From Planctomycetota bacterium (GTDB lineage: Bacteria > Planctomycetota > UBA1135): DNA of 64,000 nucleotides. The position numbers were made by a program, and so were the translations under genes. The DNA is taken from contig JAPKBM010000002.1 in the NCBI GenBank assembly GCA_026421205.1, positions 1 to 64,000 on the forward strand. The letters run 5' to 3'. The notes under the pieces were generated by a model. The model was not told the DNA's origin. It ran no database searches and saw nothing but the letters and a program-made list of their open reading frames with translations. Positions 1-64,000 of the stretch are shown piece by piece (the stretch's first letter is position 1; each line of letters opens with the position of its first letter).

Positions 1-1651
1 TGTTTTGGGACTCAATCAAAGAGAGTGCGTCGCGCAACTCTTCTTCTTCAAGACGAAGAGAGGAGACCTCTTGTTGGCAATGCTTTTGCATGAGAGCGAG
101 GTCCGGATCCGAAGGCATTGCGGAAAGTCCCCACTCAGCTTTGGCCAAGGCTACTCCGGGACGGCCGGAGGCCAGGGCTTGCGCAGCTTCGGCGTACATT
201 TGACGCGCGTAAGAAGGGCGTAGGTAACCGTGGTGGGAGGAGGCTAGTTGTGCTTGAGAAAGGCGAAGGCGGTCGGCGGCATCTTTGGAGCGTTGCTCTA
301 ATGCGTCATTTTGCAAAACATGAGGCGTCAGGAGAATGATGATTTCCGTTTTTCTTTCCGTTTGTGATTCAGACCGGAAAAGACTTCCAATACCAGGAAT
401 GGAGCCTAAAAAAGGAATTTGACTGACGTCGGTAGTGATGGAATTTTCCATCAATCCACCGATGACTACGGTATGTCCTGAGCGAACAAGCACATTGGTC
501 TTGACTTCCGTGGTCGTTTCTTCTGGAAGACCTTGGGCGTTAATCAAACCGCTTGAGCTCTTTGGGTGAATCTCCATGCGCACCATGCCGTCATCGCTGA
601 TGAAAGGGCGGAAAACGAGAGAAGTGCCGACGTCCAAGAATTCTACGTTCTGCATGGCCAACGTATCAGTAGAGGTGGCAGTTAAGTAGGGAAGTTTTTT
701 TCCCACAAGAATTTCCGCCGCGTGGCGATTAACCGTGAGGACTTGTGGATTAGAAAGCACCGACGCATTGCCGACTTTTTCTAAAGCTTCCACAAAAACA
801 CCGACTTGATTACGCAGAATCCCGACATGCAATCCGTCGGAGGAACCGTTACTAAACCCTGACGTTCCAGCACCAAAAAACCATTCCCCGAGGCCTTTGC
901 CGTCCGGGTTACTGTCGGAACCGGAATCTGTGAGGTTGGAAGTCCCGGAGAGAGCTTGAAAGTCCACGCCACCCAGTGCCGTGAAATCAACGCCCAATTT
1001 AAATTCATCCGAAATGCTGACGGAAAGGATAGTGGCTTCCACCAAAACTTGTGCTGGAGCAAGGTCAATTTTCTTTAACAAGGAAGTGACTCGTTTTTGC
1101 GTAGCCTCGTCGGCGTAAAGGATGAAGAATTCTCGGTTAGCGTTGCCGTTGCCACCCAGGTCGTCCTCCACATCAAGCCCAGATTCGCTTTCGCTTCCGG
1201 CAACCACCATTTCATTTCCGTTCAGCATGGGCTGAACCATAGGGACCACATCCTTCGCGCGGACATGGTTGAGGTGAATCACCATGGGTTCAAAAGGGCT
1301 TGCGGTGGTGACGCCGTCCTCGTTTTGAGCAGCGTTCTCTTCGATGATCAACAAGAAGCCCCCTTCCTGCACCATGGCGTAGCCGTTGGCGGACAAAATT
1401 CGACGGAGCGCGTCATTGACGGGAGCGTCAAAGAGATTCATGGTGACTTCCCCAGTGAGGTCGGGGCCGTACACCAAGTTCATGCCGTATTCAGTGCTAA
1501 ACATTTCTAGCACTGCAGCAAGATCTTGGTTCTTAAAGTTCACCGTAATCGTGGACTCTTGCGCAGTGTCCTGCACGGTTTCCGCTTCTTGAGCGGGGGC
1601 CACGACACAAAGCGCCAAAAAGGCGCTGAAAAGGAAGGCGGTTGGTTTCAT
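1..1651 (-). CDS. pilQ: Type IV pilus secretin PilQ-like (3' end outside window)
   Basis: Outer-membrane secretin that forms the pilus (or type II) exit pore. I translated it directly: it starts ATG at 1651 with a signal peptide (MKPTAFLFSAFLALCVVAPA). An STN/N0 domain follows (around residues 35-105), then one N1-like domain ending in KKIDLAPAQVLVEATILS, then the secretin barrel with the hallmark IPFLGSIPGIGSLFR and TEIIILLTPHVL. After the barrel, over 100 further residues rich in Ala, Gln and Glu run off the window and end in an acidic helical stretch. There are no AMIN domains, so it is short at the N-terminus compared with proteobacterial PilQ. The start overlaps the pilP stop (TGATG), making it the last visible gene of the pil operon. 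The role is firm; PilQ versus GspD is decided by the pilMNOP context. Confidence 0.9.
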   Translation of the reverse strand, partial: MKPTAFLFSAFLALCVVAPAQEAETVQDTAQESTITVNFKNQDLAAVLEMFSTEYGMNLVYGPDLTGEVTMNLFDAPVNDALRRILSANGYAMVQEGGFLLIIEENAAQNEDGVTTASPFEPMVIHLNHVRAKDVVPMVQPMLNGNEMVVAGSESESGLDVEDDLGGNGNANREFFILYADEATQKRVTSLLKKIDLAPAQVLVEATILSVSISDEFKLGVDFTALGGVDFQALSGTSNLTDSGSDSNPDGKGLGEWFFGAGTSGFSNGSSDGLHVGILRNQVGVFVEALEKVGNASVLSNPQVLTVNRHAAEILVGKKLPYLTATSTDTLAMQNVEFLDVGTSLVFRPFISDDGMVRMEIHPKSSSGLINAQGLPEETTTEVKTNVLVRSGHTVVIGGLMENSITTDVSQIPFLGSIPGIGSLFRSESQTERKTEIIILLTPHVLQNDALEQRSKDAADRLRLSQAQLASSHHGYLRPSYARQMYAEAAQALASGRPGVALAKAEWGLSAMPSDPDLALMQKHCQQEVSSLRLEEEELRDALSLIESQN

Positions 1652-2265
1652 CAGTCGGTCGAAGTGGTTGCCCGGGCGGAAAGCTCCGGGCTGGACATCC
1701 GCAGCACGCGTATTTGATCTCCATCAAGGAGCTCGACTACGCGTGGACGAATGGCCATAACCACATATCGGCCGATATTGCCTCCTTCCTGAACCCTTTC
1801 AGTCCCAAAAAGGGCCCAGCGGGAATCACCGAAAATAGCGGTGCCAGAAAGACTTAGGTCAATAGGGAGGAGTTTTTCAGGAAGATTTTCTATTTCCTGA
1901 GAAGAATCTAGGGTGGATTCTTGATTTAGGCCGACGTCAGCCGTGCGCACAGTTTGCGGGGCGTTCCAGACCCCCGTTTTTGACTGGAGAAGGGGCTTTT
2001 CCCAGGTTTCGATGCGGGCCAAGGCTTCGGAGAAGGAGGCGATGGGTCGTTTCACCGGTGCCGATGCCCTTGGAGCCCCAAAAGAGGTGGCCTGGGCGGT
2101 GGAGGTGGACTCAAAGGGCGTGTTCTCCCATGCCGTGGCTTTTTCCTCTCCAAAGACCGCATTGCTCCAAACGAAGAGGGCCAGCAGTAAAAGAGCACCC
2201 AAAGCAACCAACTTTCCAGGAGATCGGCGGGCTTCGGTGGTCAGAGTCTTAGAGGCTGTGCTCAT
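1651..2265 (-). CDS. pilP: PilP-like pilus assembly protein
   Basis: Inner-membrane-anchored periplasmic protein of 204 aa, expected to link the PilN/PilO pair to the secretin. It has a basic N-terminus, one membrane segment (LVALGALLLLALFVWSNAVFG), a Pro/Ser/Thr-rich linker and a C-terminal beta domain (IDLSLSGTAIFGDSRWALFG) of the PilP/GspC homology-region type. Unlike classical PilP there is no lipobox Cys, so it is held by a membrane helix as GspC is. The start ATG at 2265 overlaps the pilO stop as ATGA. A longer frame upstream is only a shadow of pilO. Assignment rests on the fold-like motif and position. Confidence 0.8.
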   Translation of the reverse strand: MSTASKTLTTEARRSPGKLVALGALLLLALFVWSNAVFGEEKATAWENTPFESTSTAQATSFGAPRASAPVKRPIASFSEALARIETWEKPLLQSKTGVWNAPQTVRTADVGLNQESTLDSSQEIENLPEKLLPIDLSLSGTAIFGDSRWALFGTERVQEGGNIGRYVVMAIRPRVVELLDGDQIRVLRMSSPELSARATTSTD

Positions 2266-2792
2266 CCTTGGGGCTCCACCAATCCAGGGAGGCGGAAAAC
2301 GCCGTGAAGACGCACGCCACCGTCGGGGTAATCCGCAGAGGGTAGGGAAAGTCCGACTTCTTCCATGCGGATGAGGTGCGTGCCGGTCTCCAGTTCGCCC
2401 ACAAAGCGGACGATGTTCTCCCATTCCCCTTCAGCACTGAGTGCGTAGGTGGGGTGGCCCCCGAGAACGCGATCCGTTTTTTCTTGAATGCGGACTTCGC
2501 AGCCCAAACGAGTGCCTAGGTCGAAAACGCGCTTTTGGACGAGGACGGGATTGAGCCGTTGGTCCAAATTCTCTAGGGCCTCCTCTGCAAGAGGTTGAAA
2601 GGCGTGCCATTGATCCATCAGCCGGTCTCGTTGCGCCAAAACTTGTTGATTGGCAATTTGAATGGCGTCGGCGTTGGTGAGGGAGGCTTGCGCATTTTTC
2701 CGCTCTGCCATGAGTGGCGACACCCGAGTCATTCCCAGCAGAGCGGGGATGGCGAGGAGGCCAAGCAAGAAGAGAAGGCGGCGAGGAGTCAT
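2262..2792 (-). CDS. pilO: PilO-like pilus assembly protein
   Basis: Bitopic inner-membrane protein of 176 aa that pairs with PilN in the alignment complex. It shows an N-terminal membrane helix (LLFLLGLLAIPALLGM), a coiled-coil-prone stretch rich in Ala/Gln/Glu and a C-terminal ferredoxin-like part (GEWENIVRFVGELE and following) typical of PilO. I chose ATG at 2792 over the upstream ATG at 2813 because AGGAG lies 7 nt before it and it begins 10 nt after the pilN stop. It is coupled to pilP by ATGA. Confidence 0.82.
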   Translation of the reverse strand: MTPRRLLFLLGLLAIPALLGMTRVSPLMAERKNAQASLTNADAIQIANQQVLAQRDRLMDQWHAFQPLAEEALENLDQRLNPVLVQKRVFDLGTRLGCEVRIQEKTDRVLGGHPTYALSAEGEWENIVRFVGELETGTHLIRMEEVGLSLPSADYPDGGVRLHGVFRLPGLVEPQG

Positions 2793-2802
2793 TTCCAATC
2801 TC

Positions 2803-3408
2803 CTATCGGACACTTCCCTGCTGGGGATTAAGGGGAAGTTCTAGGGGTGCACGGAATTCAAGTTCCAGGCGCACGGAGTCTCTTTTTTCAGGCAATACTT
2901 CTGTGCGTATCATTTTCACCGAAGTGAACCCCGTGTCCACCCGAAGTTGCTCGGGAAGGCTGATCAGAGCAGTTTCCCCCCGAACTTCGGCGGTAATCCG
3001 AAGAAGGAGTTGCGCAGATTGCACGTTCCGACCACGGCGGACGACTTCATGTTTCCAGAGAACGTCCTCCAATTCGGCCTCCTGGCCAAGAAGTTGTGGA
3101 AGGGCAGTGAGCAGTGCGCCAACTTGAGGAAGGGAGAGGTGGTCGGTCAAGGGATCCATGGAAACTGCGTAGGCATTCATGGCCCCGTAGACCCGATCCA
3201 TTTCCGCGCGGGCTTGCTGAACAGGAGCGTCTGGCGCCTGCGCTTGTCGGGCTTGGCTGACTTGTGCTTGCACCTCCCATTCCAGGGCAAAGGTGGCGGA
3301 AAGACCAAGAAGTGCCCAAGTGCAGAGCCAAGCGAGGCGCTTCGGGGTCCGTCGGCGGTCCAGGTGTTCCGCAAATGCTTCGGGAGGGAGGAAATCGGCT
3401 GTTTTCAT
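2803..3408 (-). CDS. pilN: PilN-like pilus assembly protein
   Basis: Bitopic inner-membrane protein of 201 aa, partner of PilO, whose short cytoplasmic N-terminus normally docks into PilM. Visible are a cytoplasmic N-terminus (MKTADFLPPEAFAEHLDRRR), one helix (LAWLCTWALLGLSATFAL), a coiled-coil region and a periplasmic beta/alpha domain. The canonical PilN docking motif INLLP is not obvious; FLPPE near residue 7 may stand in for it (inference). The start at 3408 overlaps the pilM stop as ATGA. A frame beginning further upstream, inside pilM, is rejected. Confidence 0.8.
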   Translation of the reverse strand: MKTADFLPPEAFAEHLDRRRTPKRLAWLCTWALLGLSATFALEWEVQAQVSQARQAQAPDAPVQQARAEMDRVYGAMNAYAVSMDPLTDHLSLPQVGALLTALPQLLGQEAELEDVLWKHEVVRRGRNVQSAQLLLRITAEVRGETALISLPEQLRVDTGFTSVKMIRTEVLPEKRDSVRLELEFRAPLELPLNPQQGSVR

Positions 3409-4433
3409 GATTCTCCTCGTAGGGCGAGGCCCAAGGGAGTGCACCAGAGATGTTCTTCGGCTAAGATTTCGGCGGGGGCTTGAATACCTAATTCGCTGAA
3501 GGGGCGCGCCACCGAAGTGGGGATGCTGAGCGCATGGTCCAGCGCGTTTTCTACTTCAGGAAGGGCTGCGCCGAATCCAGTCAAGGTGACCGACGCTAAG
3601 CGAGCTCCTTTATGTCGTGCGGAAAAATGGCGCAAGCAGGCACGAATTTCTTGGGCCATTCCTTCGGATTCCAAGCGGAGTGCGTGCAGGATTTCCACTG
3701 CATGGCCGACGGCATTCTGCTGAAGCGTGGCCACAGTGGGATGCTGCATTGCTTCCTCATTCGGAAGTTCCGGAAGGGCGGCGGTGACCGTTTGCAGGAG
3801 GCTTTGCCCATTACTTTGCATGGGTTTCAGAAAACGCATTTCTCCTTCATGGACGATGCCGAAGAGGCTCCGGTCCATGCCCAGTTGCAAAAATCCCCAA
3901 GGATCTTCCGATGGCCCGTGCATGGCGTGCAGAGCGCGCGCCGTCGGAAAAGCGCTGTATTCCAGGCCGACGGCTCGTAATTGCAAACTTTCAGCTGCTT
4001 CGGTGCATCGGCGACTCTCGCTTTGGCCCGAGGTCAGGAGCAAAAATTCTTCCCGTTGCGCATGATCCACGGCGCCCCCGGCAAGGGGGAGATAGCGGTA
4101 GGAAATGCCTTCCGGATCATTGATGGCACGCGCGGCGGTTTCCTGCAGGGTCTGTTGTAGGCGGCTTCGTTGTGCCGGATCCATGGGGACCAAGTTGACC
4201 GCCGACGCCTCCCCGCTGGTGGCGATGAGTGCATCTTTCCCGCGGAGTTTTTTGTGGGAGAGTGCCTGAAGGAGGTGTTCCACAGCTGAAGCATGTCGAA
4301 GGGACCCTTGTGCGCCAGCAGAAGCGTGGGCGTGTACTTTCCATCCCCCTGGACCTCCGGCTAATTGGAGGAGCCGAGATTCCAAACTGCCAAAATGTAT
4401 GGCAACCGGGGAGTAACGGGTGATGAGTTTCAC
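3405..4433 (-). CDS. pilM: PilM-like actin-fold ATPase of the pilus
   Basis: Cytoplasmic actin/FtsA-like protein of 342 aa that recruits PilN to the pilus base. The sequence has the alternating beta/alpha pattern of the family, a segment LGMDRSLFGIVHEGEMRFLK (second phosphate-like loop region) and a C-terminal GFGAALPEVENAL followed by CTPLGLALR, which matches how PilM and FtsA proteins end. Classical N-terminal DxGS is not clear (IHFGSLESRLLQL instead), so nucleotide binding may be altered. It follows the 50-aa membrane peptide by 6 bp and overlaps pilN by ATGA. Confidence 0.82.
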   Translation of the reverse strand: MKLITRYSPVAIHFGSLESRLLQLAGGPGGWKVHAHASAGAQGSLRHASAVEHLLQALSHKKLRGKDALIATSGEASAVNLVPMDPAQRSRLQQTLQETAARAINDPEGISYRYLPLAGGAVDHAQREEFLLLTSGQSESRRCTEAAESLQLRAVGLEYSAFPTARALHAMHGPSEDPWGFLQLGMDRSLFGIVHEGEMRFLKPMQSNGQSLLQTVTAALPELPNEEAMQHPTVATLQQNAVGHAVEILHALRLESEGMAQEIRACLRHFSARHKGARLASVTLTGFGAALPEVENALDHALSIPTSVARPFSELGIQAPAEILAEEHLWCTPLGLALRGES

Positions 4434-4439
4434 AGCGAT

Positions 4440-4592
4440 TTATCGGTCCGTTTCCCGTTCTGCTTGAGCCACTTCCGCGGACTCACTTGGTTCATCCAAA
4501 CGCAGGGCTTCGGATGCGGCGAGGCAGAAAATGACGAAGGCAAGGGCTGCGAAAAGGGCGGGGATGGGCCGTTTTTGGAGAGGATCGTTCAT
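4440..4592 (-). CDS. Small single-helix protein of the pil operon
   Basis: A 50-aa product: a short basic N-terminus, one hydrophobic helix (IPALFAALAFVIFCLAAS) and an acidic tail rich in Glu and Arg. Its ATG overlaps the stop of the pseudopilin gene as ATGA, and it ends 6 bp before pilM, so it is translationally coupled on both sides. I know no named family for it. Position suggests a membrane accessory of the pilus or pseudopilus (inference). A longer frame starting at 4673 lies inside the pseudopilin gene and is rejected. Confidence 0.6.
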   Translation of the reverse strand: MNDPLQKRPIPALFAALAFVIFCLAASEALRLDEPSESAEVAQAERETDR

Positions 4593-5101
4593 AGGTCGTA
4601 GACGGGGGTGCCATCGGGGGTGGATTGAGTGCTGTTGGCCTTGAATAAACCAGTGGCAGCGAAGTAGACCCAACCGGTTTGATCATTGGGTCCGGAGAAG
4701 GTTCCGCCTGGCGGAATGAGGAGGACGTCGGCCTTCTTGTTGAAAGGATTGGCCGGAAAAGCATCTAGGAGGTATGGGCCATAGGGGAAACCTGCCGTGC
4801 CGACGGAATTCCAGGCACCGGATTCGTCGGTGGAGAACTGCAATTGGGCGAGGAATGCGGTTTCCGACCAGTACGCGGTTGTGGGGTCTTGGCCGGGTTT
4901 TTGCTCCGTGTGCTGGAAGCTGAAAAAGTCCACGCAGGTGCGAACGCGCTGGAGTTCTTGCTGGACCGACGCCACTTCTGCATCCTCCACAAGTCCGCTC
5001 CACATCGGGACGGCCATGCCGGATAAGACCAGTAAAATAGCGACCACAAGAAGGGTCTCGATGAGGCTAAAACCAGCGGAAAGAGTGCGTTTTTGAAGCA
5101 T
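4589..5101 (-). CDS. Type IV prepilin / pseudopilin
   Basis: 170-aa prepilin-like protein, first gene of the pil operon. The class III leader ends LSAG, followed by FSLIETLLVVAILLVLSGMA, with the Gly/Phe cleavage site and Glu+5. The soluble C-terminal part (Gly, Pro, Asn rich, with FPYGPYLLDAFPANPFN) resembles GspG/minor-pilin globular domains. It would be processed by a prepilin peptidase that is not in the window. The 50-aa peptide follows by ATGA overlap. It is most likely a minor or initiating pilin. I see no TAnnnT element just upstream. Confidence 0.88.
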   Translation of the reverse strand: MLQKRTLSAGFSLIETLLVVAILLVLSGMAVPMWSGLVEDAEVASVQQELQRVRTCVDFFSFQHTEQKPGQDPTTAYWSETAFLAQLQFSTDESGAWNSVGTAGFPYGPYLLDAFPANPFNKKADVLLIPPGGTFSGPNDQTGWVYFAATGLFKANSTQSTPDGTPVYDL

Positions 5102-5469
5102 GGGATGTGGCCCTGATGGGCTCCACCTTGCTTTCGGCTATTTCCGTCTTCCTACTTGAGTTGGTTTTTTCAGATTTGTGGCTGGGCTATCGAATGGGTA
5201 AAGCCACATAATTCGACCTCTGCTGGGGGCCGGCCAAAAATGCCTGCAGATGCCGTTCTTCCCTCAAAAGGTGCGAGGCCATCGGCATATTCGCCTGGAA
5301 CGTTGCCGTGCTGGAAGCATTCAAGAGGGCTTAATACCAATGGGCGGTGGCAATCAATAAATCACCCGGTGCCAAGGAATAGCCTTGGGCACGAAAAATA
5401 AGAGGAGAAGTGTGGAAAACATGATGTCTTCCCTGATGCCCGAAAGATGCTCCGTAACGGGTTTATTCC
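5102..5469. other. Intergenic, no gene recognised
   Basis: About 370 bp between the pil operon and the topoisomerase VI genes, both on the minus strand. An 81-codon frame on the plus strand (5156-5401) has no ribosome-binding site and an implausible composition, so I do not call it. The minus strand contains short stop-broken stretches only. The promoter of the pil operon should lie near 5101-5170 but I cannot pick a convincing hexamer pair. Confidence 0.5.
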
Positions 5470-6678
5470 TTAGGGAAGGAACTTTTTCGCGTTCTTGATT
5501 TTTACCGGGAGGTATTCTTCAATCACAAAATTCAAGCCCCATTTGGCAAAGGCCTGCTGTTCTGCGCGTACGCCCATTGTGAGCATTTGCTTGAGTGTTT
5601 TTTTCCATGCGGGGTAAGCTTGGAAGAAGGGGTCATTTTTGAGTGCATCCTTTGCGCGCTTAATGTCTACAGGAAGCAACGGGTGCGTGGCGTCTTCCAA
5701 ACCAAAATCAAGAATGTCTTGTGGCGTCACGCCCATGTAGGAGGCATTCGGTACACAGAATTTTGCGTTGATATGCGCCGATGCACCAGAACCTACTTTG
5801 AGAGTCCGATAGATATTGCACATGCCATAAGGGTCGCAATCCACAAAAGCATATACCGGAAGTTTGAGTCCTTCGCTTAAACGCCGCACAAAACGTCGGG
5901 TGGCGCGAGTGGGGACGCCTCCCATTTCCACAAGGATGCAATTGGCGGTGCGCCAGTAGCGGTGGTGATTGAGGCGCTGAAACATACCGCCTGTTTCAAT
6001 GGCAATGATGAATTCGGCGGTGGTTTCAAAGCCCAGATGATCCACCGAGCTTGGCACGGTGTAAGCGCCGGATCCCATGGCCGCGCAATCCGACCGAATG
6101 GGGTCACCAGTTTCTGGATCCTTGTCAATCACGGTCAGCGCTCCCACAACAGAGCCACCATGTTCTTCGGGGACAAAACGTAGCGTTTCTCTGGTGACGC
6201 CTTTCAAAGAAAACATGCCCTCAATATCATCTAAAACGCTGTCGGATTCACGCTGTTCATTGAACTTTGCTTCTCCCCAGTTTTTGGAAACGTAATAGGC
6301 TTCTCGTTTGGTGGCAAAGTCTGCATCGCCGACCATGTCTTGGGCAAGTGACATTAACCGCAGCGTTTGTGCAAAAGTCTTGACCGAGTTAACGTCCAAC
6401 TTACGGGTTTTGTAATTGTCGCCTAGTTCAAAGTAGCCCGTCTTCTTGTCATAGGTGACGTTGGAAAGATTTCTCTGTGGCATGACCATTTCGGGAAGCC
6501 CGCCTCCTGTAGCCGTCTTCTGAACCATTTTGGCAACAGCCACAATAGAATCCAGCGCAACTTGCTTCAGGCCCTTGCCTTTGTTGGACTCATCTTCGCC
6601 AACTTTCCGTGTCCGCGGTTTTTTTGAAGCCGATTTCTTCTTGGCCGTTTTCTTTGTAATTTTCTTTTTAGCAGCCAT
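5470..6678 (-). CDS. top6A: DNA topoisomerase VI subunit A (Spo11-like)
   Basis: Catalytic subunit (402 aa) of the type IIB topoisomerase that cuts both DNA strands through a 5' phosphotyrosine. Residues 124-129 (KREAYY) carry the catalytic tyrosine, probably Tyr129. The Toprim domain has Glu228 (AIETGG) and DCDPYG (Asp280, Asp282) for Mg2+. The first 25 residues are a Lys/Ala-rich histone-H1-like tail ([20 protein letters not shown]), not part of the archaeal core and probably a DNA-binding extension (inference). Its ATG overlaps the stop of subunit B (TAATG), so the two subunits are coupled. The enzyme is mainly archaeal and plant; bacterial copies are scattered. Confidence 0.95.
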   Translation of the reverse strand: MAAKKKITKKTAKKKSASKKPRTRKVGEDESNKGKGLKQVALDSIVAVAKMVQKTATGGGLPEMVMPQRNLSNVTYDKKTGYFELGDNYKTRKLDVNSVKTFAQTLRLMSLAQDMVGDADFATKREAYYVSKNWGEAKFNEQRESDSVLDDIEGMFSLKGVTRETLRFVPEEHGGSVVGALTVIDKDPETGDPIRSDCAAMGSGAYTVPSSVDHLGFETTAEFIIAIETGGMFQRLNHHRYWRTANCILVEMGGVPTRATRRFVRRLSEGLKLPVYAFVDCDPYGMCNIYRTLKVGSGASAHINAKFCVPNASYMGVTPQDILDFGLEDATHPLLPVDIKRAKDALKNDPFFQAYPAWKKTLKQMLTMGVRAEQQAFAKWGLNFVIEEYLPVKIKNAKKFLP

Positions 6679-8372
6679 TAGATGTTCCTCGCGGTTTCCA
6701 GGGAATCTCCAAGTGTTTCTACAATTTCTTCCCGTGCTTCATCCGTGATTCCCAGGATTTCTTGCAGGCCGATGCCTACATGGGGAAGGTATTTTTCAAT
6801 ATAGGAACGTTTTTCAAATTCATTAGCCACCCGTTTATCTTTACGGATGTGTGCGCCCAACTTTCGTCCGGCATCTTGTAACGCCCGCTTTACTTCTTTC
6901 AGAATTTCATCATAAGGCGCAATCGCTTCTTTGGCTTCACTGGTAAAAGGAACCCAGACGCTGGCCATATGTACCAAAATGACGGCCGACCCAAGAGGCA
7001 TGGACCCCTTGGGTTGTTGTAAGCCGTAGCTTTTCCAAGATGTTTGTGTGACGGCTTTGGTGAACCCACAGCCAGATTGCTGAGAAAGCAAGGGGACACG
7101 GTTTGCAAAGCGCAACAAGCGAACCGGTTCATCGGCATTGCCTAAAAGGTTTTCCGTATCCACAGTTCCCCGCCGTTTTTTTGTTTTCTTGATTCTCCCG
7201 CGTTTGTCGACTTCCAGTTGATCCCCGCCGGGCTTTGCCCACGCAATGCCTACTTCAATTTGAAATGGGTTCCCTCGGTAAACGGAAGGAGGCCGGGTGG
7301 CCACCGCGTAAAAGTCGGCGTCGGTCTCTTTCATCAGACCTTCCGTAATCCGCTTTTCGCCGATGGGGGAAAGGCACGTGGTCGGCGGTGCCGAGATTTT
7401 TGTTTTTTGAATGGAGCGGTAAAGAGCGTCGGCTTCTTCCCGAGCAATGCGTGTGGGATAAGATTTTTCTCCTAAGCCAGCTTCTTTGATAATTTCCAAC
7501 GCTTTCTTCCGACCGACGCGGCAAAACTCTTCTTGAAGAAAGCCCACCAGCCATCGTGAGTTCGTTTCTCGCAACATACGGATGAGTTCACCCAGTTCCA
7601 CACCATAAGGGTGAGGTTTGATTTCCGCTGGACGATCCGGGACGACTTTGACCGCGCGCTCGTAAATCCGTGGCTCTTCGTCGTCGGGCGTGAGGTAGTG
7701 GAGCGTTGCGTGCGGGTTGGACACGGCGGTTTGCTTGATGTAATCATCCACCGACCGCAACCCGCGTTTGTAAGTAGCCTCAAGCTCTACTTCAAAGCGC
7801 GTCCCATGCTTTAGATGCCATTCTTTGAGCACGGCTTCTTTGGTAATCATGGGCTTATTTTTCGCCGAGTCCATCTGCAAGGTTAATGACTGCGGTTTCC
7901 CTCGTGTCGTTTTTGAAATAATTTTTGCGCCTTTCCCAGTTGTCATCTGAGCGTAGAGCAGCGCCGCAGAAATACCAATGCCCTGCTGTCCGCGGGATTG
8001 CCGTCGGCTATGAAATTTAGAACCATAAAGGAGTTTGCCGAAGATGTTTTGAATTTGCTCTTTGACGATGCCGGGGCCATTGTCCTCGATGACCACGCGA
8101 AAGCGGTCCTCTTCCACTTGGTGGATTTCAATGAGGAGGTCAGGGGCGATGCCAGCTTCCTCACAGGCGTCCAGAGAGTTGTCCACCGCTTCCTTGATGG
8201 TGGTTAAAAGAGCTTTTTGTTTGTTGTCAAAGCCCAAGAGATGGCGGTTCTTGGCAAAAAATTCAGAGACCGAGATCTCTTTTTGGTTTTTCGCCATTTG
8301 TTCCGCGGTAAGGTGTTTTGTAGCAGCCACGGGGTGATTTTGCCCTTTCCTGTGGATGGATTCCACTCTCAT
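6678..8372 (-). CDS. top6B: DNA topoisomerase VI subunit B (GHKL ATPase)
   Basis: ATPase subunit (564 aa from 8372) that dimerises on ATP and drives strand passage. The GHKL motifs are all present: N box [14 protein letters not shown] (Glu61, Asn65), G1 EDNGPGI (Asp97), G2 [11 protein letters not shown] (about 128-137). They are followed by an H2TH/transducer region and a C-terminal [16 protein letters not shown]. The N-terminal [17 protein letters not shown] is characteristic of Top6B. Start: ATG 8372 has CAGAAT 7 nt upstream, fitting the leaderless pattern of the window. GTG 8330 and ATG 8297 are alternatives and all keep the conserved core. First gene of a two-gene operon. Confidence 0.95.
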
Positions 8373-8404
8373 CGTGTCGATTCTGCGGAGTTTTTGAGCT
8401 TCTC

Positions 8405-8410
8405 TAAACT
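8405..8410 (+). promoter_or_regulatory. -10-like TAAACT
   Basis: TAAACT ends 10 nt before the ATG at 8421 of the transglutaminase-esterase gene. It is part of the recurrent TAnnnT-close-to-start pattern. No clear -35 is seen. Confidence 0.35.
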
Positions 8411-8420
8411 AGCCCTGCTC

Positions 8421-10577
8421 ATGATTGCATTCGCCCTGATGATTCTCCCCAGCCTCCAAGCGCCCCCTGCGGAGGACGCCTGGAAAAAGTCACGCCTCTC
8501 TCTTCCAGGAAACCAGCAAGTAGGGTTTGATTTTTTACTTGAGCATATGCCAGAAAAAGATCGGCAGGCTCTTTCCCCCAAGTGGTTGGTGGAACAATTG
8601 CAAACGGCTTATGCTACATGGGAAACCACACCATGGAAGGACCAAGTCCCTCAGGCCATATTTTTCAATGAAGTCCTTCCTTATGCCTCGGTGAATGAAC
8701 GCCGAGACACTTGGCGAAAAGATTTTCATCAACGTTTTGCTCCACTCATTCTGGATGCCAAAACTCCCTCGGAAGCGGCGGTTATTTTGAATCAACAAAT
8801 CTTTTCTTTGCTTAAAGTGAAGTACTCCACTCAAAGACCCAAGGCGGATCAAAGCCCGTTGGAGTCTATGGAGGCTGGTCTGGCCTCCTGCACAGGGTTG
8901 AGCATTTTGTTGGTGGACGCTTGTCGTTCTGTGGGTGTGCCCGCGCGTTTTGTGGGAACTCCGCTTTGGGCCGACGGAAGTGGCAACCACTCTTGGGTGG
9001 AAATCTGGGATGACGGTTGGCATTTCACAGGTGCCGCGGAGCCCACCGGGAACCAACTGAATCAAGCGTGGTTTACGGACCGTGCTTCCCAAGCGGTGCC
9101 TGAGGATAAAGAGCGTGCAATTTATGCGGTGAGTTACCGAGCCACACCACAACATTTTCCAATGGTGTGGGCACCCGACGCAGACTTCGTGCATGCGGTC
9201 AATGTGACACATCGGTATGTTCAAAAGCCTCCGGTGGCGGAGGGCTTTGCGCGTATTTTATTTTCAGCCTTGGATGGATCCGGTCAGCGGATTCCAGCTT
9301 CCATTGAACTCTTTGGGACCAAAGGGGAATTGCTTGCAGAAATAAAAACGCATGATGAAAGTCACGATGCCAATGACCACTTGACTCTTGATCTCCCGCT
9401 GGGGGTGCGCGCCGATGTCCGCATTCGTTGGGAAAAGCGGCATTTTCGCACGGTTTTCAAAGTGGTGGAAGATGAAACTCTTGTCGAAGCCGTTTTTTCT
9501 CAAGAGGTGGCAGTGCAAGTTCTTCAGCCCAATCAACGGCTCTGGCGCGCTCATCAAAGGAAATTACGGGAAACTCGTGCTAAAGAAATGGAAAACCGCG
9601 TCCTGCAATTCAAAGATTGGACCTTGCCTTTCTGGTGGACAGCGTTCGGCGAAAAACCCGTCGACGGATACAGTCTTTGGATTTCTCTTCATGGCGGGGG
9701 AGGGACGACGTCGGAAGTGAACGACGGCCAGTGGGAGAATCAAAAGAAGCTTTATGAGTTGAAGGAGGGGTTTTACCTGGCACCGCGCGCGCCGACCAAT
9801 ACTTGGAATCTTTGGCATCAAAGTCATATCGATGTTTTCTTGGACCGTCTCATTGAAAATATGGTGGCTCTTTATGGAGTGAACCCCAACAAGGTTTATG
9901 TTTTGGGTTATTCCGCGGGTGGCGATGGCGTGTTTCAGCTGGCACCTCGCATGGCAGACCGATGGGCCGCCGCAGGAATGATGGCCGGCCATCCCAATGA
10001 AACCAAGCCCGACGGTCTTCGGAATTTGCCTTTTACCCTTCACATGGGTGGGGAGGATGGGGCCTATGACCGCAATCAGCACGCGGTGCGTTGGAAAGAA
10101 GAGCTTGCGGCTTTGCACAAAGAAGACTCCGACGGCTACCCCCACTGGGCAGAGATTCATGCGGGGAAGGGGCATTGGATGGACCGTCAAGATGCCGCTG
10201 CACTTCCATGGATGGCCAAGTACACGCGCAACCTCCGCCCCGAGAAGGTGGTCTGGCTCCAAGATGATGTCACGCATTCCCGTTTTTATTGGTTGGCGGT
10301 GGAGCAACCCGTGCCCCGAAGTCGTTTGGTCGTTCAAAGGAAAGGGCAGACTTTCCAAGTTTTGGCTGCCGACGGCCTTTCGGAGTTCAAAATCCGTTTA
10401 GACGCGTCCATGGTGGATTTTTCCCAAGAAATTGTGGTTCAGCAGGGTGAGCGCATCCTTTTTCAAGGGGAAATCTCTCCTAGCATGGGGATTCGGCGAA
10501 AAACGCTCGCGGAACGAGGGGATCCTGATGGGATTTGGAGCGCAGAAATCACCGTGGTGATTCCCAAGGAAAAATAA
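8421..10577 (+). CDS. Secreted transglutaminase-like / alpha-beta hydrolase fusion
   Basis: 718-aa exported protein with two enzymatic modules. After a signal peptide (MIAFALMILPSLQAPPAEDA), a transglutaminase-core domain has ASCTGLS (Cys157), GNHSWVEIW (His190) and a possible third acid (Asp or Glu in WHFTGAAEP). A central beta-rich linker follows (about 270-400). The C-terminal half is an LpqC/PHB-depolymerase-like esterase with SLHGGGGT (oxyanion region), GYSAGGDG (nucleophile Ser near 497) and AGKGHW (likely His). Each domain family is known; together they suggest peptide or ester processing in the periplasm. ATG 8421 was chosen because the longer frame begins inside the divergent top6B gene. 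Confidence 0.82.
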   Translation: MIAFALMILPSLQAPPAEDAWKKSRLSLPGNQQVGFDFLLEHMPEKDRQALSPKWLVEQLQTAYATWETTPWKDQVPQAIFFNEVLPYASVNERRDTWRKDFHQRFAPLILDAKTPSEAAVILNQQIFSLLKVKYSTQRPKADQSPLESMEAGLASCTGLSILLVDACRSVGVPARFVGTPLWADGSGNHSWVEIWDDGWHFTGAAEPTGNQLNQAWFTDRASQAVPEDKERAIYAVSYRATPQHFPMVWAPDADFVHAVNVTHRYVQKPPVAEGFARILFSALDGSGQRIPASIELFGTKGELLAEIKTHDESHDANDHLTLDLPLGVRADVRIRWEKRHFRTVFKVVEDETLVEAVFSQEVAVQVLQPNQRLWRAHQRKLRETRAKEMENRVLQFKDWTLPFWWTAFGEKPVDGYSLWISLHGGGGTTSEVNDGQWENQKKLYELKEGFYLAPRAPTNTWNLWHQSHIDVFLDRLIENMVALYGVNPNKVYVLGYSAGGDGVFQLAPRMADRWAAAGMMAGHPNETKPDGLRNLPFTLHMGGEDGAYDRNQHAVRWKEELAALHKEDSDGYPHWAEIHAGKGHWMDRQDAAALPWMAKYTRNLRPEKVVWLQDDVTHSRFYWLAVEQPVPRSRLVVQRKGQTFQVLAADGLSEFKIRLDASMVDFSQEIVVQQGERILFQGEISPSMGIRRKTLAERGDPDGIWSAEITVVIPKEK

Positions 10578-10665
10578 AAGCAAGTTCCTTGTTGAGTAAA
10601 AGCGACTTCCTAGCCGAAGAGGAGGTGTCTGGTGTTGAGAAAAAGCACCCAGAAACACTATCCTC

Positions 10666-11295
10666 ATGCCTCTTCCTCGCAAAAAACCCTCACAGATTCA
10701 GGAGTCAAAGAACTCCGGAACTTCTTTTCAGACCACTGTTTACGAACAGGAAATAGAGCAATGGGAGGGCTTGGTTTGGTACGTGGTGAACAAGATCACC
10801 CCCCGGCTCCCTAACACGGTTTCCGAAGAGGAATTGCATGCTGCAGGAATGATGGGTTTGTGGAAGGCGACCCGCTCTTATGATGCCTCCAAAGGGGCAG
10901 AATTTAAGACCTACGCCTACCACAGAATCCGTGGGGCCGTGCTGGATGAGTTGCGCACTCTCGATTTCCTTCCGCGTTCCATGCGAGAGCGTGCCAAGCG
11001 TGACGGCATTGCCGCTCCTGCGGTCGTCGGGATTCCAGTGAACGAGGATGGTTCCGAGAGTCTCTCTGGTTGCAGGCGATCTTCTTCGGTAGAAAACGCT
11101 GATCTGCACGCTGCTTTGATGAAGGAGATGGAGGATCTCCCCGAAAAAATGCGCGCGGTGATGCATCTCTACTACCAAGAGGGGATGAAAATGCGTGATA
11201 TCGGTGAGCGTCTCAGCCTGACCGAGTCCCGCGTGAGCCAAATTCACGCCAACGCCATCGCCCGTCTCCGTCGATCTTTTCCGGAAGCCGCCTAG
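10666..11295 (+). CDS. FliA/WhiG-type RNA polymerase sigma factor
   Basis: 209-aa sigma-70 family protein of the FliA (group 3) kind. Region 2 runs from about residue 30 to 105 (LVWYVVNKITPRL, GMMGLWKATRSYD, FKTYAYHRIRGAVLDELR). Region 4 is at the C-terminus (YYQEGMKMRDIGERLSLTESRVSQIHANAIARLR, helix-turn-helix). Region 3 is shortened: FLPRSMRERAKR is present but the next 30 residues are low-complexity. No flagellar or chemotaxis gene and no obvious anti-sigma factor is adjacent. It may serve a non-flagellar regulon such as pili or envelope genes (inference). Confidence 0.88.
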   Translation: MPLPRKKPSQIQESKNSGTSFQTTVYEQEIEQWEGLVWYVVNKITPRLPNTVSEEELHAAGMMGLWKATRSYDASKGAEFKTYAYHRIRGAVLDELRTLDFLPRSMRERAKRDGIAAPAVVGIPVNEDGSESLSGCRRSSSVENADLHAALMKEMEDLPEKMRAVMHLYYQEGMKMRDIGERLSLTESRVSQIHANAIARLRRSFPEAA

Positions 11296-11332
11296 GTCGC
11301 AAGAGCCGGCTCCTTGTGCCAAGGAGTCTCAA

Positions 11333-11363
11333 CGCCTAAACTGCTTGCAATGCAGTTTAGGCG
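11333..11363. repeat. Perfect 12-bp inverted repeat over the M1 peptidase start
   Basis: Arms CGCCTAAACTGC (11333-11344) and GCAGTTTAGGCG (11352-11363) are perfect complements around a 7-nt centre. The left arm contains TAAACT, placed 7 nt before the ATG at 11350, and the ATG sits at the centre/right-arm border. No T-run follows, so a terminator for the sigma gene is unlikely. If the gene is leaderless the left arm is not transcribed, which favours a DNA operator over an RNA hairpin. Confidence 0.75.
11337..11342 (+). promoter_or_regulatory. -10-like TAAACT of the M1 peptidase gene
   Basis: TAAACT ends 7 nt before ATG 11350 and lies inside the inverted repeat 11333-11363, so a protein bound there would block the promoter. 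Confidence 0.4.
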
Positions 11364-13554
11364 TCATGTTTGGATTCTTCTGATGGTTTTGTGGGGCAGT
11401 GGCTTTTCCATGGCCGCCCAACTCCCCACGCAAAGCGCCAAGACGGTGCACTACGACATGACCGTGGCCATGCAAGCGGGCAGTTTCATGCTCACCGGCC
11501 AGGAACAAGTTACTTGGCGGAATCAAACTGAAGGGACGACGTCGGAATTGTTTTGGCACGTCTATAACAACGCGTGGGCCGGCCGAGATTCTGTTTGGAT
11601 GGTGGAGGCGCGTGGTTTTGAAGACGACAAGTTGCCTCGCGCTTGGGGAGAGACTCAAATTACGCACTTGGCCTTAGCTGATGGCACGAAGTTGCCGTGG
11701 AGTTGGGTGCCCCAAGAGAAAGCGCCCAACGATCGCACAGTTATGAAAGTGACGTTGCCGAAGCCCATCGGCCCTGGCGGGGAAGTCACGGTGCAATTGA
11801 ACTTCACCGCTCTTTTGCCACCCGCGTATCGACGAAGTGGTTGGGGAGAGAGTGGTTATATTCACGCCGTGCAGTGGTACCCAAAGTTAGGCGTTTTTGA
11901 GAAGACGGCCGACGGATTTTCTTGGAATTGCCCGCCCTATCATTACCTCTCTGAGTTTTATGCAGACTATGGGGATTACACCCTCAGTCTCACTTTGCCG
12001 GGAAATTACGCAGGGCACCTTGCTGCAACCGGGACTCTTGAAACTGAAACCGTAAACGCGGATGGCACCGTCACCGTCACCATGCATGCCGAAGACGTGC
12101 ATGACTATGCATGGACCGCCGACCCGAAAGCACTTTTTGAAACGCGCCGTTTTGACGCCGCGGATTGGCGGGATGAGGTGGAAGAAAGAAAGGTGGCTAT
12201 TGCATTGAACCGTACGGTGGAGGAAATTCGGCCTCGCGATGTAGAAATGATCCTCTTGTTGCAGCCAGAGCATGAAGAATACCGAGAGCGTTACTTTGAA
12301 GCGGTTGCCAAATCTCTTTATTACTTTGGCCTTTGGTACGGTGAATATCCTTACGAGACGATTACTTGTGTGGATCCGGCCAACGACGCGCGCGCAACGG
12401 GCGGGATGGAATATCCACGCCTCTTCACGGGCGGGGTGCATCGGGGGAATCATGAGCGCACGCTTTCTCCCGAAGGCATCACGGTGCATGAGTTTGGCCA
12501 TCAGTTTTGGTACGGCTTAGTTGGCAATGATGAATTTAATCACGCCTGGTTGGATGAAGGATTTAACACATTTTCTACCAATCGAATTCTTGCGAAAGCT
12601 TGGCCATTGGAGTTGCAAACGTATTCGGTTTTGGGCCATCAATACCCAGGTCGTGCTCCGCTTTCGTTACCTTCGTTTGGAGAATCCGACGCCCGCGCGT
12701 GGTTGACCTTGCAAAGTGCTTCGTTTCCGGAAACGCCTTGGACGGAGGCCACGGATTTTGCGTTGACAAAACGCACTTCCGTAGAGGGTTGGTTGCAAGA
12801 GATCCCCGTGGCTAGTTATCTTCCTGAAGTCACACGGAACCGGACGTTGGCTTTGTTGAACGCACACCACGGGGATTGGGGACAACCTTTGTCCACACCC
12901 ACGTGGAATATGGTGTCCAACCAACTGCGTCGTACCAATGCCTATAACCGACCTGCTTTGACTTTGGAAACGATGTCACGTTTGATGGGTGAGAACCGGT
13001 GGATCCGCCTCATGCGCGAATGGCATGAGACACAACGCTATCAACACCCCAAGCCAGAAGAGTTCCGAGGGTTGCTCTTGAAGCATGGAGAGGGCGTCGG
13101 TGTGGATTGGAATGCTTTTTGGCAGCAGGCCTATCACGGCAATCAACGCATGGATTTTAAAGTGGAGCGCGTGACTAACCGTTTGCTTGTGGAAGATCCT
13201 CGCGCCTTGGAAAAAGAAGATGGCTTGGCCGATGCCACCTGGAGAGTACGTGTGGAGGTTCGGCGCACGGGAGACTTTCAAGTTCCGGTAGAGATAGATA
13301 TTCTCTTCGCCGACGGTCTCTCCCAGCGACATACTTGGAATGGGGTGGGACCCGTTTGGGTGCATGAAGTTCCGGCTTCCACGGCCAAAGTCATGCGAGT
13401 GCTGGTGGATCCCGAGCAGAAGCTTATGTTAGAGAGGAATGCTTTGGATAACACTTGGATTATGGACCCAAGAGAATCGCGATCTTGGAATTTGAGTGTG
13501 CGCGCCATGATTTGGGCGCAACAAGTATTGCATTACTACGGAGGTCGAGGATGA
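11350..13554 (+). CDS. M1-family (gluzincin) aminopeptidase, exported
   Basis: 734-aa zinc peptidase. An N-terminal hydrophobic signal (HVWILLMVLWGSGFSMA) is followed by the M1 saddle domain. The substrate motif is GGMEYPRLF, replacing GAMEN. The catalytic zinc site is HEFGHQFW (about 380-387), with WLDEGFNTF giving the third ligand about 20 residues later. The C-terminal half is helical and ends YYGGRG. It probably trims peptides in the periplasm. The ATG at 11350 precedes the signal peptide; an in-frame TTG at 11314 also exists. It is coupled to the next gene by ATGA. Confidence 0.88.
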   Translation: MQFRRHVWILLMVLWGSGFSMAAQLPTQSAKTVHYDMTVAMQAGSFMLTGQEQVTWRNQTEGTTSELFWHVYNNAWAGRDSVWMVEARGFEDDKLPRAWGETQITHLALADGTKLPWSWVPQEKAPNDRTVMKVTLPKPIGPGGEVTVQLNFTALLPPAYRRSGWGESGYIHAVQWYPKLGVFEKTADGFSWNCPPYHYLSEFYADYGDYTLSLTLPGNYAGHLAATGTLETETVNADGTVTVTMHAEDVHDYAWTADPKALFETRRFDAADWRDEVEERKVAIALNRTVEEIRPRDVEMILLLQPEHEEYRERYFEAVAKSLYYFGLWYGEYPYETITCVDPANDARATGGMEYPRLFTGGVHRGNHERTLSPEGITVHEFGHQFWYGLVGNDEFNHAWLDEGFNTFSTNRILAKAWPLELQTYSVLGHQYPGRAPLSLPSFGESDARAWLTLQSASFPETPWTEATDFALTKRTSVEGWLQEIPVASYLPEVTRNRTLALLNAHHGDWGQPLSTPTWNMVSNQLRRTNAYNRPALTLETMSRLMGENRWIRLMREWHETQRYQHPKPEEFRGLLLKHGEGVGVDWNAFWQQAYHGNQRMDFKVERVTNRLLVEDPRALEKEDGLADATWRVRVEVRRTGDFQVPVEIDILFADGLSQRHTWNGVGPVWVHEVPASTAKVMRVLVDPEQKLMLERNALDNTWIMDPRESRSWNLSVRAMIWAQQVLHYYGGRG

Positions 13555-14552
13555 GCCAAGGTTTGCAAGAACGTGGTGCTTTGGCGCATCTTTCGAACGG
13601 ATTCCGGGTAGCCTTGTCGCGACCCCGTGTTGTGATTTGTCTCTTGGCGTTATCTTTGTTTTCTGCTTTACCCGTTGCAGTTCCGGTTTATCATTCCGCA
13701 TCTGCAGCGCTCGGACGTTTTTCTTTGCTTGGGAATTCGCTGGATTTGTTGGTTTCAGCACCACGTTGGGTATTGGATGCTTGGTCTCATCCTGACGAGC
13801 TTTTGAAATCATCAACGCAGGCCTTGATGGCTCCGTTGTTGCTGATGACCAGTTTGTTTGGATTGCTGGTAACCGCAGGTTGGATGGTATGTGCTTTAGA
13901 AGGAAAGGGTCGCCATGCGCTCAGCACATTCTTTGAAGGTGGGGGCCATTGGTTTTTCCCTTTCCTGCGGACTTGGATTTTTGGATTGGGCCTTTACGCA
14001 CTGCATACATGGGTGATTTGGGGTACGCCCGGCGATTGGGTCGTGGAACAGTTCCTTCCAGATGGAGAATCCACGCGTGTCGATTCGGAAAACACAGGGC
14101 GATGGATCACCAACATTCGAGAAATCATTTTCTTGGTGGCACTGTTGAAAATAGAAATCATCCTCGACCTTGCCCGCGCTTGCATGGTGGTGCGTGAAAG
14201 TCGGTCGGCCCTCGGCGGATTCCTCCGGGCAATTGGAATCTGGATACGCTGTTTCCCCCGAATCTTTCGCTTAGTAGGTGTGGGTTACGCTTTAGAAGCT
14301 TTGTGGATTGCCGGATCACTTTCGGTAGTTTCCTGGCAAAGTTGGCCGATGGTCTCTTTGATTTTCTTGTTGCCTTTCGGTCGCATAGTTTGCCGGAGTG
14401 CTCGCCTGTGTGGATTGGCTACTTTTGTGCGGGAACAGATACGGCAGAAAAATCAAAAGCACACACCACTTCCAGATGTCTTGAGTGAGGCGCCCTTCGT
14501 GGATGGTACCGCATGGGGAGAGCCTGCTGAGGACCCGAAAACGCTACCGTAG
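13551..14552 (+). CDS. Polytopic membrane protein of unknown function
   Basis: 333 aa with about six hydrophobic segments, e.g. VVICLLALSLFSALPVAVPVY, ALMAPLLLMTSLFGLLVTAG, TWIFGLGLYALHTWVIW and WPMVSLIFLLPFGRIV, and a polar C-terminal tail. I do not recognise a family. The ATG at 13551 overlaps the M1 peptidase stop (ATGA) and has GGAGGTCGAGG just upstream, so the two are co-translated. It may be a membrane partner of the peptidase (inference). A longer frame from 13455 lies inside the peptidase gene. Confidence 0.72.
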   Translation: MSQGLQERGALAHLSNGFRVALSRPRVVICLLALSLFSALPVAVPVYHSASAALGRFSLLGNSLDLLVSAPRWVLDAWSHPDELLKSSTQALMAPLLLMTSLFGLLVTAGWMVCALEGKGRHALSTFFEGGGHWFFPFLRTWIFGLGLYALHTWVIWGTPGDWVVEQFLPDGESTRVDSENTGRWITNIREIIFLVALLKIEIILDLARACMVVRESRSALGGFLRAIGIWIRCFPRIFRLVGVGYALEALWIAGSLSVVSWQSWPMVSLIFLLPFGRIVCRSARLCGLATFVREQIRQKNQKHTPLPDVLSEAPFVDGTAWGEPAEDPKTLP

Positions 14553-14572
14553 AGTCTGAGAAGCAGCCCGTT

Positions 14573-14578
14573 TAGAAT
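14573..14578 (+). promoter_or_regulatory. -10 element TAGAAT (leaderless pfp)
   Basis: TAGAAT ends 6 nt before ATG 14585, which puts the expected transcription start on the A of the start codon. No ribosome-binding site is present. Confidence 0.55.
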
Positions 14579-14584
14579 GCGGGT

Positions 14585-15814
14585 ATGACAGAAATACTTC
14601 GTGGTGCGGCCGTGATAGGCCAGTCCGGTGGCCCAACGGTCGTCATCAATCAATCTCTGGTGGGTTTCATTGAAGAAGCCGTTAAGGCTGACGCCATCAC
14701 GCAGGTTTACGGCGCTCGGCATGGGGTTCAGGGCATGATGTCAGGAGATTTAGTGGACCTCGGTGCAGAATCCCCCGATAACCTTGAGCAGGTTGCTTTA
14801 ACGCCAGCCGCTGCATTAGGTTCGGTTCGGATGAAGCCGACTGCCAGTGATGTTGCTCAGATGATTGCCACGTTTCAAAAGTTTGATATCCGTTATTTCT
14901 TTTACATCGGCGGCAATGACACGGCCGAAACGGCGCACATTGTGGAGCAAACTGCAGCGGAGCAAGGTTACGCCATGCGGTGCTTCCACATCCCAAAGAC
15001 CATTGATAACGATTTGCGCATCACGGACCATTGCCCAGGTTTTGGTTCCGCTGCACGGTTTGTGGCCCATGCATTTCAAGGAGATGACCGAGACAATCGA
15101 TCTTTGCGGGGTGTGAAAATCAATGTGGTTATGGGTCGCCATGCAGGATGGTTGACTGCCGCATCCACATTAGGGCGCAGAGATGAAACCGATGGCCCGC
15201 ATTTAGTTTATCTACCGGAAACGGTCTTTGACCCTGAAAATTTTCTCGCCGACGTCGCTTCGGTTCATGAGAAGTATGGTCGCTGTTTGGTGGCTGTGTC
15301 CGAAGGAATCCATGATGCTCGCGGAAAGTCCTTCCTTCAGGTTTACGCAGAACAATCGGGCTCCGCTCTTGCAGGGGATCAAGATAGCCACGGAAACGTT
15401 CAACTTTCTGGAACCGGTGCTTTAGGGGATGCGCTTGCCAATCTTGTCAAAGAAAAACTTCCTGGAACCCGCGTTCGCGCCGACACGTTCGGCTACTTGC
15501 AGCGGTCCTTTCCAGCTGATGCTTCCGAAGTGGATCGCGCCGAAGCCCGCATGGTGGGTCGTGATGCAGTGGCCGCGGCTGTCGGCGGGGAGCATGCTAG
15601 TGGTTCCATTGCATTGCGCCGAGTCGAGGGAGATGCGTATGCATGTGAAACTTTTGTCACGCCCTTGCACACTGTGGCCAAGCACACCAAAGACATGCCA
15701 GGGGAATTCCTTGACGGTGATCATGCCGTCGCCGCCGCTTTCCGGGATTATGCCTTGCCGTTAACGGGAGGAATCACCCCCATGGCTGATTTGTCGATGA
15801 AGTCCGTTTCGTAG
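14585..15814 (+). CDS. pfp: Pyrophosphate-dependent 6-phosphofructokinase
   Basis: 409-aa glycolytic enzyme converting fructose 6-phosphate and PPi to fructose 1,6-bisphosphate (reversible). The N-terminus has the GQSGGPTVVINQSL loop. YIGGNDTAET has Asp in the GGND position that marks PPi rather than ATP use in this family. PKTIDND is the catalytic loop and MGRHAGWLT follows. SEGIHD and GYLQRS occur in the C-terminal domain. Cytoplasmic. A TAGAAT promoter 6 nt upstream suggests a leaderless message. The porin gene follows after 5 bp. Confidence 0.93.
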   Translation: MTEILRGAAVIGQSGGPTVVINQSLVGFIEEAVKADAITQVYGARHGVQGMMSGDLVDLGAESPDNLEQVALTPAAALGSVRMKPTASDVAQMIATFQKFDIRYFFYIGGNDTAETAHIVEQTAAEQGYAMRCFHIPKTIDNDLRITDHCPGFGSAARFVAHAFQGDDRDNRSLRGVKINVVMGRHAGWLTAASTLGRRDETDGPHLVYLPETVFDPENFLADVASVHEKYGRCLVAVSEGIHDARGKSFLQVYAEQSGSALAGDQDSHGNVQLSGTGALGDALANLVKEKLPGTRVRADTFGYLQRSFPADASEVDRAEARMVGRDAVAAAVGGEHASGSIALRRVEGDAYACETFVTPLHTVAKHTKDMPGEFLDGDHAVAAAFRDYALPLTGGITPMADLSMKSVS

Positions 15815-15819
15815 TTTCC

Positions 15820-16869
15820 GTGATTGCATCTTTCGCGCTTATTGCGTTTCCTTTTTTTCAACTTCCAGACTTTGGAGGTCGTTTTGAATACCACGTGTTT
15901 CATTTTCCCGGGGTCACCGCCAATGATTCCAAGCTTCGACGTTTTCGTTTTAATAGAGAGGGGCAGTGGTCGAAGAATTTCGGCTATGAACTAGAATTAG
16001 AATTATCTGATGGCGCTAAGTTTGAAAATGGCAATGTACATTGGATTAGCCGGCACGGCATGAAGGTGCAGGCGGGGTTATTAAAGGAGCCATTGGGGCA
16101 TGACACATTTACTTCCAGCCGTTTCATGACTTTCACAGAGCGGAATATTGTTTCCGATCTCACGCCGTCGGACAATACGGGCATCATGGTGGAGTACGGG
16201 AATTCCGCATTCACTTGGCATTTTGGGGCTTTCGGAAAAGTAGCGCACGGAGGCATGGCGGATAAAGAAGATGCGTTGACAGGGCGTTTGGTTTGGCGCC
16301 CGTGGTATCAGGATTCTGGCAAACTTTTGCACCTCGGCCTTTCTACAAGTCTTCGCAATCCGCAGCGCAATGAAGTTTCTTGGGGCCTTGACGGCGGGCC
16401 AAGCGTGATGGAAGATATCGTAAACACGGGGATCCTTGCTGCCGACGCGCTTCATTGTGTGGGAACGGAAGTAGCTTGGATGGATGGACAATGGTCTCTT
16501 CTTGCAGAAACAATGACCGTTTCGATACGTGGTGGGGATGGGGGTTCCGCTCAAGGTTGGTCTTTACAGGGCTCTTGCTTTTTGACGGGAGAACACCGCA
16601 ATTACAAGATATCCAACGGGACTTTTGGTCGGACGCATCCGTATTCTTCCTTTCTTGAAAATGGAAATGGTGCGTTAGAATTGGCTGCTCGTACGGAGCG
16701 TGTGCTCTTTCCGTCGACCTCGTTGAGTGCTGGCATGGGCGTGCAAACCCTCGCTCTGAATTGGTGGTTGACGCCTTATTGGAGAATTCAGACTAGTTGG
16801 GACCATCTACAACCCGTCGGCGGTGAAGGTGTCCAAGCTTGGACGATTCGCTTCGCCTGTGATTGGTAG
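15820..16869 (+). CDS. Phosphate-selective porin-like (OprP/OprO) outer-membrane protein
   Basis: 349-aa beta-barrel with a GTG start at 15820. A short hydrophobic leader (MIASFALIAFPFFQLP) is followed by the alternating strand pattern of the OprP/OprO family: FRFNREGQWSKNFGYELELE, then VQAGLLKEPLGHDTFTSSRFMTFTERN (the G-x-x-K-x-P motif near the barrel start) and a C-terminal aromatic end (WTIRFACDW). It would admit phosphate or polyphosphate. Following pfp suggests, loosely, a link between phosphate uptake and PPi use (inference). Confidence 0.8.
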   Translation: MIASFALIAFPFFQLPDFGGRFEYHVFHFPGVTANDSKLRRFRFNREGQWSKNFGYELELELSDGAKFENGNVHWISRHGMKVQAGLLKEPLGHDTFTSSRFMTFTERNIVSDLTPSDNTGIMVEYGNSAFTWHFGAFGKVAHGGMADKEDALTGRLVWRPWYQDSGKLLHLGLSTSLRNPQRNEVSWGLDGGPSVMEDIVNTGILAADALHCVGTEVAWMDGQWSLLAETMTVSIRGGDGGSAQGWSLQGSCFLTGEHRNYKISNGTFGRTHPYSSFLENGNGALELAARTERVLFPSTSLSAGMGVQTLALNWWLTPYWRIQTSWDHLQPVGGEGVQAWTIRFACDW

Positions 16870-16875
16870 CTTTTG

Positions 16876-18105
16876 TTATAGCGCCTTTCTTGACGGCAGG
16901 GCTGCATTACTGACGAGCAGTCCGCATACGAGAGCTATGGCGGCCATCGCAGTTTGGAAAACACTTTCTATGCCTTGAAGTGCATCACCTTCCATGAGTG
17001 AAGTGATGGAAAGGAAGCCGAGTGCACCGGGGACGAGGAAAAGTAGGCCAGGAAGTCGGGTAGTTGAGGCTGGGCGTTGTGTGATTCTTGCTACTGCATT
17101 GCTGGCTGCACCTACGCAAAACGCTCCAAAGAATACACCCAGGAGTGGACCGAAGGCGTCTGTACCAAAACTCACGCCGAAAAAGCTCGCTGCGGAAACA
17201 AGAAAAACCCAACCCAAATCCCTTCTATCTACTTGAAAAAGAATCCCAATGGTCGTGGAGGCAATAGGAAGAATGGCGTAGAGAGTCCACTGGGGAAGGG
17301 GCAACGTTTCCATCGTTGGAAGTTCGCCAGCAAGCCCATGGCCAACCGTGCGTCCAAAGGCAACGCCAAATCCAATCATCAAGAAGGACAAGACGGCTGA
17401 CGCCAATCGAGCGGTTCCCGAAACTAAGTTTCTTGTGGCGAGTTCAGCGACGGCGACGGTCAAGGTAAAGCCGGGCACAAGAATAATGAGTCCGCCGAGT
17501 GTTGCCCGGTCGATGGAAATGGTGGTAAAAAAAGTAGCTCCAATAGTTGCTAAGAATGCCACGGTGAACCCACCTAAGGGCTCGAAGAGTCGACGAAGGG
17601 TTGGGCTGTATTTGCCGACTAGTGCTAACACCCCAAGCCCCACACCCGTCATTGTTGCCAAGAGGATTTCTGCAATCCCGCCGCCGAAGAACCGTGCTGC
17701 GCTACCGCTGGCAAAACCAAAAGAAAGGAGGGTGGTCCAAGTTCCATAGGGTGCCGGGGATTGCAGGATCTCTTTGAGTTTGCTGCGCCCTTCTCGTGGT
17801 GTGAGGTGAGCGTCGGCAACCTGATTGAACAGGGCATCTAATTGAGAAAGCCGTTGGAGGTGAATCTCATTGGAGTGCACGCGGTGGAGGGAGGGAATGG
17901 GGTCTTCTCCTTTTGCGTGAATGGACGTCATCAATGACGTGGGGGTGCTGAAAGACTCTCCGCAGAGGCCATAGACCTCGGTCAGCACGCGTAGCACCTC
18001 TTCAAGGCGGTGCGCCGGCGCTCCATAGGCGAGGAGTGCCTGACCGAGTTCTTGGCAGAAATGGACGGTTTCTGCTTGCGATGGGTTTTGTGGGAGAGGA
18101 TTCAT
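16876..18105 (-). CDS. ThrE-family threonine/serine exporter-like protein
   Basis: 409-aa membrane protein joining both halves of the ThrE/YjjP-YjjB family. The N-terminal soluble part has the family pattern LGQALLAYGAPAHRLEEVL and FSTPTSLMTSI. It is followed by about ten membrane helices, including LGGLIILVPGFTLTVAVAELA and FGVSFGTDAFGPLLGVFFGA, the two conserved repeat regions. Start ATG 18105 has GGGGAG 10 nt upstream and TAAAAT further up, a normal short leader. It is convergent with the porin gene and divergent from 18556. Confidence 0.85.
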   Translation of the reverse strand: MNPLPQNPSQAETVHFCQELGQALLAYGAPAHRLEEVLRVLTEVYGLCGESFSTPTSLMTSIHAKGEDPIPSLHRVHSNEIHLQRLSQLDALFNQVADAHLTPREGRSKLKEILQSPAPYGTWTTLLSFGFASGSAARFFGGGIAEILLATMTGVGLGVLALVGKYSPTLRRLFEPLGGFTVAFLATIGATFFTTISIDRATLGGLIILVPGFTLTVAVAELATRNLVSGTARLASAVLSFLMIGFGVAFGRTVGHGLAGELPTMETLPLPQWTLYAILPIASTTIGILFQVDRRDLGWVFLVSAASFFGVSFGTDAFGPLLGVFFGAFCVGAASNAVARITQRPASTTRLPGLLFLVPGALGFLSITSLMEGDALQGIESVFQTAMAAIALVCGLLVSNAALPSRKAL

Positions 18106-18555
18106 GAGCCGAACTCCCCATTTTAGAAAAAAATTGATTTCTTTGTCCGGTTAGATTCCATGGGGGACTGAAAGGAGTAAGGAACATGAGAAACAAGGGA
18201 ATGGACAGAGGATTGGGTCGCTGCGAGAAAGTGGCCGCCGTTGGGGGACGACGGCTCATCTCGCGGGACTGACCTGCAAGGGAATCACAGCCCACGGCCC
18301 AATCCGACCTCCTTTACTCCATTGAGTGGTGAAGTTGAGGTCAACCTTGAGGTCGTTCCTCGTTTAAAGGACATTATTCCTGTCCGATTGCTCTCCTTAC
18401 GTCACTGGTCCTCTATGCAAAGAGGAAACCAAAAAGATAAAAAATTACGTAAGCCCTTTACTGTAAATTACTTATGTGAAAACAAGGGCATTCCAGACAA
18501 AGGAAATTGCAAAAACCCCTCAACTCTGACAGAAGCTGTCCGCAAAGGGGTGGTC
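18106..18555. other. Non-coding region with TTAC-type repeats and one possible tiny ORF
   Basis: 450 bp between divergent genes. Three similar elements, TTACGTCA (about 18397), TTACGTAA (about 18445) and TTACTTAT (about 18469), lie before the gene at 18556 and could be regulator sites. A better-than-average tiny frame (18186-18272) is listed separately. Otherwise I see no gene; frames reading through this stretch into 18556 are unsupported. Confidence 0.45.
18186..18272 (+). CDS. Possible 28-aa peptide
   Basis: ATG 18186 has AAGGAG 8 nt upstream, one of the better ribosome-binding sites in the window. It encodes a basic 28-residue peptide (Arg/Gly/Lys rich) ending at TGA 18270-18272. No homology is recognised; it may be a leader peptide or chance. 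Confidence 0.2.
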   Translation: MRNKGMDRGLGRCEKVAAVGGRRLISRD

Positions 18556-19065
18556 ATGCCCCGCGCCCTCTCTCTTCTTACCCTCGTTCTCGGTGTCGTT
18601 TTCGGCTCCGGAAACCTCCTGACCGCCAGCTCTGGTGATAATCTGGATATTGCATCCATGACCCAGAAGGCCGAGTGGGTCAGTGAAATTGAAGTTCTAT
18701 CCAAAGAATGCGTCATGTTGCCCGACGGCAGCATCGAAACCCGACTCCTGGTTTCCAATTTGACCCCCATGAAGGGCACCATGGGCTCAACCGAAGAAAT
18801 TCGCATTCCAGGTGGTGAAGTCGCGGGGCGCGGCATGACACTGCCTGGGATGCCGAATTTTGAGGTCAACGAGCGCTACATCGTATTTTTAACACAAAAA
18901 AATGAGAAGCAATGGCGTTTGCCGGTCGATTTCAGCAAGGGCGCCTCTCGCGTTACCATAAAAGCAAGCGGTGAGCGTGTGGTCCTCCAAGGAGACCACG
19001 AAGGCCAAGTCCAAGTTCAGCGCTACGACGCCTATGTCAAACGCATCAACCAAGCCATCCGCTAA
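18556..19065 (+). CDS. Exported protein of unknown function preceding the matrixin gene
   Basis: 169 aa with a signal peptide (MPRALSLLTLVLGVVFGSG), then a compact beta-rich domain: KAEWVSEIEVLSKE, an RIPGGEVAGRGMTLPGMPNF loop, NERYIVFLTQKNEKQWRLP. I do not know a named family. The pattern (a region of concern, then a value that is read and rejected above a limit) cannot be translated to a function. The ATG at 18556 follows AAAGGGG. Its 3' end overlaps the next gene by 32 bp, so the two secreted proteins are made together. Confidence 0.65.
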   Translation: MPRALSLLTLVLGVVFGSGNLLTASSGDNLDIASMTQKAEWVSEIEVLSKECVMLPDGSIETRLLVSNLTPMKGTMGSTEEIRIPGGEVAGRGMTLPGMPNFEVNERYIVFLTQKNEKQWRLPVDFSKGASRVTIKASGERVVLQGDHEGQVQVQRYDAYVKRINQAIR

Positions 19066-21271
19066 GGGAATCCTCCTCAAAGGGGTTTTCCTCCTCGCCG
19101 CCTTCTGGCTAGGCACAGGAATTGCGGACGCCTATATCCGCATCGTCATCAATGGAAAAAACATCCATTGGGACACCAATCAAGTCACATGGAATTTTCA
19201 AGCCGACGGGTCCGCCGATATTACGGATGGATCCCTTGAAGCGGCCATGGAACACGCCTTTGAAAGTTGGGCTGGTGTGGACGGCACCGCATTACAACTC
19301 CAACGGGGAGCAGACACCACATCCCATAGCGTCAGCGGGTCTTCCCACATGGTGATGTTTGATGAAACCAATCAATCTGGTTGGTTTCCCGTAGGGTCAG
19401 GGATGGTGGCCGTCACACCCATCACTTACCGCACCTCAGACGGAAAAATACTAGACGCCGACATCCTGTTCAATGCGAGGGACTACACTTTTTCCACCGA
19501 CGGTAGCCCCGGAACCTTTGATGTACAAGATGTACTCACCCATGAGGTAGGGCACTTTATTGGTTTAGATCACTCGCCACTCCACGGTTCCACAATGTGG
19601 CCCTATGTGCAAGCTGGGCAGTGGTTGCATCGGTCTCTGTCGCATGACGATGAGGTGGGTGCCCTGGCTGTTTCCAATACGGGGGGGATTTCTCTTTTAA
19701 AGGGGAGAATCCTTGCTTCTGACTCCAGCGTTATTCGGGGTGCTTTGGTGTGTGTTGTTCTGGTCTCCGACGGCCGACTTATTGCGTCGGCGGCTACGGA
19801 TGCAACAGGGCGATTCACCATCAAAGGATTGCCGTTGGCAAACTACCATGTCTACACCACTCCCATTGAGGGCGGGATGACATCGGCAAACTTGTCGGGC
19901 AATGGGGCGGTGGACACGGACTTTGGCTTTGCCTTTTATGGAAGCTTCTCAAGTCCCGATGTCATTGCTATTGCTGGGTCCATGACCACGGATATCGGCG
20001 ATCTCACGGCTCCGAATGACGCGCAAATCAGAGATTCATTTGGATCTGCCATTGTGTTAGAGCAAGGCCAACAGAAAACGATTCCTATTTCCGGCGTGAA
20101 TTTCGACGCAGGCGACATGGTGGTTTCCGAACTTAGTCCGTACATTACCGTTTCCAATATTGTTTCTAGTTCCACCTATGTCAGCGCAAGGTTGCACGTC
20201 AGTGCCTCTTGCCCACCCGGTTTATATGACTTGTACCTTTCCGCTGGCAATGGGGAATATGAAGTTCTTCCGGGTGCTATTCAAGTGGCCGCCCCAGCAC
20301 CAGTGATTCAAAACATAAGCCCCACATTCGGCACCGTGGCCGGAGGGGATGAAGTACGTATTGACGGCACGGACTTTCAAGAGGGTGCTTGGGTTTTGGT
20401 CGGTGGCCGAGAAGCCACTTCGGTGAAAGTATTTGATTCAACCACCATTGGTTTTGAGTCACCCCAAGGAGATCCTGGCACGGTGAATATTCGTGTTGTG
20501 AATCCTGATGGCCGCCAAGTGATTGAAGAGGCCGCCTTCCTTTATTCATCTATTCCAACTCTCACGGGCTTGTTGCCGAAGGCGGGCCAGGTAGAGGGAG
20601 GAACTGATGTCCTCATGGTGGGGTCAGGATTTGCTCCAGGCATTACGGTGACCTTTGATGGAACTGCCGGCCAAGTTGTTTTATTGACATCCAATTTGAT
20701 TCGCGTAACCACACCCAGCCATCTTGCCGGCGTGGTCAGCTTGAATTTTGAAAACCCCGACGGCGCCTTCATGCATGCTTTCAATCGCTACACCTTTGTG
20801 GCCGACGCGGATCCAGAAATCAGCACCTTCACTCCAGATTTTGGAGGAGACCAAGGTGGAACGCTCGTTCGCCTTTTCGGAAAGAACTTTCCCCCGGGAA
20901 CGCGTATTAAGTTCGGCGTGGACCCCGTGACCGGGCAAGGGGGCCATTTTGCAGCCAGTGTAGAGATTCTCAGCGGTCGAGAAATCACCTCCATCACTCC
21001 CGGAGCCGTCCCAGCCGGTGCCTATGGATTGGTGGCCGAACTCCCCAACGGTCAGGCCGTTTTGGCGTCCACCAACTTCTCTTTTGATTCCACCTTTGAG
21101 AGCGGTGGTCCGTCCTCCAGTTCAGGCGGTTGCGCAGGAGCCATTGGCGTCGGTCATACACCGATTCGCAGTTTCTCCGACCTCTGGCGAAGTTTGACCG
21201 CAAGTTGGCCTTCCATTTCTATCAGCATTTTTGCGTGGATTCTCCTCCGCCGTTCTGCGCGCCGCCGGTAA
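19034..21271 (+). CDS. Matrixin-type metalloprotease with TIG domains and C-terminal sorting signal
   Basis: 745-aa secreted protein. After a membrane signal (LLKGVFLLAAFWLGTGIADA) comes a metzincin catalytic domain with THEVGHFIGLDHS (HExxHxxGxxH, about residues 169-180) and a downstream Met-turn-like STMWPYV. A carboxypeptidase-regulatory-like domain follows (LLKGRILASDSSVIRGALV), then three IPT/TIG domains (PVIQNISPTFGTVAGGDEV, IPTLTGLLPKAGQVEGGTDV, PEISTFTPDFGGDQGGTLV). The tail is Ser-rich, then GGCAGAIG, a hydrophobic helix and RRSARRR: a tripartite C-terminal processing signal like the CTERM classes. Start ATG 19034 lies inside the end of the preceding gene. Confidence 0.82.
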   Translation: MSNASTKPSAKGILLKGVFLLAAFWLGTGIADAYIRIVINGKNIHWDTNQVTWNFQADGSADITDGSLEAAMEHAFESWAGVDGTALQLQRGADTTSHSVSGSSHMVMFDETNQSGWFPVGSGMVAVTPITYRTSDGKILDADILFNARDYTFSTDGSPGTFDVQDVLTHEVGHFIGLDHSPLHGSTMWPYVQAGQWLHRSLSHDDEVGALAVSNTGGISLLKGRILASDSSVIRGALVCVVLVSDGRLIASAATDATGRFTIKGLPLANYHVYTTPIEGGMTSANLSGNGAVDTDFGFAFYGSFSSPDVIAIAGSMTTDIGDLTAPNDAQIRDSFGSAIVLEQGQQKTIPISGVNFDAGDMVVSELSPYITVSNIVSSSTYVSARLHVSASCPPGLYDLYLSAGNGEYEVLPGAIQVAAPAPVIQNISPTFGTVAGGDEVRIDGTDFQEGAWVLVGGREATSVKVFDSTTIGFESPQGDPGTVNIRVVNPDGRQVIEEAAFLYSSIPTLTGLLPKAGQVEGGTDVLMVGSGFAPGITVTFDGTAGQVVLLTSNLIRVTTPSHLAGVVSLNFENPDGAFMHAFNRYTFVADADPEISTFTPDFGGDQGGTLVRLFGKNFPPGTRIKFGVDPVTGQGGHFAASVEILSGREITSITPGAVPAGAYGLVAELPNGQAVLASTNFSFDSTFESGGPSSSSGGCAGAIGVGHTPIRSFSDLWRSLTASWPSISISIFAWILLRRSARRR

Positions 21272-21296
21272 GCCTCCCGAAGGCCGCGCGTCCTCT

Positions 21297-21302
21297 TAGA
21301 AT
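21297..21302 (+). promoter_or_regulatory. -10 element TAGAAT (leaderless GTG gene)
   Basis: TAGAAT ends 6 nt before the GTG at 21309, the same spacing as at pfp. There is no ribosome-binding site between. Confidence 0.5.
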
Positions 21303-21308
21303 TAGGCC

Positions 21309-22652
21309 GTGCGTGGAACTCTCCTCCTCCTCATTCTCCTTCTGACTTCGGCTTGCTCAAAACCGGCCTATGAAGGTCCGCCTATTTTGGTGATCGGCAT
21401 GGATGGCCTGGAGTGGTCGGTGATGGAAAAACTTTTAGACCAAGGAGAGCTTCCGCATTTTGCAAAGCTCATTCAAAAAGGAGTCGGCGCCAGCATCAGC
21501 ACGCACCAGCCAACCTACTCTCCTGTGCTGTGGACGACCATGGCTACAGGCAGAGAAAAAGAGGCGCATGGCGTTCCGCACTTTTTGCCCGTGGATCAAG
21601 GAGGCCGCCCGATTCCAGGAGGCTTGCCCTACACGTCCAACACACGCCGCGTTCCCGCCATTTGGAATCTTGCAGGAGATGCGGGACGCAAGGTCACCAG
21701 CGTGGCATGGTGGGTTTCTTGGCCTGCCGAAGTCGTGGAGCAAGGCCGGGTTGTGGCTTCATACGCAGCACAGGTTCAGGGGAACATTCTTTGGAAAGCA
21801 GGCGTTTGGGAAGAAGGTCTTCCTCAATTAACGTATCCCGAATCTCTCCAGAAATCATTGACGCCTTTGTTGGCGGATGGCACACCTCAAGGCCCTTTGC
21901 GTGCAGAATATGACGCACTCTTCGGAACGGTTCCCCGCAAAAAAGGTTGGGCTTTTCCAATCCAAAGAGATCAATTGTTTCGTGTTTCTTATCACGGAGA
22001 TAAAACGCACTATAAAATTGCACGCCAGCTTCTTCAAGAAGAAGTCAGTGATCTGAACATGGTGTACTTCGGCTTATCCGACGTGGCAGGTCATTTTTAT
22101 TGGAGATACCGAGAGCCCGGAAAGTTTGGTTATCCCGTTCCCCTGGAACATTCCAAATTGATGGGGGGGCATATTGATCAAGCCTATCGCGTGTTGGACG
22201 AATGGCTGGGCGGTTTGCTGGAAGATGTGTCAGAAGACACTTTGGTGATGGTGGTGAGTGACCACGGCATGCACGCGTCCAATCTCACAAAACCAAAACA
22301 CCCTCAATCCGGAGGCCACGAAGATTCCCCGGACGGCGTTTTCATCCTGGCAGGCCCTGGCGTTCAGGCGCAGGGTCTCTTGACCGCTGACGCCCGCCGC
22401 GTCGGCGATATCTTAGACCTGACGCCTACTTGGTTAGATTTTCTGGGCCTTCCCATCGGCACTGCCATGAAAGGGCACTCTCTGCGTGCCTTGATGACTT
22501 CGGCTTGGCAAGAGAGCCATGCATTATTGCCCCGTGATGCTGACTTAGGGGAGGGCTTTCGGGCGGCCACGCCTGCGTTAGAGCCTTCTACAAATGCCAA
22601 CGAACAGTTTTTGCAAGGCATCAAGGAAATGGGGTACATTGGTTCTGATTAA
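21309..22652 (+). CDS. Alkaline-phosphatase-superfamily lipoprotein (type I phosphodiesterase-like), paralogue 1
   Basis: 447-aa lipoprotein (lipobox LTSAC, Cys16). The metal-binding hydrolase fold of the nucleotide pyrophosphatase/phosphodiesterase group is visible: IGMDGLEWSVMEKLLDQGELP (first Asp), YSPVLWTTMATG (nucleophile Ser/Thr), FGLSDVAGHFYWRY, VSDHGM and GGHEDSPDGVFILAGPG. The product ends IKEMGYIGSD, a tail shared with the other two paralogues in the window. The natural substrate cannot be told from sequence. Starts at GTG 21309. Confidence 0.85.
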   Translation: MRGTLLLLILLLTSACSKPAYEGPPILVIGMDGLEWSVMEKLLDQGELPHFAKLIQKGVGASISTHQPTYSPVLWTTMATGREKEAHGVPHFLPVDQGGRPIPGGLPYTSNTRRVPAIWNLAGDAGRKVTSVAWWVSWPAEVVEQGRVVASYAAQVQGNILWKAGVWEEGLPQLTYPESLQKSLTPLLADGTPQGPLRAEYDALFGTVPRKKGWAFPIQRDQLFRVSYHGDKTHYKIARQLLQEEVSDLNMVYFGLSDVAGHFYWRYREPGKFGYPVPLEHSKLMGGHIDQAYRVLDEWLGGLLEDVSEDTLVMVVSDHGMHASNLTKPKHPQSGGHEDSPDGVFILAGPGVQAQGLLTADARRVGDILDLTPTWLDFLGLPIGTAMKGHSLRALMTSAWQESHALLPRDADLGEGFRAATPALEPSTNANEQFLQGIKEMGYIGSD

Positions 22653-22653
22653 C

Positions 22654-23124
22654 ATGTTTCAACGCATCCTTCTTGCTACGGATTTTTCGGATAATGCTCA
22701 TGGTGCTTGCGCTTGGGCAGAAAAACTCGCTCAAACTAACGACGGCACGGTGGTTTTAATCCATGCATTGGAAGATGACCTCGTTGCCACCGCACCCGTT
22801 TTTGCAGAATATATGGAAGCCGATGTTTTGGACGTAGGCCGTTACCGAGAAGGATTCCGTGCCGCCGCGAAACGTGCTTTAGAGGGGGTAGCGGATCGGA
22901 TGCGCTCTCGAGGGACCTCGGTTGAAACGCATTTATTAGAAAATGGAAAGCCCTCGGTCGCCATGGTGCAAGGGGCGCAGGATTTGAACTGCTCTGTCAT
23001 CGTGATGGCCACGCACGGGCGAGGCGGCATTGCCAAATTCCTTTTGGGCTCCACCGTGGAAAAAGTAGTAAGGATGGCAACGTGTCCAGTGTTGACCGTT
23101 CCTGAAGGTGAGGAGGTATCCTAA
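22654..23124 (+). CDS. Universal stress protein UspA family
   Basis: 156-aa cytoplasmic protein with the Usp fold: FQRILLATDFSDNA at the start and the ATP-binding THGRGGIAKFLLGSTVEKVV (G-2x-G-9x-G-S/T) before VLTVP. It starts one base after the stop of the phosphatase-like lipoprotein gene and overlaps nothing else of note. The partner gene suggests no specific stress signal. Confidence 0.9.
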   Translation: MFQRILLATDFSDNAHGACAWAEKLAQTNDGTVVLIHALEDDLVATAPVFAEYMEADVLDVGRYREGFRAAAKRALEGVADRMRSRGTSVETHLLENGKPSVAMVQGAQDLNCSVIVMATHGRGGIAKFLLGSTVEKVVRMATCPVLTVPEGEEVS

Positions 23125-23128
23125 TCCC

Positions 23129-23857
23129 ATGGCAGCCGCCTCCCCCGACGCCCTTCGTGCCCCGGTCCTTGCCTTTGATATTGAAGTTGCGGGGGTAGAG
23201 TGGGAGGAAGTTGATGAAGCCACACGTCACTACTTAATGGCACGGGAAAAGCGACGGAGCGGTGCCACGGATGTGGAATCCATCCAACATCGCTTAGCGC
23301 TGGTACGCGGGTTGGGTCGGGTTGTTTCCATTGCCATGTGGAATTTGGATAAAGACTCCGGCGCAGTTTTGGTGCACGGCAGTGGGAACAAATGGGATGA
23401 CTTCGACCCCATTCCAGGCAGTAAGGTTTGGCGCGGCAATGAACGGGAAATGTTGACTGAGTTTTGGCGTTTGGCCAAAGACTGGGGCACCGTAGTGACT
23501 TATAACGGTCGCTCTTATGACGGTCCTGTACTCATGACACGCTCCGCCATGTTGGATGTGGTGCCTTCCCGTCAACTTTGCGGTTATCGCTACAGCATTC
23601 GTGATCATTGTGATTTGATGGAAGTCATGAACTTTCAAGGCGCGGCCAGAGAAAGCTATTCCCTGGATTATTGGTGCCGACGTTTCGGGGTAGAATCACC
23701 TAAGGGAAAGATGGATGGTTCCATGGTGGCGCAAAAAGCCCGCAACGGCCACTACGACGATATTGCAGAGTATTGCCTCAGAGACACGCGTGCCACCGCC
23801 GACTTATTCCGACGGGTCCGAAGCACCCTCGTCCCGCTTTTCGCACAATCGCGGTGA
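23129..23857 (+). CDS. Predicted 3'-5' exonuclease (DnaQ/PolB-like RNase H fold)
   Basis: 242 aa. The DEDD-type motifs are VLAFDIEVAG (Asp, Glu), VVTYNGRSYDGPVL (Exo II Asp) and YCLRDTRATADLFRRV (Exo III Asp). This matches the stand-alone PolB-like exonuclease domain family. The ATG at 23129 has AGGAGG 12 nt upstream; a GTG at 23108 is less likely. The stop overlaps the GTG of the next gene (GTGA). Probably a DNA or RNA trimming enzyme; the role is not fixed by context. Confidence 0.8.
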   Translation: MAAASPDALRAPVLAFDIEVAGVEWEEVDEATRHYLMAREKRRSGATDVESIQHRLALVRGLGRVVSIAMWNLDKDSGAVLVHGSGNKWDDFDPIPGSKVWRGNEREMLTEFWRLAKDWGTVVTYNGRSYDGPVLMTRSAMLDVVPSRQLCGYRYSIRDHCDLMEVMNFQGAARESYSLDYWCRRFGVESPKGKMDGSMVAQKARNGHYDDIAEYCLRDTRATADLFRRVRSTLVPLFAQSR

Positions 23858-24945
23858 TTGTCCGCCGGGCGTATTTCCGAGAAATCCTTCTCCACTTTGC
23901 TTTTGTGCTGGGTGGAGTTCTTTTCTTATTGGCGCTTGGCGCAGCGGTACGGGCGTCGGCGACAGCCCAGGGAGCCCCACTTTGGGTTGCTTTGGCCTTG
24001 GTCCCGCTCCTGGTGGGAAACGCGCTTCCTTATTTCTTCCCCGTGACTTTGGCTACGTCGGTGGTTTTAACTTATGGGCGTATGGCCGCCGACGGCGAAG
24101 AAATGGCTTTGCGCAGTGCCGGCATTCATCCCATGCGTTTGGCACAGCCGGCGCTGATGGCGGGGCTCTTACTGGCGGTGGTCAGTTACCCCGCAACGTC
24201 GGTGGTCCTCCCTAAAGTCTTTCATGCCATGCGGTCCATGACGCAACAGGCACAGTTAGCGACTTTGGAAAACACTAATCCCGGCGCCAGTGCGTTGCAT
24301 TTCCGAGGCATGCACTTGCTCTGGAAATCTCGCGGAGAGCAGGGTGCGTTTCGTGACGTGCTACTTACTCTGGACGGGCGGCTGGACCCTTCGGCGCGCG
24401 GTGGGCTTCGGGTGCGTGCGGATGAAGCCCGCATGGATTTGATTGAGGAGCAATTGGTTTTCCGTTTCGAAGGGATGCGCACCTTTAGTGAGTCCGACGG
24501 CGATTCCGCCTGGTCTTCTCGGAATTCCGGTACCACATATCTCCGTGTAAATCTGGAAGAGCTTTCTGCGGAATCTACGTTGCCAAGTCATCTCGTGAAA
24601 ATATACACCTCAGGAGAACTAAGAGAGAAATTACGTACAGAAAAAATAAAGCCGGATTTGGCTCGGCGTTATCGATTTGTTTTGTGGCAACGATGGGCCA
24701 TGGCCTTCGCTTCTCTGCCGGTTGCCCTGCTCGGTGCCTTATTGGGTTGGCGATTACGCAAAGGAGGGTTCTTGACGGCATTTTCTGCTGCTTTGGGCGC
24801 ACTTTTGGTGGTGTACTATCCTTTGCATTATTTAGGGGAATCCTTGTCTCAATTGGGGAATCTTTCTCCGTTCCTTGCCGCTTGGCTCCCAACTTTGGGC
24901 TTGGCTGGATTCGTGGGCGGGCTTTATGCTTGGAGGAAAGGATGA
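23854..24945 (+). CDS. lptF: LptF/LptG-family LPS-transport permease (first copy)
   Basis: 363-aa inner-membrane permease of the YjgP/YjgQ family. The N-terminal helices (ILLHFAFVLGGVLFLLALGAA; FFPVTLATSVVLTYGRMAADGEEMALRSAGI) include the conserved coupling-helix segment ahead of the LptB ATPase contact. A periplasmic beta-jellyroll fills about 130-265, then three C-terminal helices (WAMAFASLPVALLGALLGW). Starts at GTG 23854 in a GTGA overlap and ends in an ATGA overlap with the second permease. Together they would form the membrane core of the LPS exporter; lptB is not here. Confidence 0.88.
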   Translation: MIVRRAYFREILLHFAFVLGGVLFLLALGAAVRASATAQGAPLWVALALVPLLVGNALPYFFPVTLATSVVLTYGRMAADGEEMALRSAGIHPMRLAQPALMAGLLLAVVSYPATSVVLPKVFHAMRSMTQQAQLATLENTNPGASALHFRGMHLLWKSRGEQGAFRDVLLTLDGRLDPSARGGLRVRADEARMDLIEEQLVFRFEGMRTFSESDGDSAWSSRNSGTTYLRVNLEELSAESTLPSHLVKIYTSGELREKLRTEKIKPDLARRYRFVLWQRWAMAFASLPVALLGALLGWRLRKGGFLTAFSAALGALLVVYYPLHYLGESLSQLGNLSPFLAAWLPTLGLAGFVGGLYAWRKG

Positions 24946-26018
24946 GCTTCGGCCGATTTGATCGTTACGTGTTTTTCACCTTCCTTCGGTATTGGGTGGT
25001 GGTAGGACTTGCGATCCTTTCTTTGTTTTCCGTTTTGGACTTTTTGGGGAAGGCGGATGAAATTGGACGTGGCATAGAAAATGCGGAGAAGACCGGAGCT
25101 ACGGTTTGGCTTGCGTTGCAGTATTATTTGTGGAGTCTTCCATTTTTACTGGTTCAATTTGCTCCGTTCTTGACGGTGCTTGCCGGCATTGCCACGGTGC
25201 TTCAGTTACGACGCACCCAAGAATGGACTCCAGTTTTGACGGCGGGGCAATCCACATGGCGTTCTTTCCGTCCTATGTTGACCGCCGCAATTCTTTTAGG
25301 CTTGGTGGTCTTCGGCGTCCGCGAAGTGGGCTTTTCCATTGCCCAACCTCATCGCATGGAAGCGCACGACCCCTTCTTTCGAGATCGGCCGTGGGAGGCT
25401 CGGGATTTGTGGGCGCGCGGGGCGCAAGACACTCGACTTCATGCAATCCGTTTTGTGCCGGGAAATCCTCCCATCATGCATGGTCTTGAGGTGTATTCCG
25501 TGGATCATGAAGGCCGAGACCACCTACTCCGCGCGGAGAAGGCAATATGGTCGGGAACACGGTGGGATTTACAGGGAGCTTCCTACATTGTGGCAGGCAT
25601 GACTGAAGCCACACCCACGGTATTCCAAGTCGAAGGTTTGGAGCCGTCGGCTTTATTAGTTTTCCATTATCGAGACCGCCAGCCGTTGGAATTGACTCGA
25701 GGGCAGCTCTTGTCCTTGCTGGTGAGAGACCCTCATGACCGGCAAGCGGCGACTCTGGCCTGGAATTTCTTGTTTTCACCCTTAGCCCATGTGCTTTTAC
25801 TGCTCTTGGGGCTCCCTTTCGTTCTCCGGTTTGACCGAAGTTCTTCCATGGAAGGCGTGGCCATAGGCCTTCTTCTCTGCGCTTTGTTCTTTGTGGGAGA
25901 TCTTATTTTTGTGGATTTGGGCACGAGGGGCGTCCTAGCGCCGTGGTTGGCTGGTTCTGGATCGGTCTTACTTTTTGGTTCCCTCGGATGGGTTGCGGCG
26001 GACCGCCTGCCGACGTAA
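24942..26018 (+). CDS. lptG: LptF/LptG-family LPS-transport permease (second copy)
   Basis: 358 aa. It opens FGRFDRYVFFTFLRYWVVVGLAILSLF, the typical LptG start, has the cytosolic RRTQEWTPVLTAGQS segment, a periplasmic beta domain and C-terminal helices (FSPLAHVLLLLLGLPFVLRF). ATG 24942 overlaps the stop of the first permease. The gene ends with three consecutive TAA stops (26016-26024). The longer upstream frame is antisense-like and rejected. Which copy is F and which is G is my reading of order and N-terminus. Confidence 0.87.
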   Translation: MSFGRFDRYVFFTFLRYWVVVGLAILSLFSVLDFLGKADEIGRGIENAEKTGATVWLALQYYLWSLPFLLVQFAPFLTVLAGIATVLQLRRTQEWTPVLTAGQSTWRSFRPMLTAAILLGLVVFGVREVGFSIAQPHRMEAHDPFFRDRPWEARDLWARGAQDTRLHAIRFVPGNPPIMHGLEVYSVDHEGRDHLLRAEKAIWSGTRWDLQGASYIVAGMTEATPTVFQVEGLEPSALLVFHYRDRQPLELTRGQLLSLLVRDPHDRQAATLAWNFLFSPLAHVLLLLLGLPFVLRFDRSSSMEGVAIGLLLCALFFVGDLIFVDLGTRGVLAPWLAGSGSVLLFGSLGWVAADRLPT

Positions 26019-26028
26019 TAATAAGGGC

Positions 26029-27261
26029 ATGCGCATTTCCAGCATCCTTTTGCCGACGGCCTTGTGCCTTTTCGCTTGCCAGCAAATTCAACCGCCAGTC
26101 CACCCCTTTGCGGAAGGCGATGCGGCCTTTCTTCGCGGTGATTTTTCGGCCGCGATTTCTGCTTACCAAGATATTGTGGGAGAGGCCGATGCCAGGAAGG
26201 GGCGCATTGCTATTGCACAGGAACGGTCCCTTCTAGAAGCGGCTCGAAAGGAACTTCATATGAATCATCCACATCAAGCATTGGCGCTCTTGGATGTCAT
26301 CGAAGTTTCGGACCGGCATGGAGCTCTGGCTGAGGATCTTCGCACGCGTTCTCATTCTCGTGCAGCGCACTTGTTGGTTCGTGTGGGGATGGAGTATTTA
26401 CAAAATCACGCTTATGGTGCAGCAGAGATGTCTTTTTCGGAGGCCTTGGTTTGGGATGAGACTTCTTCCGACGCATCGGATGGGCTCCTAAGCGTTGCGC
26501 AGAAGGCTCAAGACCGGAGAGACCAGGGGCAGGCATTATTTTATAGCGGGCTCAATCAGCTGGAAAGCGGAAAGGAAATCCAGGCGTTGACCAGCTTGCA
26601 ACATGCGGCATTCTTCATGGGAGAAGGAGACCGCTCTGAAAGTCTCCTTCGTCAATTGTCTGCGGATTTAGCTCAAGAGAGCAGAAGGTTGGCTCAGGTT
26701 TATTTTGAGGGAGGCCGCATTGGGTTGGCTTGGATTACATTGAAAGATGCGGACCGTTTGGCACCGGGAAATGCGGAAGTTCAGCAACAACTTCAATCTT
26801 TGTCGGAAGCCTTGACGGCAGAGCAAAAATTGCGGGATGCGGATCTTCACGTGCGGGCTGCTCGCTCCGAGGAAGCCACGGCTTTGTTAGAAGAAATATT
26901 GGCCCTTACCGGGAGTCGGCATCAAAAAGATGTGGCAAGCTTAAAAGATCGTCTTGTGCAGGAAGAGGCTGGATTGGACTACGCAAGGGCAAGGGCTTTT
27001 GAAATGGACCATCAAGTCGTTCGAGCTTCTGATCTCTATCAGAGAATTATTTTGGCAACAGAGGGTTTTGGTTTTGAAGACGTCAAACTTCGTCAAAGTC
27101 GTTTGCAACTGAGGATTCAGCAAGCAGAGCAGTTCTATACGGAAGCAGTTGCTGCCGAAGAGGCTGGCGATCTTGCCACAGCTCGTAAGAAGTATGGAGA
27201 AGCGGTGCGCCAAGCTGGGGATTACCCCAACGCACTCCAGAAATTTCGCACGCTTCAGTAA
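26029..27261 (+). CDS. TPR-like repeat lipoprotein
   Basis: 410-aa lipoprotein (lipobox LFAC, Cys14 or so) made of helical repeats resembling TPRs: FAEGDAAFLRGDFSAAISAYQDI, LVRVGMEYLQNHAYGAAEMSFSEAL, GLNQLESGKEIQALTSLQHAA and a C-terminal YTEAVAAEEAGDLATARKKYGEA. Probably an outer-membrane-anchored scaffold. It follows lptG by 10 bp and may act in envelope assembly (inference). Starts ATG 26029. Confidence 0.8.
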   Translation: MRISSILLPTALCLFACQQIQPPVHPFAEGDAAFLRGDFSAAISAYQDIVGEADARKGRIAIAQERSLLEAARKELHMNHPHQALALLDVIEVSDRHGALAEDLRTRSHSRAAHLLVRVGMEYLQNHAYGAAEMSFSEALVWDETSSDASDGLLSVAQKAQDRRDQGQALFYSGLNQLESGKEIQALTSLQHAAFFMGEGDRSESLLRQLSADLAQESRRLAQVYFEGGRIGLAWITLKDADRLAPGNAEVQQQLQSLSEALTAEQKLRDADLHVRAARSEEATALLEEILALTGSRHQKDVASLKDRLVQEEAGLDYARARAFEMDHQVVRASDLYQRIILATEGFGFEDVKLRQSRLQLRIQQAEQFYTEAVAAEEAGDLATARKKYGEAVRQAGDYPNALQKFRTLQ

Positions 27262-27266
27262 ACGGA

Positions 27267-28073
27267 ATGACGCAAGTCTCAGCACTCCCTTTTGACGTCC
27301 GACCTGGGGAGGTTCAAGAAAACTTACGCGTTGTCTTGGAGACCTTGGAGTCTTTACCCGACGTGGTGCAATTACTTCTCTTGCCGGAGAAATGGACGAC
27401 TTCTTTCTTGCCAGCGTTTTCTAGTAACCTCCGCCAGCAAAGTGAAGAAGCGTTGCGCGTGGTCCATCAGGCGGCAGAGAAAAGGGGCTTGGTCGTCGTA
27501 GGCTCGGCGCCGGGGGGAGATGAGGAGAAGCCTTTTAATGAGATACACTTTTTGGGTATTGCAGGGAGCCATCGGCCTTATCGGAAACGGCTCTTGTTTA
27601 GCCCAACGGGGGAGGGGCGACAAATCGCGCGGGGGACGGCTCACCCTCAGGTTGTGGAGACGCCCCTCGGGTCGATGATGGCTGTAGTTTGTTATGACTT
27701 GCGTTTCCCAGAGGTGACGCGCCACGCTTTTTATCAAGAGGCCGATTTCCTGCTTGTGCCTGCTCAGTGGCCGACCCCGCGCGCAAAACTTTTCGACTTG
27801 CTGGTGAAGGCACGGGCTGCGGAAAATCAGCAATGGGTTTTGGCGTGCAATCGCGCGGGGTCGGCGCCCTTGGGCGAACAGCTTCTGGATTTCCCTGGAA
27901 CGGCTTGGCTGGTGAATCCTTCGGGGCAGGTGCATGCAGAAGTTGGAAAAGATGGAGTGTTACGAGGCGAGGTGAAAATGAGCCAGATTGAAGCCATTCG
28001 GAAGCAAATCCCTTGCGCACGAGATTTGAAACAGGCCAAACTTTGGCCAGAGATATCGTCTCCACAGGGGTAG
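27267..28073 (+). CDS. Carbon-nitrogen hydrolase (nitrilase superfamily, omega-amidase-like)
   Basis: 268-aa cytoplasmic amidase. The Glu-Lys-Cys triad is visible: LLPEKWTTSFLP (Glu), YRKRLLFSPTGEG (Lys) and VVCYDLRFPEVTR (Cys), with WPTPRAKLFDLLVKARAAENQ (typical segment after the Cys). The motif around the Cys (CYDLRFPE) is that of omega-amidase/Nit2 and YafV proteins, which deaminate alpha-ketoglutaramate and related amides. Starts 5 bp after the TPR lipoprotein gene. Confidence 0.88.
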   Translation: MTQVSALPFDVRPGEVQENLRVVLETLESLPDVVQLLLLPEKWTTSFLPAFSSNLRQQSEEALRVVHQAAEKRGLVVVGSAPGGDEEKPFNEIHFLGIAGSHRPYRKRLLFSPTGEGRQIARGTAHPQVVETPLGSMMAVVCYDLRFPEVTRHAFYQEADFLLVPAQWPTPRAKLFDLLVKARAAENQQWVLACNRAGSAPLGEQLLDFPGTAWLVNPSGQVHAEVGKDGVLRGEVKMSQIEAIRKQIPCARDLKQAKLWPEISSPQG

Positions 28074-28084
28074 GATTCTACCCC
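28067..28084. repeat. Perfect 7-bp inverted repeat abutting a start codon
   Basis: GGGGTAG (28067-28073), GATT, CTACCCC (28078-28084) directly precede ATG 28085. The left arm includes the stop of the nitrilase gene and the -10-like TAGGAT (28071-28076, 8 nt from the ATG). It could be an operator or, if read from upstream, a short hairpin hiding the start. Confidence 0.5.
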
Positions 28085-30064
28085 ATGTCGGCCTCCTCCT
28101 CTCATCGCCCACTGTGTGCCTTGGCGGCTGCCACGGCCTTGGCTTGCACGTTGGTCATTGCCGTATCCGCTCCAAGTTTGACGCGGCCTTTGGTTCCAGG
28201 AATACTTTTTGTTCTAGTACTTCCGTCGCTTCTTTCGGGGACACTTGGTTGGGTCTTCCTTCGGGGCGCCTCGGAGTCGCGTGAGCGCTGGGCCTTGCCG
28301 TTAGCCGGATGCCTTGCGTCCTTGCCTTGGCTTTTGGTAGCCGGTTCCGGAATGGGCCGTGCTTCTTGGATGCAGTGGGTAGGGTTGCTTGTTTTTCTTC
28401 TTGCCGTGTTCCAGTTCCTGAAATCCCCTTGCTGGCAGAGTCGCGGTAGTTTTTTGCTAAGTATTTTGATTCTTCTGTTCGTGCCCGACCTTTCGGTGAA
28501 ACTTCCGAAGGATCCCGAGGCCCTTCAGCCAGTGGTCGTTTTTGGTATAGATTCGGCAAACTGGGAATTTGTGGACGGCATGATCGCCGAAGGAGAGTTA
28601 CCCCACTTAGCTTCCATGAAATCCGAAGGGGCTCACGGAGATTTGATGTCTGAAAAGCCAACTGCATCGGCGCGTATTTGGACGATTATTTCTACAGGTG
28701 TCGGCGATGACATCAACGGCATTGCAAATTTTGGAAATACGCGCAGTGAATTGCGTGCGGGAAGGATATGGGATGATGTTTGTGAGCATGGCCATGATGC
28801 CGGCGTGGTGTCTTGGATTATCAACACTCCAGCTTGGCCTCGCGATGGAATGCGCTATAGCACGCCTGGCTGGGTGACGGGCCGTTCCGACGCCCTTCCT
28901 CCGCAAGCAAATTGTGTGAAGTTGTTAGAGCAAATTGGGGAAGATGGAGGGTTGATGTCGGGTGAAGTGCTTGGCGCATCTTTCTCTTGTATGGCTATTG
29001 CTTCCGCTGACAATGCGTGGCGCATGTTGAATGATGCCGGTGAAATCCTATTCGGAAAACTTTTCCGTGGATTTGAGGCGGAAGATCAAGAGTGGCGTAT
29101 GAAAATATTGCGGGATCGTTTGAATGCTAATCTGTATTTAGAGTTGGCCCGACGGGGTTCTCCAGAGTTTGGTGCTGTTATTTTGTATGGCCCAGACCAG
29201 GTCGGCCATTTCTTTTGGAAATATCATGAGGCAAAGTATGGGGATCGAAGCTTGTTCCCTTCTGTGACGGAGAAACAAATTGAATGGCGCGGAGAGGCGC
29301 TTCGAAATGCTTACCGTGCTTGTGATGAGGAGTTAGGTCATTTACGCACTGCGTTAGGCAAGGAGGTCTTGTTCGTTCTTGTTTCTGACCATGGCATGAT
29401 GGCTTTGCCGGAAGCGAGAGAGGATCAGCATTTGCGCGTTCGTGGAAGTGCATTGCTCAAGATGGCTGAAATGGAAGGGGAATTTAAGACGTCGGTCATT
29501 AATAAGGCCTTAGTTGTGACTCCAGCGGAAAACACACCAGCGGGGCTCCTTCGCCTGAAGGATTTTGCTGAACTCTGTAACGACGCGGACAATTTGAGCT
29601 TGAAAGAGAAAATGTTCCGCGCGACGTTTCCTGAAAACCGTCCCGGGACTTTGATGGTGGAATTTATTCATTTGCGGGGAGTGTTGGACTATTCTCATAA
29701 AATACAGTTAGGAAAGCACACGGCACGGGCGGACCAGCTCTTTTTTGTAGAAAATCGCTCTGGAATTCACCGAGATGAGGGGTTTTTCTTGATGGCTGGG
29801 CCCGGGATTCCTGCAGGAGTTCGCGTGGAGGATGTAGATATCTATGATGTCGCGCCCACCGTGACCTACGCTCTAGGGCTTCCTGTACCGGACAGCTTGC
29901 CCGGCCGTGTCGTTTTGGAGGCTTTTTCTGCTGAACACCAAACGGCCCACCCGTTGAAACGGCGTCGGGGAACGTATCCCACGCCTCCCGATCTCGGTGC
30001 CATGGGGATGGAAGATTATGAGGCCATGCAAAAACGCATGAAGGAAATGGGCTACGTAGATTGA
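28085..30064 (+). CDS. Alkaline-phosphatase-superfamily membrane protein, paralogue 2
   Basis: 659 aa. About four N-terminal membrane helices (to about residue 145) anchor a phosphodiesterase-type hydrolase domain facing the periplasm: VVFGIDSANWEFVDGMIAEGELP (Asp), ASARIWTIISTG (nucleophile Ser), VILYGPDQVGHFFWKYH, VSDHGMMAL, GIHRDEGFFLMAGPG. The C-terminus RMKEMGYVD matches the tail of paralogues 1 and 3. Membrane-anchored enzymes of this superfamily often modify or cleave headgroups, but the substrate here is unknown. ATG 28085 chosen over an in-frame start 72 bp upstream inside the nitrilase gene. Confidence 0.83.
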   Translation: MSASSSHRPLCALAAATALACTLVIAVSAPSLTRPLVPGILFVLVLPSLLSGTLGWVFLRGASESRERWALPLAGCLASLPWLLVAGSGMGRASWMQWVGLLVFLLAVFQFLKSPCWQSRGSFLLSILILLFVPDLSVKLPKDPEALQPVVVFGIDSANWEFVDGMIAEGELPHLASMKSEGAHGDLMSEKPTASARIWTIISTGVGDDINGIANFGNTRSELRAGRIWDDVCEHGHDAGVVSWIINTPAWPRDGMRYSTPGWVTGRSDALPPQANCVKLLEQIGEDGGLMSGEVLGASFSCMAIASADNAWRMLNDAGEILFGKLFRGFEAEDQEWRMKILRDRLNANLYLELARRGSPEFGAVILYGPDQVGHFFWKYHEAKYGDRSLFPSVTEKQIEWRGEALRNAYRACDEELGHLRTALGKEVLFVLVSDHGMMALPEAREDQHLRVRGSALLKMAEMEGEFKTSVINKALVVTPAENTPAGLLRLKDFAELCNDADNLSLKEKMFRATFPENRPGTLMVEFIHLRGVLDYSHKIQLGKHTARADQLFFVENRSGIHRDEGFFLMAGPGIPAGVRVEDVDIYDVAPTVTYALGLPVPDSLPGRVVLEAFSAEHQTAHPLKRRRGTYPTPPDLGAMGMEDYEAMQKRMKEMGYVD

Positions 30065-30096
30065 GACGGTAAAATCCCTTCTTCCAGAACATTCAC

Positions 30097-31278
30097 ATGA
30101 CCAAAGTTTTCATCATTTCTGCTTGTCGCACACCCATGGGTAAATTCCAGGGTGCGCTTTCTGGATTTCGTGCGCCAGAATTGGGCGCCTTGGCCTTGAA
30201 AGAGGCCTTGCTTCGTGCAGAGTTGGATGGCACAAAAGTGGACGAAGTCATCATGGGGAATGTACTTCAGGCGGGCGTCGGCCAGAACCCAGCACGCCAA
30301 GCCATGCGCTTTGCGGGTTTGCCCGATTCGATTGCACCCTTTACGGTCAATAAAGTTTGCGGATCTGGGTTGAAGGCAGTGATGTTGGCCGCACAGAGTA
30401 TTAGGGCAGGAGATCAAGATGTTGTTTTGGCGGGTGGAATGGAAAGCATGTCACAAGCGCCTTACCTCATGCCGACGGCACGAAAGGGCGCACGTTTAGG
30501 CCATGCGCAAATGTTGGACGCGATGGTCTTTGACGGGTTGTGGGATGTTTATTCAGATCAACACATGGGCATGACCGGCGAGTTGGTTGCGGATGAGTAT
30601 GAAATTAGCAGAGAGATGCAAGATGCCTTTGCGGCAGCGTCGCACCGGAAAACGTCGGAGGCTTGGGAATTGGGTAGATTCCAAGAGGAAACTTTTGACG
30701 TGGTCATTCCACAACGAAGAGGAGACCCACTGGTCTTGCGTCAGGATGAAGGTTTTCGCGCAGATGTGACCGCAGAGTCTTTGGGCAAGCTGCGCCCGGC
30801 CTTTAAGAAGGATGGTTCGGTGACCGCAGGGAACGCTTCGCAAATCTCTGATGGTGCATCCGCTTTATTAGTGGCCTCGGAAAAAGCGGTCAAGGAGTAT
30901 GGCTTGACGCCTATGGCTGAAATCACGGGGTACGCGGCGGGGGGCATGGCGCCGGAATGGGTCATGATGGCCCCCAAGTCCGCCATGCAGAATTTAGAGA
31001 AAGTGACTGGCATTTCTGCCCAAGACTATGCATTGCTGGAAATCAATGAAGCCTTTGCTTCTGGCGCATGCGCCTTGCTGAAAACGTTAGGGCTGGATTC
31101 AGATAAAGTCAACGTCAATGGTGGCGCCATTGCTCTCGGCCATCCCATTGGTGCAAGTGGCGCTCGTATCCTGACGACCTTGCTGTACGCCATGAAAGAC
31201 CGTGGCGCCCAAACCGGTGCAGCAACCCTTTGCCTTGGCGGTGGAAATGCAGTAGCCCTTTCTGTTCAAGCTTGTTAA
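30097..31278 (+). CDS. atoB: Acetyl-CoA acetyltransferase (thiolase)
   Basis: 393-aa thiolase II joining or cleaving acetyl-CoA/acetoacetyl-CoA. The acyl-carrying Cys is in [12 protein letters not shown] (about residue 89). The His and Cys of the active site lie in [16 protein letters not shown] and [11 protein letters not shown] near the C-terminus. Length and motifs are standard. Followed after 30 bp by a 3-hydroxyacyl-CoA dehydrogenase, so the pair runs acetyl-CoA to 3-hydroxybutyryl-CoA or the reverse. No crotonase or polymer synthase is in the window. Confidence 0.93.
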
Positions 31279-31308
31279 TCCTTACTCATTCGAAACGAGT
31301 CCAAAATC

Positions 31309-32166
31309 ATGTCTGAAAAAATCAAAGTTGTTGTCATTGGTGCCGGAACCATGGGGAACGGCATCGTTCAAACGTTTGCCATGCATGGCCATGCTGTCAC
31401 CATGGTCGATCTCAGTGCCGATGCACTTTCTTCGGGCATAGCCACGATCGAAAAATCATTGGCGCGTTTTGTGAGGAAAGAAAAAATGACACAAGATGCT
31501 GTCAATGCAGCCCTAGGCCTTATTTCCACTTCTCATGAAATGGAGTCCGCGTCATCGGATGCCGGGCTCATCGTTGAGGCCGTGTTTGAAAACGAAGAAG
31601 TCAAAAAGGATATTTTCAAAAAGTTAGATGCAGCCGCTCCCGCCGATGCTATTTTGGCTTCGAATACTTCGTCCATTTCTATTACCCGGATTGCCAGTGC
31701 AACAACACGGCCAGATCGGGTGATTGGCATGCATTTCATGAATCCGGTGCCGTTAATGAAATTGGTGGAAATCATTAAAGGAGAGCGGACTTCGGAAGAA
31801 ACCCTTGCTACGACGATTGCCCTCTCCGAAGGTTTAGGGAAAGTGGTGGGTATCGCGGAAGACTATCCGGGATTCATCGCAAATAGAATTTTGATGCCCA
31901 TGATTAATGAAGCGGCATTTTCGCTTATGGAAGGCGTCGGTACCCGAGAAGCGATTGACACGGTAATAAAGTTTGGGTGCAACTTTCCGATGGGGCCACT
32001 CGCTTTGGCCGACTTCATCGGTTTAGATATTTGCGTGAGCATTTTGGATGTTCTGCACGAGGGTCTTGGAGACCCTAAATACCGTTGTTGCCCGATGCTT
32101 CGCCGTTTGGTGGAGGCTGGGAAATTAGGCCGAAAGAGCGGCGAAGGCTTCTACTCTTACGAATAA
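31309..32166 (+). CDS. hbd: 3-hydroxybutyryl-CoA dehydrogenase
   Basis: 285-aa NAD(P)-dependent dehydrogenase of the HBD/HADH family. The Rossmann loop is VIGAGTMGNGIVQTFAMHGH. SNTSSISITRIA and RVIGMHFMNPVPLMKLVEII carry the catalytic Ser and His, and the C-terminal domain has PGFIANRILMPMINEA and NFPMGPLALADFIGLD. Partner of the thiolase before it. The third alkaline-phosphatase-superfamily gene begins 3 bp after its stop. Confidence 0.95.
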   Translation: MSEKIKVVVIGAGTMGNGIVQTFAMHGHAVTMVDLSADALSSGIATIEKSLARFVRKEKMTQDAVNAALGLISTSHEMESASSDAGLIVEAVFENEEVKKDIFKKLDAAAPADAILASNTSSISITRIASATTRPDRVIGMHFMNPVPLMKLVEIIKGERTSEETLATTIALSEGLGKVVGIAEDYPGFIANRILMPMINEAAFSLMEGVGTREAIDTVIKFGCNFPMGPLALADFIGLDICVSILDVLHEGLGDPKYRCCPMLRRLVEAGKLGRKSGEGFYSYE

Positions 32167-32169
32167 CCT

Positions 32170-34224
32170 ATGACATTACGCACGTCACTGACGAAACAGT
32201 CCATTCTTTTTGCGGCTTTGGCCGTGTGTGGCCTTCACCTCTTATTGATTCAGGGGACGTCGGCAACCTTAACCTTCGCTGACGCCCTGACTTTTAGCTT
32301 GCTGATGACCAGTTTGGCGTTCATCTTCTTTTTAGGGATGAATCTTTTGGGGAAGTTTCTCGGGCGTTTTCTCCCGAAGTTTTTGCGCGCCGGGGCAACA
32401 CGCTGGAATCTTTTTCTAGTATTTTCCGCTTGGTTTGTTTTGGTGACGGTGGTTTCGCTACGTCCTTTCTGGCCTGGCTTTCCCTCGCATGTGGTGGCCG
32501 TAGTCGCGGCGGTTGTCGGCGCCGCTTTGTTGGTTCGCGTTTGCTTGGCACGGCCTTTTTCCCAGAGAATCCTTTCGGGAGAATCAAAATGCTTCCCCAT
32601 GGTCGGCCTCTTTCTGTTGATTCCGGCTTTTTGGGCGCCCATGGCCAAGGAAAACCGTGAAGCAGTGGATGTCACCACGATTACTCCCGATGACCGCCCA
32701 GATCATCGCATTGTGTTCATCGGGGTGGACGGCGCAACTTTCGACGTTTTGGATCCTTTGATTGCAGCGGGCCGGCTCCCAAACTTTGAGAAAATCATCA
32801 AAGGGGGAGCACGCGCTGTTTTGCAATCTGATCCGGCTGTCAATCAGCCCATGGCAAATAGTGCCAGTAAAGGCATGCGGACCCCTGTGATTTGGGAAAC
32901 TATTTACACCGGCCACCATCCGAAAGAGCATCGAGTCTGGGATTTTATGTCCACGCGTATTGCCGGCATGGAAATCAATCTCCCGTTCCGACTTCCTCTC
33001 CCAAGGATTTTCTACCGCCTTGGCTTGTTTGAGTTTGATACTACCTACAGTACCGACGGACAGGAAAAACGTTTTTGGGAGTTTTACGAGGACTTTGGAT
33101 GGGAAACAATGGTCCTTGGCATGGTGGATACGTGGCCTGCTTTTCAAGTAGGTGGTGCCACAATAGTGAGTGATCGCACGCACCGCAACGATCGTTTTTT
33201 GTGTTACCCGGAATCCTTAGATCGGGAGATAGGTTGGTTTTACACGCGTTTTCCCGAATTCGCTGCACGAGAAGGATTGGTGTTTAACCCTGATTACCGG
33301 GCTCACTTTAATCCAGAGGAGCAGGCCGAAGAATTCCAGGAGCAACATGCCATTTATGAAAATATGCGCGCCATCAAAGAGCGTGCAATGAATGGTAAAG
33401 AGTACCCTGAGTACGCACGTCAATATATGGGTTATGAATTTGTAGCAGATTACAAGGAGAAGTTTTCGGAGAATGACCCACAGTTTTGGGAAAATCATTT
33501 GGTACGTAATCAGTGCTCAGAGATTTCCCGAGACATCTTTTATTTTGAAAGTGCCATTCAACTATTGAATGAGAGGAAAAAAAATGGTGCGGCTTACCCG
33601 AAGCTGACCACGTTCTATTACCAAACCACGGACACTGTGCAGCATTGGTTTTGGAAGTACTTCCAGCCAGAGGCTTTTTCTAACGTAGATGCCCAGTCCG
33701 TGGCTCGCTGTAGGGACATCATTCCAAAGACCTATGAAATGGTGGACGCATGGCTTGGAGAAATCCTGGAGCATGTCGATGAAAATACGACGATTGTCAT
33801 GTGCTCTGACCACGGTGCTGGCGCCTGGACAGAGCAAGAAGACTTCGGCCTGGTGCAGGCAGTGACTTCCTTGATCGGAGGGCAGGCCGACCATACAGAT
33901 TATTCTGGAAATCACCGAACGAATGGAATCCTCGTTGTGAATGGGCCAGGCATTAAAGCTGGCGCACAAATTGAAGATTGCAGTATCTATGACGTGGCGC
34001 CCTTAGTCCTTCATCTTTCTGGCTTACCAACCTCAGAAGCGATGGTTGGTTCTGTCCCTGAAGCCCTGTTTACCGAGGATTTTCAGGGAGAGCATCCTAT
34101 CCGAAGCATCAAGGATTATGGAAAGCGGCATCTCCCCAAAGAAGCCAGCCAACTTACGGAGATTATCAACTCCAACGATGATGGCGAAATTTTTCAGCGC
34201 TTAAAGGAATTAGGCTACATTTAA
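32170..34224 (+). CDS. Alkaline-phosphatase-superfamily membrane protein, paralogue 3
   Basis: 684 aa with about four N-terminal membrane helices, then a hydrolase domain: IVFIGVDGATFDVLDPLIAAGRLP (Asp), MRTPVIWETIYTG (nucleophile Thr/Ser), TTFYYQTTDTVQHWFWKYF, VMCSDHGAGAW, YSGNHRTNGILVVNGPG. An insert of about 100 residues (330-430, charged, Tyr/Glu rich) is absent from paralogue 1. It ends FQRLKELGYI. Membrane-anchored, active site outside. Starts 3 bp after hbd, so part of the same run of genes. Its stop overlaps the stop of the convergent HEAT gene. Confidence 0.83.
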   Translation: MTLRTSLTKQSILFAALAVCGLHLLLIQGTSATLTFADALTFSLLMTSLAFIFFLGMNLLGKFLGRFLPKFLRAGATRWNLFLVFSAWFVLVTVVSLRPFWPGFPSHVVAVVAAVVGAALLVRVCLARPFSQRILSGESKCFPMVGLFLLIPAFWAPMAKENREAVDVTTITPDDRPDHRIVFIGVDGATFDVLDPLIAAGRLPNFEKIIKGGARAVLQSDPAVNQPMANSASKGMRTPVIWETIYTGHHPKEHRVWDFMSTRIAGMEINLPFRLPLPRIFYRLGLFEFDTTYSTDGQEKRFWEFYEDFGWETMVLGMVDTWPAFQVGGATIVSDRTHRNDRFLCYPESLDREIGWFYTRFPEFAAREGLVFNPDYRAHFNPEEQAEEFQEQHAIYENMRAIKERAMNGKEYPEYARQYMGYEFVADYKEKFSENDPQFWENHLVRNQCSEISRDIFYFESAIQLLNERKKNGAAYPKLTTFYYQTTDTVQHWFWKYFQPEAFSNVDAQSVARCRDIIPKTYEMVDAWLGEILEHVDENTTIVMCSDHGAGAWTEQEDFGLVQAVTSLIGGQADHTDYSGNHRTNGILVVNGPGIKAGAQIEDCSIYDVAPLVLHLSGLPTSEAMVGSVPEALFTEDFQGEHPIRSIKDYGKRHLPKEASQLTEIINSNDDGEIFQRLKELGYI

Positions 34225-35126
34225 AACTCTTCGTCCTTCTCCAAATCCTTTCCTTTACGTTCTTCAGCCTTTTTGCGAAGGCGTTCGATGTCATCATCAT
34301 CCGCATTAAGAACGGCGTCGGCCCCTTTTCTCAGCGCTTTTTTGAGGAGCTCACGCTCGTCGGGATGGGTCCACATGAGTTTCCATGCCGTGGCCACTCG
34401 CTTATTTTTTGGCTGCCACTCATCCTTAGAAATCTTGAGGGTCTTTTTGTTGTCATTCCACCAGCCAATCCATTCTGTGGCGTTGCCACCAAAATTTTCA
34501 CCGGTGAGGACTTCCAGCGACGTAGAAACAATCACTGTCATTTTTCCGCCCCGATTATTCCCACGGCGACCACCGCCGGAAGTCATGAAACCCATGAGTG
34601 CTTTTACGGAATCTATTTCGCGAATTCTTCCAAGCGCTAATATTTTAGCCTGGACTCCTTTATCGTTCTTCGTCGTGGTATGCAAGTTGTCGGTAAGCAC
34701 CTTCAAGCACTTCTCGCTCGATTTTTGACCGAGTGCTAAGTAGTAAGCTTCTTCCGTAATATCGGCGTCAAAAATCTTCTTGTTCTTTTTCTCTTTCAGG
34801 AGGACTTTTAAGGCTTCCGGATCTTCATTCCAGCGCAAGGCTTCAAGGGCCGCCATACGCACATCTTCTTCTTTATGCTTGAGACCAGAGGAAACTGATT
34901 TCACAACTTTCTTGTCCTTGACTTGTCCGACATCTTCAATAGCAAAAATAATGAGGTCCGCTTGACGGCTTTTATAAGCTTCGGATAACAACTCGAGAGC
35001 TTCTTCGGGTGTAGACACATCTTCAACCGGTACTTCGACGGGCTCTTTCGTGACCGGCGCCGGTACTTCGGGTGCCGGGTCTTGCAGGGCAAAGGCGGGC
35101 AGGAGGAGGAAAAGGGTTTGGAACAT
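34221..35126 (-). CDS. Secreted HEAT-repeat-like protein
   Basis: 301 aa. Short signal peptide (MFQTLFLLLPAFALQ), a Pro/Val/Glu-rich linker, then helical repeats reading like HEAT units (LLSEAYKSRQADLIIFAIEDVG, SSGLKHKEEDVRMAALEALRW, LALGRIREIDSVKALMGFM) and a charged Lys/Glu C-terminus. It includes a WIGWWNDNK segment of the kind seen in planctomycete HEAT proteins. Function unknown; probably a periplasmic binding scaffold. TAGAAT ends 6 nt before its ATG, and it is convergent with the preceding gene, so it is its own transcription unit. Confidence 0.7.
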   Translation of the reverse strand: MFQTLFLLLPAFALQDPAPEVPAPVTKEPVEVPVEDVSTPEEALELLSEAYKSRQADLIIFAIEDVGQVKDKKVVKSVSSGLKHKEEDVRMAALEALRWNEDPEALKVLLKEKKNKKIFDADITEEAYYLALGQKSSEKCLKVLTDNLHTTTKNDKGVQAKILALGRIREIDSVKALMGFMTSGGGRRGNNRGGKMTVIVSTSLEVLTGENFGGNATEWIGWWNDNKKTLKISKDEWQPKNKRVATAWKLMWTHPDERELLKKALRKGADAVLNADDDDIERLRKKAEERKGKDLEKDEEF

Positions 35127-35132
35127 GGCTGT

Positions 35133-35138
35133 ATTCTA
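35133..35138 (-). promoter_or_regulatory. -10 element TAGAAT (leaderless HEAT gene)
   Basis: On the minus strand TAGAAT is followed by six bases and then ATG 35126, the same spacing as at pfp, paralogue 1 and the S41 protease. Confidence 0.55.
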
Positions 35139-35166
35139 GACGGACTCTTTAACCCAGATACTGAAA

Positions 35167-36315
35167 TCAGGTTCCGTGAAAAACTTTCTTCTTCGCCTCC
35201 GCTTCTTCCATCATGGCGCGAAACCGTGCAAACAAGTGAAAAGAGTCATGCGGGCCGGGGGCTGCTTCCGGGTGATATTGCACAGAGAAGATGGGCTTTT
35301 CTTCGTGCTTCATTCCGGCGATGGTGCCATCGTTGCCATTGAGGTGGGTCATCTCTAAACCCGTTCCAGAGAGTGAACCAGGGTTCACAGCAAAGCCATG
35401 GTTGTGACTAGCAATGTCAATCTTCCCCGTAGAATCTTCAATCACGGGGTGATTGGCGCCGTGGTGTCCGAAGCGCATTTTGAACGTCTTTGCGCCAAAT
35501 ACATGCGCAATGATTTGATGACCCAGGCAAATTCCAAAAATAGGAACTGAAGCATCTGCTAATTTTCGTACGTTTTCATGAGCCCCCGTTACGGCCGACG
35601 GGTCCCCTGGGCCGTTGGAAAGAAAGACACCGTCAGGATTCATCGAGAGGATGTCGTCGGCCGACGTATTTCCAGGGACCACCGTTAATTTGAAACCGGC
35701 AGAAACAAGGCACCGCAAAATATTCCGCTTGATTCCAAAGTCCATACAAACGACAGACAGCGTTTTTTCTGTGGACACAGGCTCATCCGCAAGCGCTTCG
35801 GTCCATAAGTAAGGCTCTTGACACGTAACGTCACCGGTAAGATCTTTTCCTTCCAGAGAAGGGTGGCTTTGCGCTTTTTCCTGTAAAAGCTTCTCATCAA
35901 AACAAGTTGTGGACAAGACTGCGCGCAATGCGCCTTGCTCCCTCAATTTTAACGTCAGCGCACGCGTGTCCAAACCCTCCATGGCCAAAACATTTTTCTG
36001 AAGAAGGTATTCCCCCAGGGTCATGTCTGCACGCCAATTCGATGCAATAGGGGACATTTGGCGCATGAGCAGGGCATCGGCCCAGCAGCGTGAAGACTCT
36101 TCATCTTCCAAACAAACGCCGTAGTTTCCGATTTGCGGGTAGGTCATCAAGACGCCTTGGCCTCGGTAAGACGGGTCCGTCAGAATCTCTTGGTAACCCG
36201 TGAGCGCCGTGTTGAAGACCAATTCAAAAGCACGCTCTCCAGGGGCGCCGACGGATTGACCATGGAAAACAGTTCCGTCTTCAAGAACCAAGATGGCGGG
36301 GGAGGGTGCGGCCAT
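35167..36315 (-). CDS. carA: Carbamoyl-phosphate synthase small subunit
   Basis: 382-aa glutaminase subunit that supplies ammonia for carbamoyl phosphate in arginine and pyrimidine synthesis. The N-terminal domain has LVLEDGTVFHGQSVGA and VFNTALTGYQEILTDPSYRGQ. The class I amidotransferase triad is FGICLGHQ (Cys), QYHPEAAPGP (His, Glu), with HNHGFAV between. ATG 36315 begins 10 bp after the stop of the upstream secreted HEAT-like gene; in-frame upstream starts fall inside that gene. carB is not in the window. Confidence 0.95.
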   Translation of the reverse strand: MAAPSPAILVLEDGTVFHGQSVGAPGERAFELVFNTALTGYQEILTDPSYRGQGVLMTYPQIGNYGVCLEDEESSRCWADALLMRQMSPIASNWRADMTLGEYLLQKNVLAMEGLDTRALTLKLREQGALRAVLSTTCFDEKLLQEKAQSHPSLEGKDLTGDVTCQEPYLWTEALADEPVSTEKTLSVVCMDFGIKRNILRCLVSAGFKLTVVPGNTSADDILSMNPDGVFLSNGPGDPSAVTGAHENVRKLADASVPIFGICLGHQIIAHVFGAKTFKMRFGHHGANHPVIEDSTGKIDIASHNHGFAVNPGSLSGTGLEMTHLNGNDGTIAGMKHEEKPIFSVQYHPEAAPGPHDSFHLFARFRAMMEEAEAKKKVFHGT

Positions 36316-36325
36316 TGCCTCTAGT

Positions 36326-37405
36326 TTAGCGGCTCTCATACCATCGAAGCCAGTCTTGCGGAGCTGGCCCTGGGTCGGCACCGGTGAGTTGCTTTAAGCT
36401 GGCCATTAATTGGCGGGTAAGTTGCACGGAAACGACACGGACTTGGAGGGATGACCCGTCCTGAAGCACACTCACACGGGGGCGAGCAATGGAAGCGCCT
36501 TGCGCCACCTCAACGTCAAACCCTTGAACTACGGAAACTCGATTGCCAAAAAACACCGAATGCCCTCCCGATTTTTGGATAGAGGCGGCAAGGGGGTAAA
36601 TCAAGAAATCAACCGCTTTGTTTCTTCCAAAACGGCCAAGGTGCTTGGCCGCCATCAGACGAGCCGCCATCGATGACTCTCGCCACAGGGCACGGCCCCA
36701 GCGATCTTCGGCTTCCGAGGTGCCGAGCGCAAAGAGGGCTTCGGCAGCGCGTTGGGCCACAAGGAAGCTGTCATCTTTGAGGCTCGTTTCTCCGGTCAGC
36801 CACCATAAATCTTCTTCTTGTTGCCAACTTCCCAAACTTACCGAAGACCATCGAGGTCCTGCTCGGCGATGACGTAAGCCCCGGCGGAGATCGGCCAAGC
36901 CAATCCGCTGCATCGGCGTGGCACTAGGGCCGTCAATGAGAAACTGCAAACGGCCAGAAAGAAGCGCGGCCTCACCGATGGATGCTGAAGACAGCTTTTT
37001 CCAAAGAGCATCCAATCGTTTTTTTGCAGGCGTGCGCTCCGGAAGTGGGTCTAACCGCCGCCCCCACGTTTCCAAAAGATTGAGGGCTTTGTATTGGGCC
37101 TGAATCTTTTTTTCTGTGTCGACCTCTTGTTCCACCGCTTCAAGAAGAACAGAAATCATGCCCCGTTCTGAAGCGTGCTTAACCCAAAGGGCATAGTCGT
37201 TTTCCTTTAAAATAGTTAGGACAAGCGTTTCATTATTCAAGTCTTCCACGGCAAGAACAGGAGTACTTAAATCCACTCGACGTCCCCACGGCGTTTCAAG
37301 GCGCACATCACCGACTTGTGCTTGCATGCATTGCACCCGCGTGCCGTCATTTAAGATAGCCGAAGTCATCGGCGCTTGCACAAGAAGGGGAAGAAGAAGC
37401 CACAT
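36326..37405 (-). CDS. Secreted protein of unknown function, HEAT-like helical repeats
   Basis: 359 aa. Signal peptide (MWLLLPLLVQAPMTSA), a small beta part (ILNDGTRVQCMQAQVGDVRLETPWG) and then helical segments (AQYKALNLLETWGRR, LVAQRAAEALFALGTSEAEDRWG, AARLMAAKHLGRFGRNKAVDFL) resembling HEAT units. It ends with a beta strand-rich part (VEVAQGASIARPRVSVLQDG) and QDWLRWYESR. It sits 6 bp after tsaD and 10 bp before carA, so it is in the same operon. No named family is recognised. Confidence 0.65.
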   Translation of the reverse strand: MWLLLPLLVQAPMTSAILNDGTRVQCMQAQVGDVRLETPWGRRVDLSTPVLAVEDLNNETLVLTILKENDYALWVKHASERGMISVLLEAVEQEVDTEKKIQAQYKALNLLETWGRRLDPLPERTPAKKRLDALWKKLSSASIGEAALLSGRLQFLIDGPSATPMQRIGLADLRRGLRHRRAGPRWSSVSLGSWQQEEDLWWLTGETSLKDDSFLVAQRAAEALFALGTSEAEDRWGRALWRESSMAARLMAAKHLGRFGRNKAVDFLIYPLAASIQKSGGHSVFFGNRVSVVQGFDVEVAQGASIARPRVSVLQDGSSLQVRVVSVQLTRQLMASLKQLTGADPGPAPQDWLRWYESR

Positions 37406-37411
37406 GATTCT

Positions 37412-38443
37412 TTACCCGCCTGCCGATACGTCCAAATGCAAATCGGCTTGGTGCCCGGATTGGAATAAGGCATAGCCTAAGCCGGCAATCATTGTGGCGT
37501 TATCCGTGCAAGCTTCTGGAGCAGCAAATGTTGTGGTAATACCTTCTGGAGTTGCAAGCTGTGGAAGAATGCGTCGGAGTCGTTGATTTCGGGCTACACC
37601 GCCACCGACTAAGATTTGTTGAATCCCCGTTTGTTGGCAGGCGCGGAGGCATTTTTTTGCAAGGGTTTCCATGACAGCTTGTTCAAAGCTAGCGGATAGG
37701 TCGGCCAGGTAACCGGGTTCTAACTGGGTGGGGTCTTTTCGCTTTCCTCCTGGGCCTTTGAGTTTGTAGAGCAAAGCCGTTTTCAATCCAGAAAAGGAGA
37801 ATTCGAGGGAATCGGGGGCAAGGAGGGGGCGCTTGAAATGAAAGGTCTTTGGGTTCCCGTCGGCGGCTGCTTTTTCAATAGATGGGCCTCCTGGGTAGCC
37901 CAAATCAAGCATGGCAGCGGCTTTGTCTAGGGCTTCTCCTGCGGCATCGTCTCGTGTGCAGCCCAAAAGAGTATGAGAGAGGGGGGAATCTGTTTGGTAG
38001 AGCGACGTATGTCCTCCAGATGCAATGAGAGTGATGTAAGGGAAGTTCCAATCTGGAAGTGCCATCAATGCGGCATAAGCATGGGCTTGAATATGGTGCA
38101 CATCAACCAGCGGTTTATTCCAGCTCCAGGCCAAGGCTTTTGCTGCTGTGACGCCTACCAAGAGAGAACCCATTAAGCCAGGTCGGGCTGTGACCGCAAT
38201 GGCGTCGAGGTCAGCGGGGTCCACCTCCGATTTCTGAAGACAAGATTTAATGGCGGGCAAGATGTCTCTGAGGTGACCTCGTCCGGCAATTTCTGGAACT
38301 ACACCACCCCATGCAGCATGCTCATTCGCTTGGCTCAAGACGACATCCGCTAAGACGGTCCTTCCTTGTTGTACTAAAGCCACCGCTGTTTCGTCACAAG
38401 AGGATTCAATCCCCAAAATCAGTCCAGTGCCCGCCGATGTCAT
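37412..38443 (-). CDS. tsaD: tRNA N6-adenosine threonylcarbamoyltransferase
   Basis: 343-aa Kae1/TsaD-family enzyme that puts the threonylcarbamoyl group on A37 of ANN-decoding tRNAs. GIESSCDETAVALV, then WGGVVPEIAGRGHLRDI, TARPGLMGSLLVGV, HHIQAHAYAALM (metal-binding His pair) and VGGGVARNQRLR are family signatures, with CTDNATMIAGLGY near the end. ATG 38443 overlaps the stop of the S41 protease gene as ATGA. A frame extending further upstream is not real. tsaB/E/C are not seen. Confidence 0.95.
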   Translation of the reverse strand: MTSAGTGLILGIESSCDETAVALVQQGRTVLADVVLSQANEHAAWGGVVPEIAGRGHLRDILPAIKSCLQKSEVDPADLDAIAVTARPGLMGSLLVGVTAAKALAWSWNKPLVDVHHIQAHAYAALMALPDWNFPYITLIASGGHTSLYQTDSPLSHTLLGCTRDDAAGEALDKAAAMLDLGYPGGPSIEKAAADGNPKTFHFKRPLLAPDSLEFSFSGLKTALLYKLKGPGGKRKDPTQLEPGYLADLSASFEQAVMETLAKKCLRACQQTGIQQILVGGGVARNQRLRRILPQLATPEGITTTFAAPEACTDNATMIAGLGYALFQSGHQADLHLDVSAGG

Positions 38444-39735
38444 GTGATTTCTAGCAAACTTTTTTGCAAGAGTTGAATGGAATGAAGGAGAGCGGGATCG
38501 TGAGGAGGTTCTGGAAGGGACCGGTTCGGAAAATATTTTTGGATTGCAGCGCGGTACTGCAGGGGCGGAAGATCCGTCCGAAGCCAAGAACGCAATGCAA
38601 TAAGATCCAATGGGCTTGCCGTATGTACATCCGGTTCAAGCCCTCCAGGGAAGTCACTTTGAATATGACCTTCTAGGATTTTTCCCTGAGGGGAAAGGAA
38701 ATAGCCAGCGGTGAATTTCAAAATCCCTTTCTTGTCTGGGTACTGCTGAACTTTTTGAAAGACCCCTTTGCCGAAAGAGCGTTCGCCGACCAAAATGGCA
38801 GCCCCTCGGTCTCGAAGACAACTGGCCAAAACTTCGCTTCCTGAGGCACTATATCGATTGATGAGCACGACTAAGGGGAGCTCTTCTCCAAAAAAAACAG
38901 AGGGGTCGGCTTTCCGGATTCGGCGGTCGACATTTCTTCCTTTGAGCGTGCAAACCACTCCTCCCCGAATAAAACGTCCTGTGACAGCAACGGCCGTGTC
39001 GAGTAGTCCACCTGTGTTGAAACGCAAATCCAACACAAGGGCTTTGAGACCCTTGGCCTTGAGAGCGGCCAAAGCCGTATCAAGTTCTCTGGGCGTGGAT
39101 TTTGCGAATGCCCGAATGTGAAGGAGTCCAATCCCTTTTTCCGTGTCGAGGAGGGTAACTTTGCCAACCGTAGAAGAGGAAATAGGCTGTCGCTTGATGT
39201 TGACGTTATATTTCGTTTTATCGGGCCTTTGGAAGTCTAAGGAGACGGAGGCCCCGAGCTTCCCTTTGAGGGCAGGCCAAGATCTTCCAAAAACTCCCAA
39301 GTACCCATCGGCCTGGCCATCAACTTTCAAGAGCAAGTCACCTGGAAGAATGCCGGCTTTGGCCGCTGGGCTATCTGGGTAGGGGAAATAGACCCGCCCA
39401 TCTTCATTCATCTGGACACCAATTCCGACGCGCTCTCCGGAAGTGGTTTCTTCAAACTGCTGAAGGCCATCGGGCCCGATCCATTGTGTGTAGGGGTCTT
39501 GAAGTATTTCCACCATCCCAACGACTCCCGCTTGCAGTAATGCTTGAGGGTCTCGCAATTCCACATAATCTTCCGTGAGATAGCGGTGGACAGAGCTCAG
39601 AACTTGTTCTTCTTGTGTGAGGAAGGATCGGTCGAGCAAGGGGCCTAAAAAGGATTGTGCAATCAGGAATCCCAAACCTGTAACCCCAGCCCCCGTGAGG
39701 AGGCCGTAGGCGAATAGGCGGGCTGGCTTCGGCAT
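38440..39735 (-). CDS. C-terminal processing protease, S41 family
   Basis: 431-aa periplasmic protease. N-terminal membrane anchor (LLTGAGVTGLGFLIAQSFLG), a CPP helical domain (VVGMVEILQDPYTQWI), a PDZ domain (GIGVQMNEDGRVYFPYPDSPAAKAGILPGDLLLKVDG) and the catalytic core with NRYSASGSEVLA (Ser) and GERSFGKGVFQ (Lys). The last 60 residues are a helical tail. TAGAAT ends 6 nt before ATG 39735, so it leads the operon S41-tsaD-HEAT-carA. Substrates may be lipoproteins or cell-wall enzymes, as for Prc/CtpA (family knowledge). Confidence 0.92.
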   Translation of the reverse strand: MPKPARLFAYGLLTGAGVTGLGFLIAQSFLGPLLDRSFLTQEEQVLSSVHRYLTEDYVELRDPQALLQAGVVGMVEILQDPYTQWIGPDGLQQFEETTSGERVGIGVQMNEDGRVYFPYPDSPAAKAGILPGDLLLKVDGQADGYLGVFGRSWPALKGKLGASVSLDFQRPDKTKYNVNIKRQPISSSTVGKVTLLDTEKGIGLLHIRAFAKSTPRELDTALAALKAKGLKALVLDLRFNTGGLLDTAVAVTGRFIRGGVVCTLKGRNVDRRIRKADPSVFFGEELPLVVLINRYSASGSEVLASCLRDRGAAILVGERSFGKGVFQKVQQYPDKKGILKFTAGYFLSPQGKILEGHIQSDFPGGLEPDVHTASPLDLIALRSWLRTDLPPLQYRAAIQKYFPNRSLPEPPHDPALLHSIQLLQKSLLEIT

Positions 39736-39741
39736 ACTCCT

Positions 39742-39747
39742 ATTCTA
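39742..39747 (-). promoter_or_regulatory. -10 element TAGAAT of the S41-tsaD-carA operon
   Basis: Minus-strand TAGAAT, then AGGAGT, then ATG 39735. The AGGAG is too close (1 nt) to act as a normal ribosome-binding site, so the expected transcript begins at the ATG. Confidence 0.55.
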
Positions 39748-39781
39748 AAGGTGGCGTAGTTTTAGAAAGGCAAAAGAAAAA

Positions 39782-39858
39782 GGGTGAACTGACAAATCAG
39801 CTCACCCCAGAATCACAACCACTTTTCTCACCCGAAAGGGTGTAGGGAATTACCCCAC
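39782..39858. repeat. Three inverted repeats in the divergent S41/queD intergenic region
   Basis: IR1 39782-39807: GGGTGA and CTGA pair with TCAG and TCACCC around CAAA. IR2 39829-39842: CACCC-GAAA-GGGTG. IR3 39840-39858: GTG and GGG pair with CCC and CAC around AATTA. IR2 and IR3 share bases and cannot both form, and CTCACCC occurs twice (39801 and 39827). The set lies upstream of both promoters, so operator sites or a small RNA are possible. I could not match preQ1, THF or SAM aptamers. Confidence 0.5.
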
Positions 39859-39894
39859 AGCAAGAATCCCCCCAAAAACGGCATTTCGCTAATT

Positions 39895-39923
39895 TTTCCA
39901 TTCTTTTTTTTCGCGGGTACAAT
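39895..39923 (+). promoter_or_regulatory. Promoter of queD-folE (TTTCCA, 17 bp, TACAAT)
   Basis: A -35-like TTTCCA (39895-39900) and a -10 TACAAT (39918-39923) separated by 17 bp. The expected start near 39930 gives a leader of about 15 nt that holds AGGAG (39932-39936), 8 nt before the TTG start. Confidence 0.55.
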
Positions 39924-39944
39924 AGGGGAAAAGGAGACCTTCTT

Positions 39945-40364
39945 TTGTCCACACGCATCCAATACAAGACAGAATTTTCTGCGGCATATCGCCTCTCCAG
40001 CCCTCATTTGTCCGAGGCAGAGAATCAAGCCACGTACGGCCCATGCTTCAGTCCGCATTATCACGGCCACACTTTCCAGCTCATCGTGGAGGTCGGCGGT
40101 ACGGTTCAAGACACCACGGGCATGCTGATGGACTATGTGGCGTTGGCAACGATGGTGCAAGAGCAGATTATTCAACCCTTGGATCACAAGAACCTTTGCA
40201 TTGAAGTGGATTTTCTGCAAGGCGTCAACCCGACGTCAGAAAATCTTTGTGCCGCTTTTTGGCCGCGACTCGCCGCAGTCCTTCCCGCTGGAATCACCCT
40301 TTGTTCGCTTCGTCTTCAGGAAAGTCAAGATTACGCGGTCGTTTATGATGGTCCTTCTTCATGA
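39945..40364 (+). CDS. 6-pyruvoyl-tetrahydropterin synthase / QueD family, eukaryote-like
   Basis: 139 aa (TTG start at 39945, AGGAG 8 nt upstream). It acts on dihydroneopterin triphosphate, made by the next gene product. The sequence resembles animal PTPS more than short bacterial QueD: a C-x5-HGH motif (CFSPHYHGH), [33 protein letters not shown] and ending YAVVYDG. The first Zn ligand is usually His in FSA(A/S)HRL; here it is FSAAYRL, so His is replaced by Tyr (codon TAT). Activity could be altered. Probable pathway is biopterin or queuosine; coupled to folE by ATGA. Confidence 0.85.
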
Positions 40365-40927
40365 CACACCCAGCATCCAGAAAGATTGCACCGTTAATTC
40401 AGACTCTTTTGTCTGAGTTGGGGGAGGACCCTTCGCGGGAAGGCCTTTTAAAAACGCCGACCAGAGTTCAAAAGAGTTTGGCGGATTTGACTTCGGGGTA
40501 TCACCTCTCCTTGCCTGAGGTCCTGAATGATGCCATTTTTCATGAGAAAGTCGACGAAATGGTGCTGGTCAAGGACATTGAATTTTATTCTCTCTGTGAA
40601 CACCATCTTCTGCCGTTTTACGGAAAGGTGCACGTGGCGTACATCCCAGACGGGAAAATCATCGGCTTGAGCAAGCTCCCACGTATTGTTGATATGTTTT
40701 CCAAGCGCTTCCAGGTCCAAGAGCGCATGACCAGGCAGGTTGCCGAAGCGGTTCAAACGGCCTTAAACCCGAAAGGAGTTGCGGTGGTCTCTGAAGCCTC
40801 TCATTTATGCATGATGATGCGCGGAGTCCAGAAGCAAAACTCTTCGGCGACGGCATCATGCATGTTGGGCCTTTTCCGATCAGATTCTCGGACGCGTTCG
40901 GAGTTTTTGTCCTTATTAGGGACTTAA
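40361..40927 (+). CDS. folE: GTP cyclohydrolase I
   Basis: 188-aa enzyme opening GTP to dihydroneopterin triphosphate for folate, biopterin or queuosine. The Zn and active-site motif is [22 protein letters not shown] with Cys and His ligands, followed by [23 protein letters not shown] and [18 protein letters not shown]. Length is typical. ATGA overlap with the PTPS-like gene makes the two a coupled pair, matching successive pathway steps. Confidence 0.95.
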
Positions 40928-40941
40928 ACTGAGTAATTTCC

Positions 40942-40969
40942 TTGTCGAATTAGGATGTTGGTGTATATT
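40942..40969 (+). promoter_or_regulatory. Promoter TTGTCG-16-TATATT
   Basis: TTGTCG (40942-40947) and TATATT (40964-40969) with a 16-bp spacer, after folE and 53 nt before the ATG of the 51-aa membrane protein. Confidence 0.5.
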
Positions 40970-41022
40970 TGATAACGAAGCTATTTCCTGGCTTCTCCCC
41001 TCATCCCCTCCAGACCATTCTC

Positions 41023-41178
41023 ATGCGCACTCAAAATGAGCGCCCGATTGTAGCCCTAATCGCCATTGGCGTCGTGGTACTCGTCTTTGGCTTTTTGCTG
41101 ACAGTGATTCCATTTGATATTGCTACCGGCAGTCCTGATGCAGCAGACGGTTCAGGTACTTTCTCTCAAGAACGCTAG
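41023..41178 (+). CDS. Small single-pass membrane protein (51 aa)
   Basis: 51 residues: polar start (MRTQNERP), one long helix (IVALIAIGVVVLVFGFLLTVI) and a short acidic periplasmic-type tail (Asp, Gly, Ser). It has its own promoter and a terminator that overlaps its stop, so it looks like a real monocistronic gene. No family recognised. Confidence 0.55.
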   Translation: MRTQNERPIVALIAIGVVVLVFGFLLTVIPFDIATGSPDAADGSGTFSQER

Positions 41179-41190
41179 AAAGCGTTTTAA
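41171..41190 (+). terminator. Intrinsic terminator of the 51-aa gene
   Basis: AACGCT-AGAA-AGCGTT (6-bp stem) followed by TT; the stop codon TAG lies inside the hairpin (41176-41178). Confidence 0.5.
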
Positions 41191-41214
41191 TGAATACTTT
41201 TGCTTAGGCAAGAG

Positions 41215-43251
41215 CTAGGGCTGAACGCCAATGATTCCAGCGTTTAAAGCGTCCATCCGTTCCGTACCGCTTCCCATTGCATCGACGGAAATTGCGGAGA
41301 ACCAAAAATTCAGTCCTTCAATGCCGGCGCCCGCAGGCAATGTCATGGTGTAGGTGGCCTCCCCGTTTCCGTCGGCCGTATTGCCATTCAATCTTCCGAA
41401 CACGCTGAAGTCTTGTGGGTTTTGGAGCCCCGTGTCATTGATGGTGAAGTTATTGCTGGCCATATTGGTGAGTGCACTGTCTGACCCGAAGCCATCGATG
41501 GAATAATAGAAGAAGGCTCTTTTACTGGCGAACCCGCCGGATGCGGTCAACGTGAATGGAACGGTAACCTCAATGGTGGCCACATCCAAAGTTAAAGTGA
41601 ATGGCTGAGTTACGACAATCGTGATGGACTCCACAGTACCGATTCGGAGATAGTCCCCGCTCTTTTCTACCGTTTGAAAAAAGAGTTCCAAACCATTGGG
41701 GGCAAGAGGGTCAATTGTGTAAAAAAGAGAGGTGGCCCCGGAGGTGTTTAGGTCCGAACCGGCCAAGAGTGAACCGGTGAGGTTCAGTTGAAAGTCTTCT
41801 CCATCAAAGGTGACAAGGTCGCCGGTTGCCGCTTGCCCCGTGCCTACATACACCGCGGTTTGACCACTTGATTTTAGATTACCCACGTCAAGGCGAACAT
41901 CGGTATTTGGCTCATAGGAGCCAGCCATACTGCTTGGGGTCAAGAGGATGGCGCCGACATTCTCATCAGGGGAAGCCCAAACGCTGACGGCGCCATAACG
42001 TGTGGTCCCAAATTTAGGCGCTCCAAATGCCAGGTCAGGATTACCGGTGCCGTTGGTGTCGCCGATTCCCGCCACGCTGAGTCCTGTCCGGGTTCCGGCA
42101 TTGCCGTAAAGCGCTTCCGAAATAGTGGTGAGAATGGTGGCGCCACCGCTGGCGGCCAAATCGACAAGGACCACTTGCCCGCCTTCATTGATTCCGGCAT
42201 AAGGTGCGCCGATGGCAAGTTCATGGGCGCCATCAAAGTTGGTGTCCCCAATCCAAGCCACGGAATGCCCAAAGCGCGAATTTGCATAAGCGCCGGTGAG
42301 GGTGAAGTTGGGGTCTCGCCCACCGGAGAGGGTGGCCCCGTTCCAGTAGTGCACTTCATTGGCCTTGGGGGCGCCTGCGACTAAGTCCACCGCTCCATCT
42401 CCATTGAAATCTACCGTGCTGATGCTCCAGCCCAACATGCCCGATGCGGCGTCGGTAGACAGGACAAAGCCGTTGGAACCGGCAAGACGGCCGGCTCTGG
42501 AAAAGCCATTCACCGAGGCATAAGGCGCACCAATGATGAGTTCCTCGGATCCGTCTCCTGAGCCATCATGGTTGCCGATAGAACTCATGGAATAACCAAA
42601 AACTTCAAAAGGGGTGCTCCCCAAAAAAGAATTCAACAAGGTGAGCGCGGTTCCGTCCCAGTCATAGACTTCGATTTCGCCGGTGAGAGAAAGGATTCCG
42701 ACGGAAGAAACGGCCAATTCTTGATCTCCGTCTCCATCAAAATCTACGGCACAAACATTAGCACCGTGGAGCGTAACTCCGCCAAACCCCTCGATAGAAT
42801 CCAAGAGCGTGCCGTCGGCGGCGTTGATCAAATAAGTGCGGCCGGACCAAAGGCCATTGGAGATGTTTGAGGTAAATGGGGAACCAATGGCAAGAAGTGG
42901 TGCGGTGCCCACGCCGATGGACTGCACCCCCAAGTAGGCTAGGGAATATCCAGCGCCTTCATAACGATCCTGGCCTGCGAATTCGCTGAGAAGAGTGCCG
43001 TCGGCGCCCGAAATCACGGAGATGACCCCACTTCCGGGACCTCCGACAGAGCTTGCACCGCGGGCACTGGTGGCGTAGTCCGCGAACCCGTCGGCGTTGA
43101 TGTCGCCCACGCCTTCAATGGCCCAGCCATGGCCGGCCTTTGCTATGTTTCCGATGCTCCCCGCTTCAGGGCGAGCTAGCCAATCCCAATCTTGGGCAAA
43201 GGTGGGGAGGGGAAGGCAGAGCGTGGCGGTGAGTATGGCGAGGGGATGCAT
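41215..43251 (-). CDS. Secreted FG-GAP (integrin-alpha-like) beta-propeller protein
   Basis: 678 aa. Signal peptide (MHPLAILTATLCLPLPTFA). About six FG-GAP repeats with calcium-binding loops are visible, e.g. GDINADGFADYATSARG, DFDGDGDQELAVSS, NGDGAVDLVAGAP, GDTNFDGAHELAIGAPY, forming a propeller over roughly 1-430. The remainder is beta-rich, Thr/Ser rich, without a named domain. Probably a surface adhesin or a secreted carbohydrate/protein binder. It is convergent with the 51-aa gene. Confidence 0.85.
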   Translation of the reverse strand: MHPLAILTATLCLPLPTFAQDWDWLARPEAGSIGNIAKAGHGWAIEGVGDINADGFADYATSARGASSVGGPGSGVISVISGADGTLLSEFAGQDRYEGAGYSLAYLGVQSIGVGTAPLLAIGSPFTSNISNGLWSGRTYLINAADGTLLDSIEGFGGVTLHGANVCAVDFDGDGDQELAVSSVGILSLTGEIEVYDWDGTALTLLNSFLGSTPFEVFGYSMSSIGNHDGSGDGSEELIIGAPYASVNGFSRAGRLAGSNGFVLSTDAASGMLGWSISTVDFNGDGAVDLVAGAPKANEVHYWNGATLSGGRDPNFTLTGAYANSRFGHSVAWIGDTNFDGAHELAIGAPYAGINEGGQVVLVDLAASGGATILTTISEALYGNAGTRTGLSVAGIGDTNGTGNPDLAFGAPKFGTTRYGAVSVWASPDENVGAILLTPSSMAGSYEPNTDVRLDVGNLKSSGQTAVYVGTGQAATGDLVTFDGEDFQLNLTGSLLAGSDLNTSGATSLFYTIDPLAPNGLELFFQTVEKSGDYLRIGTVESITIVVTQPFTLTLDVATIEVTVPFTLTASGGFASKRAFFYYSIDGFGSDSALTNMASNNFTINDTGLQNPQDFSVFGRLNGNTADGNGEATYTMTLPAGAGIEGLNFWFSAISVDAMGSGTERMDALNAGIIGVQP

Positions 43252-43302
43252 GCGAAATCAGAAGAATGAAGGCTCCATCTTATCCTGTGTTCTTGGTTGA
43301 GG

Positions 43303-43308
43303 TATCCT
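43303..43308 (+). promoter_or_regulatory. -10 element TATCCT (leaderless)
   Basis: TATCCT ends 6 nt before ATG 43315 of the carboxypeptidase-regulatory lipoprotein, with TTCCCT between and no ribosome-binding site. Confidence 0.5.
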
Positions 43309-43314
43309 TTCCCT

Positions 43315-44883
43315 ATGCAACTTCGGGCCCTCAGTTTTGTCATTCTTGCTCTGTTCACGGCGTGCGGTTCTTCGGAATCGCCGACGGAAGTCACGCCACT
43401 TGCGGTGGAAAGTCCTCAACCAGCGGTGGCCTTGCCAGGCCAAGGGCTCTTGACGAACCCGCAAAGTTTTTCCGAGACGTTTGACTCTAGAACACAGGGG
43501 CGGCTCTGGGTGCAGGTGCTCCGAGAGGCCGATGGCCAACCCTTAGAAGGCGTCGGCGTCCATCTCTATTGGCGGCGGGGTGATGAAGAAACGGGTCGTT
43601 TTAATACCATGACTCATGCCGATGGTTTGGCAAGGATTCCAGTACCGGCACGAACTTTTGGGACGCATTTAGATGTCGATGGCACACCATTTACGGCGCC
43701 CGTGAGTCTTGCCATTAATGAAATTATTCCTTTAGGGGAAAATGAAAGGCGTATCATTCATGTGAAACCTGCGGGTATTTTGGCGGGAAAAGTGCAAGAT
43801 ATTGACGGCAACCCCGTGGCTGGCGCTGAGATTTTGATTTGGGCTGATGAGCGTTGGGCGACGGAAGACCTCAAGGAACTGTCCCCCATGTCTCGTGGCA
43901 ATTCCGACGGCAGCGGTTTGTTTCGGGTCGGTGGGCTGCCGGGTGGTTTTTTTACGGTGACGGCGCAAACCCCAGAGATGGTTTGTGTGCAACGCGCGGG
44001 AGGGTTGGTTGAATTCGGCCAAACGCATGAAGGCATTGAACTGTTGATGACTTCGGCACACGAAGTTTTTGGAGAGGTCTACGGAGCCGACGAGCAACCT
44101 TTGATGGATGCAGTGGTGATTGCTGGCTCTCCAGGGCGAAGAGCGGATATTCGGGATACGGTGAATGACCGTGTATTTTATTACCCCGCGGCTCAATTGA
44201 TTCAAGAAGTAGAAGAGGATGGGAGTTTTTTACTGAAAAAAGTTCCTGATGGCGAAAAATGGAATTTAAACCTACGCCAAGAGAGCCACTTGTCTTGGTA
44301 TGGTCACATCGAGGCGGATCAACCTGTCGTGCGCGTCGATATGGAGCCGGGGCAAACCCTGCGCGGGGTGATTACGGACGAACAAGGTGCTCCAGTCAAG
44401 CAAGTGAAGGTGCGCATGGTCGGGAAGATCCGCAAGAAAGGAAAGACGCGCAGGAATGGAGACTTCGCTTTCGTGGGCGTCCCCGAGGACCCTGATGCCG
44501 TCCTTCTCTTTTATAAAGAAGGTTATGCCGCCACAGGAGCTTGGTTATTGAAGCCCGGCGTGTCGTTGGACATTGTCCTTGAAGAAGGTAAGGAGTTGCA
44601 CGCTCAAGTTTTTGCTCCAGACGGATCGCCTGCATTGGGTGTGCGTGCTACGGTGCGTCGAAAGTTCTCCAAAAAAGATGCGGCGGCATTTTTTGTCTTG
44701 CCGACGCCGGAAGAGGAGTTCGGTTTATCCGAAACCATGACCGATACTGATGGGAACTTGTCCTTGGTTGACTTGGCTTCTGTGCCTTTTCTATTAACCT
44801 TAGAGTCTCCTTTGGGTCGCAAAGAGTTAGAAGTGACCCCAGGGGAATCTATGATTTCCGTTACCTTGGAGCCGCTTCCTTGA
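43315..44883 (+). CDS. Lipoprotein with carboxypeptidase-regulatory-like domains
   Basis: 522-aa lipoprotein (lipobox LFTAC). Repeated beta-sandwich modules of the carboxypeptidase regulatory/CNA-B type: LWVQVLREADGQPLEGVGV, GILAGKVQDIDGNPVAGAEI, VFGEVYGADEQPLMDAVV, LRGVITDEQGAPVKQVKV, LHAQVFAPDGSPALGVRA. There is no catalytic motif, so structural or ligand-binding. TATCCT sits 6 nt before ATG 43315 (leaderless pattern). The stop overlaps the TTG start of deoA (TTGA). Confidence 0.8.
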   Translation: MQLRALSFVILALFTACGSSESPTEVTPLAVESPQPAVALPGQGLLTNPQSFSETFDSRTQGRLWVQVLREADGQPLEGVGVHLYWRRGDEETGRFNTMTHADGLARIPVPARTFGTHLDVDGTPFTAPVSLAINEIIPLGENERRIIHVKPAGILAGKVQDIDGNPVAGAEILIWADERWATEDLKELSPMSRGNSDGSGLFRVGGLPGGFFTVTAQTPEMVCVQRAGGLVEFGQTHEGIELLMTSAHEVFGEVYGADEQPLMDAVVIAGSPGRRADIRDTVNDRVFYYPAAQLIQEVEEDGSFLLKKVPDGEKWNLNLRQESHLSWYGHIEADQPVVRVDMEPGQTLRGVITDEQGAPVKQVKVRMVGKIRKKGKTRRNGDFAFVGVPEDPDAVLLFYKEGYAATGAWLLKPGVSLDIVLEEGKELHAQVFAPDGSPALGVRATVRRKFSKKDAAAFFVLPTPEEEFGLSETMTDTDGNLSLVDLASVPFLLTLESPLGRKELEVTPGESMISVTLEPLP

Positions 44884-46091
44884 GCATTCCCATTCAGCGT
44901 TGGCTGCAAGAGCGTCGAGATGGCGTGGAGCAAACGCCGGAAAATATTCAGGCGTTTGTGAACGCGGTGGTCCGGGAAGAAATCACGTCGGCACAATCTG
45001 CGGCATGGTTGGCCTTTGTGCTCACGCGTGGCATGACGGCAAAAGAGACTTTGGCGTTGACCGAAGCCATGACTCAAAGTGGAACGTCTCTTTCGTGGCC
45101 AGGAATCTCTGGCCCTTTTGTGGACAAGCATTCCACGGGTGGCGTGGGCGACAAAGTTTCCTTGGCATTGGCACCTCTTTGGGCTTCCTTGGGTTTTCGG
45201 GTTCCGATGCTTTCAGGACGAGGGTTGGGCATCACCGGTGGCACCTTGGACAAGTTAGAAAGTATTCCGGGTTATCGTACGTCGGTGGCTTCAGAAGACT
45301 TACAGAGGATCTTGGCGGATGTGGGTTGTTTCATCGTGGGGCAAACGGAGGACATTGCTCCTGCGGATCGTATTCTGTACGCTCTGCGAAACGAAACTGG
45401 AACCGTGCCTTCGATTCCATTGATTACGGCTTCTATCTTGTCCAAGAAGTTAGTGGAAGGTTTGGATCGTTTGGTGTTGGATGTGAAGTATGGAACCGGT
45501 GCGTTCATGAAAACAAAAAAAGATGCACAGAATTTGGCGGATTCCTTGGTGGCTGTCGGTGCGGGTGCCGGCGTGGAGACCACTGCACAGTTGACTCCTA
45601 TGATTCAGCCGCTTGGCGAGGCCGTTGGAAATGCATTGGAAGTAGAAGAAGCGGTTGCGTGTTTGCAGGGCGAGGGGCCTCAAGATTTCCGAGACCTTGT
45701 GGTGGCTCTTTCGGGTGAGGGTGCGCGCGCGGAAGCTGCATTGGATTCGGGGCGTGCCTTCGAAAAATGGGTAGCCATGGTGGAGGCGCAGGGAGGACAG
45801 CTGTGCGCACCACGCAAGGGTGGCGGTTGTTCCGAGTGGGTCTTGGAATCCACCGCCGACGGCACACTTTCTTCTTGTGATGCCGGCTTGTTGGGGCAGG
45901 CTGCCTTTGATTTAGGCGCGGGTCGCTCACGCGCCGGAGAGCGGGTTCATTTCGGCGTGGGCTTGCGCGTGCACGCCAAAGTCGGCGATGCGGTTTGTGT
46001 TGGACAACCATTAGTAACCCTAGTGCATGACCAGAAAGGCTTGGAGCGCGCCCAGGAACTTGCGCGCTCAGCTTTTACTTTCGCGTCGTGA
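44880..46091 (+). CDS. deoA: Thymidine / pyrimidine-nucleoside phosphorylase
   Basis: 403 aa, TTG start in a TTGA overlap with the preceding gene. It cleaves thymidine or uridine with phosphate. FVDKHSTGGVGDKVSLALAP and MLSGRGLGITGGTLDKLESIPGY are phosphate/substrate loops, and ALRNETGTVPSIPLITASILSKKL plus LVLDVKYGTGAFMKT are signatures. The C-terminal domain is the alpha/beta part. It is followed by rsmJ through a GTGA overlap, a coupling that looks positional rather than functional. Confidence 0.93.
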   Translation: MSIPIQRWLQERRDGVEQTPENIQAFVNAVVREEITSAQSAAWLAFVLTRGMTAKETLALTEAMTQSGTSLSWPGISGPFVDKHSTGGVGDKVSLALAPLWASLGFRVPMLSGRGLGITGGTLDKLESIPGYRTSVASEDLQRILADVGCFIVGQTEDIAPADRILYALRNETGTVPSIPLITASILSKKLVEGLDRLVLDVKYGTGAFMKTKKDAQNLADSLVAVGAGAGVETTAQLTPMIQPLGEAVGNALEVEEAVACLQGEGPQDFRDLVVALSGEGARAEAALDSGRAFEKWVAMVEAQGGQLCAPRKGGGCSEWVLESTADGTLSSCDAGLLGQAAFDLGAGRSRAGERVHFGVGLRVHAKVGDAVCVGQPLVTLVHDQKGLERAQELARSAFTFAS

Positions 46092-46771
46092 TCCTGCCCT
46101 CTTTGCCCTCAGATTTTTCTTGGCAACAAGAAGCAGACCAACTGTTCTTAAACCACAAAGATTTAGGTTTGATGACGGTTGATTTTTTGTCTGAGGGCTT
46201 TGCCTACCGACTTCGTCAAGGGGGTGTCCGGGGAAATGCGGTGGCGAAGGCCGTCGGTTTAGCAAAGGTTGGAGACTCCGGGCCTTTGGTTTTGGATGCA
46301 ACGGCTGGATTAGGGCGCGACGCATTTTTACTAGCTTGGCTAGGATGTACTGTAGTCGCCGTGGAGCGGAATCCAGCCGTGCATGCTTTGTTGTTGGACG
46401 GCTGGTGTCGAGCCTGCGCGGACGAGGAGGTTCGGGAGAAAATTGGAGACCGACTTCATTGGATTTGTGCGGATGCGCAAACGGTGATGACGGATTGGAG
46501 CGGCCGTTCCCCAGATGTTGTTTATTTGGACCCGATGCATCCCACGCGAACAAAAAGTGCACTCGTGAAAAAGGAGATGCGTATCTTTCGTGCCTTGGTC
46601 GGAGAAGATTCGGATGCAATAGACCTGTTGCCCCTTGCAAAGGCTTTGACTCCGAAGGTCGTTGTGAAGCGACCTAGGCAAGGTGAGGCTTTGGCGTCAG
46701 GGGTGTCTTATGTGAAAATGGGGAAGAGCACGCGATTTGATGTTTATCTTGCACCGCCGCCCGCTTCTTAG
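46088..46771 (+). CDS. rsmJ: 16S rRNA m2G1516 methyltransferase-like (RsmJ)
   Basis: 227-aa SAM-dependent methyltransferase, GTG start overlapping the deoA stop. The SAM loop is LDATAGLGRDAFLLA, then VVAVERNPAVHALL, and the catalytic YLDPMHPTRTKSALVKKEMR, which is specific to the RsmJ family. Ends KMGKSTRFDVYL, the usual C-terminus. Acts on 16S rRNA in the small subunit (family knowledge). Confidence 0.9.
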   Translation: MILPSLPSDFSWQQEADQLFLNHKDLGLMTVDFLSEGFAYRLRQGGVRGNAVAKAVGLAKVGDSGPLVLDATAGLGRDAFLLAWLGCTVVAVERNPAVHALLLDGWCRACADEEVREKIGDRLHWICADAQTVMTDWSGRSPDVVYLDPMHPTRTKSALVKKEMRIFRALVGEDSDAIDLLPLAKALTPKVVVKRPRQGEALASGVSYVKMGKSTRFDVYLAPPPAS

Positions 46772-46787
46772 GTTGGGGCGGCTACCG

Positions 46788-46793
46788 TAGAAT
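46788..46793 (+). promoter_or_regulatory. -10 element TAGAAT upstream of nadA
   Basis: TAGAAT, then 11 nt to ATG 46805 (an out-of-frame ATG lies 4 nt after it). Fits a very short or absent leader. Confidence 0.4.
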
Positions 46794-46804
46794 GTCGATG
46801 GACC

Positions 46805-47770
46805 ATGACTCCTGAATCCCCTCAAACGCAGTTCGTGGACGTGCCGGAACCGGCGGCCATCAAACAGTGGGCCACCGAACAGGGCATTTTGATTCTTGCC
46901 CATAGCTATCAAGATGGTTTTTTGCAAGAGGCAGCACATTTTGTGGGAGATAGCCTTGAGTTGGCGCGCAAAGCGGCAGAAGAGCAGCCCGACGCCATTT
47001 GTTTTTGCGGCGTTCACTTTATGGCGGAAACGGCCAAGGTCTTGTGTCCAGATGCGGATGTTTTTGTGCCAGATATGGAAGCGGGGTGTTCTTTGGCAGA
47101 TTCCTGTAAAGTTGAGGACCTGAAGAAATATCAAGATCACTTGGAAAAGAAAAATGGCCAGCGGCCGGTGACTATTTCTTATGTGAATTGCACTGCGGCC
47201 GTGAAAGCGGCTTCCGACATTATTTGCACCAGCGGAAATGCGGAGAAGGTGATCAGAAGTTTCCCCGAAAACCGGCCCATCCTTTTTGTGCCGGATATGC
47301 ACTTAGGTGGATGGCTGAATGAAACGACCGGGCGGGACATGACGTTATGGAATGGAGCGTGTGAAGTGCACGAGCTATTTAGCGTGGAAGAATTAGAAAA
47401 AATCCAAGTGAAAAATCCCGGTTCCGTGACCATCAGTCATCCAGAATGCCCTAAGCGGGTTCGCGATGCCAGTGATCACATCCTTGGTACGGCGGGAATG
47501 CTGAAGATGGTGAAAGAGGCTCATGGGAAGACGTTCATCGTGGGCACAGAGGGCAACATGATTTACCGTTTTGAAAAAGAGGCGCCGCAGAATACGTACA
47601 TTCCAGCACCTGGCGCATCTTGCGCCTGTAATCTCTGTCCTTATATGCAAAAGAACACACCAGAAAAACTTTGGCAAGCTTTGCAAACGCGCGGGCCACA
47701 GATTACAGTTCCCGAGGACCTCATGGAAGGCGCGCAAAAGTCTTTGGCGCGCATGTTGGCCATCGTTTAG
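46805..47770 (+). CDS. nadA: Quinolinate synthase A
   Basis: 321-aa [4Fe-4S] enzyme that condenses iminoaspartate with dihydroxyacetone phosphate to quinolinate for NAD. LAHSYQDGFLQEAAHFVGDSLELARKA is the N-terminal signature. Cluster cysteines are likely in the ICFCGVHFMAETA segment, YVNCTAAVKA (family position) and ASCACNLCPYM. Length standard. nadB and nadC are not seen. The stop overlaps the convergent mauG-like gene. Confidence 0.95.
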   Translation: MTPESPQTQFVDVPEPAAIKQWATEQGILILAHSYQDGFLQEAAHFVGDSLELARKAAEEQPDAICFCGVHFMAETAKVLCPDADVFVPDMEAGCSLADSCKVEDLKKYQDHLEKKNGQRPVTISYVNCTAAVKAASDIICTSGNAEKVIRSFPENRPILFVPDMHLGGWLNETTGRDMTLWNGACEVHELFSVEELEKIQVKNPGSVTISHPECPKRVRDASDHILGTAGMLKMVKEAHGKTFIVGTEGNMIYRFEKEAPQNTYIPAPGASCACNLCPYMQKNTPEKLWQALQTRGPQITVPEDLMEGAQKSLARMLAIV

Positions 47771-49080
47771 CGTTTCGTCCGCAGTTTTTCGGCAGGTGGG
47801 GTGCGCCAACGTTTTGGAACAGGAGTCCCATTCAACGAGCGCAAAAACGCCGCAAGGTCCGCCTTCTCTTGGGCATTGAACCTTAAAGGGATCATTGTTT
47901 CTTCGCGGTGGCCGATGGGTGGCCCCCCAGGGAGTTCAGAATAATGGTCCAGGACTTCTTCCAAGGTCGCAAACCGACCGTCATGCATATAGGGAGCGGT
48001 TCGGCCCACGTCTCTCAGGGAAGGCGTTTTATAAGCGCCATAAGTGTGATAGTCATAGAACAAGTAGCGCAATTTTATATTGTCTTTCCATTGGGTTGAG
48101 TCGCTGAACAATCCTCGTCCGTTAAAAGGGTCCAGGCGGAGTATTTCAATGCCGGCTGGTCGTCCGTCATCAAAGTTTTTCCCTTCTTCAACACCAAGCC
48201 CGATGTTGTGGAATTCTCTGTCTGTGAGCCGCGGCCCAAAGTGGCAGAGATTGCACGCAGCACGACCCACGAACAATGCCAGTCCGCGTTGTTCTGGCAG
48301 AGAAAGTGCCAAGGATTTTTCATTACCCTCTTGAAGATCAGTCAGAAACTGGTCAAGTCTTGCTTCACCGGTTTGAATGTTCCGCTCAAAAGCTTCGAGC
48401 GCTTTGCCGACATTCGCAAATACTGTATTGACAATGAGCTGGTCCGCCGACGTCATTTTTTTCCAGGCAATATGGCGTGGATCAGAGGATTCCGTTTGTG
48501 TTTCGTCAGGAAGGAATCCGAATACGAGATTGACTGGGGGGGGCAGGGCATTTTCAGGGTAATGAGTGCGATCGGTGAAATCAGGAAGAAGGCCGAAGAT
48601 GGCCTCATAATGGGAACGGAGGGCCTCATCGGCTTGGAGATGGTGGGCCACCGCTAAGCGATTGCCACCCATTTCATCAGGATGTTCGATGGGCTGAAGC
48701 GCTTGAGACCAAAGAGAGTCTGCGCGACCATCCCAAAAGTGCCATCGGTTATGGCCAGCGCCCAAAATCGTTGGCGCATTTTTCTCAAGAATGGAGAGTC
48801 CTTGAGAGAGAGTCCTTCCGTCACCCCAGCCTTTTTTCGGGTCATGGCATGTGGCGCAAGAAACGCGGCCGTTGGCAGAAAGGCCTGTGTCAAAAAAGAG
48901 TGCATGGCCCAGTTCTGCTGCCAAGGGGGAGTTCGCTACAGCATTGGTGGGGGAATCGGGTAAGTCGGGAGGTGGGGAAAAGGTAGCGAGCAGGCGGAGG
49001 TCGTCGCTTGTGAAATGCGGAGGTCGGGCAGGAGGCGTCGTGACCTCTGCTTGCAAGGCGAACAGTAAGAGCGGCAACAT
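47767..49080 (-). CDS. MauG/cytochrome c peroxidase family di-haem protein
   Basis: 437-aa periplasmic protein. Signal peptide (MLPLLLFALQA), then two haem-c sites, CATCH (in GRVSCATCHDPKKGW) and CNLCH (in AACNLCHFGPRL). RWHFWDGRADSLWSQA and TPSLRDVGRTAPYMHDGRFATLEEVL are family motifs in the first and second haem domains. The ATG overlaps the stop of the FixH/YtkA-like lipoprotein gene (TGATG). It may reduce peroxide or oxidise an amine or a protein; which one is not decided here. Confidence 0.92.
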   Translation of the reverse strand: MLPLLLFALQAEVTTPPARPPHFTSDDLRLLATFSPPPDLPDSPTNAVANSPLAAELGHALFFDTGLSANGRVSCATCHDPKKGWGDGRTLSQGLSILEKNAPTILGAGHNRWHFWDGRADSLWSQALQPIEHPDEMGGNRLAVAHHLQADEALRSHYEAIFGLLPDFTDRTHYPENALPPPVNLVFGFLPDETQTESSDPRHIAWKKMTSADQLIVNTVFANVGKALEAFERNIQTGEARLDQFLTDLQEGNEKSLALSLPEQRGLALFVGRAACNLCHFGPRLTDREFHNIGLGVEEGKNFDDGRPAGIEILRLDPFNGRGLFSDSTQWKDNIKLRYLFYDYHTYGAYKTPSLRDVGRTAPYMHDGRFATLEEVLDHYSELPGGPPIGHREETMIPLRFNAQEKADLAAFLRSLNGTPVPKRWRTPPAEKLRTKR

Positions 49081-49415
49081 CAGCGACTGTGCTCTAGCGT
49101 GACATCGTGGGTTTGCCGAGTGACCTCTTGGCCACGCTTGAGGTCAAGATAGAGCTCCCAGAAACCAGGCATATGAAACATCATGCCGTCTACCCGCCAA
49201 ACGCTCGGCCGGATCTGTTCCACCACCGGTCGCGTAATCATGCCATGACCATGACTGGGCATGTCCGCATCCACCGCCAAATCCGTCACCGTCTCATCCG
49301 CCACATGCACTTCCATGCTGAAGTAATCATTTAAAGGCGGTCCACCCTCCGGCCAAACCACCGTGGCAACCGAAGAAGTGCAAGAAGCCAGAAAAGCCAA
49401 AACAATTATCCGCAT
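49080..49415 (-). CDS. FixH/YtkA-like lipoprotein
   Basis: 111-aa lipoprotein (lipobox LASC at about residue 11). A small beta-sandwich with FSMEVHVADE, then the ADMPSHGHGM motif typical of YtkA/FixH-like domains, and MFHMPGFWELYLDL. Such domains are often partners of copper or haem proteins. Its stop overlaps the start of the di-haem MauG-like gene, supporting a joint function. It starts 26 bp after the gluzincin gene; upstream ATGs are inside that gene. Confidence 0.78.
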   Translation of the reverse strand: MRIIVLAFLASCTSSVATVVWPEGGPPLNDYFSMEVHVADETVTDLAVDADMPSHGHGMITRPVVEQIRPSVWRVDGMMFHMPGFWELYLDLKRGQEVTRQTHDVTLEHSR

Positions 49416-49441
49416 CGACGTCGTTCCTAGTTTTAATATCA

Positions 49442-50662
49442 TTATTCTGTTTGGGTACGGAGCCATTTCATCCAATCTTCCTCAAAGTCGTCCCAGTTTT
49501 TTAGCCCCAGAGCGTTCTTGAAGTGAGAGGAGGAGCCTTTCCGTTCGTAAACGGATTGAAGAAACCGAAGAAACCCTTCCTTTCGTTCCTCCTCCGCGCC
49601 ATGCAGCAAGTACTGAACCAGATTATAAGACTGAGCATACTTCAAACTCTGATCCGTGGATGCCATGAATTCACCACTGTCATAAGTAAGGACGCGTTGA
49701 ATGCTGTCCGGTTGTTTGTGCTTGGCGTGCACCTCAAAATGCTTTGGGTTTTTTCGACCCGCTTCGTAATCCGGCTTGCCCGGACTGCCGGCAAAGGACA
49801 CTTCCATGTATTCCGCCATGCCTTCATTCAGCCAACCTGGAATTGCCGGGTCATTGCGCGCGAATTCTCGGATACTTTGCGCAAGAAGAGCATGCGTGGT
49901 TTCATGAATCAACTCTTTTGCGATGCCGTCATGGAAATAGGTGTGCACGGTGCGTGAAGCCTTGTGATAGTAAGCGTCCACGGTGTTAGCCAAGTTCGGC
50001 ATGGAAGCCTTATCCGGATAAATATGAATTAAAATAGGCTGTCGCGCTTCCCAAAATCCAATGATTTCCTGAAATGTGCTGTAGTACGCGTCATACAAAA
50101 ACTCCAGGTCTGCGCACAACCGAACGAGGTCGGGTAAATCACCTGCGCAACGAATGTCAAAGTGCGTAGTGGTGAACTTCCAGGCATGGCTGAAGTCGGT
50201 GCGTCGGTATTCTCGTAAATCACCAAGAGAAATTTTCCCTCTGCCCTGGGTGGGAATGCGCCAAAGCCCTCGCCAGCGTTTGTGATCTAACGCCTTATGG
50301 GCGGCTTCATGCTTGGGGTCAATCAAGAGAGCGCGCCAGAGGTGGAGGTTGACCTCGCGGAGAAGCCCATTTTTTTGGCACCATTGCGACAGCGCGAAAG
50401 AGGCGTCGGCATCCGGAACTTCGGAAAACGCCGTCTTTAATTTCTTCAAATACTCCTGCCGAACAGTACGGGGGCCTTCGGTCTTGACGACCTCCTCCAA
50501 CGGATAGTGTTTGATGCGCGTTTTCTTGGCGAGCCAAAGCCCGCCCGCATCATGGCGCAAAATCACCCCTTTGAGCGGTTTGCCCCGTGTGAGGGTAACC
50601 GTATCTTGCGGGGGATCCTCACCAAGGAGTCCGCAAAGAAGGGCGAGGATCAAAAAACGCAC
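49442..50662 (-). CDS. Secreted gluzincin metallopeptidase-like protein
   Basis: 406 aa, GTG start at 50662. Short signal (FLILALLCGLLG), a beta-rich N-terminal domain, then a zinc motif HETTHALLAQ with WLNEGMAEYME about 35 residues later giving the third ligand (gluzincin pattern), as in the peptidase MA-like family. The N-terminal half contains ALSQWCQKNGLLREVNLHLWRALLIDP, which resembles a TPR-like segment. It is probably a periplasmic peptidase. TATGCT 5 nt before GTG fits the leaderless pattern. Ends 26 bp before the FixH-like gene. Confidence 0.78.
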   Translation of the reverse strand: MRFLILALLCGLLGEDPPQDTVTLTRGKPLKGVILRHDAGGLWLAKKTRIKHYPLEEVVKTEGPRTVRQEYLKKLKTAFSEVPDADASFALSQWCQKNGLLREVNLHLWRALLIDPKHEAAHKALDHKRWRGLWRIPTQGRGKISLGDLREYRRTDFSHAWKFTTTHFDIRCAGDLPDLVRLCADLEFLYDAYYSTFQEIIGFWEARQPILIHIYPDKASMPNLANTVDAYYHKASRTVHTYFHDGIAKELIHETTHALLAQSIREFARNDPAIPGWLNEGMAEYMEVSFAGSPGKPDYEAGRKNPKHFEVHAKHKQPDSIQRVLTYDSGEFMASTDQSLKYAQSYNLVQYLLHGAEEERKEGFLRFLQSVYERKGSSSHFKNALGLKNWDDFEEDWMKWLRTQTE

Positions 50663-50667
50663 GGCCT

Positions 50668-50673
50668 AGCATA
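50668..50673 (-). promoter_or_regulatory. -10-like TATGCT (leaderless GTG gene)
   Basis: Minus-strand TATGCT followed by AGGCC and then the GTG at 50662, i.e. 5 nt. It lies just beside the terminator of the next upstream pilin gene. Confidence 0.4.
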
Positions 50674-50706
50674 AGAAAAACGCCGACCGCGTTAGCAGTC
50701 AGCGTT
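50671..50706 (-). terminator. Intrinsic terminator after the pilin gene
   Basis: Read on the minus strand: AACGCTGACTGC, loop TAAC, GCGGTCGGCGTT (12-bp stem with two G-U pairs), then TTTCTTA. It is 35 bp downstream of the pilin stop and also sits right before the next gene's promoter. Confidence 0.8.
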
Positions 50707-50741
50707 CCCCCTTTGTCAGGGCTCCGAAGAGTCCTTATGGA

Positions 50742-51236
50742 TTACCAGTTGTAGGCGCCGGGTGTGGACACCATCCAAGAGGTGGTTGGGCGGGAAGGAT
50801 CAATGAAGGGGTTGCCGGCATCAAAACTTTCTGGAGTCTTATGGGCGCCGAATTTGTAGTCGATGCCATCGGAGCGGTAGAAGTATCCGCGGTCATCCAC
50901 AGGGATGGAGGAGTCGGGATCTTTCGGAAGTGCCTGCATGAAGTTCGGTACAAGCCCGGGGATGTATCCGGTGGCGTCGTAGCCAAGTCCACCAAAGGAA
51001 GGTGCATCGCCTTGCCAAGCACCGCTTGTGTTGGGGTAGACCCCATTGACTCTTTTGTAGGCTTCTAGGGATGTCTGGACGGCCTTGAGGTCGGCGCTGC
51101 GTCGTGCATCTCGAGCAGCTTTTTGGGTGTCTTCAAGCACAGGAACTAAAATGCCAGTTAACATAGCCAAAATAGTGACCACGATGAGCATTTCGATGAT
51201 GGTAAAGCCCGCTTGGGCGCGTTGTTTCAGTTTCAT
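50742..51236 (-). CDS. Type IV pilin (PilA/GspG-like), probably a major pilin
   Basis: 164-aa prepilin: leader KLKQRAQAG, then FTIIEMLIVVTILAMLTGIL (Glu+5), with cleavage after Gly10. The C-terminal domain has YIPGLVPNFMQALPKDPDSS, GYFYRSDGIDYKFGAH and the ending DPSRPTTSWMVSTPGAYNW, a pattern seen in single-gene pilins of several phyla. It is monocistronic with a strong ribosome-binding site (GGAG) and its own terminator, as expected for an abundant pilin. The pil operon is 45 kb away at the other end of the window. Confidence 0.88.
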   Translation of the reverse strand: MKLKQRAQAGFTIIEMLIVVTILAMLTGILVPVLEDTQKAARDARRSADLKAVQTSLEAYKRVNGVYPNTSGAWQGDAPSFGGLGYDATGYIPGLVPNFMQALPKDPDSSIPVDDRGYFYRSDGIDYKFGAHKTPESFDAGNPFIDPSRPTTSWMVSTPGAYNW

Positions 51237-51248
51237 GAGGTTCTCCGG

Positions 51249-51276
51249 TTAAAAGGGATCTAGGGAGGGGTCCCTT
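51249..51276 (-). promoter_or_regulatory. Hairpin in front of the pilin ribosome-binding site
   Basis: Minus-strand AAGGGACC and GATCCCTT pair (8-bp stem, one G-U) around about eight bases, followed by TTTT. It lies 13 bp before GGAG. It could end the upstream xthA operon or sit in the pilin leader and stabilise the mRNA. Confidence 0.45.
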
Positions 51277-51316
51277 CTATTTCGGAGTTTGACGCCTTTT
51301 TCTTAAGAGAAATGTC

Positions 51317-52531
51317 TTAGTTATTGCCAGAAAGCCGGCCAATTGTCCGGATTTTGAGCAATCTATGGTCGCCAGAAGGCTTCATACCCTGAATCAAGAT
51401 GGCTGCGCCGACTTGGTGAAAGGGGAGAGACCGGTCCTTTTCGTCCAAAACCTCACCCACCTCAAAGGGTGGCGTTTTGCCCTGATCTGCCATGGAAAGC
51501 ATGACCCAAGTGGCTGAATTTTTTCGGTTGGCCTCAAAACTCATAGTCAACGCCGACGAACCGCTCAAAGAGGCTGACTGGCTGTGCCAAATCCAAGGAA
51601 GCACCCTTTGGCTGAATGGGCTGGGGGAGGCCGCAAAAACCCCACGTGGCATTTCTGGCCGCAAGACAAAAGTCGTTGTCGTTTTCCCCGGTACGGTTTG
51701 AATGAATGTCCGACGGAACCCGCCTAAAAGTTCTGGGACATCCCAATTTGCCGCCAAACGCCACCGTTTTGGCCGATCCCAGCCGAGGTCGGAGAACTTT
51801 ACCGAGAAGGTATAGGGTTCCTTGCCGGGGTTGGTGAGCTGGAGCAGATCAAAGGTTGCAGTGGACTCCCCAGCCTCCACGCGCGTGTTGTGGATGGTAG
51901 GTCCGACGTTTTCAGGCAATGGAGCGCTGATGGCGCGCACGCGCAATTCTTGGGTGAGTTCACTCATCTCACCGACGCCCTCAGGGAGGGGCTCCACGCG
52001 CAAGGCCAGGCCGTGAGGCATGGTGAAGTGAGTCGTGATGAATCCACCTTCTTTCCACGCAGAAAAATCTAACGCGCCCTCGGGGAAAATCATCATGAGT
52101 CCTAGGTCTGGATTGGCAATGGCATTGCACTTTTCCGAAGTCATCAAGCCAACGACGGATTGCTGGACCGGAATACCATCGGTGGATAGTGCTGAAGTCG
52201 TACAGGGAAAACCGTTTTCGCCTCCGAAAAGCACCGTGCCTGAGACGGTGGCCTCCGGAAAATCAGAAATCATATGCGTGAATTCCTTTCCGATGATGAA
52301 ATGAATATTTCCAGCATCGGAATCAAAATCATCCGGCGTTTCCCCTGGAAATTTCAAAGTCATGTTGCTGATAGCTGGCAAGGTTTCAGGGGTGACGCCC
52401 TGCTCCTTGACCAAACTTCCATAATTTAAATGGCTTCCAGCACCACTCTGGCAAAGTTCCCATTCTTCCACGGGAGAATGGATGGGCGTGTCTTGAAACA
52501 CGGCAAGTGAAAGTGCAAGAGCCAACATCAT
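51317..52531 (-). CDS. Secreted protein of unknown function
   Basis: 404 aa with a short signal peptide (MMLALALSLAVFQ). Beta-rich; Cys residues in WELCQSGAG, FPCTTSALS and EKCNAIANP could pair. Regions resemble viral-like or adhesin beta-sandwiches (e.g. GIPVQQSVVGLMT; TATFDLLQLTNPGKEPYTFSVKFSDLG). No family is recognised. The ATG overlaps the xthA stop (ATGA), so it is co-translated with a nuclease, which is probably accidental. Confidence 0.6.
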   Translation of the reverse strand: MMLALALSLAVFQDTPIHSPVEEWELCQSGAGSHLNYGSLVKEQGVTPETLPAISNMTLKFPGETPDDFDSDAGNIHFIIGKEFTHMISDFPEATVSGTVLFGGENGFPCTTSALSTDGIPVQQSVVGLMTSEKCNAIANPDLGLMMIFPEGALDFSAWKEGGFITTHFTMPHGLALRVEPLPEGVGEMSELTQELRVRAISAPLPENVGPTIHNTRVEAGESTATFDLLQLTNPGKEPYTFSVKFSDLGWDRPKRWRLAANWDVPELLGGFRRTFIQTVPGKTTTTFVLRPEMPRGVFAASPSPFSQRVLPWIWHSQSASLSGSSALTMSFEANRKNSATWVMLSMADQGKTPPFEVGEVLDEKDRSLPFHQVGAAILIQGMKPSGDHRLLKIRTIGRLSGNN

Positions 52532-53313
52532 GATGTCTTCAATACTACAACGAGAGGAGCATGGTCGCTTGGTTTTGCTTCCCAGTCCCCCTTTTTTCGC
52601 TCATCGCGATCCACGCCTACGTCGGTGCAAATTCCCGCCGCCGAAGGATTTCCCAGCGCAAGATCAATGCGCATGCCCATGTTGCGTGGGAAAGCACCGC
52701 CTCGGTAATCCCACCAAGTGAAGATGCCCGCCTCGCTGGTTTGTTCGCGGTGAAGGTCTACCATGCCAAGAGACAGAAAACTTTGAAGACGCGCGCGTTC
52801 CTCATCCGAGCAAAGAATTTTCCCGCGCCAGCCATCAGCGTCATAGATGTCTCGGTCATCCGTGACGATATTGAAATCCCCCAGCATCACGGTGGGGCGG
52901 GGCTCGGCGAGCTCTGCCTTCATAGTTTGGGTGAGTGCATCCAGCCACGCCAACTTCCGCACGTATTTGTCGCAGCCGACCTCCTTACCGTTGATGACGT
53001 AAGCATTGAGAACGCGCACGCCTTGGCAAGTGGCACGGATTATGCGGGCTTCTTCCGGCACGGGGTTGTCGTCAAAGTTGCACACCACCTCTTCCAGAGG
53101 CTCACGAGAAATCATGGCCACCCCGTTGTAGGTTTTTTGCCCATGCACATGCGCATGCCAGCCGGCGTTGGCCAAGGCGGTGTGCGGAAAATCCTCATCC
53201 GTTACCTTGGTTTCCTGCAGACAGAGGAGGTCGGGTTGGTGGCGTTCCAGGACGCCGAGCACACGCTCAAGACGAGTGCGGATGGAGTTGACATTCCAGG
53301 AGATGACTTTCAC
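52528..53313 (-). CDS. xthA: Exodeoxyribonuclease III (AP endonuclease)
   Basis: 261-aa DNA repair nuclease of the EEP family. VISWNVNSIRTRLERVL (Asn), CLQETKVTD (Glu, Mg2+ ligand), MLGDFNIVTDDRD (Asp, Asn), TWWDYRGGAF and PSDHAPLVVVL (Asp, His) are the catalytic residues in order. GTG start at 53313 with TATCCT 7 nt upstream (leaderless pattern). Acts on abasic sites and 3' ends in the cytoplasm. Confidence 0.95.
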   Translation of the reverse strand: MKVISWNVNSIRTRLERVLGVLERHQPDLLCLQETKVTDEDFPHTALANAGWHAHVHGQKTYNGVAMISREPLEEVVCNFDDNPVPEEARIIRATCQGVRVLNAYVINGKEVGCDKYVRKLAWLDALTQTMKAELAEPRPTVMLGDFNIVTDDRDIYDADGWRGKILCSDEERARLQSFLSLGMVDLHREQTSEAGIFTWWDYRGGAFPRNMGMRIDLALGNPSAAGICTDVGVDRDERKKGDWEAKPSDHAPLVVVLKTS

Positions 53314-53320
53314 GGGGCTA

Positions 53321-53326
53321 AGGATA
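53321..53326 (-). promoter_or_regulatory. -10-like TATCCT (leaderless xthA)
   Basis: Minus-strand TATCCT, then TAGCCCC (7 nt), then GTG 53313. Confidence 0.45.
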
Positions 53327-53343
53327 GGGGCGCGGGGCGGGGG

Positions 53344-53349
53344 TAGAAT
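53344..53349 (+). promoter_or_regulatory. -10 element TAGAAT of the aldehyde dehydrogenase gene
   Basis: TAGAAT followed by 9 nt and ATG 53359; no ribosome-binding site is seen in between. Confidence 0.45.
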
Positions 53350-53358
53350 GCTGTTTCT

Positions 53359-54909
53359 ATGACGACTTCCACATCCACAGTTGACCTTTCCTTTTTGGCC
53401 GAATTGGGCCTTGAGGGCACTTTGTCTGGCGCCTACAACGGTTCTTGGCTGAGCTGCAACGGTTCCAAATTAACCGTGAATTCCCCCGCCGATGGCTCGA
53501 AGATTGGCGTGATTGAGCAAGCGAATGCGGAGGATTATGAAAAGGTGGCCGCGGCTGCGCAGGAAGCATTTTTGCGGTGGCGGGAAGTGCCCGCACCCAT
53601 TCGCGGGGAATACGTGCGTCGGATTGGTGAAGAAATGCGCAAGCACAAAGAGGCACTCGGAAAGATCGTGTCCTGGGAAATGGGCAAGATTTTGCAGGAA
53701 GGATTAGGCGAGGTGCAAGAGGCCATTGACATTGCTGATTTTTCTGTGGGTCAATCCCGCATGATGTATGGATTGTCCATGCACAGTGAGCGCCCGCAAC
53801 ATGCCATGCGCGAGCAGTGGCATCCCTTGGGTGTGGTGGGGGTCATCTCCGCGTTTAACTTCCCTTCGGCGGTTTGGGCGTGGAATTCCATGTTGGCTTT
53901 GGTTTGTGGAGATTCCTGTTTGTGGAAGCCAAGCTCCAAAACGCCATTGACGGCTATTGCCATGACGAAGGTGGCTGCCAAAGTGCTGGAGCCCGAAGGT
54001 TGGGGCGCGTTGATTGGTTTGGTGGTAGGGCGTGGTTCAGAGGTGGGCGCGTTGATGTTGGATGACAAACGCGTTCCGTTGGTTTCCGCCACAGGTTCTT
54101 GCGCCATGGGGAAGCATGTGGCTGAAAAGTTGGCTTCTCGTTACGGCCGGACCATTTTGGAATTAGGCGGCAATAACGCGGCGGTGATTTTGGAAGACGC
54201 CGATTTAGAGATGGCGTTTCGTTCTACCTTGTTTGGCGCCGTGGGTACGGCCGGCCAGCGCTGTACTTCTACTCGACGCATCTTGATTCAAAAAAGCGTC
54301 AAAGATGAATTCGTTTCCAAACTCGTGGAGTTCTACGGAAAAGTCCCCATCGGCAATCCCTTGGCCGACGGCACCTTGATGGGGCCGTTGATTGATCAAG
54401 GTGCGGTGGATGATGTTTTGGCGTCCATTGAAAACGTGAAAGCTGCCGGCGGAAAGATTTTATGCGGCGGTGAGCAAGTGCATCCGGAAGGTTGCGAAGG
54501 CGGGACTTATATGACGCCGTGTATTGCCGAAGTGCAAAATGAATGGCAAGTGGTGCAGGATGAGACCTTTGGTCCTTTGCTTTATATTATTGAAGTGGAG
54601 GATTTGGATGATGCGATTGCCAAGCACAATGATGTTCCTCAGGGTTTGAGTTCTTGTATTTTCACAAGCAACATGCGGCATGCAGAGCGTTTCGTTTCTG
54701 CGGCTGGTTCGGATTGTGGAATTGCGAATGTGAACTTGGGAACTTCTGGTGCTGAAATTGGCGGTGCTTTTGGTGGTGAAAAGGAGACAGGTGGTGGACG
54801 TGAGTCTGGGTCGGATGCTTGGAAGGCTTATATGAGGCGTCAGACGAATACGATCAACTGGGGGACGGAGTTGCCGTTGGCCCAGGGGATTTCCTTTGAT
54901 TTGGATTAG
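53359..54909 (+). CDS. Aldehyde dehydrogenase, ALDH7/antiquitin-like
   Basis: 516 aa. Cofactor and catalysis: VISAFNFPSAVWAWNSMLAL (NAD-binding), ATGSCAMGKHVAEKLASRYG, ELGGNNAAVILEDADLE (Glu base), GTAGQRCTSTRRI (Cys nucleophile) and FGGEKETGGGRESGSDAWKAYMRR. This matches alpha-aminoadipate-semialdehyde (piperideine-6-carboxylate) dehydrogenases of lysine breakdown. Whether lysine catabolism runs here cannot be told; no neighbours from that route. Confidence 0.93.
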   Translation: MTTSTSTVDLSFLAELGLEGTLSGAYNGSWLSCNGSKLTVNSPADGSKIGVIEQANAEDYEKVAAAAQEAFLRWREVPAPIRGEYVRRIGEEMRKHKEALGKIVSWEMGKILQEGLGEVQEAIDIADFSVGQSRMMYGLSMHSERPQHAMREQWHPLGVVGVISAFNFPSAVWAWNSMLALVCGDSCLWKPSSKTPLTAIAMTKVAAKVLEPEGWGALIGLVVGRGSEVGALMLDDKRVPLVSATGSCAMGKHVAEKLASRYGRTILELGGNNAAVILEDADLEMAFRSTLFGAVGTAGQRCTSTRRILIQKSVKDEFVSKLVEFYGKVPIGNPLADGTLMGPLIDQGAVDDVLASIENVKAAGGKILCGGEQVHPEGCEGGTYMTPCIAEVQNEWQVVQDETFGPLLYIIEVEDLDDAIAKHNDVPQGLSSCIFTSNMRHAERFVSAAGSDCGIANVNLGTSGAEIGGAFGGEKETGGGRESGSDAWKAYMRRQTNTINWGTELPLAQGISFDLD

Positions 54910-54984
54910 TCCTTCTTCTTTTTCTCTGTCCCTAGCCCACTCGGCTTCCGTCGGGCTGGGGCACAATGGAAGTGACGCAAGGTC

Positions 54985-54990
54985 TACAAT
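54985..54990 (+). promoter_or_regulatory. -10 element TACAAT of the PPOX gene
   Basis: TACAAT followed by 9 nt and ATG 55000. A tiny ATG-CCA-TGA frame (54995-55003) overlaps the start. Confidence 0.45.
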
Positions 54991-54999
54991 GAAAATGCC

Positions 55000-55551
55000 A
55001 TGAATCCCCAGTTCACAGAGATACCAGATTTGCTCAAGGCGTTTATTGAAGAGCAGGAAATTTTCTTTGTTGCCACTGCAGCGAAGGATGGAAGGGTCAA
55101 TGTCTCGCCGAAAGGTATGGACTCTTTGCGCATTATCAATAGAAAGAGGGTGATTTGGCTCAATGTTACGGGAAGCGGCAATGAGACGTCGGCCCACGTT
55201 CAATCAAACCCGCGAATGACGATGATGTTTTCTTCCTTCAAGGGGAATCCAATGATTTTGCGCGTATATGGAAATGCCAAAGTCATCCACAAGAATCATC
55301 CAGCGTGGGATGAACTGTTTTCTTTGTTCCCTCCTACGCCTGGGGCAAGGCAAATATTTGACTTGTCGGTAGATTTGGTGAAGCCATCCTGCGGCACGGC
55401 TGTGCCACTCTTTGATTATGTTGAGGGTAGAGGCCAATTGAAAAAGTGGGCGGAAAAGAAGGGGGAAGATGGCATGAAGGCATATTGGGAACAACATAAC
55501 CAAACAAGTCTTGATGGTCTTCCGACAAAAATCATGGAAGGCAACACTTGA
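55000..55551 (+). CDS. Pyridoxamine 5'-phosphate oxidase-like flavin protein
   Basis: 183-aa PPOX-fold protein. Split-barrel motifs IFFVATAAKDGRVNVSPKGMD and VIWLNVTGSGNETSAHVQSNPRMTMMFSSF, followed by ILRVYGNAKVI, are the FMN-binding pattern of this family. Active role unknown. The AT-richer composition than neighbours (e.g. after 55,200) and the 340-bp gap that follows suggest a recently gained piece, only as a hint. Confidence 0.85.
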   Translation: MNPQFTEIPDLLKAFIEEQEIFFVATAAKDGRVNVSPKGMDSLRIINRKRVIWLNVTGSGNETSAHVQSNPRMTMMFSSFKGNPMILRVYGNAKVIHKNHPAWDELFSLFPPTPGARQIFDLSVDLVKPSCGTAVPLFDYVEGRGQLKKWAEKKGEDGMKAYWEQHNQTSLDGLPTKIMEGNT

Positions 55552-55892
55552 ACTAATCCATGGCTGAGATGCCAAATACCATAAGCCCCCAAGCTCCCAT
55601 TGTTGTTGAGCAAGTATTCCTTATGTCATTCGAGCGCGTGTAATCGGCACTGACGCTGCCGAAAGAAATGAGAGAATGGCGTTTTTCAAGTATTCCAGAC
55701 TTTACGCCCATCGTCGAATTGTCTACTCGGTTTAGATTGAAAATCATGGCCGAATGTTTACTCATATTTGGGATGTCACGGGCGTGGATACTCCCCATTT
55801 CATCACTTACCTATGGACATCCCAGAATTCAAGCGAGAATCCGGCGTGGCCGGGTGGGGACATTCCTTATCCAAGACCAACGCTCGAAATAC
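55552..55892. other. Gap without a convincing gene
   Basis: About 340 bp between the PPOX gene and trmL. Frames of 60-97 codons exist on both strands, but none has a good start signal or a recognised motif. The longest minus-strand frame (55553-55798) could be a remnant. The GCCGACG motif is absent here. Confidence 0.5.
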
Positions 55893-56372
55893 TTAAGTTG
55901 GTAGTGGCATTCCTGCGGAGACGACCGCGGTGTAAGCAGCTAAGCAAACGGTATTCGCCAAATTCAACGACCGGATTTCTTTACTTATGGGAACCCGAAC
56001 GCATTGTCGTGCATACGCGTCCAACATCGCCGAGGGCAACCCTTTAGATTCCCCACCAAAAACTAAAACAGCATCTTTTTCAAAGGCCACGTCAAACAAA
56101 GAAGTCCCTTGGCGTGCAGAAAAGAAATGCATTCGATCCTCCACGGTCGGCGATGACCCAGAGCTTAAAAAATCACAGCAAGCATCCCAGTCGTCATGCA
56201 CCATCAAGTCCACCCTGGGCCAATAATCCAAGCCCGCCCGCCGCAATCCCTTTTCTTCCAGTGAAAACCCAATCGGCCGTACGATATGAAGGCGGAGCCC
56301 AAGCCCAAGCACCAGCCGTCCAATGGAGCCGGTATTGTTGGGGATCTCTGGGTGCACAAGCACAATTTCCAT
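55893..56372 (-). CDS. trmL: tRNA (cytidine/uridine-2'-O-)-methyltransferase, TrmL
   Basis: 159-aa SPOUT-class enzyme that 2'-O-methylates the wobble base of tRNA-Leu. MEIVLVHPEIPNNTGSIGR is the usual start. The SAM knot is VLVFGGESKGLPSAML and VPISKEIRSLNLANTVCLAAY. Length matches. The ATG at 56372 overlaps the ATG of the divergent GNAT gene by two bases, with TAGAAT 7 nt upstream inside the GNAT codons. Confidence 0.93.
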   Translation of the reverse strand: MEIVLVHPEIPNNTGSIGRLVLGLGLRLHIVRPIGFSLEEKGLRRAGLDYWPRVDLMVHDDWDACCDFLSSGSSPTVEDRMHFFSARQGTSLFDVAFEKDAVLVFGGESKGLPSAMLDAYARQCVRVPISKEIRSLNLANTVCLAAYTAVVSAGMPLPT

Positions 56373-56934
56373 GGTCCGAATTCTAACCGAACGCCTCATC
56401 CTTGATGAACTTACCCCGGCCGACGCGGGAGACATGTTCCCTTACCGGGCGGATCCCGAAGTCTGTCGCTTCCAATCCTGGGAGCCCATGACCACTTTGG
56501 AGGAGGTGGAGCGCTTCATCGCCCAAATTAACGCCACGGAATTCAACACCCCAGGGACGTGGTTTCAGATTGCAATCCGCCATCAAGAAACTGGGCAACT
56601 GCTTGGTGATCTAGCCACCCATTTCTTAGCCGATGCCCCTCAGCAGGTGGAATTGGGCTTTACTATTTCCCCTCAGTGCCAAAGGCAAGGTTACGCCACC
56701 GAAGCGGTGCAAGGACTGTTGCAGTACTTATTCCAAGACTGCGAAAAGCATCGCGTCACCGCATCCGTAGACCCCAGGAATCAAGCGTCCCTTGCGCTGC
56801 TTCAAAAGGTCGGCTTTCAACAAGAAGCACACTTCCGCAAAAGCCTCTGGTTCAAAGGAGAATGGGTAGACGACATCATCTTCGCCATCCTCCGAAGTGA
56901 GTTTCACTCACCCAGCAAGCAGAAGACCCTTTAG
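56371..56934 (+). CDS. GNAT acetyltransferase, RimJ/RimL type
   Basis: 187-aa N-acetyltransferase. ILTERLILDELTPADAGDMF is the typical start; VELGFTISPQCQRQGYATEAVQGLLQYLF holds the acetyl-CoA loop (Q-x-x-G-x-A), and KHRVTASVDPRNQASLALLQKVGF is the C-terminal signature. It may acetylate a ribosomal protein or other amine (unknown). Its start codon overlaps that of trmL on the other strand (CCATGG). Confidence 0.9.
   Translation: MVRILTERLILDELTPADAGDMFPYRADPEVCRFQSWEPMTTLEEVERFIAQINATEFNTPGTWFQIAIRHQETGQLLGDLATHFLADAPQQVELGFTISPQCQRQGYATEAVQGLLQYLFQDCEKHRVTASVDPRNQASLALLQKVGFQQEAHFRKSLWFKGEWVDDIIFAILRSEFHSPSKQKTL
56380..56385 (-). promoter_or_regulatory. -10 element TAGAAT of trmL inside the GNAT gene
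   Basis: Minus-strand TAGAAT, TCGGACC (7 nt), then ATG 56372. It lies in codons 4-5 of the divergent gene, leaving no room for leaders on either side. Confidence 0.5.
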
Positions 56935-56984
56935 CATCATCCACCGGGCCCAAAACATCATGATCTGTCGCTTTAGGGCGACCG

Positions 56985-56990
56985 TACAAT
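56985..56990 (+). promoter_or_regulatory. -10 element TACAAT of ychF
   Basis: TACAAT then 10 nt to ATG 57001; an ATG-GTT-CCA-TGA mini-frame (56993-57004) overlaps the start, as at the PPOX gene. Confidence 0.45.
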
Positions 56991-57000
56991 TCATGGTTCC

Positions 57001-58092
57001 ATGAGTCTCTCCTGCGGCATCGTAGGGCTTCCAAACGTCGGCAAGTCCACCCTCTTCTCAGCCCTCAGCTCCGCAACAGCTGAAGTTGGGAACTATCCAT
57101 TCTGCACCATAGAACCCAACTCAGCCGTCGTCGAAGTCCCCGATGATCGCCTCAAGCAAATAGAACAATACGTTCCCGCAGGACGCCTCATGCCGGCCGT
57201 CGTCCAAATTGTGGACATCGCCGGACTCGTGAAAGGGGCCTCGGAAGGGGAAGGCATGGGCAATCAATTCCTCGGCAACATTAAAGAATGCCAAGCTATT
57301 CTTCACGTCGTCCGATGCTTCGGTGGGGACAAAGTCCTGCGGGAAGATCCCGTGGACCCGAAGGGAGATATTGAAGTCATTGAAATGGAACTCGCACTCG
57401 CGGATCTCGTCACGGCGCAACGTACCGTAGAACGTTCAGCAAAAAAAGCAAGATTCGGGGAAAAAGAACTCGCCATTGACTTGGCAGTCTACGAAAAAGT
57501 CGTCACCCTATTGGAGGAAGGCAAACAGGCGAGGTCGGGAAACTGGACGAAACGAGAATTGGAAGCTCTCAAGCCACTTTGCCTGATGACCCTCAAGCCT
57601 GTTTTGTACATCGCCAACGTAGCCGACGATGACCCCGAAGGCACCAGCGACTACGCCAAGCAAGTCGCGGAAATTGCCGAAGGGAATGGGTCGGAATGGC
57701 TTCCTATTTGTAGTGACTTGGAACTAGAACTCCGAAGTATGGATGCGGACGACCGCGCGATGTTTATGGAAGAATTGGGCTGGAAAGAACTCGGCTTAGA
57801 GCGCCTCATTCACAAGGCATATGATCTTCTTGATCTTCAAACCTACTTCACCGCTGGAGAAATTGAAATCCGCGCATGGACGATTCATAAGGGAGATACT
57901 GCGCCGGTTGCTGCCGGAGTCATTCATACCGATTTCACAAAAAGCTTTATTCGCGCCGAAGTCTTTTCGGTGACGGATCTTTTGGCTTATGGTGGCGAAT
58001 CCGCGGTGAAAGCAGCAGGGAAACTGCGCACCGAAGGCAAGGACTACCTCATGCAAGAAGGGGACATCTGTCACTTCTTGTTAGGGAAGTAG
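57001..58092 (+). CDS. ychF: YchF / OLA1-family ribosome-associated ATPase
   Basis: 363-aa Obg-related ATPase. P-loop GLPNVGKSTLFSAL (G1), PFCTIEPN (G2 region), VDIAGLVKGASEGEGMGNQFL (G3), and a C-terminal TGS domain (YFTAGEIEIRAWTIHKGDTAP, ends LMQEGDICHFLL). The G4 position NVADDD differs from classical NKxD, as expected for this ATP-preferring family. Cytoplasmic; role in translation or redox stress (family knowledge). The GCCGACG motif falls inside the P-loop codons (57036-57042). Confidence 0.96.
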   Translation: MSLSCGIVGLPNVGKSTLFSALSSATAEVGNYPFCTIEPNSAVVEVPDDRLKQIEQYVPAGRLMPAVVQIVDIAGLVKGASEGEGMGNQFLGNIKECQAILHVVRCFGGDKVLREDPVDPKGDIEVIEMELALADLVTAQRTVERSAKKARFGEKELAIDLAVYEKVVTLLEEGKQARSGNWTKRELEALKPLCLMTLKPVLYIANVADDDPEGTSDYAKQVAEIAEGNGSEWLPICSDLELELRSMDADDRAMFMEELGWKELGLERLIHKAYDLLDLQTYFTAGEIEIRAWTIHKGDTAPVAAGVIHTDFTKSFIRAEVFSVTDLLAYGGESAVKAAGKLRTEGKDYLMQEGDICHFLLGK

Positions 58093-58095
58093 CGG

Positions 58096-58436
58096 TTAGG
58101 GAATGGTGAGGGTGTGGACGTTGGAATCAAGGATTCCGAAGAGGCCTTTACTGCCCCCTTCCAAATACCAAGTCGTACCCGATGCCGCTGGCGGAACGGT
58201 CCCTGGAAATTAACCGTTCCTGATGTGTCGGCTGTTCAAAGTTCAAAGCCGCATGCTCGCTGCGCAAACTTCAGGGTATTGCTGCGGACGGATGCAACTA
58301 CTTTTTCTGCCGACGCCACGGAGGTGCCAGGCAAGGTGTCCACGACAAATGAATCCTGATACCGAAGGAAGCCGTTTCCGCACTCTTTGGAGAGGCCGTA
58401 GGGAATTGTGCAACAAGGCGCGTGCGGCCCCGTTAT
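58096..58436 (-). pseudogene. Decayed C-terminal end of a secreted protein
   Basis: Read on the minus strand, the last frame ends ASGTTWYLEGGSKGLFGILDS... and TLTIP before TAA (58096-58098). This is the same ending as the M28 peptidase at 60417 (ASGMNLFLEAGALDHATG) and its partner gene (TSGLTIYLEAGALDATG). Upstream the matching frame is TADTSGTVNFQ, shifted by one base near 58200. An in-frame TGA lies before it and another open stretch (GFLRYQDSFVVDTLPGTSVAS) before that. Seen as a relic with a frameshift and a stop. Confidence 0.65.
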
Positions 58437-58520
58437 GAAAATGAGGGCCTAAGTGGCAGGGAGTCGCCTAGAAAAGAAGGGGCGAAGAAGGGTGGTCAGT
58501 ATTCCACCATCCTAACTGAC

Positions 58521-58775
58521 CTAGTCCAGAAGGCTGTTTAATACCCCTTTCTGCTCCAGAGCGGCCAGGTCGTCGTACCCGCCGATGAACTGGTCATCGA
58601 TGAAGATTTCTGGCACCGTCATCCGGCCGTCGGCACGCGCCATCATTTCGTCCACACGGTCGGGGTGCTCTGTGAGATTGATCTCCTCCCAAGTTTGGCC
58701 TTTGCTCTCCAGAAGTTTTTTTGCCATGTTGCAGTAGGGGCAGATAGTTTTGGTGTAGATTTCAATTTTTGCCAT
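58521..58775 (-). CDS. grxC: Dithiol glutaredoxin
   Basis: 84-aa class I glutaredoxin with CPYC in IEIYTKTICPYCNMAKKLL, cis-Pro in MTVPEIFIDDQFIGGYDDL (TVP) and the GG glutathione motif. Reduces protein disulfides and glutathionylated proteins in the cytoplasm. Divergent from bolA-grxD, across 53 bp. An in-frame start at 58841 would overlap bolA and is rejected. Confidence 0.95.
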   Translation of the reverse strand: MAKIEIYTKTICPYCNMAKKLLESKGQTWEEINLTEHPDRVDEMMARADGRMTVPEIFIDDQFIGGYDDLAALEQKGVLNSLLD

Positions 58776-58815
58776 GATTCTAAAAAGAAGGTGAATGGAG
58801 ACGGAGATTATCTCA

Positions 58816-58821
58816 TAAGAT
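58816..58821 (+). promoter_or_regulatory. -10-like TAAGAT of bolA-grxD
   Basis: TAAGAT then 7 nt to ATG 58829. It forms the right arm of the short palindrome TATCT-CATA-AGATA (58810-58823), which could be a regulator site. Confidence 0.4.
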
Positions 58822-58828
58822 AGGTTCC

Positions 58829-59065
58829 ATGACCATGCCATTCGAAGAAGTTGCTCAACTCATCACCGATGCCCTTGAGGGTGCCACTTGTGAGGTTACT
58901 GACCTTGGGGGTGGCAATCATTTGGGCTTGGACATTGCTTGGCCCGGTTTTGAAGGGCAGATTTTGTTGAAGCAGCATAAAATGGTCCTGGAAATCCTTC
59001 GGCCCCACATGGACGGGGGCACCGGCGAAATTCACGCCGTTCAAATTAAAACCATCATATCATGA
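58829..59065 (+). CDS. bolA: BolA/IbaG-family protein
   Basis: 78-aa BolA protein: VAQLITDALEGATCEVTDL, the central GNHLGLDIAWPGFEGQILLKQHKMV with the family His region, and the C-terminal GGTGEIHAVQIKTI. BolA proteins bind [2Fe-2S] clusters together with CGFS glutaredoxins. Here the partner gene follows with an ATGA overlap. TAAGAT precedes the ATG by 7 nt. Confidence 0.92.
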   Translation: MTMPFEEVAQLITDALEGATCEVTDLGGGNHLGLDIAWPGFEGQILLKQHKMVLEILRPHMDGGTGEIHAVQIKTIIS

Positions 59066-59391
59066 CTCTTCACGACGACCTTCGGACCGCCATTCAGGAC
59101 ACTCCCATTTTGCTCTTCACCAAGGGGAATAAAATGTTCCCGCAGTGTGGATTTTCCGCTCGGGTGATTGACATCTTCAAATCCATGGAGGTGCCCTTTG
59201 AGACCATTGATATTTTTGGGGATCCTGAAATCCGCCCGACCTTGATTTCCATCACGGATTGGCCGACGACCCCCCAGATTTTCTTGGGTGGGGAATTCAT
59301 CGGCGGTGGAGACATTGTGGGCGAGCTTCACCAGAAGGGGGAGTTGCAGGGCATGGTCGATGCCGTGTTTGCTCAAGGTCCGCAAGAGTAG
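59062..59391 (+). CDS. grxD: Monothiol CGFS glutaredoxin (Grx4)
   Basis: 109-aa Fe-S carrier. PILLFTKGNKMFPQCGFSARVIDIFKS holds the CGFS site, DWPTTPQIFLGGEFIGGGDIV the TP and GG motifs. Forms [2Fe-2S] heterocomplexes with BolA (family knowledge). ATGA overlap with bolA. HMG-CoA-lyase-like gene follows 10 bp later with a TAGAAT inside the gap. Confidence 0.95.
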   Translation: MTLHDDLRTAIQDTPILLFTKGNKMFPQCGFSARVIDIFKSMEVPFETIDIFGDPEIRPTLISITDWPTTPQIFLGGEFIGGGDIVGELHQKGELQGMVDAVFAQGPQE

Positions 59392-59394
59392 AAT
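59389..59394 (+). promoter_or_regulatory. -10 element TAGAAT of the HMG-CoA-lyase-like gene
   Basis: TAGAAT overlaps the end of grxD (its TAG is the stop codon) and ends 7 nt before ATG 59402. Confidence 0.5.
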
Positions 59395-59401
59395 TGCACA
59401 G

Positions 59402-60400
59402 ATGACTCCGGAACAAATCCACTATTGCGAATGCTGGGCTCGAGACGGCCTTCAGTCCATTGAAACTTTGGTTCCTGCAGAACGAAAGATCGAAATGATT
59501 CACGGCATGATTGATGCGGGTATTCCAGAGATGGAAGTCACGTCTTTCTCTCATCCAAAGTATCTCCCGCAGTTTGCCGACGCGGTGGATGTTTTGAAAG
59601 GGTTACGTCGGGATACGGATACAACTTATCGTGTCTTGATGCCGAACATCAAAGGATGGGAACGTTTTGAAGAATGCGTCAAAGAGGGTTACGGTGCGCA
59701 TCGAATCATTTTGATGATTTCATCTTCGGAAACGCATAACACCAAAAACTTCCAAGCCAATCATGAGCAGGCTATGGCGGAGCACGCGGAAATCATGAAG
59801 CGTGCTTTAGCGCTGGGTGTGGAAGTAGTTGGCTGTGTTGGCACTGTTTTTGGCTGTGCCATTGAGGGGGATATCCCTATGCCGCTGATTGATAAGTTGG
59901 TGAATTTCTACCATGACAACGGAGCTTGTTTGCTGATGATGGGCGATACCACAGGCCAGGCTAATCCTGCGCAAGTAAGGAGAATCTACGGTCATTTGAT
60001 GTCCACGCATCCCGACGTAGAGTTTTTGGCGCACTTTCATGACACGCGCGGTACCGGGCTTACCAATGCTTGGACGGCGGTGGAGTGCGGTGTGAAGTGG
60101 GTAGATGGCTCTTTAGGCGCCATCGGCGGTCAGCCCGCTACCGGTGCCAAGCTTTACCACTTGGGGTACAAAGGAAATATTTGTACCGAAGATTTTTTGT
60201 CGATGGCGGATGAATCTGGAGTCAAGAGCGGAGTGAATATTGACAAGCTACATTTGCTTGGCAAACGCGCCGAAGAAGTGGTGGGTTTCCCTATGCGCTC
60301 TAACGTGATTCATGCTGGGCGCGTAGACCATGATCCTTCAGCTGCTGAGAAGGCAACGTTAGCGGAAGGTGGGAAGGGGACTGCGGCTACGAATGCATAG
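59402..60400 (+). CDS. HMG-CoA-lyase-like DRE-TIM metallolyase
   Basis: 332-aa enzyme of the HMGL/pyruvate-carboxyltransferase-like TIM-barrel family. WARDGLQSIETLVPAERKIEMI (metal Asp and Gln), MEVTSFSHPKYLPQFADA, MGDTTGQANP, LAHFHDTRGTGL (metal His pair) and DGSLGAIGGQPATGAKL are seen. True HMG-CoA lyase has GGCPYAPGASGN with a Cys; here the segment is GGQPATGAKLYH, so the active-site Cys is lacking and the substrate may differ. Likely leucine/terpenoid-acid breakdown or a related aldol cleavage. Confidence 0.85.
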   Translation: MTPEQIHYCECWARDGLQSIETLVPAERKIEMIHGMIDAGIPEMEVTSFSHPKYLPQFADAVDVLKGLRRDTDTTYRVLMPNIKGWERFEECVKEGYGAHRIILMISSSETHNTKNFQANHEQAMAEHAEIMKRALALGVEVVGCVGTVFGCAIEGDIPMPLIDKLVNFYHDNGACLLMMGDTTGQANPAQVRRIYGHLMSTHPDVEFLAHFHDTRGTGLTNAWTAVECGVKWVDGSLGAIGGQPATGAKLYHLGYKGNICTEDFLSMADESGVKSGVNIDKLHLLGKRAEEVVGFPMRSNVIHAGRVDHDPSAAEKATLAEGGKGTAATNA

Positions 60401-60416
60401 TGGCTGATTTCGAGAT

Positions 60417-62864
60417 TTACTGAATCGAAATCGGCAATGGAGCGGAATCCAAAATGATTCCTGTGGCATGATCCAAGGCTCCCGCTTCCAAAAACAAATT
60501 CATTCCACTGGCGGATGGAGGCAAAGGTGCTGTAAACACAGCTTGTCCAATTTCATCAGTTCGCCCGCTGGCACCTACTTTCCAGCCCACGCCAACGTCA
60601 AAGGAATGGCCAGAAATGATACTGCCAGAGTCTGTCAAGCTCCATAGAATCACGCAGAAAGAACTTGCCGGAGCACCGGATAAAGTCCATGTTGCCTGAG
60701 AGCCTGCTGACGGTTGCGTGGGGCCGTTTAACTGTAGCCAGTCACTGCCATCCGAAGTGCCTAGGGTGACGAGTTCAAAGTCATCCAAATTCCAACCGCC
60801 AAATTCTACGCCACCATCGGACTCTAAATCAAAACGAACTTTTACAGCAGCGTTGTTGTCAGCGTCGGTGCTGATGTCAAGATTCACGGGAACCCAGGAT
60901 GTGTCCACGGTGTGACCGCTGGTTGGATTTTGCCAGACGAGGTTGCCGTTGACGCGGATGGTGGCTTGGTCATATTGACCTTCCTCGACGGTGAGCCATC
61001 GGCGGAAACGTAGGTGCACGCCAGTGTGTCCGGTGCAGTCAATGTCCGGTGATTTCAGACGATTATGCACGTTCGATGCGTACTCTCCGTTCCAACCACT
61101 GGGGCCTAAGTCATTACCCCAAATCTTCGTGCCGGAAAATGCTGACGCGGGGTCTCCGGCAAGGCCGTAGGGAACGCCCCTTTGCCAATCATCTTGCGTG
61201 GCCACTTGGGTGTGCGTCCAACCTTCATCCCCACTCCCTTCAAAGTCATTGGCGTAAATGATAGTGCTGGTGCCGATACGGAAGAGGTGCGTGGTTTCAC
61301 CCGCTTGAAATCCGTCGGGTAACCAGAGGCTTCGACCGCGGTCATCCATGCCTTCCAACCAGTATTCCACGGTGGCCGGCGCGGTTTGGCCTGGGATGCC
61401 TGCTGCCCATTGGTCTGCGGTGGAGGTGAGGGCGCAGGCAACCGTGATCCAATTACCGGAATCCACGCGGTAGTGCAAATTCAAATGGGCAAGGCTTCGT
61501 CCATTTCGGTCTGGTGCTTGCACGGCCACAAAGTAGGGGCCGAGTTCATTGCGGGTATCCACCAGCGCCGTATGCTCCAAAACTAACCCCGCAGGCCGAG
61601 CTAATTCCGCCAAAGTAGCCAATGCGCCTTGCGTGATCAGCCTGGCTAAATCAAAGTCATTCGCCGATGTACCGACGGTGTCTGAAGAGGAGTGGATGTA
61701 CGGGCTGTATTGCCCAATATCCTCAAAAGGAAAACATGCGGGAAATCCATTTTGAAAAAATGGCCGATGGTCACTGGTTCCGCCGGAAAGATAACCGCTG
61801 GTGACGGGCAAACTGGGTACGTAAGCTTGGTAGACCTCCATCGCAAAAGAATTTAACGAGGGCGTGGTGTCGTTCAGCACAAAATCCACACTGCGGGAAT
61901 CTCCGTTGGCGCGATAAGCCACCATGTCCAACTGCACCATGCCGACGACGTCGGCTCCTTGGGAAGCCAAGTGACTAGCGTAGGCTTCGGAGCCCAGCAA
62001 GCCCAACTCTTCGCCGGAGAACGCACAAAACCGCAAAGTGTAGTCAAAGTTATGGCCAGCAAGAATGCGCGCGATTTCTAAAACTGACGCAACGCCGGAA
62101 GCATCATCATCCGCGCCTGGAGCGTTGCCCGACGTTGTGGAATAATTAATGGAGTCATAGTGTGCGCCCACAATGACGACGCGGTCCGGGTTGGTGGTTC
62201 CAGGGAAATCACCGATAACGACGTCGGCGCCACTGTCATAATTAAAAAGACTAGTCTGCGCACCTAGGGCGTTCAGTTCTTGAAGAATCCAATTCTGCGC
62301 GCTGACTTCGCCGGGTTGAAAGTGTCGTCGCGTACCGAAATTGACCAGCGTGTTGACGTCGGCCAGAAGATTAGCCTTGGAAACCTGTGCGACGAGTGCT
62401 TGAATGTCGGGGTCTGGATTAACCGCCGACGCGCGTCGGTCTTGGAAAACGGCCGGCTTCATGGGGGATTGAAGTGCCACCGTACGAAAGGCGCCGTGGC
62501 AGGAAAAAGGTTGCTTTTGAATTTCATCCAGCAGTTCTTTTTCTAGCAGGCGAATCATCATGCCTTGCGACGGGGCTTTCCAGAGAAGTTGTCCGGCGTG
62601 CACCGCAGGGTTGCCGGGGAATTCATGCGCATGCGCAGAAAGAATTACCGGTTGGAAGCCGTCGGCCCATATAGGAAGGACTTCCATGGGCACGGAATAA
62701 TGGTTGGCGAGGGTGGCGTTCGCCTGACCCAACAAAAAACCGCCCATGTCGTCATACATTTGGCCTTGGGCAATGAGGTGGTCCCGCACTTCCGCCCTGC
62801 CTCCGTAGTCATATACGGCCAATGTGGGGTCGTGCAGAAAGAAAAGAAGTAGGGCGGAGAGCAT
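60417..62864 (-). CDS. Secreted M28 zinc aminopeptidase with C-terminal binding domains
   Basis: 815 aa, signal peptide MLSALLLFFLHDPTLA. Peptidase M28 core (about 160-400): VIVGAHYDSINYST (His), GADDDASGVASVLEIARI (bridging Asp), SGEELGLLGSEAYA (Glu), MVQLDMVAYR (Asp) and YIHSSSDTVG (His). C-terminal part: a MAM/jelly-roll-like domain with IIYANDFEGSGDEGWTHT and GGWNLDDFELVTL, then a beta-sandwich ending ASGMNLFLEAGALDHATG. The last two are shared with the gene after it and with the relic at 58096. Its ATG overlaps the stop of the next gene upstream (TAATG). Probably cell-surface or secreted. Confidence 0.88.
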   Translation of the reverse strand: MLSALLLFFLHDPTLAVYDYGGRAEVRDHLIAQGQMYDDMGGFLLGQANATLANHYSVPMEVLPIWADGFQPVILSAHAHEFPGNPAVHAGQLLWKAPSQGMMIRLLEKELLDEIQKQPFSCHGAFRTVALQSPMKPAVFQDRRASAVNPDPDIQALVAQVSKANLLADVNTLVNFGTRRHFQPGEVSAQNWILQELNALGAQTSLFNYDSGADVVIGDFPGTTNPDRVVIVGAHYDSINYSTTSGNAPGADDDASGVASVLEIARILAGHNFDYTLRFCAFSGEELGLLGSEAYASHLASQGADVVGMVQLDMVAYRANGDSRSVDFVLNDTTPSLNSFAMEVYQAYVPSLPVTSGYLSGGTSDHRPFFQNGFPACFPFEDIGQYSPYIHSSSDTVGTSANDFDLARLITQGALATLAELARPAGLVLEHTALVDTRNELGPYFVAVQAPDRNGRSLAHLNLHYRVDSGNWITVACALTSTADQWAAGIPGQTAPATVEYWLEGMDDRGRSLWLPDGFQAGETTHLFRIGTSTIIYANDFEGSGDEGWTHTQVATQDDWQRGVPYGLAGDPASAFSGTKIWGNDLGPSGWNGEYASNVHNRLKSPDIDCTGHTGVHLRFRRWLTVEEGQYDQATIRVNGNLVWQNPTSGHTVDTSWVPVNLDISTDADNNAAVKVRFDLESDGGVEFGGWNLDDFELVTLGTSDGSDWLQLNGPTQPSAGSQATWTLSGAPASSFCVILWSLTDSGSIISGHSFDVGVGWKVGASGRTDEIGQAVFTAPLPPSASGMNLFLEAGALDHATGIILDSAPLPISIQ

Positions 62865-64000
62865 TATTGAACTTGAAGGGTGAGAAGGTTGGAGTCCAAA
62901 ACAGCACCTGTGGCATCCAGCGCGCCAGCTTCTAGGTAAATCGTGAGCCCGCTTGTATTCGATGGCAGCGTTGCCGTAAAGCTTGCCAAGCCGACGGTAT
63001 TAGCGCTTTGCTGACTACCCACCGTCCATGGAGTTCCAAGGTCAAAAGGGTGGCCCATGATGCTGGTGCCCGCGTTAGACAGACTCCAAAGTAGGTAAAC
63101 CGTTCGATTGGGTGTGGCGCCCGAAACCGTCCAGTTTCCGGATCCACCAGCAGAGGCTTGGGTCGTTCCACCAAGGTTGAGTCGATCTGTATTTCCACTG
63201 ACTGCCTTGAGTCCGATAACTTTGACATCATCAATGTTCCAACCCCCATAGTTGTTGCTCCCGTTGGCATCTAAGGTCCAACGTATTTTTGCATCGACGC
63301 GGTCCGCCGACGCCGAGGAAATGTCGTGGGTTTGGATGGACCATGCGGTGTCGATTTGGGCATTGTCGTTGGGATTTTCCCACGCAAGGTCTCCATTGGC
63401 ACGAACTTGCGCAATGTCATTGAAAGAATGGTCAATAGCCAACCAACGAGCATACTCCACAAAGACGCGGTCAAATCCAGTAGTGTCAATTTCTGGAGAA
63501 CGCAAGTAGTTCTTTGCATTGGACTTGTACTTTCCATTCCAACTGGTGCCAACGCCAAGGTCGTTGCCCCAAACGTTGGTGCCGGAATACGCACTAGAAG
63601 GGTCTTCGGCATCGCCGACGGGATTACCGCGTTGCCAATCATCTTCAGTGTTTTGCTGCACGTGTGTCCAGCTTTCATCGGAGGCACCTTCAAAGTCATT
63701 GAAGTACAAGAGAACTTTGTCTCCAATCAGGAAGCGAATTTCCCCGGTGGTGGGGTAGCGATAGTCGTTGCCGTCGGAATTAGTGATGAGCATGTGGTAG
63801 GTCACGACCGATGGAGAAGCCTGGCCAGGGATGCTTGCCGCCCAATTGATGCCACCTATATTGCTCATGCCAACGCTGATGGGGCCATTGCCGTCTACGT
63901 CATATTCCACGATAGCCGAAGCGATGCTGGTTCCGGCAACCGGGTCAAGGTCCGCGATGACGTTGTAAGGACCGGCTTCATTCGTGGTATCCGCAACCGG
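62864..64000 (-). CDS. Relative of the M28 gene's C-terminal half (5' end outside window)
   Basis: At least 378 codons, open to the window edge. It starts in a beta-rich region (TTNEAGPYNVIADLDPVAG; IPGQASPSVVTYHMLI), then the MAM/jelly-roll-like domain (LLYFNDFEGASDESWTHV, WGNDLGVGTSWNGKYKS, GGWNIDDVKVIGL) and the terminal domain (TSGLTIYLEAGALDATG, ends LLTLQVQ), colinear with the M28 peptidase C-terminus. The upstream catalytic module is not in the window. Its TAA overlaps the ATG of the M28 gene, so the two are coupled. Likely another secreted hydrolase with the same carrier domains. Confidence 0.85.
   Translation of the reverse strand, partial: PVADTTNEAGPYNVIADLDPVAGTSIASAIVEYDVDGNGPISVGMSNIGGINWAASIPGQASPSVVTYHMLITNSDGNDYRYPTTGEIRFLIGDKVLLYFNDFEGASDESWTHVQQNTEDDWQRGNPVGDAEDPSSAYSGTNVWGNDLGVGTSWNGKYKSNAKNYLRSPEIDTTGFDRVFVEYARWLAIDHSFNDIAQVRANGDLAWENPNDNAQIDTAWSIQTHDISSASADRVDAKIRWTLDANGSNNYGGWNIDDVKVIGLKAVSGNTDRLNLGGTTQASAGGSGNWTVSGATPNRTVYLLWSLSNAGTSIMGHPFDLGTPWTVGSQQSANTVGLASFTATLPSNTSGLTIYLEAGALDATGAVLDSNLLTLQVQ

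Follow-up and report, generated by a model that had tools for sequence, protein, structure and literature searches.

For the sigG gene of B. subtilis, a long hairpin was proposed that blocks the translation of RNA reading through from spoIIG and that cannot form in the transcript from the gene's own promoter (PMC5942855). Like the structure predicted here at the start of a peptidase gene, it would block a start on read-through RNA and is located just behind a sigma factor gene; in contrast, sigG has a leader and a ribosome binding site (PMC5942855), whereas at the present locus a -10 element is part of one arm and the start codon itself would be occluded. The likeness between the two genes is one of logic, and no homology is implied. 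Fold-back inhibition is known also for the transposase genes of IS10 and IS50, where RNA entering from outside covers the start by folding at an inverted repeat. The folding of incoming RNA over the start is shared with the present locus, but IS10 and IS50 are mobile elements, and nothing mobile was seen here. In phage T4, the late genes I-TevI, segB, soc and e have hairpins that hide the ribosome binding site on early and middle read-through RNA, but not on RNA from the late promoters (PMC2988022). These genes resemble the peptidase gene in that the fold is limited to read-through RNA and the own promoter is just upstream; unlike it, they are phage genes with Shine-Dalgarno sites and the hairpins have a role in timing (PMC2988022). 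For bacterial leaderless genes, the pattern TANNNT about 12 bp before the start has been published (PMC3160421). The peptidase gene has the same -10 spacing, whereas the published pattern is a genome-wide promoter pattern that does not include a hairpin (PMC3160421). A literature search that covered few subscription journals, and sources partly in excerpt, did not reveal a hairpin at a leaderless start with a -10 box in one arm. Compared with the sigG and T4 precedents, the putative leaderless start, the predicted occlusion of the start codon and the -10 box in the other arm set this locus apart.

The locus is located in a stretch of 64,000 nucleotides (the window), which is part of contig C72 of the assembly G000 (2.15 Mb, 96 contigs). 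The named relatives are Planctomycetota. A perfect inverted repeat of 13 + 7 + 13 nucleotides (11332-11364) was found between a sigma factor gene and the start of the peptidase gene. The features are:

10666 to 11295, plus strand: FliA/WhiG-like sigma factor gene, the presumed source of read-through (open reading frame; Pfam Sigma70_r2 and r4)
11308 to 11328, plus strand: small intergenic hairpin with a 9-bp stem including one G-U pair, a 3-nt loop and no T-tract, which overlaps the putative -35 element
11314 to 11319, plus strand: putative -35 element TTGTGC, 17 bp before the -10 element (from the sequence)
11320 to 11382, plus strand: extended read-through hairpin with 25 predicted pairs (-28.9 kcal/mol), made of the 13-bp stem and an interrupted lower stem
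11332 to 11344, plus strand: left arm, ACGCCTAAACTGC, which holds the -10 element
11337 to 11342, plus strand: -10 element TAAACT, 7 nt before the ATG, with its first T 13 nt before the ATG
11345 to 11351, plus strand: loop TTGCAAT, which includes the A and T of the ATG at 11350
11350 to 13554, plus strand: M1-family peptidase gene with a signal peptide and presumably a leaderless mRNA (open reading frame and Pfam)
11352 to 11364, plus strand: right arm, GCAGTTTAGGCGT, made of the G of the ATG and peptidase codons 2-5

The first-pass annotation had described the repeat as 12 + 7 + 12 bp without a mismatch. The absence of mismatches was confirmed, but the arms are one bp longer, i.e., 13 bp. 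Its placement of TAAACT in the left arm, 7 nt before the ATG, and of the ATG at the edge of the repeat center was borne out, the G being the first base of the right arm. When the window was scanned for arms of at least 10 bases and spacers of 3-15, no other inverted repeat with arms longer than 10 was found, and there was one additional 10-mer. Simulation of 20 first-order Markov sequences as long as the window gave on average 0.75 repeats with ten-base and 0.1 with eleven-base arms, and none with arms longer than 11. An Rfam search of positions 10500-11600 yielded no match up to E 1. Stems between the two genes are apparently present also in several relatives, comparable to the small hairpin at 11308-11328.

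The peptidase scored 25.6 bits against Pfam Peptidase_M1, just below the gathering score of 27.7. The gene was found in 25 of the 26 genomes of the family, and 24 starts were used; the one of G013 was left out, because there is no in-frame ATG after its TAAACT. All 24 peptidase starts that were placed have a TAnnnT motif 5-7 nt ahead of the ATG, which is partly due to selection because the starts were picked by eye. In the nearest relative, L049, TTGAGG is found with the same spacing in place of the -35 element TTGTGC. At the level of the genome G000 (276 first ATGs, about 381 kb), TAnnnT peaked at a gap of 6 nt with 20 cases, compared to about three per position farther upstream. The peptidase gene is thus very probably leaderless, its 5' end being deduced from the spacing of the -10 element. 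A leaderless gene had already been considered in the first-pass annotation, and the spacing in the family as well as in the genome speaks well for it. If the gene is leaderless, the left arm is missing from its own mRNA, because transcription starts at the ATG.

The upstream gene had been annotated as a FliA-type sigma gene, and this assignment was upheld by TIGR02479 as the best NCBIfam match (157 bits, yet under its cutoff of 189.6). Its stop is located 54 nt upstream of the peptidase start and ends 36 nt before the left arm. A sigma gene was directly upstream of the peptidase gene in 23 of the 25 family genomes with a peptidase; the two exceptions are L006, a contig without an upstream gene, and G013, which has no sigma gene at this place. 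The gap was 9-86 nt at all 23 measurable junctions and was very short in several genomes, such as both g13 species (9 nt) and three g4 species (24 nt). In the fetched loci from outside the family, the search for the sigma gene gave no match. The G013 locus, L043, is the sole family member without a sigma gene adjoining the peptidase; TAAACT is present, but the next ATG is out of frame, so that the start or the assembly differs there. In the window, the sigma gene is preceded by a gene for a large protein (8217-10577) with a transglutaminase-like domain (Pfam PF01841), while the rest of the protein is for the most part without a clear Pfam match.

Both arms were predicted to pair over the translation start in RNA that enters from the sigma gene, and the -28.9 kcal/mol of the fold correspond to a z-score of -6.2. 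In a sample of 73 leaderless-type starts from G000 it ranked first in structure; the next had a z-score of -2.0. The mean of the 73 starts was +0.29, and structure as a general trait of leaderless starts was rejected for this genome. The predicted cost of keeping positions -12 to +15 open was 22 kcal/mol for the read-through RNA, whereas 90 controls treated as read-through RNA had a mean of 7.7 and a maximum of 17.8 kcal/mol. For the leaderless RNA, the cost of keeping +1 to +15 open was 3.5-4.7 kcal/mol. Only the read-through RNA can fold in this way, because the leaderless mRNA would lack the left arm.

We think it rather probable that the repeat is an RNA element that tells two transcripts apart and shields the peptidase gene from the preceding sigma gene. 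RNA reading in from the sigma gene would carry both arms and form a stable hairpin, the hairpin would hide the start codon, and no peptidase would be made from read-through RNA. In one related genus, g10, this position resembles an intrinsic terminator, at which the incoming RNA would end. The gene's own promoter, with its -10 element inside the left arm, would produce an RNA that begins at the ATG, cannot fold without the left arm and would be translated as a leaderless mRNA. What we infer is that read-through RNA exists, where the own transcript begins and how translation is affected.

Two further starts were noted. The start at 39735 of the window (minus strand) is of the leaderless type and has a 7-bp repeat, GAATAGG / CCTATTC with a spacer of 20, between the -10 region and early codons; its z-score is only -1.0, roughly the chance level among so many starts. 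The start at 9096 of L133 (minus strand; genome G023) belongs to another gene, is also leaderless-type and was, with a z-score of -3.3, the second most structured of 91 sampled starts.

The family was then compared. In L049 the peptidase is 80% identical in the best stretch, and the locus has GCCTAAACTGC and GCAGT in common with the window, while the outer right arm is absent. The first-pass annotation had named a lack of conservation in close relatives, with conserved flanking DNA, as a refutation; by this standard the repeat sequence is not conserved, as the nearest relative retains, besides the left arm, 5 bp of the right one. The predicted pairing of promoter and start codons, however, often recurs in relatives with other sequences. 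At the corresponding position, L049 was predicted to form a hairpin that is bulged and less stable (-12.7 kcal/mol; z-score of the region -1.5). In the three species of genus g10, a stem of up to 15 bp surrounds the ATG (z -5.0 to -7.3), and the six species of genus g4 had z-scores of -1.3 to -4.3. The structured starts (labeled "hairpin": g1, g4, g9, g10) did not form one clade, but required four changes on the tree, into which L049 was entered by the part after its N run; repeated gain, loss or turnover thus has to be assumed. Covariation among the relatives was slight. The computation itself shows the repeat, the conserved succession of the sigma and peptidase genes, the distance of the -10 element from the ATG, and an occlusion of the start that is predicted here and again in relatives.

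Several controls were used to evaluate this recurrence. The p-values for RNA pairing are optimistic, because the measure (pairing with G-U) was chosen after the exact-repeat data, and they ignore relatedness, save in the chimera test, for which one start per group was drawn. The groups were 16, i.e., 15 genera with the g11 members L039 and L049 kept separate, and control starts were picked by the rule ATG with TAnnnT. With this reservation, the mean folding z-score was -1.92 for the peptidase starts (n=23; L061 was left out, because it contains N) versus +0.42 for 32 other starts from these loci (p 1.5e-6). The number of pairs across the start distinguished peptidase from control starts less clearly (p 0.011). 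The GC-corrected opening cost exceeded the control fit at 22 of 24 starts, on average by 9.2 kcal/mol (109 controls, p 6e-11). Own promoter and start halves reached -10.1 compared to -5.5 (sd 0.68) for cross-genus chimeras, none of 2000 chimera sets being as good, although chimeras mix base compositions and are thus biased toward own pairs. When g1, g10, g4 and g11 were removed, 5 of 2000 were as good. The structures were more stable as sense than as antisense RNA by +3.35 kcal/mol (p 4e-4), while the controls showed the opposite (1.8).

Shuffling of codons gave a weaker result. At the 0.05 level, 7 of 24 starts were significant after codon-order and 8 of 24 after synonymous-codon shuffling, namely those of the window, L015, g10 and part of g4. 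The combined p-values for the 16 groups were 8e-4 (codon order) and 0.028 (synonymous codons), without the window 0.006 and 0.11, and without g1, g10, g4 and g11 0.11 and 0.49, respectively. The strongest evidence within the family comes from three or four of the 16 groups, and the rest is weak. Because the codon-shuffle results are weak outside of a few groups, a family-wide function of start occlusion is suggestive at most.

The alternative that survives best, albeit an unlikely one, is that the repeat is a neutral product of template switching during replication, by which a short older dyad (ACTGC...GCAGT) was extended, with the left arm as the template for the right one and without any regulation, the copied stretch being part of a signal peptide that is tolerant of change. 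Perfect stems can result from template switching (PMC8794818), and L049 shares the left arm with the window but, of the right arm, no more than GCAGT. In addition, the family-wide excess of exact-match inverted repeats, which also speaks for template switching, is due mainly to g10, L049 and the window. When each group was represented by a single start and both the window and L049 were omitted, the observed mean was reached by 35 of 1000 codon shuffles and 13 of 1000 base shuffles. Template switching explains neither why start occlusion is predicted again in relatives with different sequences nor why the sense strand is preferred. The perfect arms in the window may nevertheless have arisen by template switching and possibly were then kept as a hairpin.

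It was also considered, as a decidedly improbable case, that the structure is an element at the 3' end of the sigma mRNA, i.e., a terminator or a stabilizing hairpin, and that its overlap with the peptidase start is incidental. This reading is favored by g10, in which a 15-bp stem with a 4-nt loop, followed by TTCTTTTTT, extends over the peptidase start and the signal-peptide codons (L046:4963-4996, and likewise L055 and L044). Judged from its sequence, this stem with T-tract resembles an intrinsic terminator placed within the signal-peptide codons of the next gene. L044 has the same tail and one bulge in the stem, and was thus missed by the exact-stem rule. The terminator rule was satisfied by only 2 of 24 junctions (L046 and L055), and between the sigma stop and the peptidase of the window no terminator-like site was found. 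An intrinsic terminator was rejected for the window because no T-tract follows the stem.

Very little probability was given to a DNA operator, at which a dimeric regulator would bind two half-sites over the -10 box and repress the peptidase gene. The position over the -10 box, the perfect symmetry and the distance of 20 bp between the arm centers, about two helical turns, would fit such a site. The first-pass annotation had suggested a search for further half-sites. The exact half-site was present only in the two arms in the whole 2.15-Mb genome, and an operator of a regulon was therefore rejected. With up to one mismatch, seven sites including the two arms were found in the genome, compared to 18 for the reversed control pattern; with up to two mismatches, the window contained 9 matches versus 4.6 expected, and 4 of 100 shuffles had as many. 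Moreover, only 5 bp of the right arm were retained in L049, the symmetry center varies between lineages, and the structures of the relatives are more stable in sense than in antisense RNA. The first-pass annotation had put operator and hairpin as alternatives that depend on where transcription starts. Of these two, the operator was dropped, and the hairpin over the start is better supported by the predicted fold and its recurrence in relatives; leaderlessness does not belong to the operator reading alone, as it would allow the gene's own mRNA to escape the hairpin. Least probable of all is translational coupling, in which the hairpin would be opened by ribosomes that reach the end of the sigma gene, with peptidase made in proportion, as the very short gaps in g13 and g4 might suggest, because in the window the sigma stop is farther from the arm than a terminating ribosome usually reaches and the peptidase has its own promoter.

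Taken together, the reading of the repeat as an RNA element that distinguishes the gene's own transcript from read-through RNA can tentatively be extended to the family, although this extension has somewhat less than an even chance. A composite of about 35-60 nt would then combine the -10 element of a leaderless gene, one half of a silencing or terminating hairpin and the first signal-peptide codons, and would keep packed genes apart. Several lineages would have built it anew from unrelated sequences, so that selection would keep the architecture and not the sequence. If this is true, leaderlessness would be an easy way to tell the own transcript from that of a neighbor, as the arm upstream of the ATG is omitted by the choice of the start site, and the element would serve as a compact insulator in genomes with densely packed genes that rarely rely on Shine-Dalgarno sequences.
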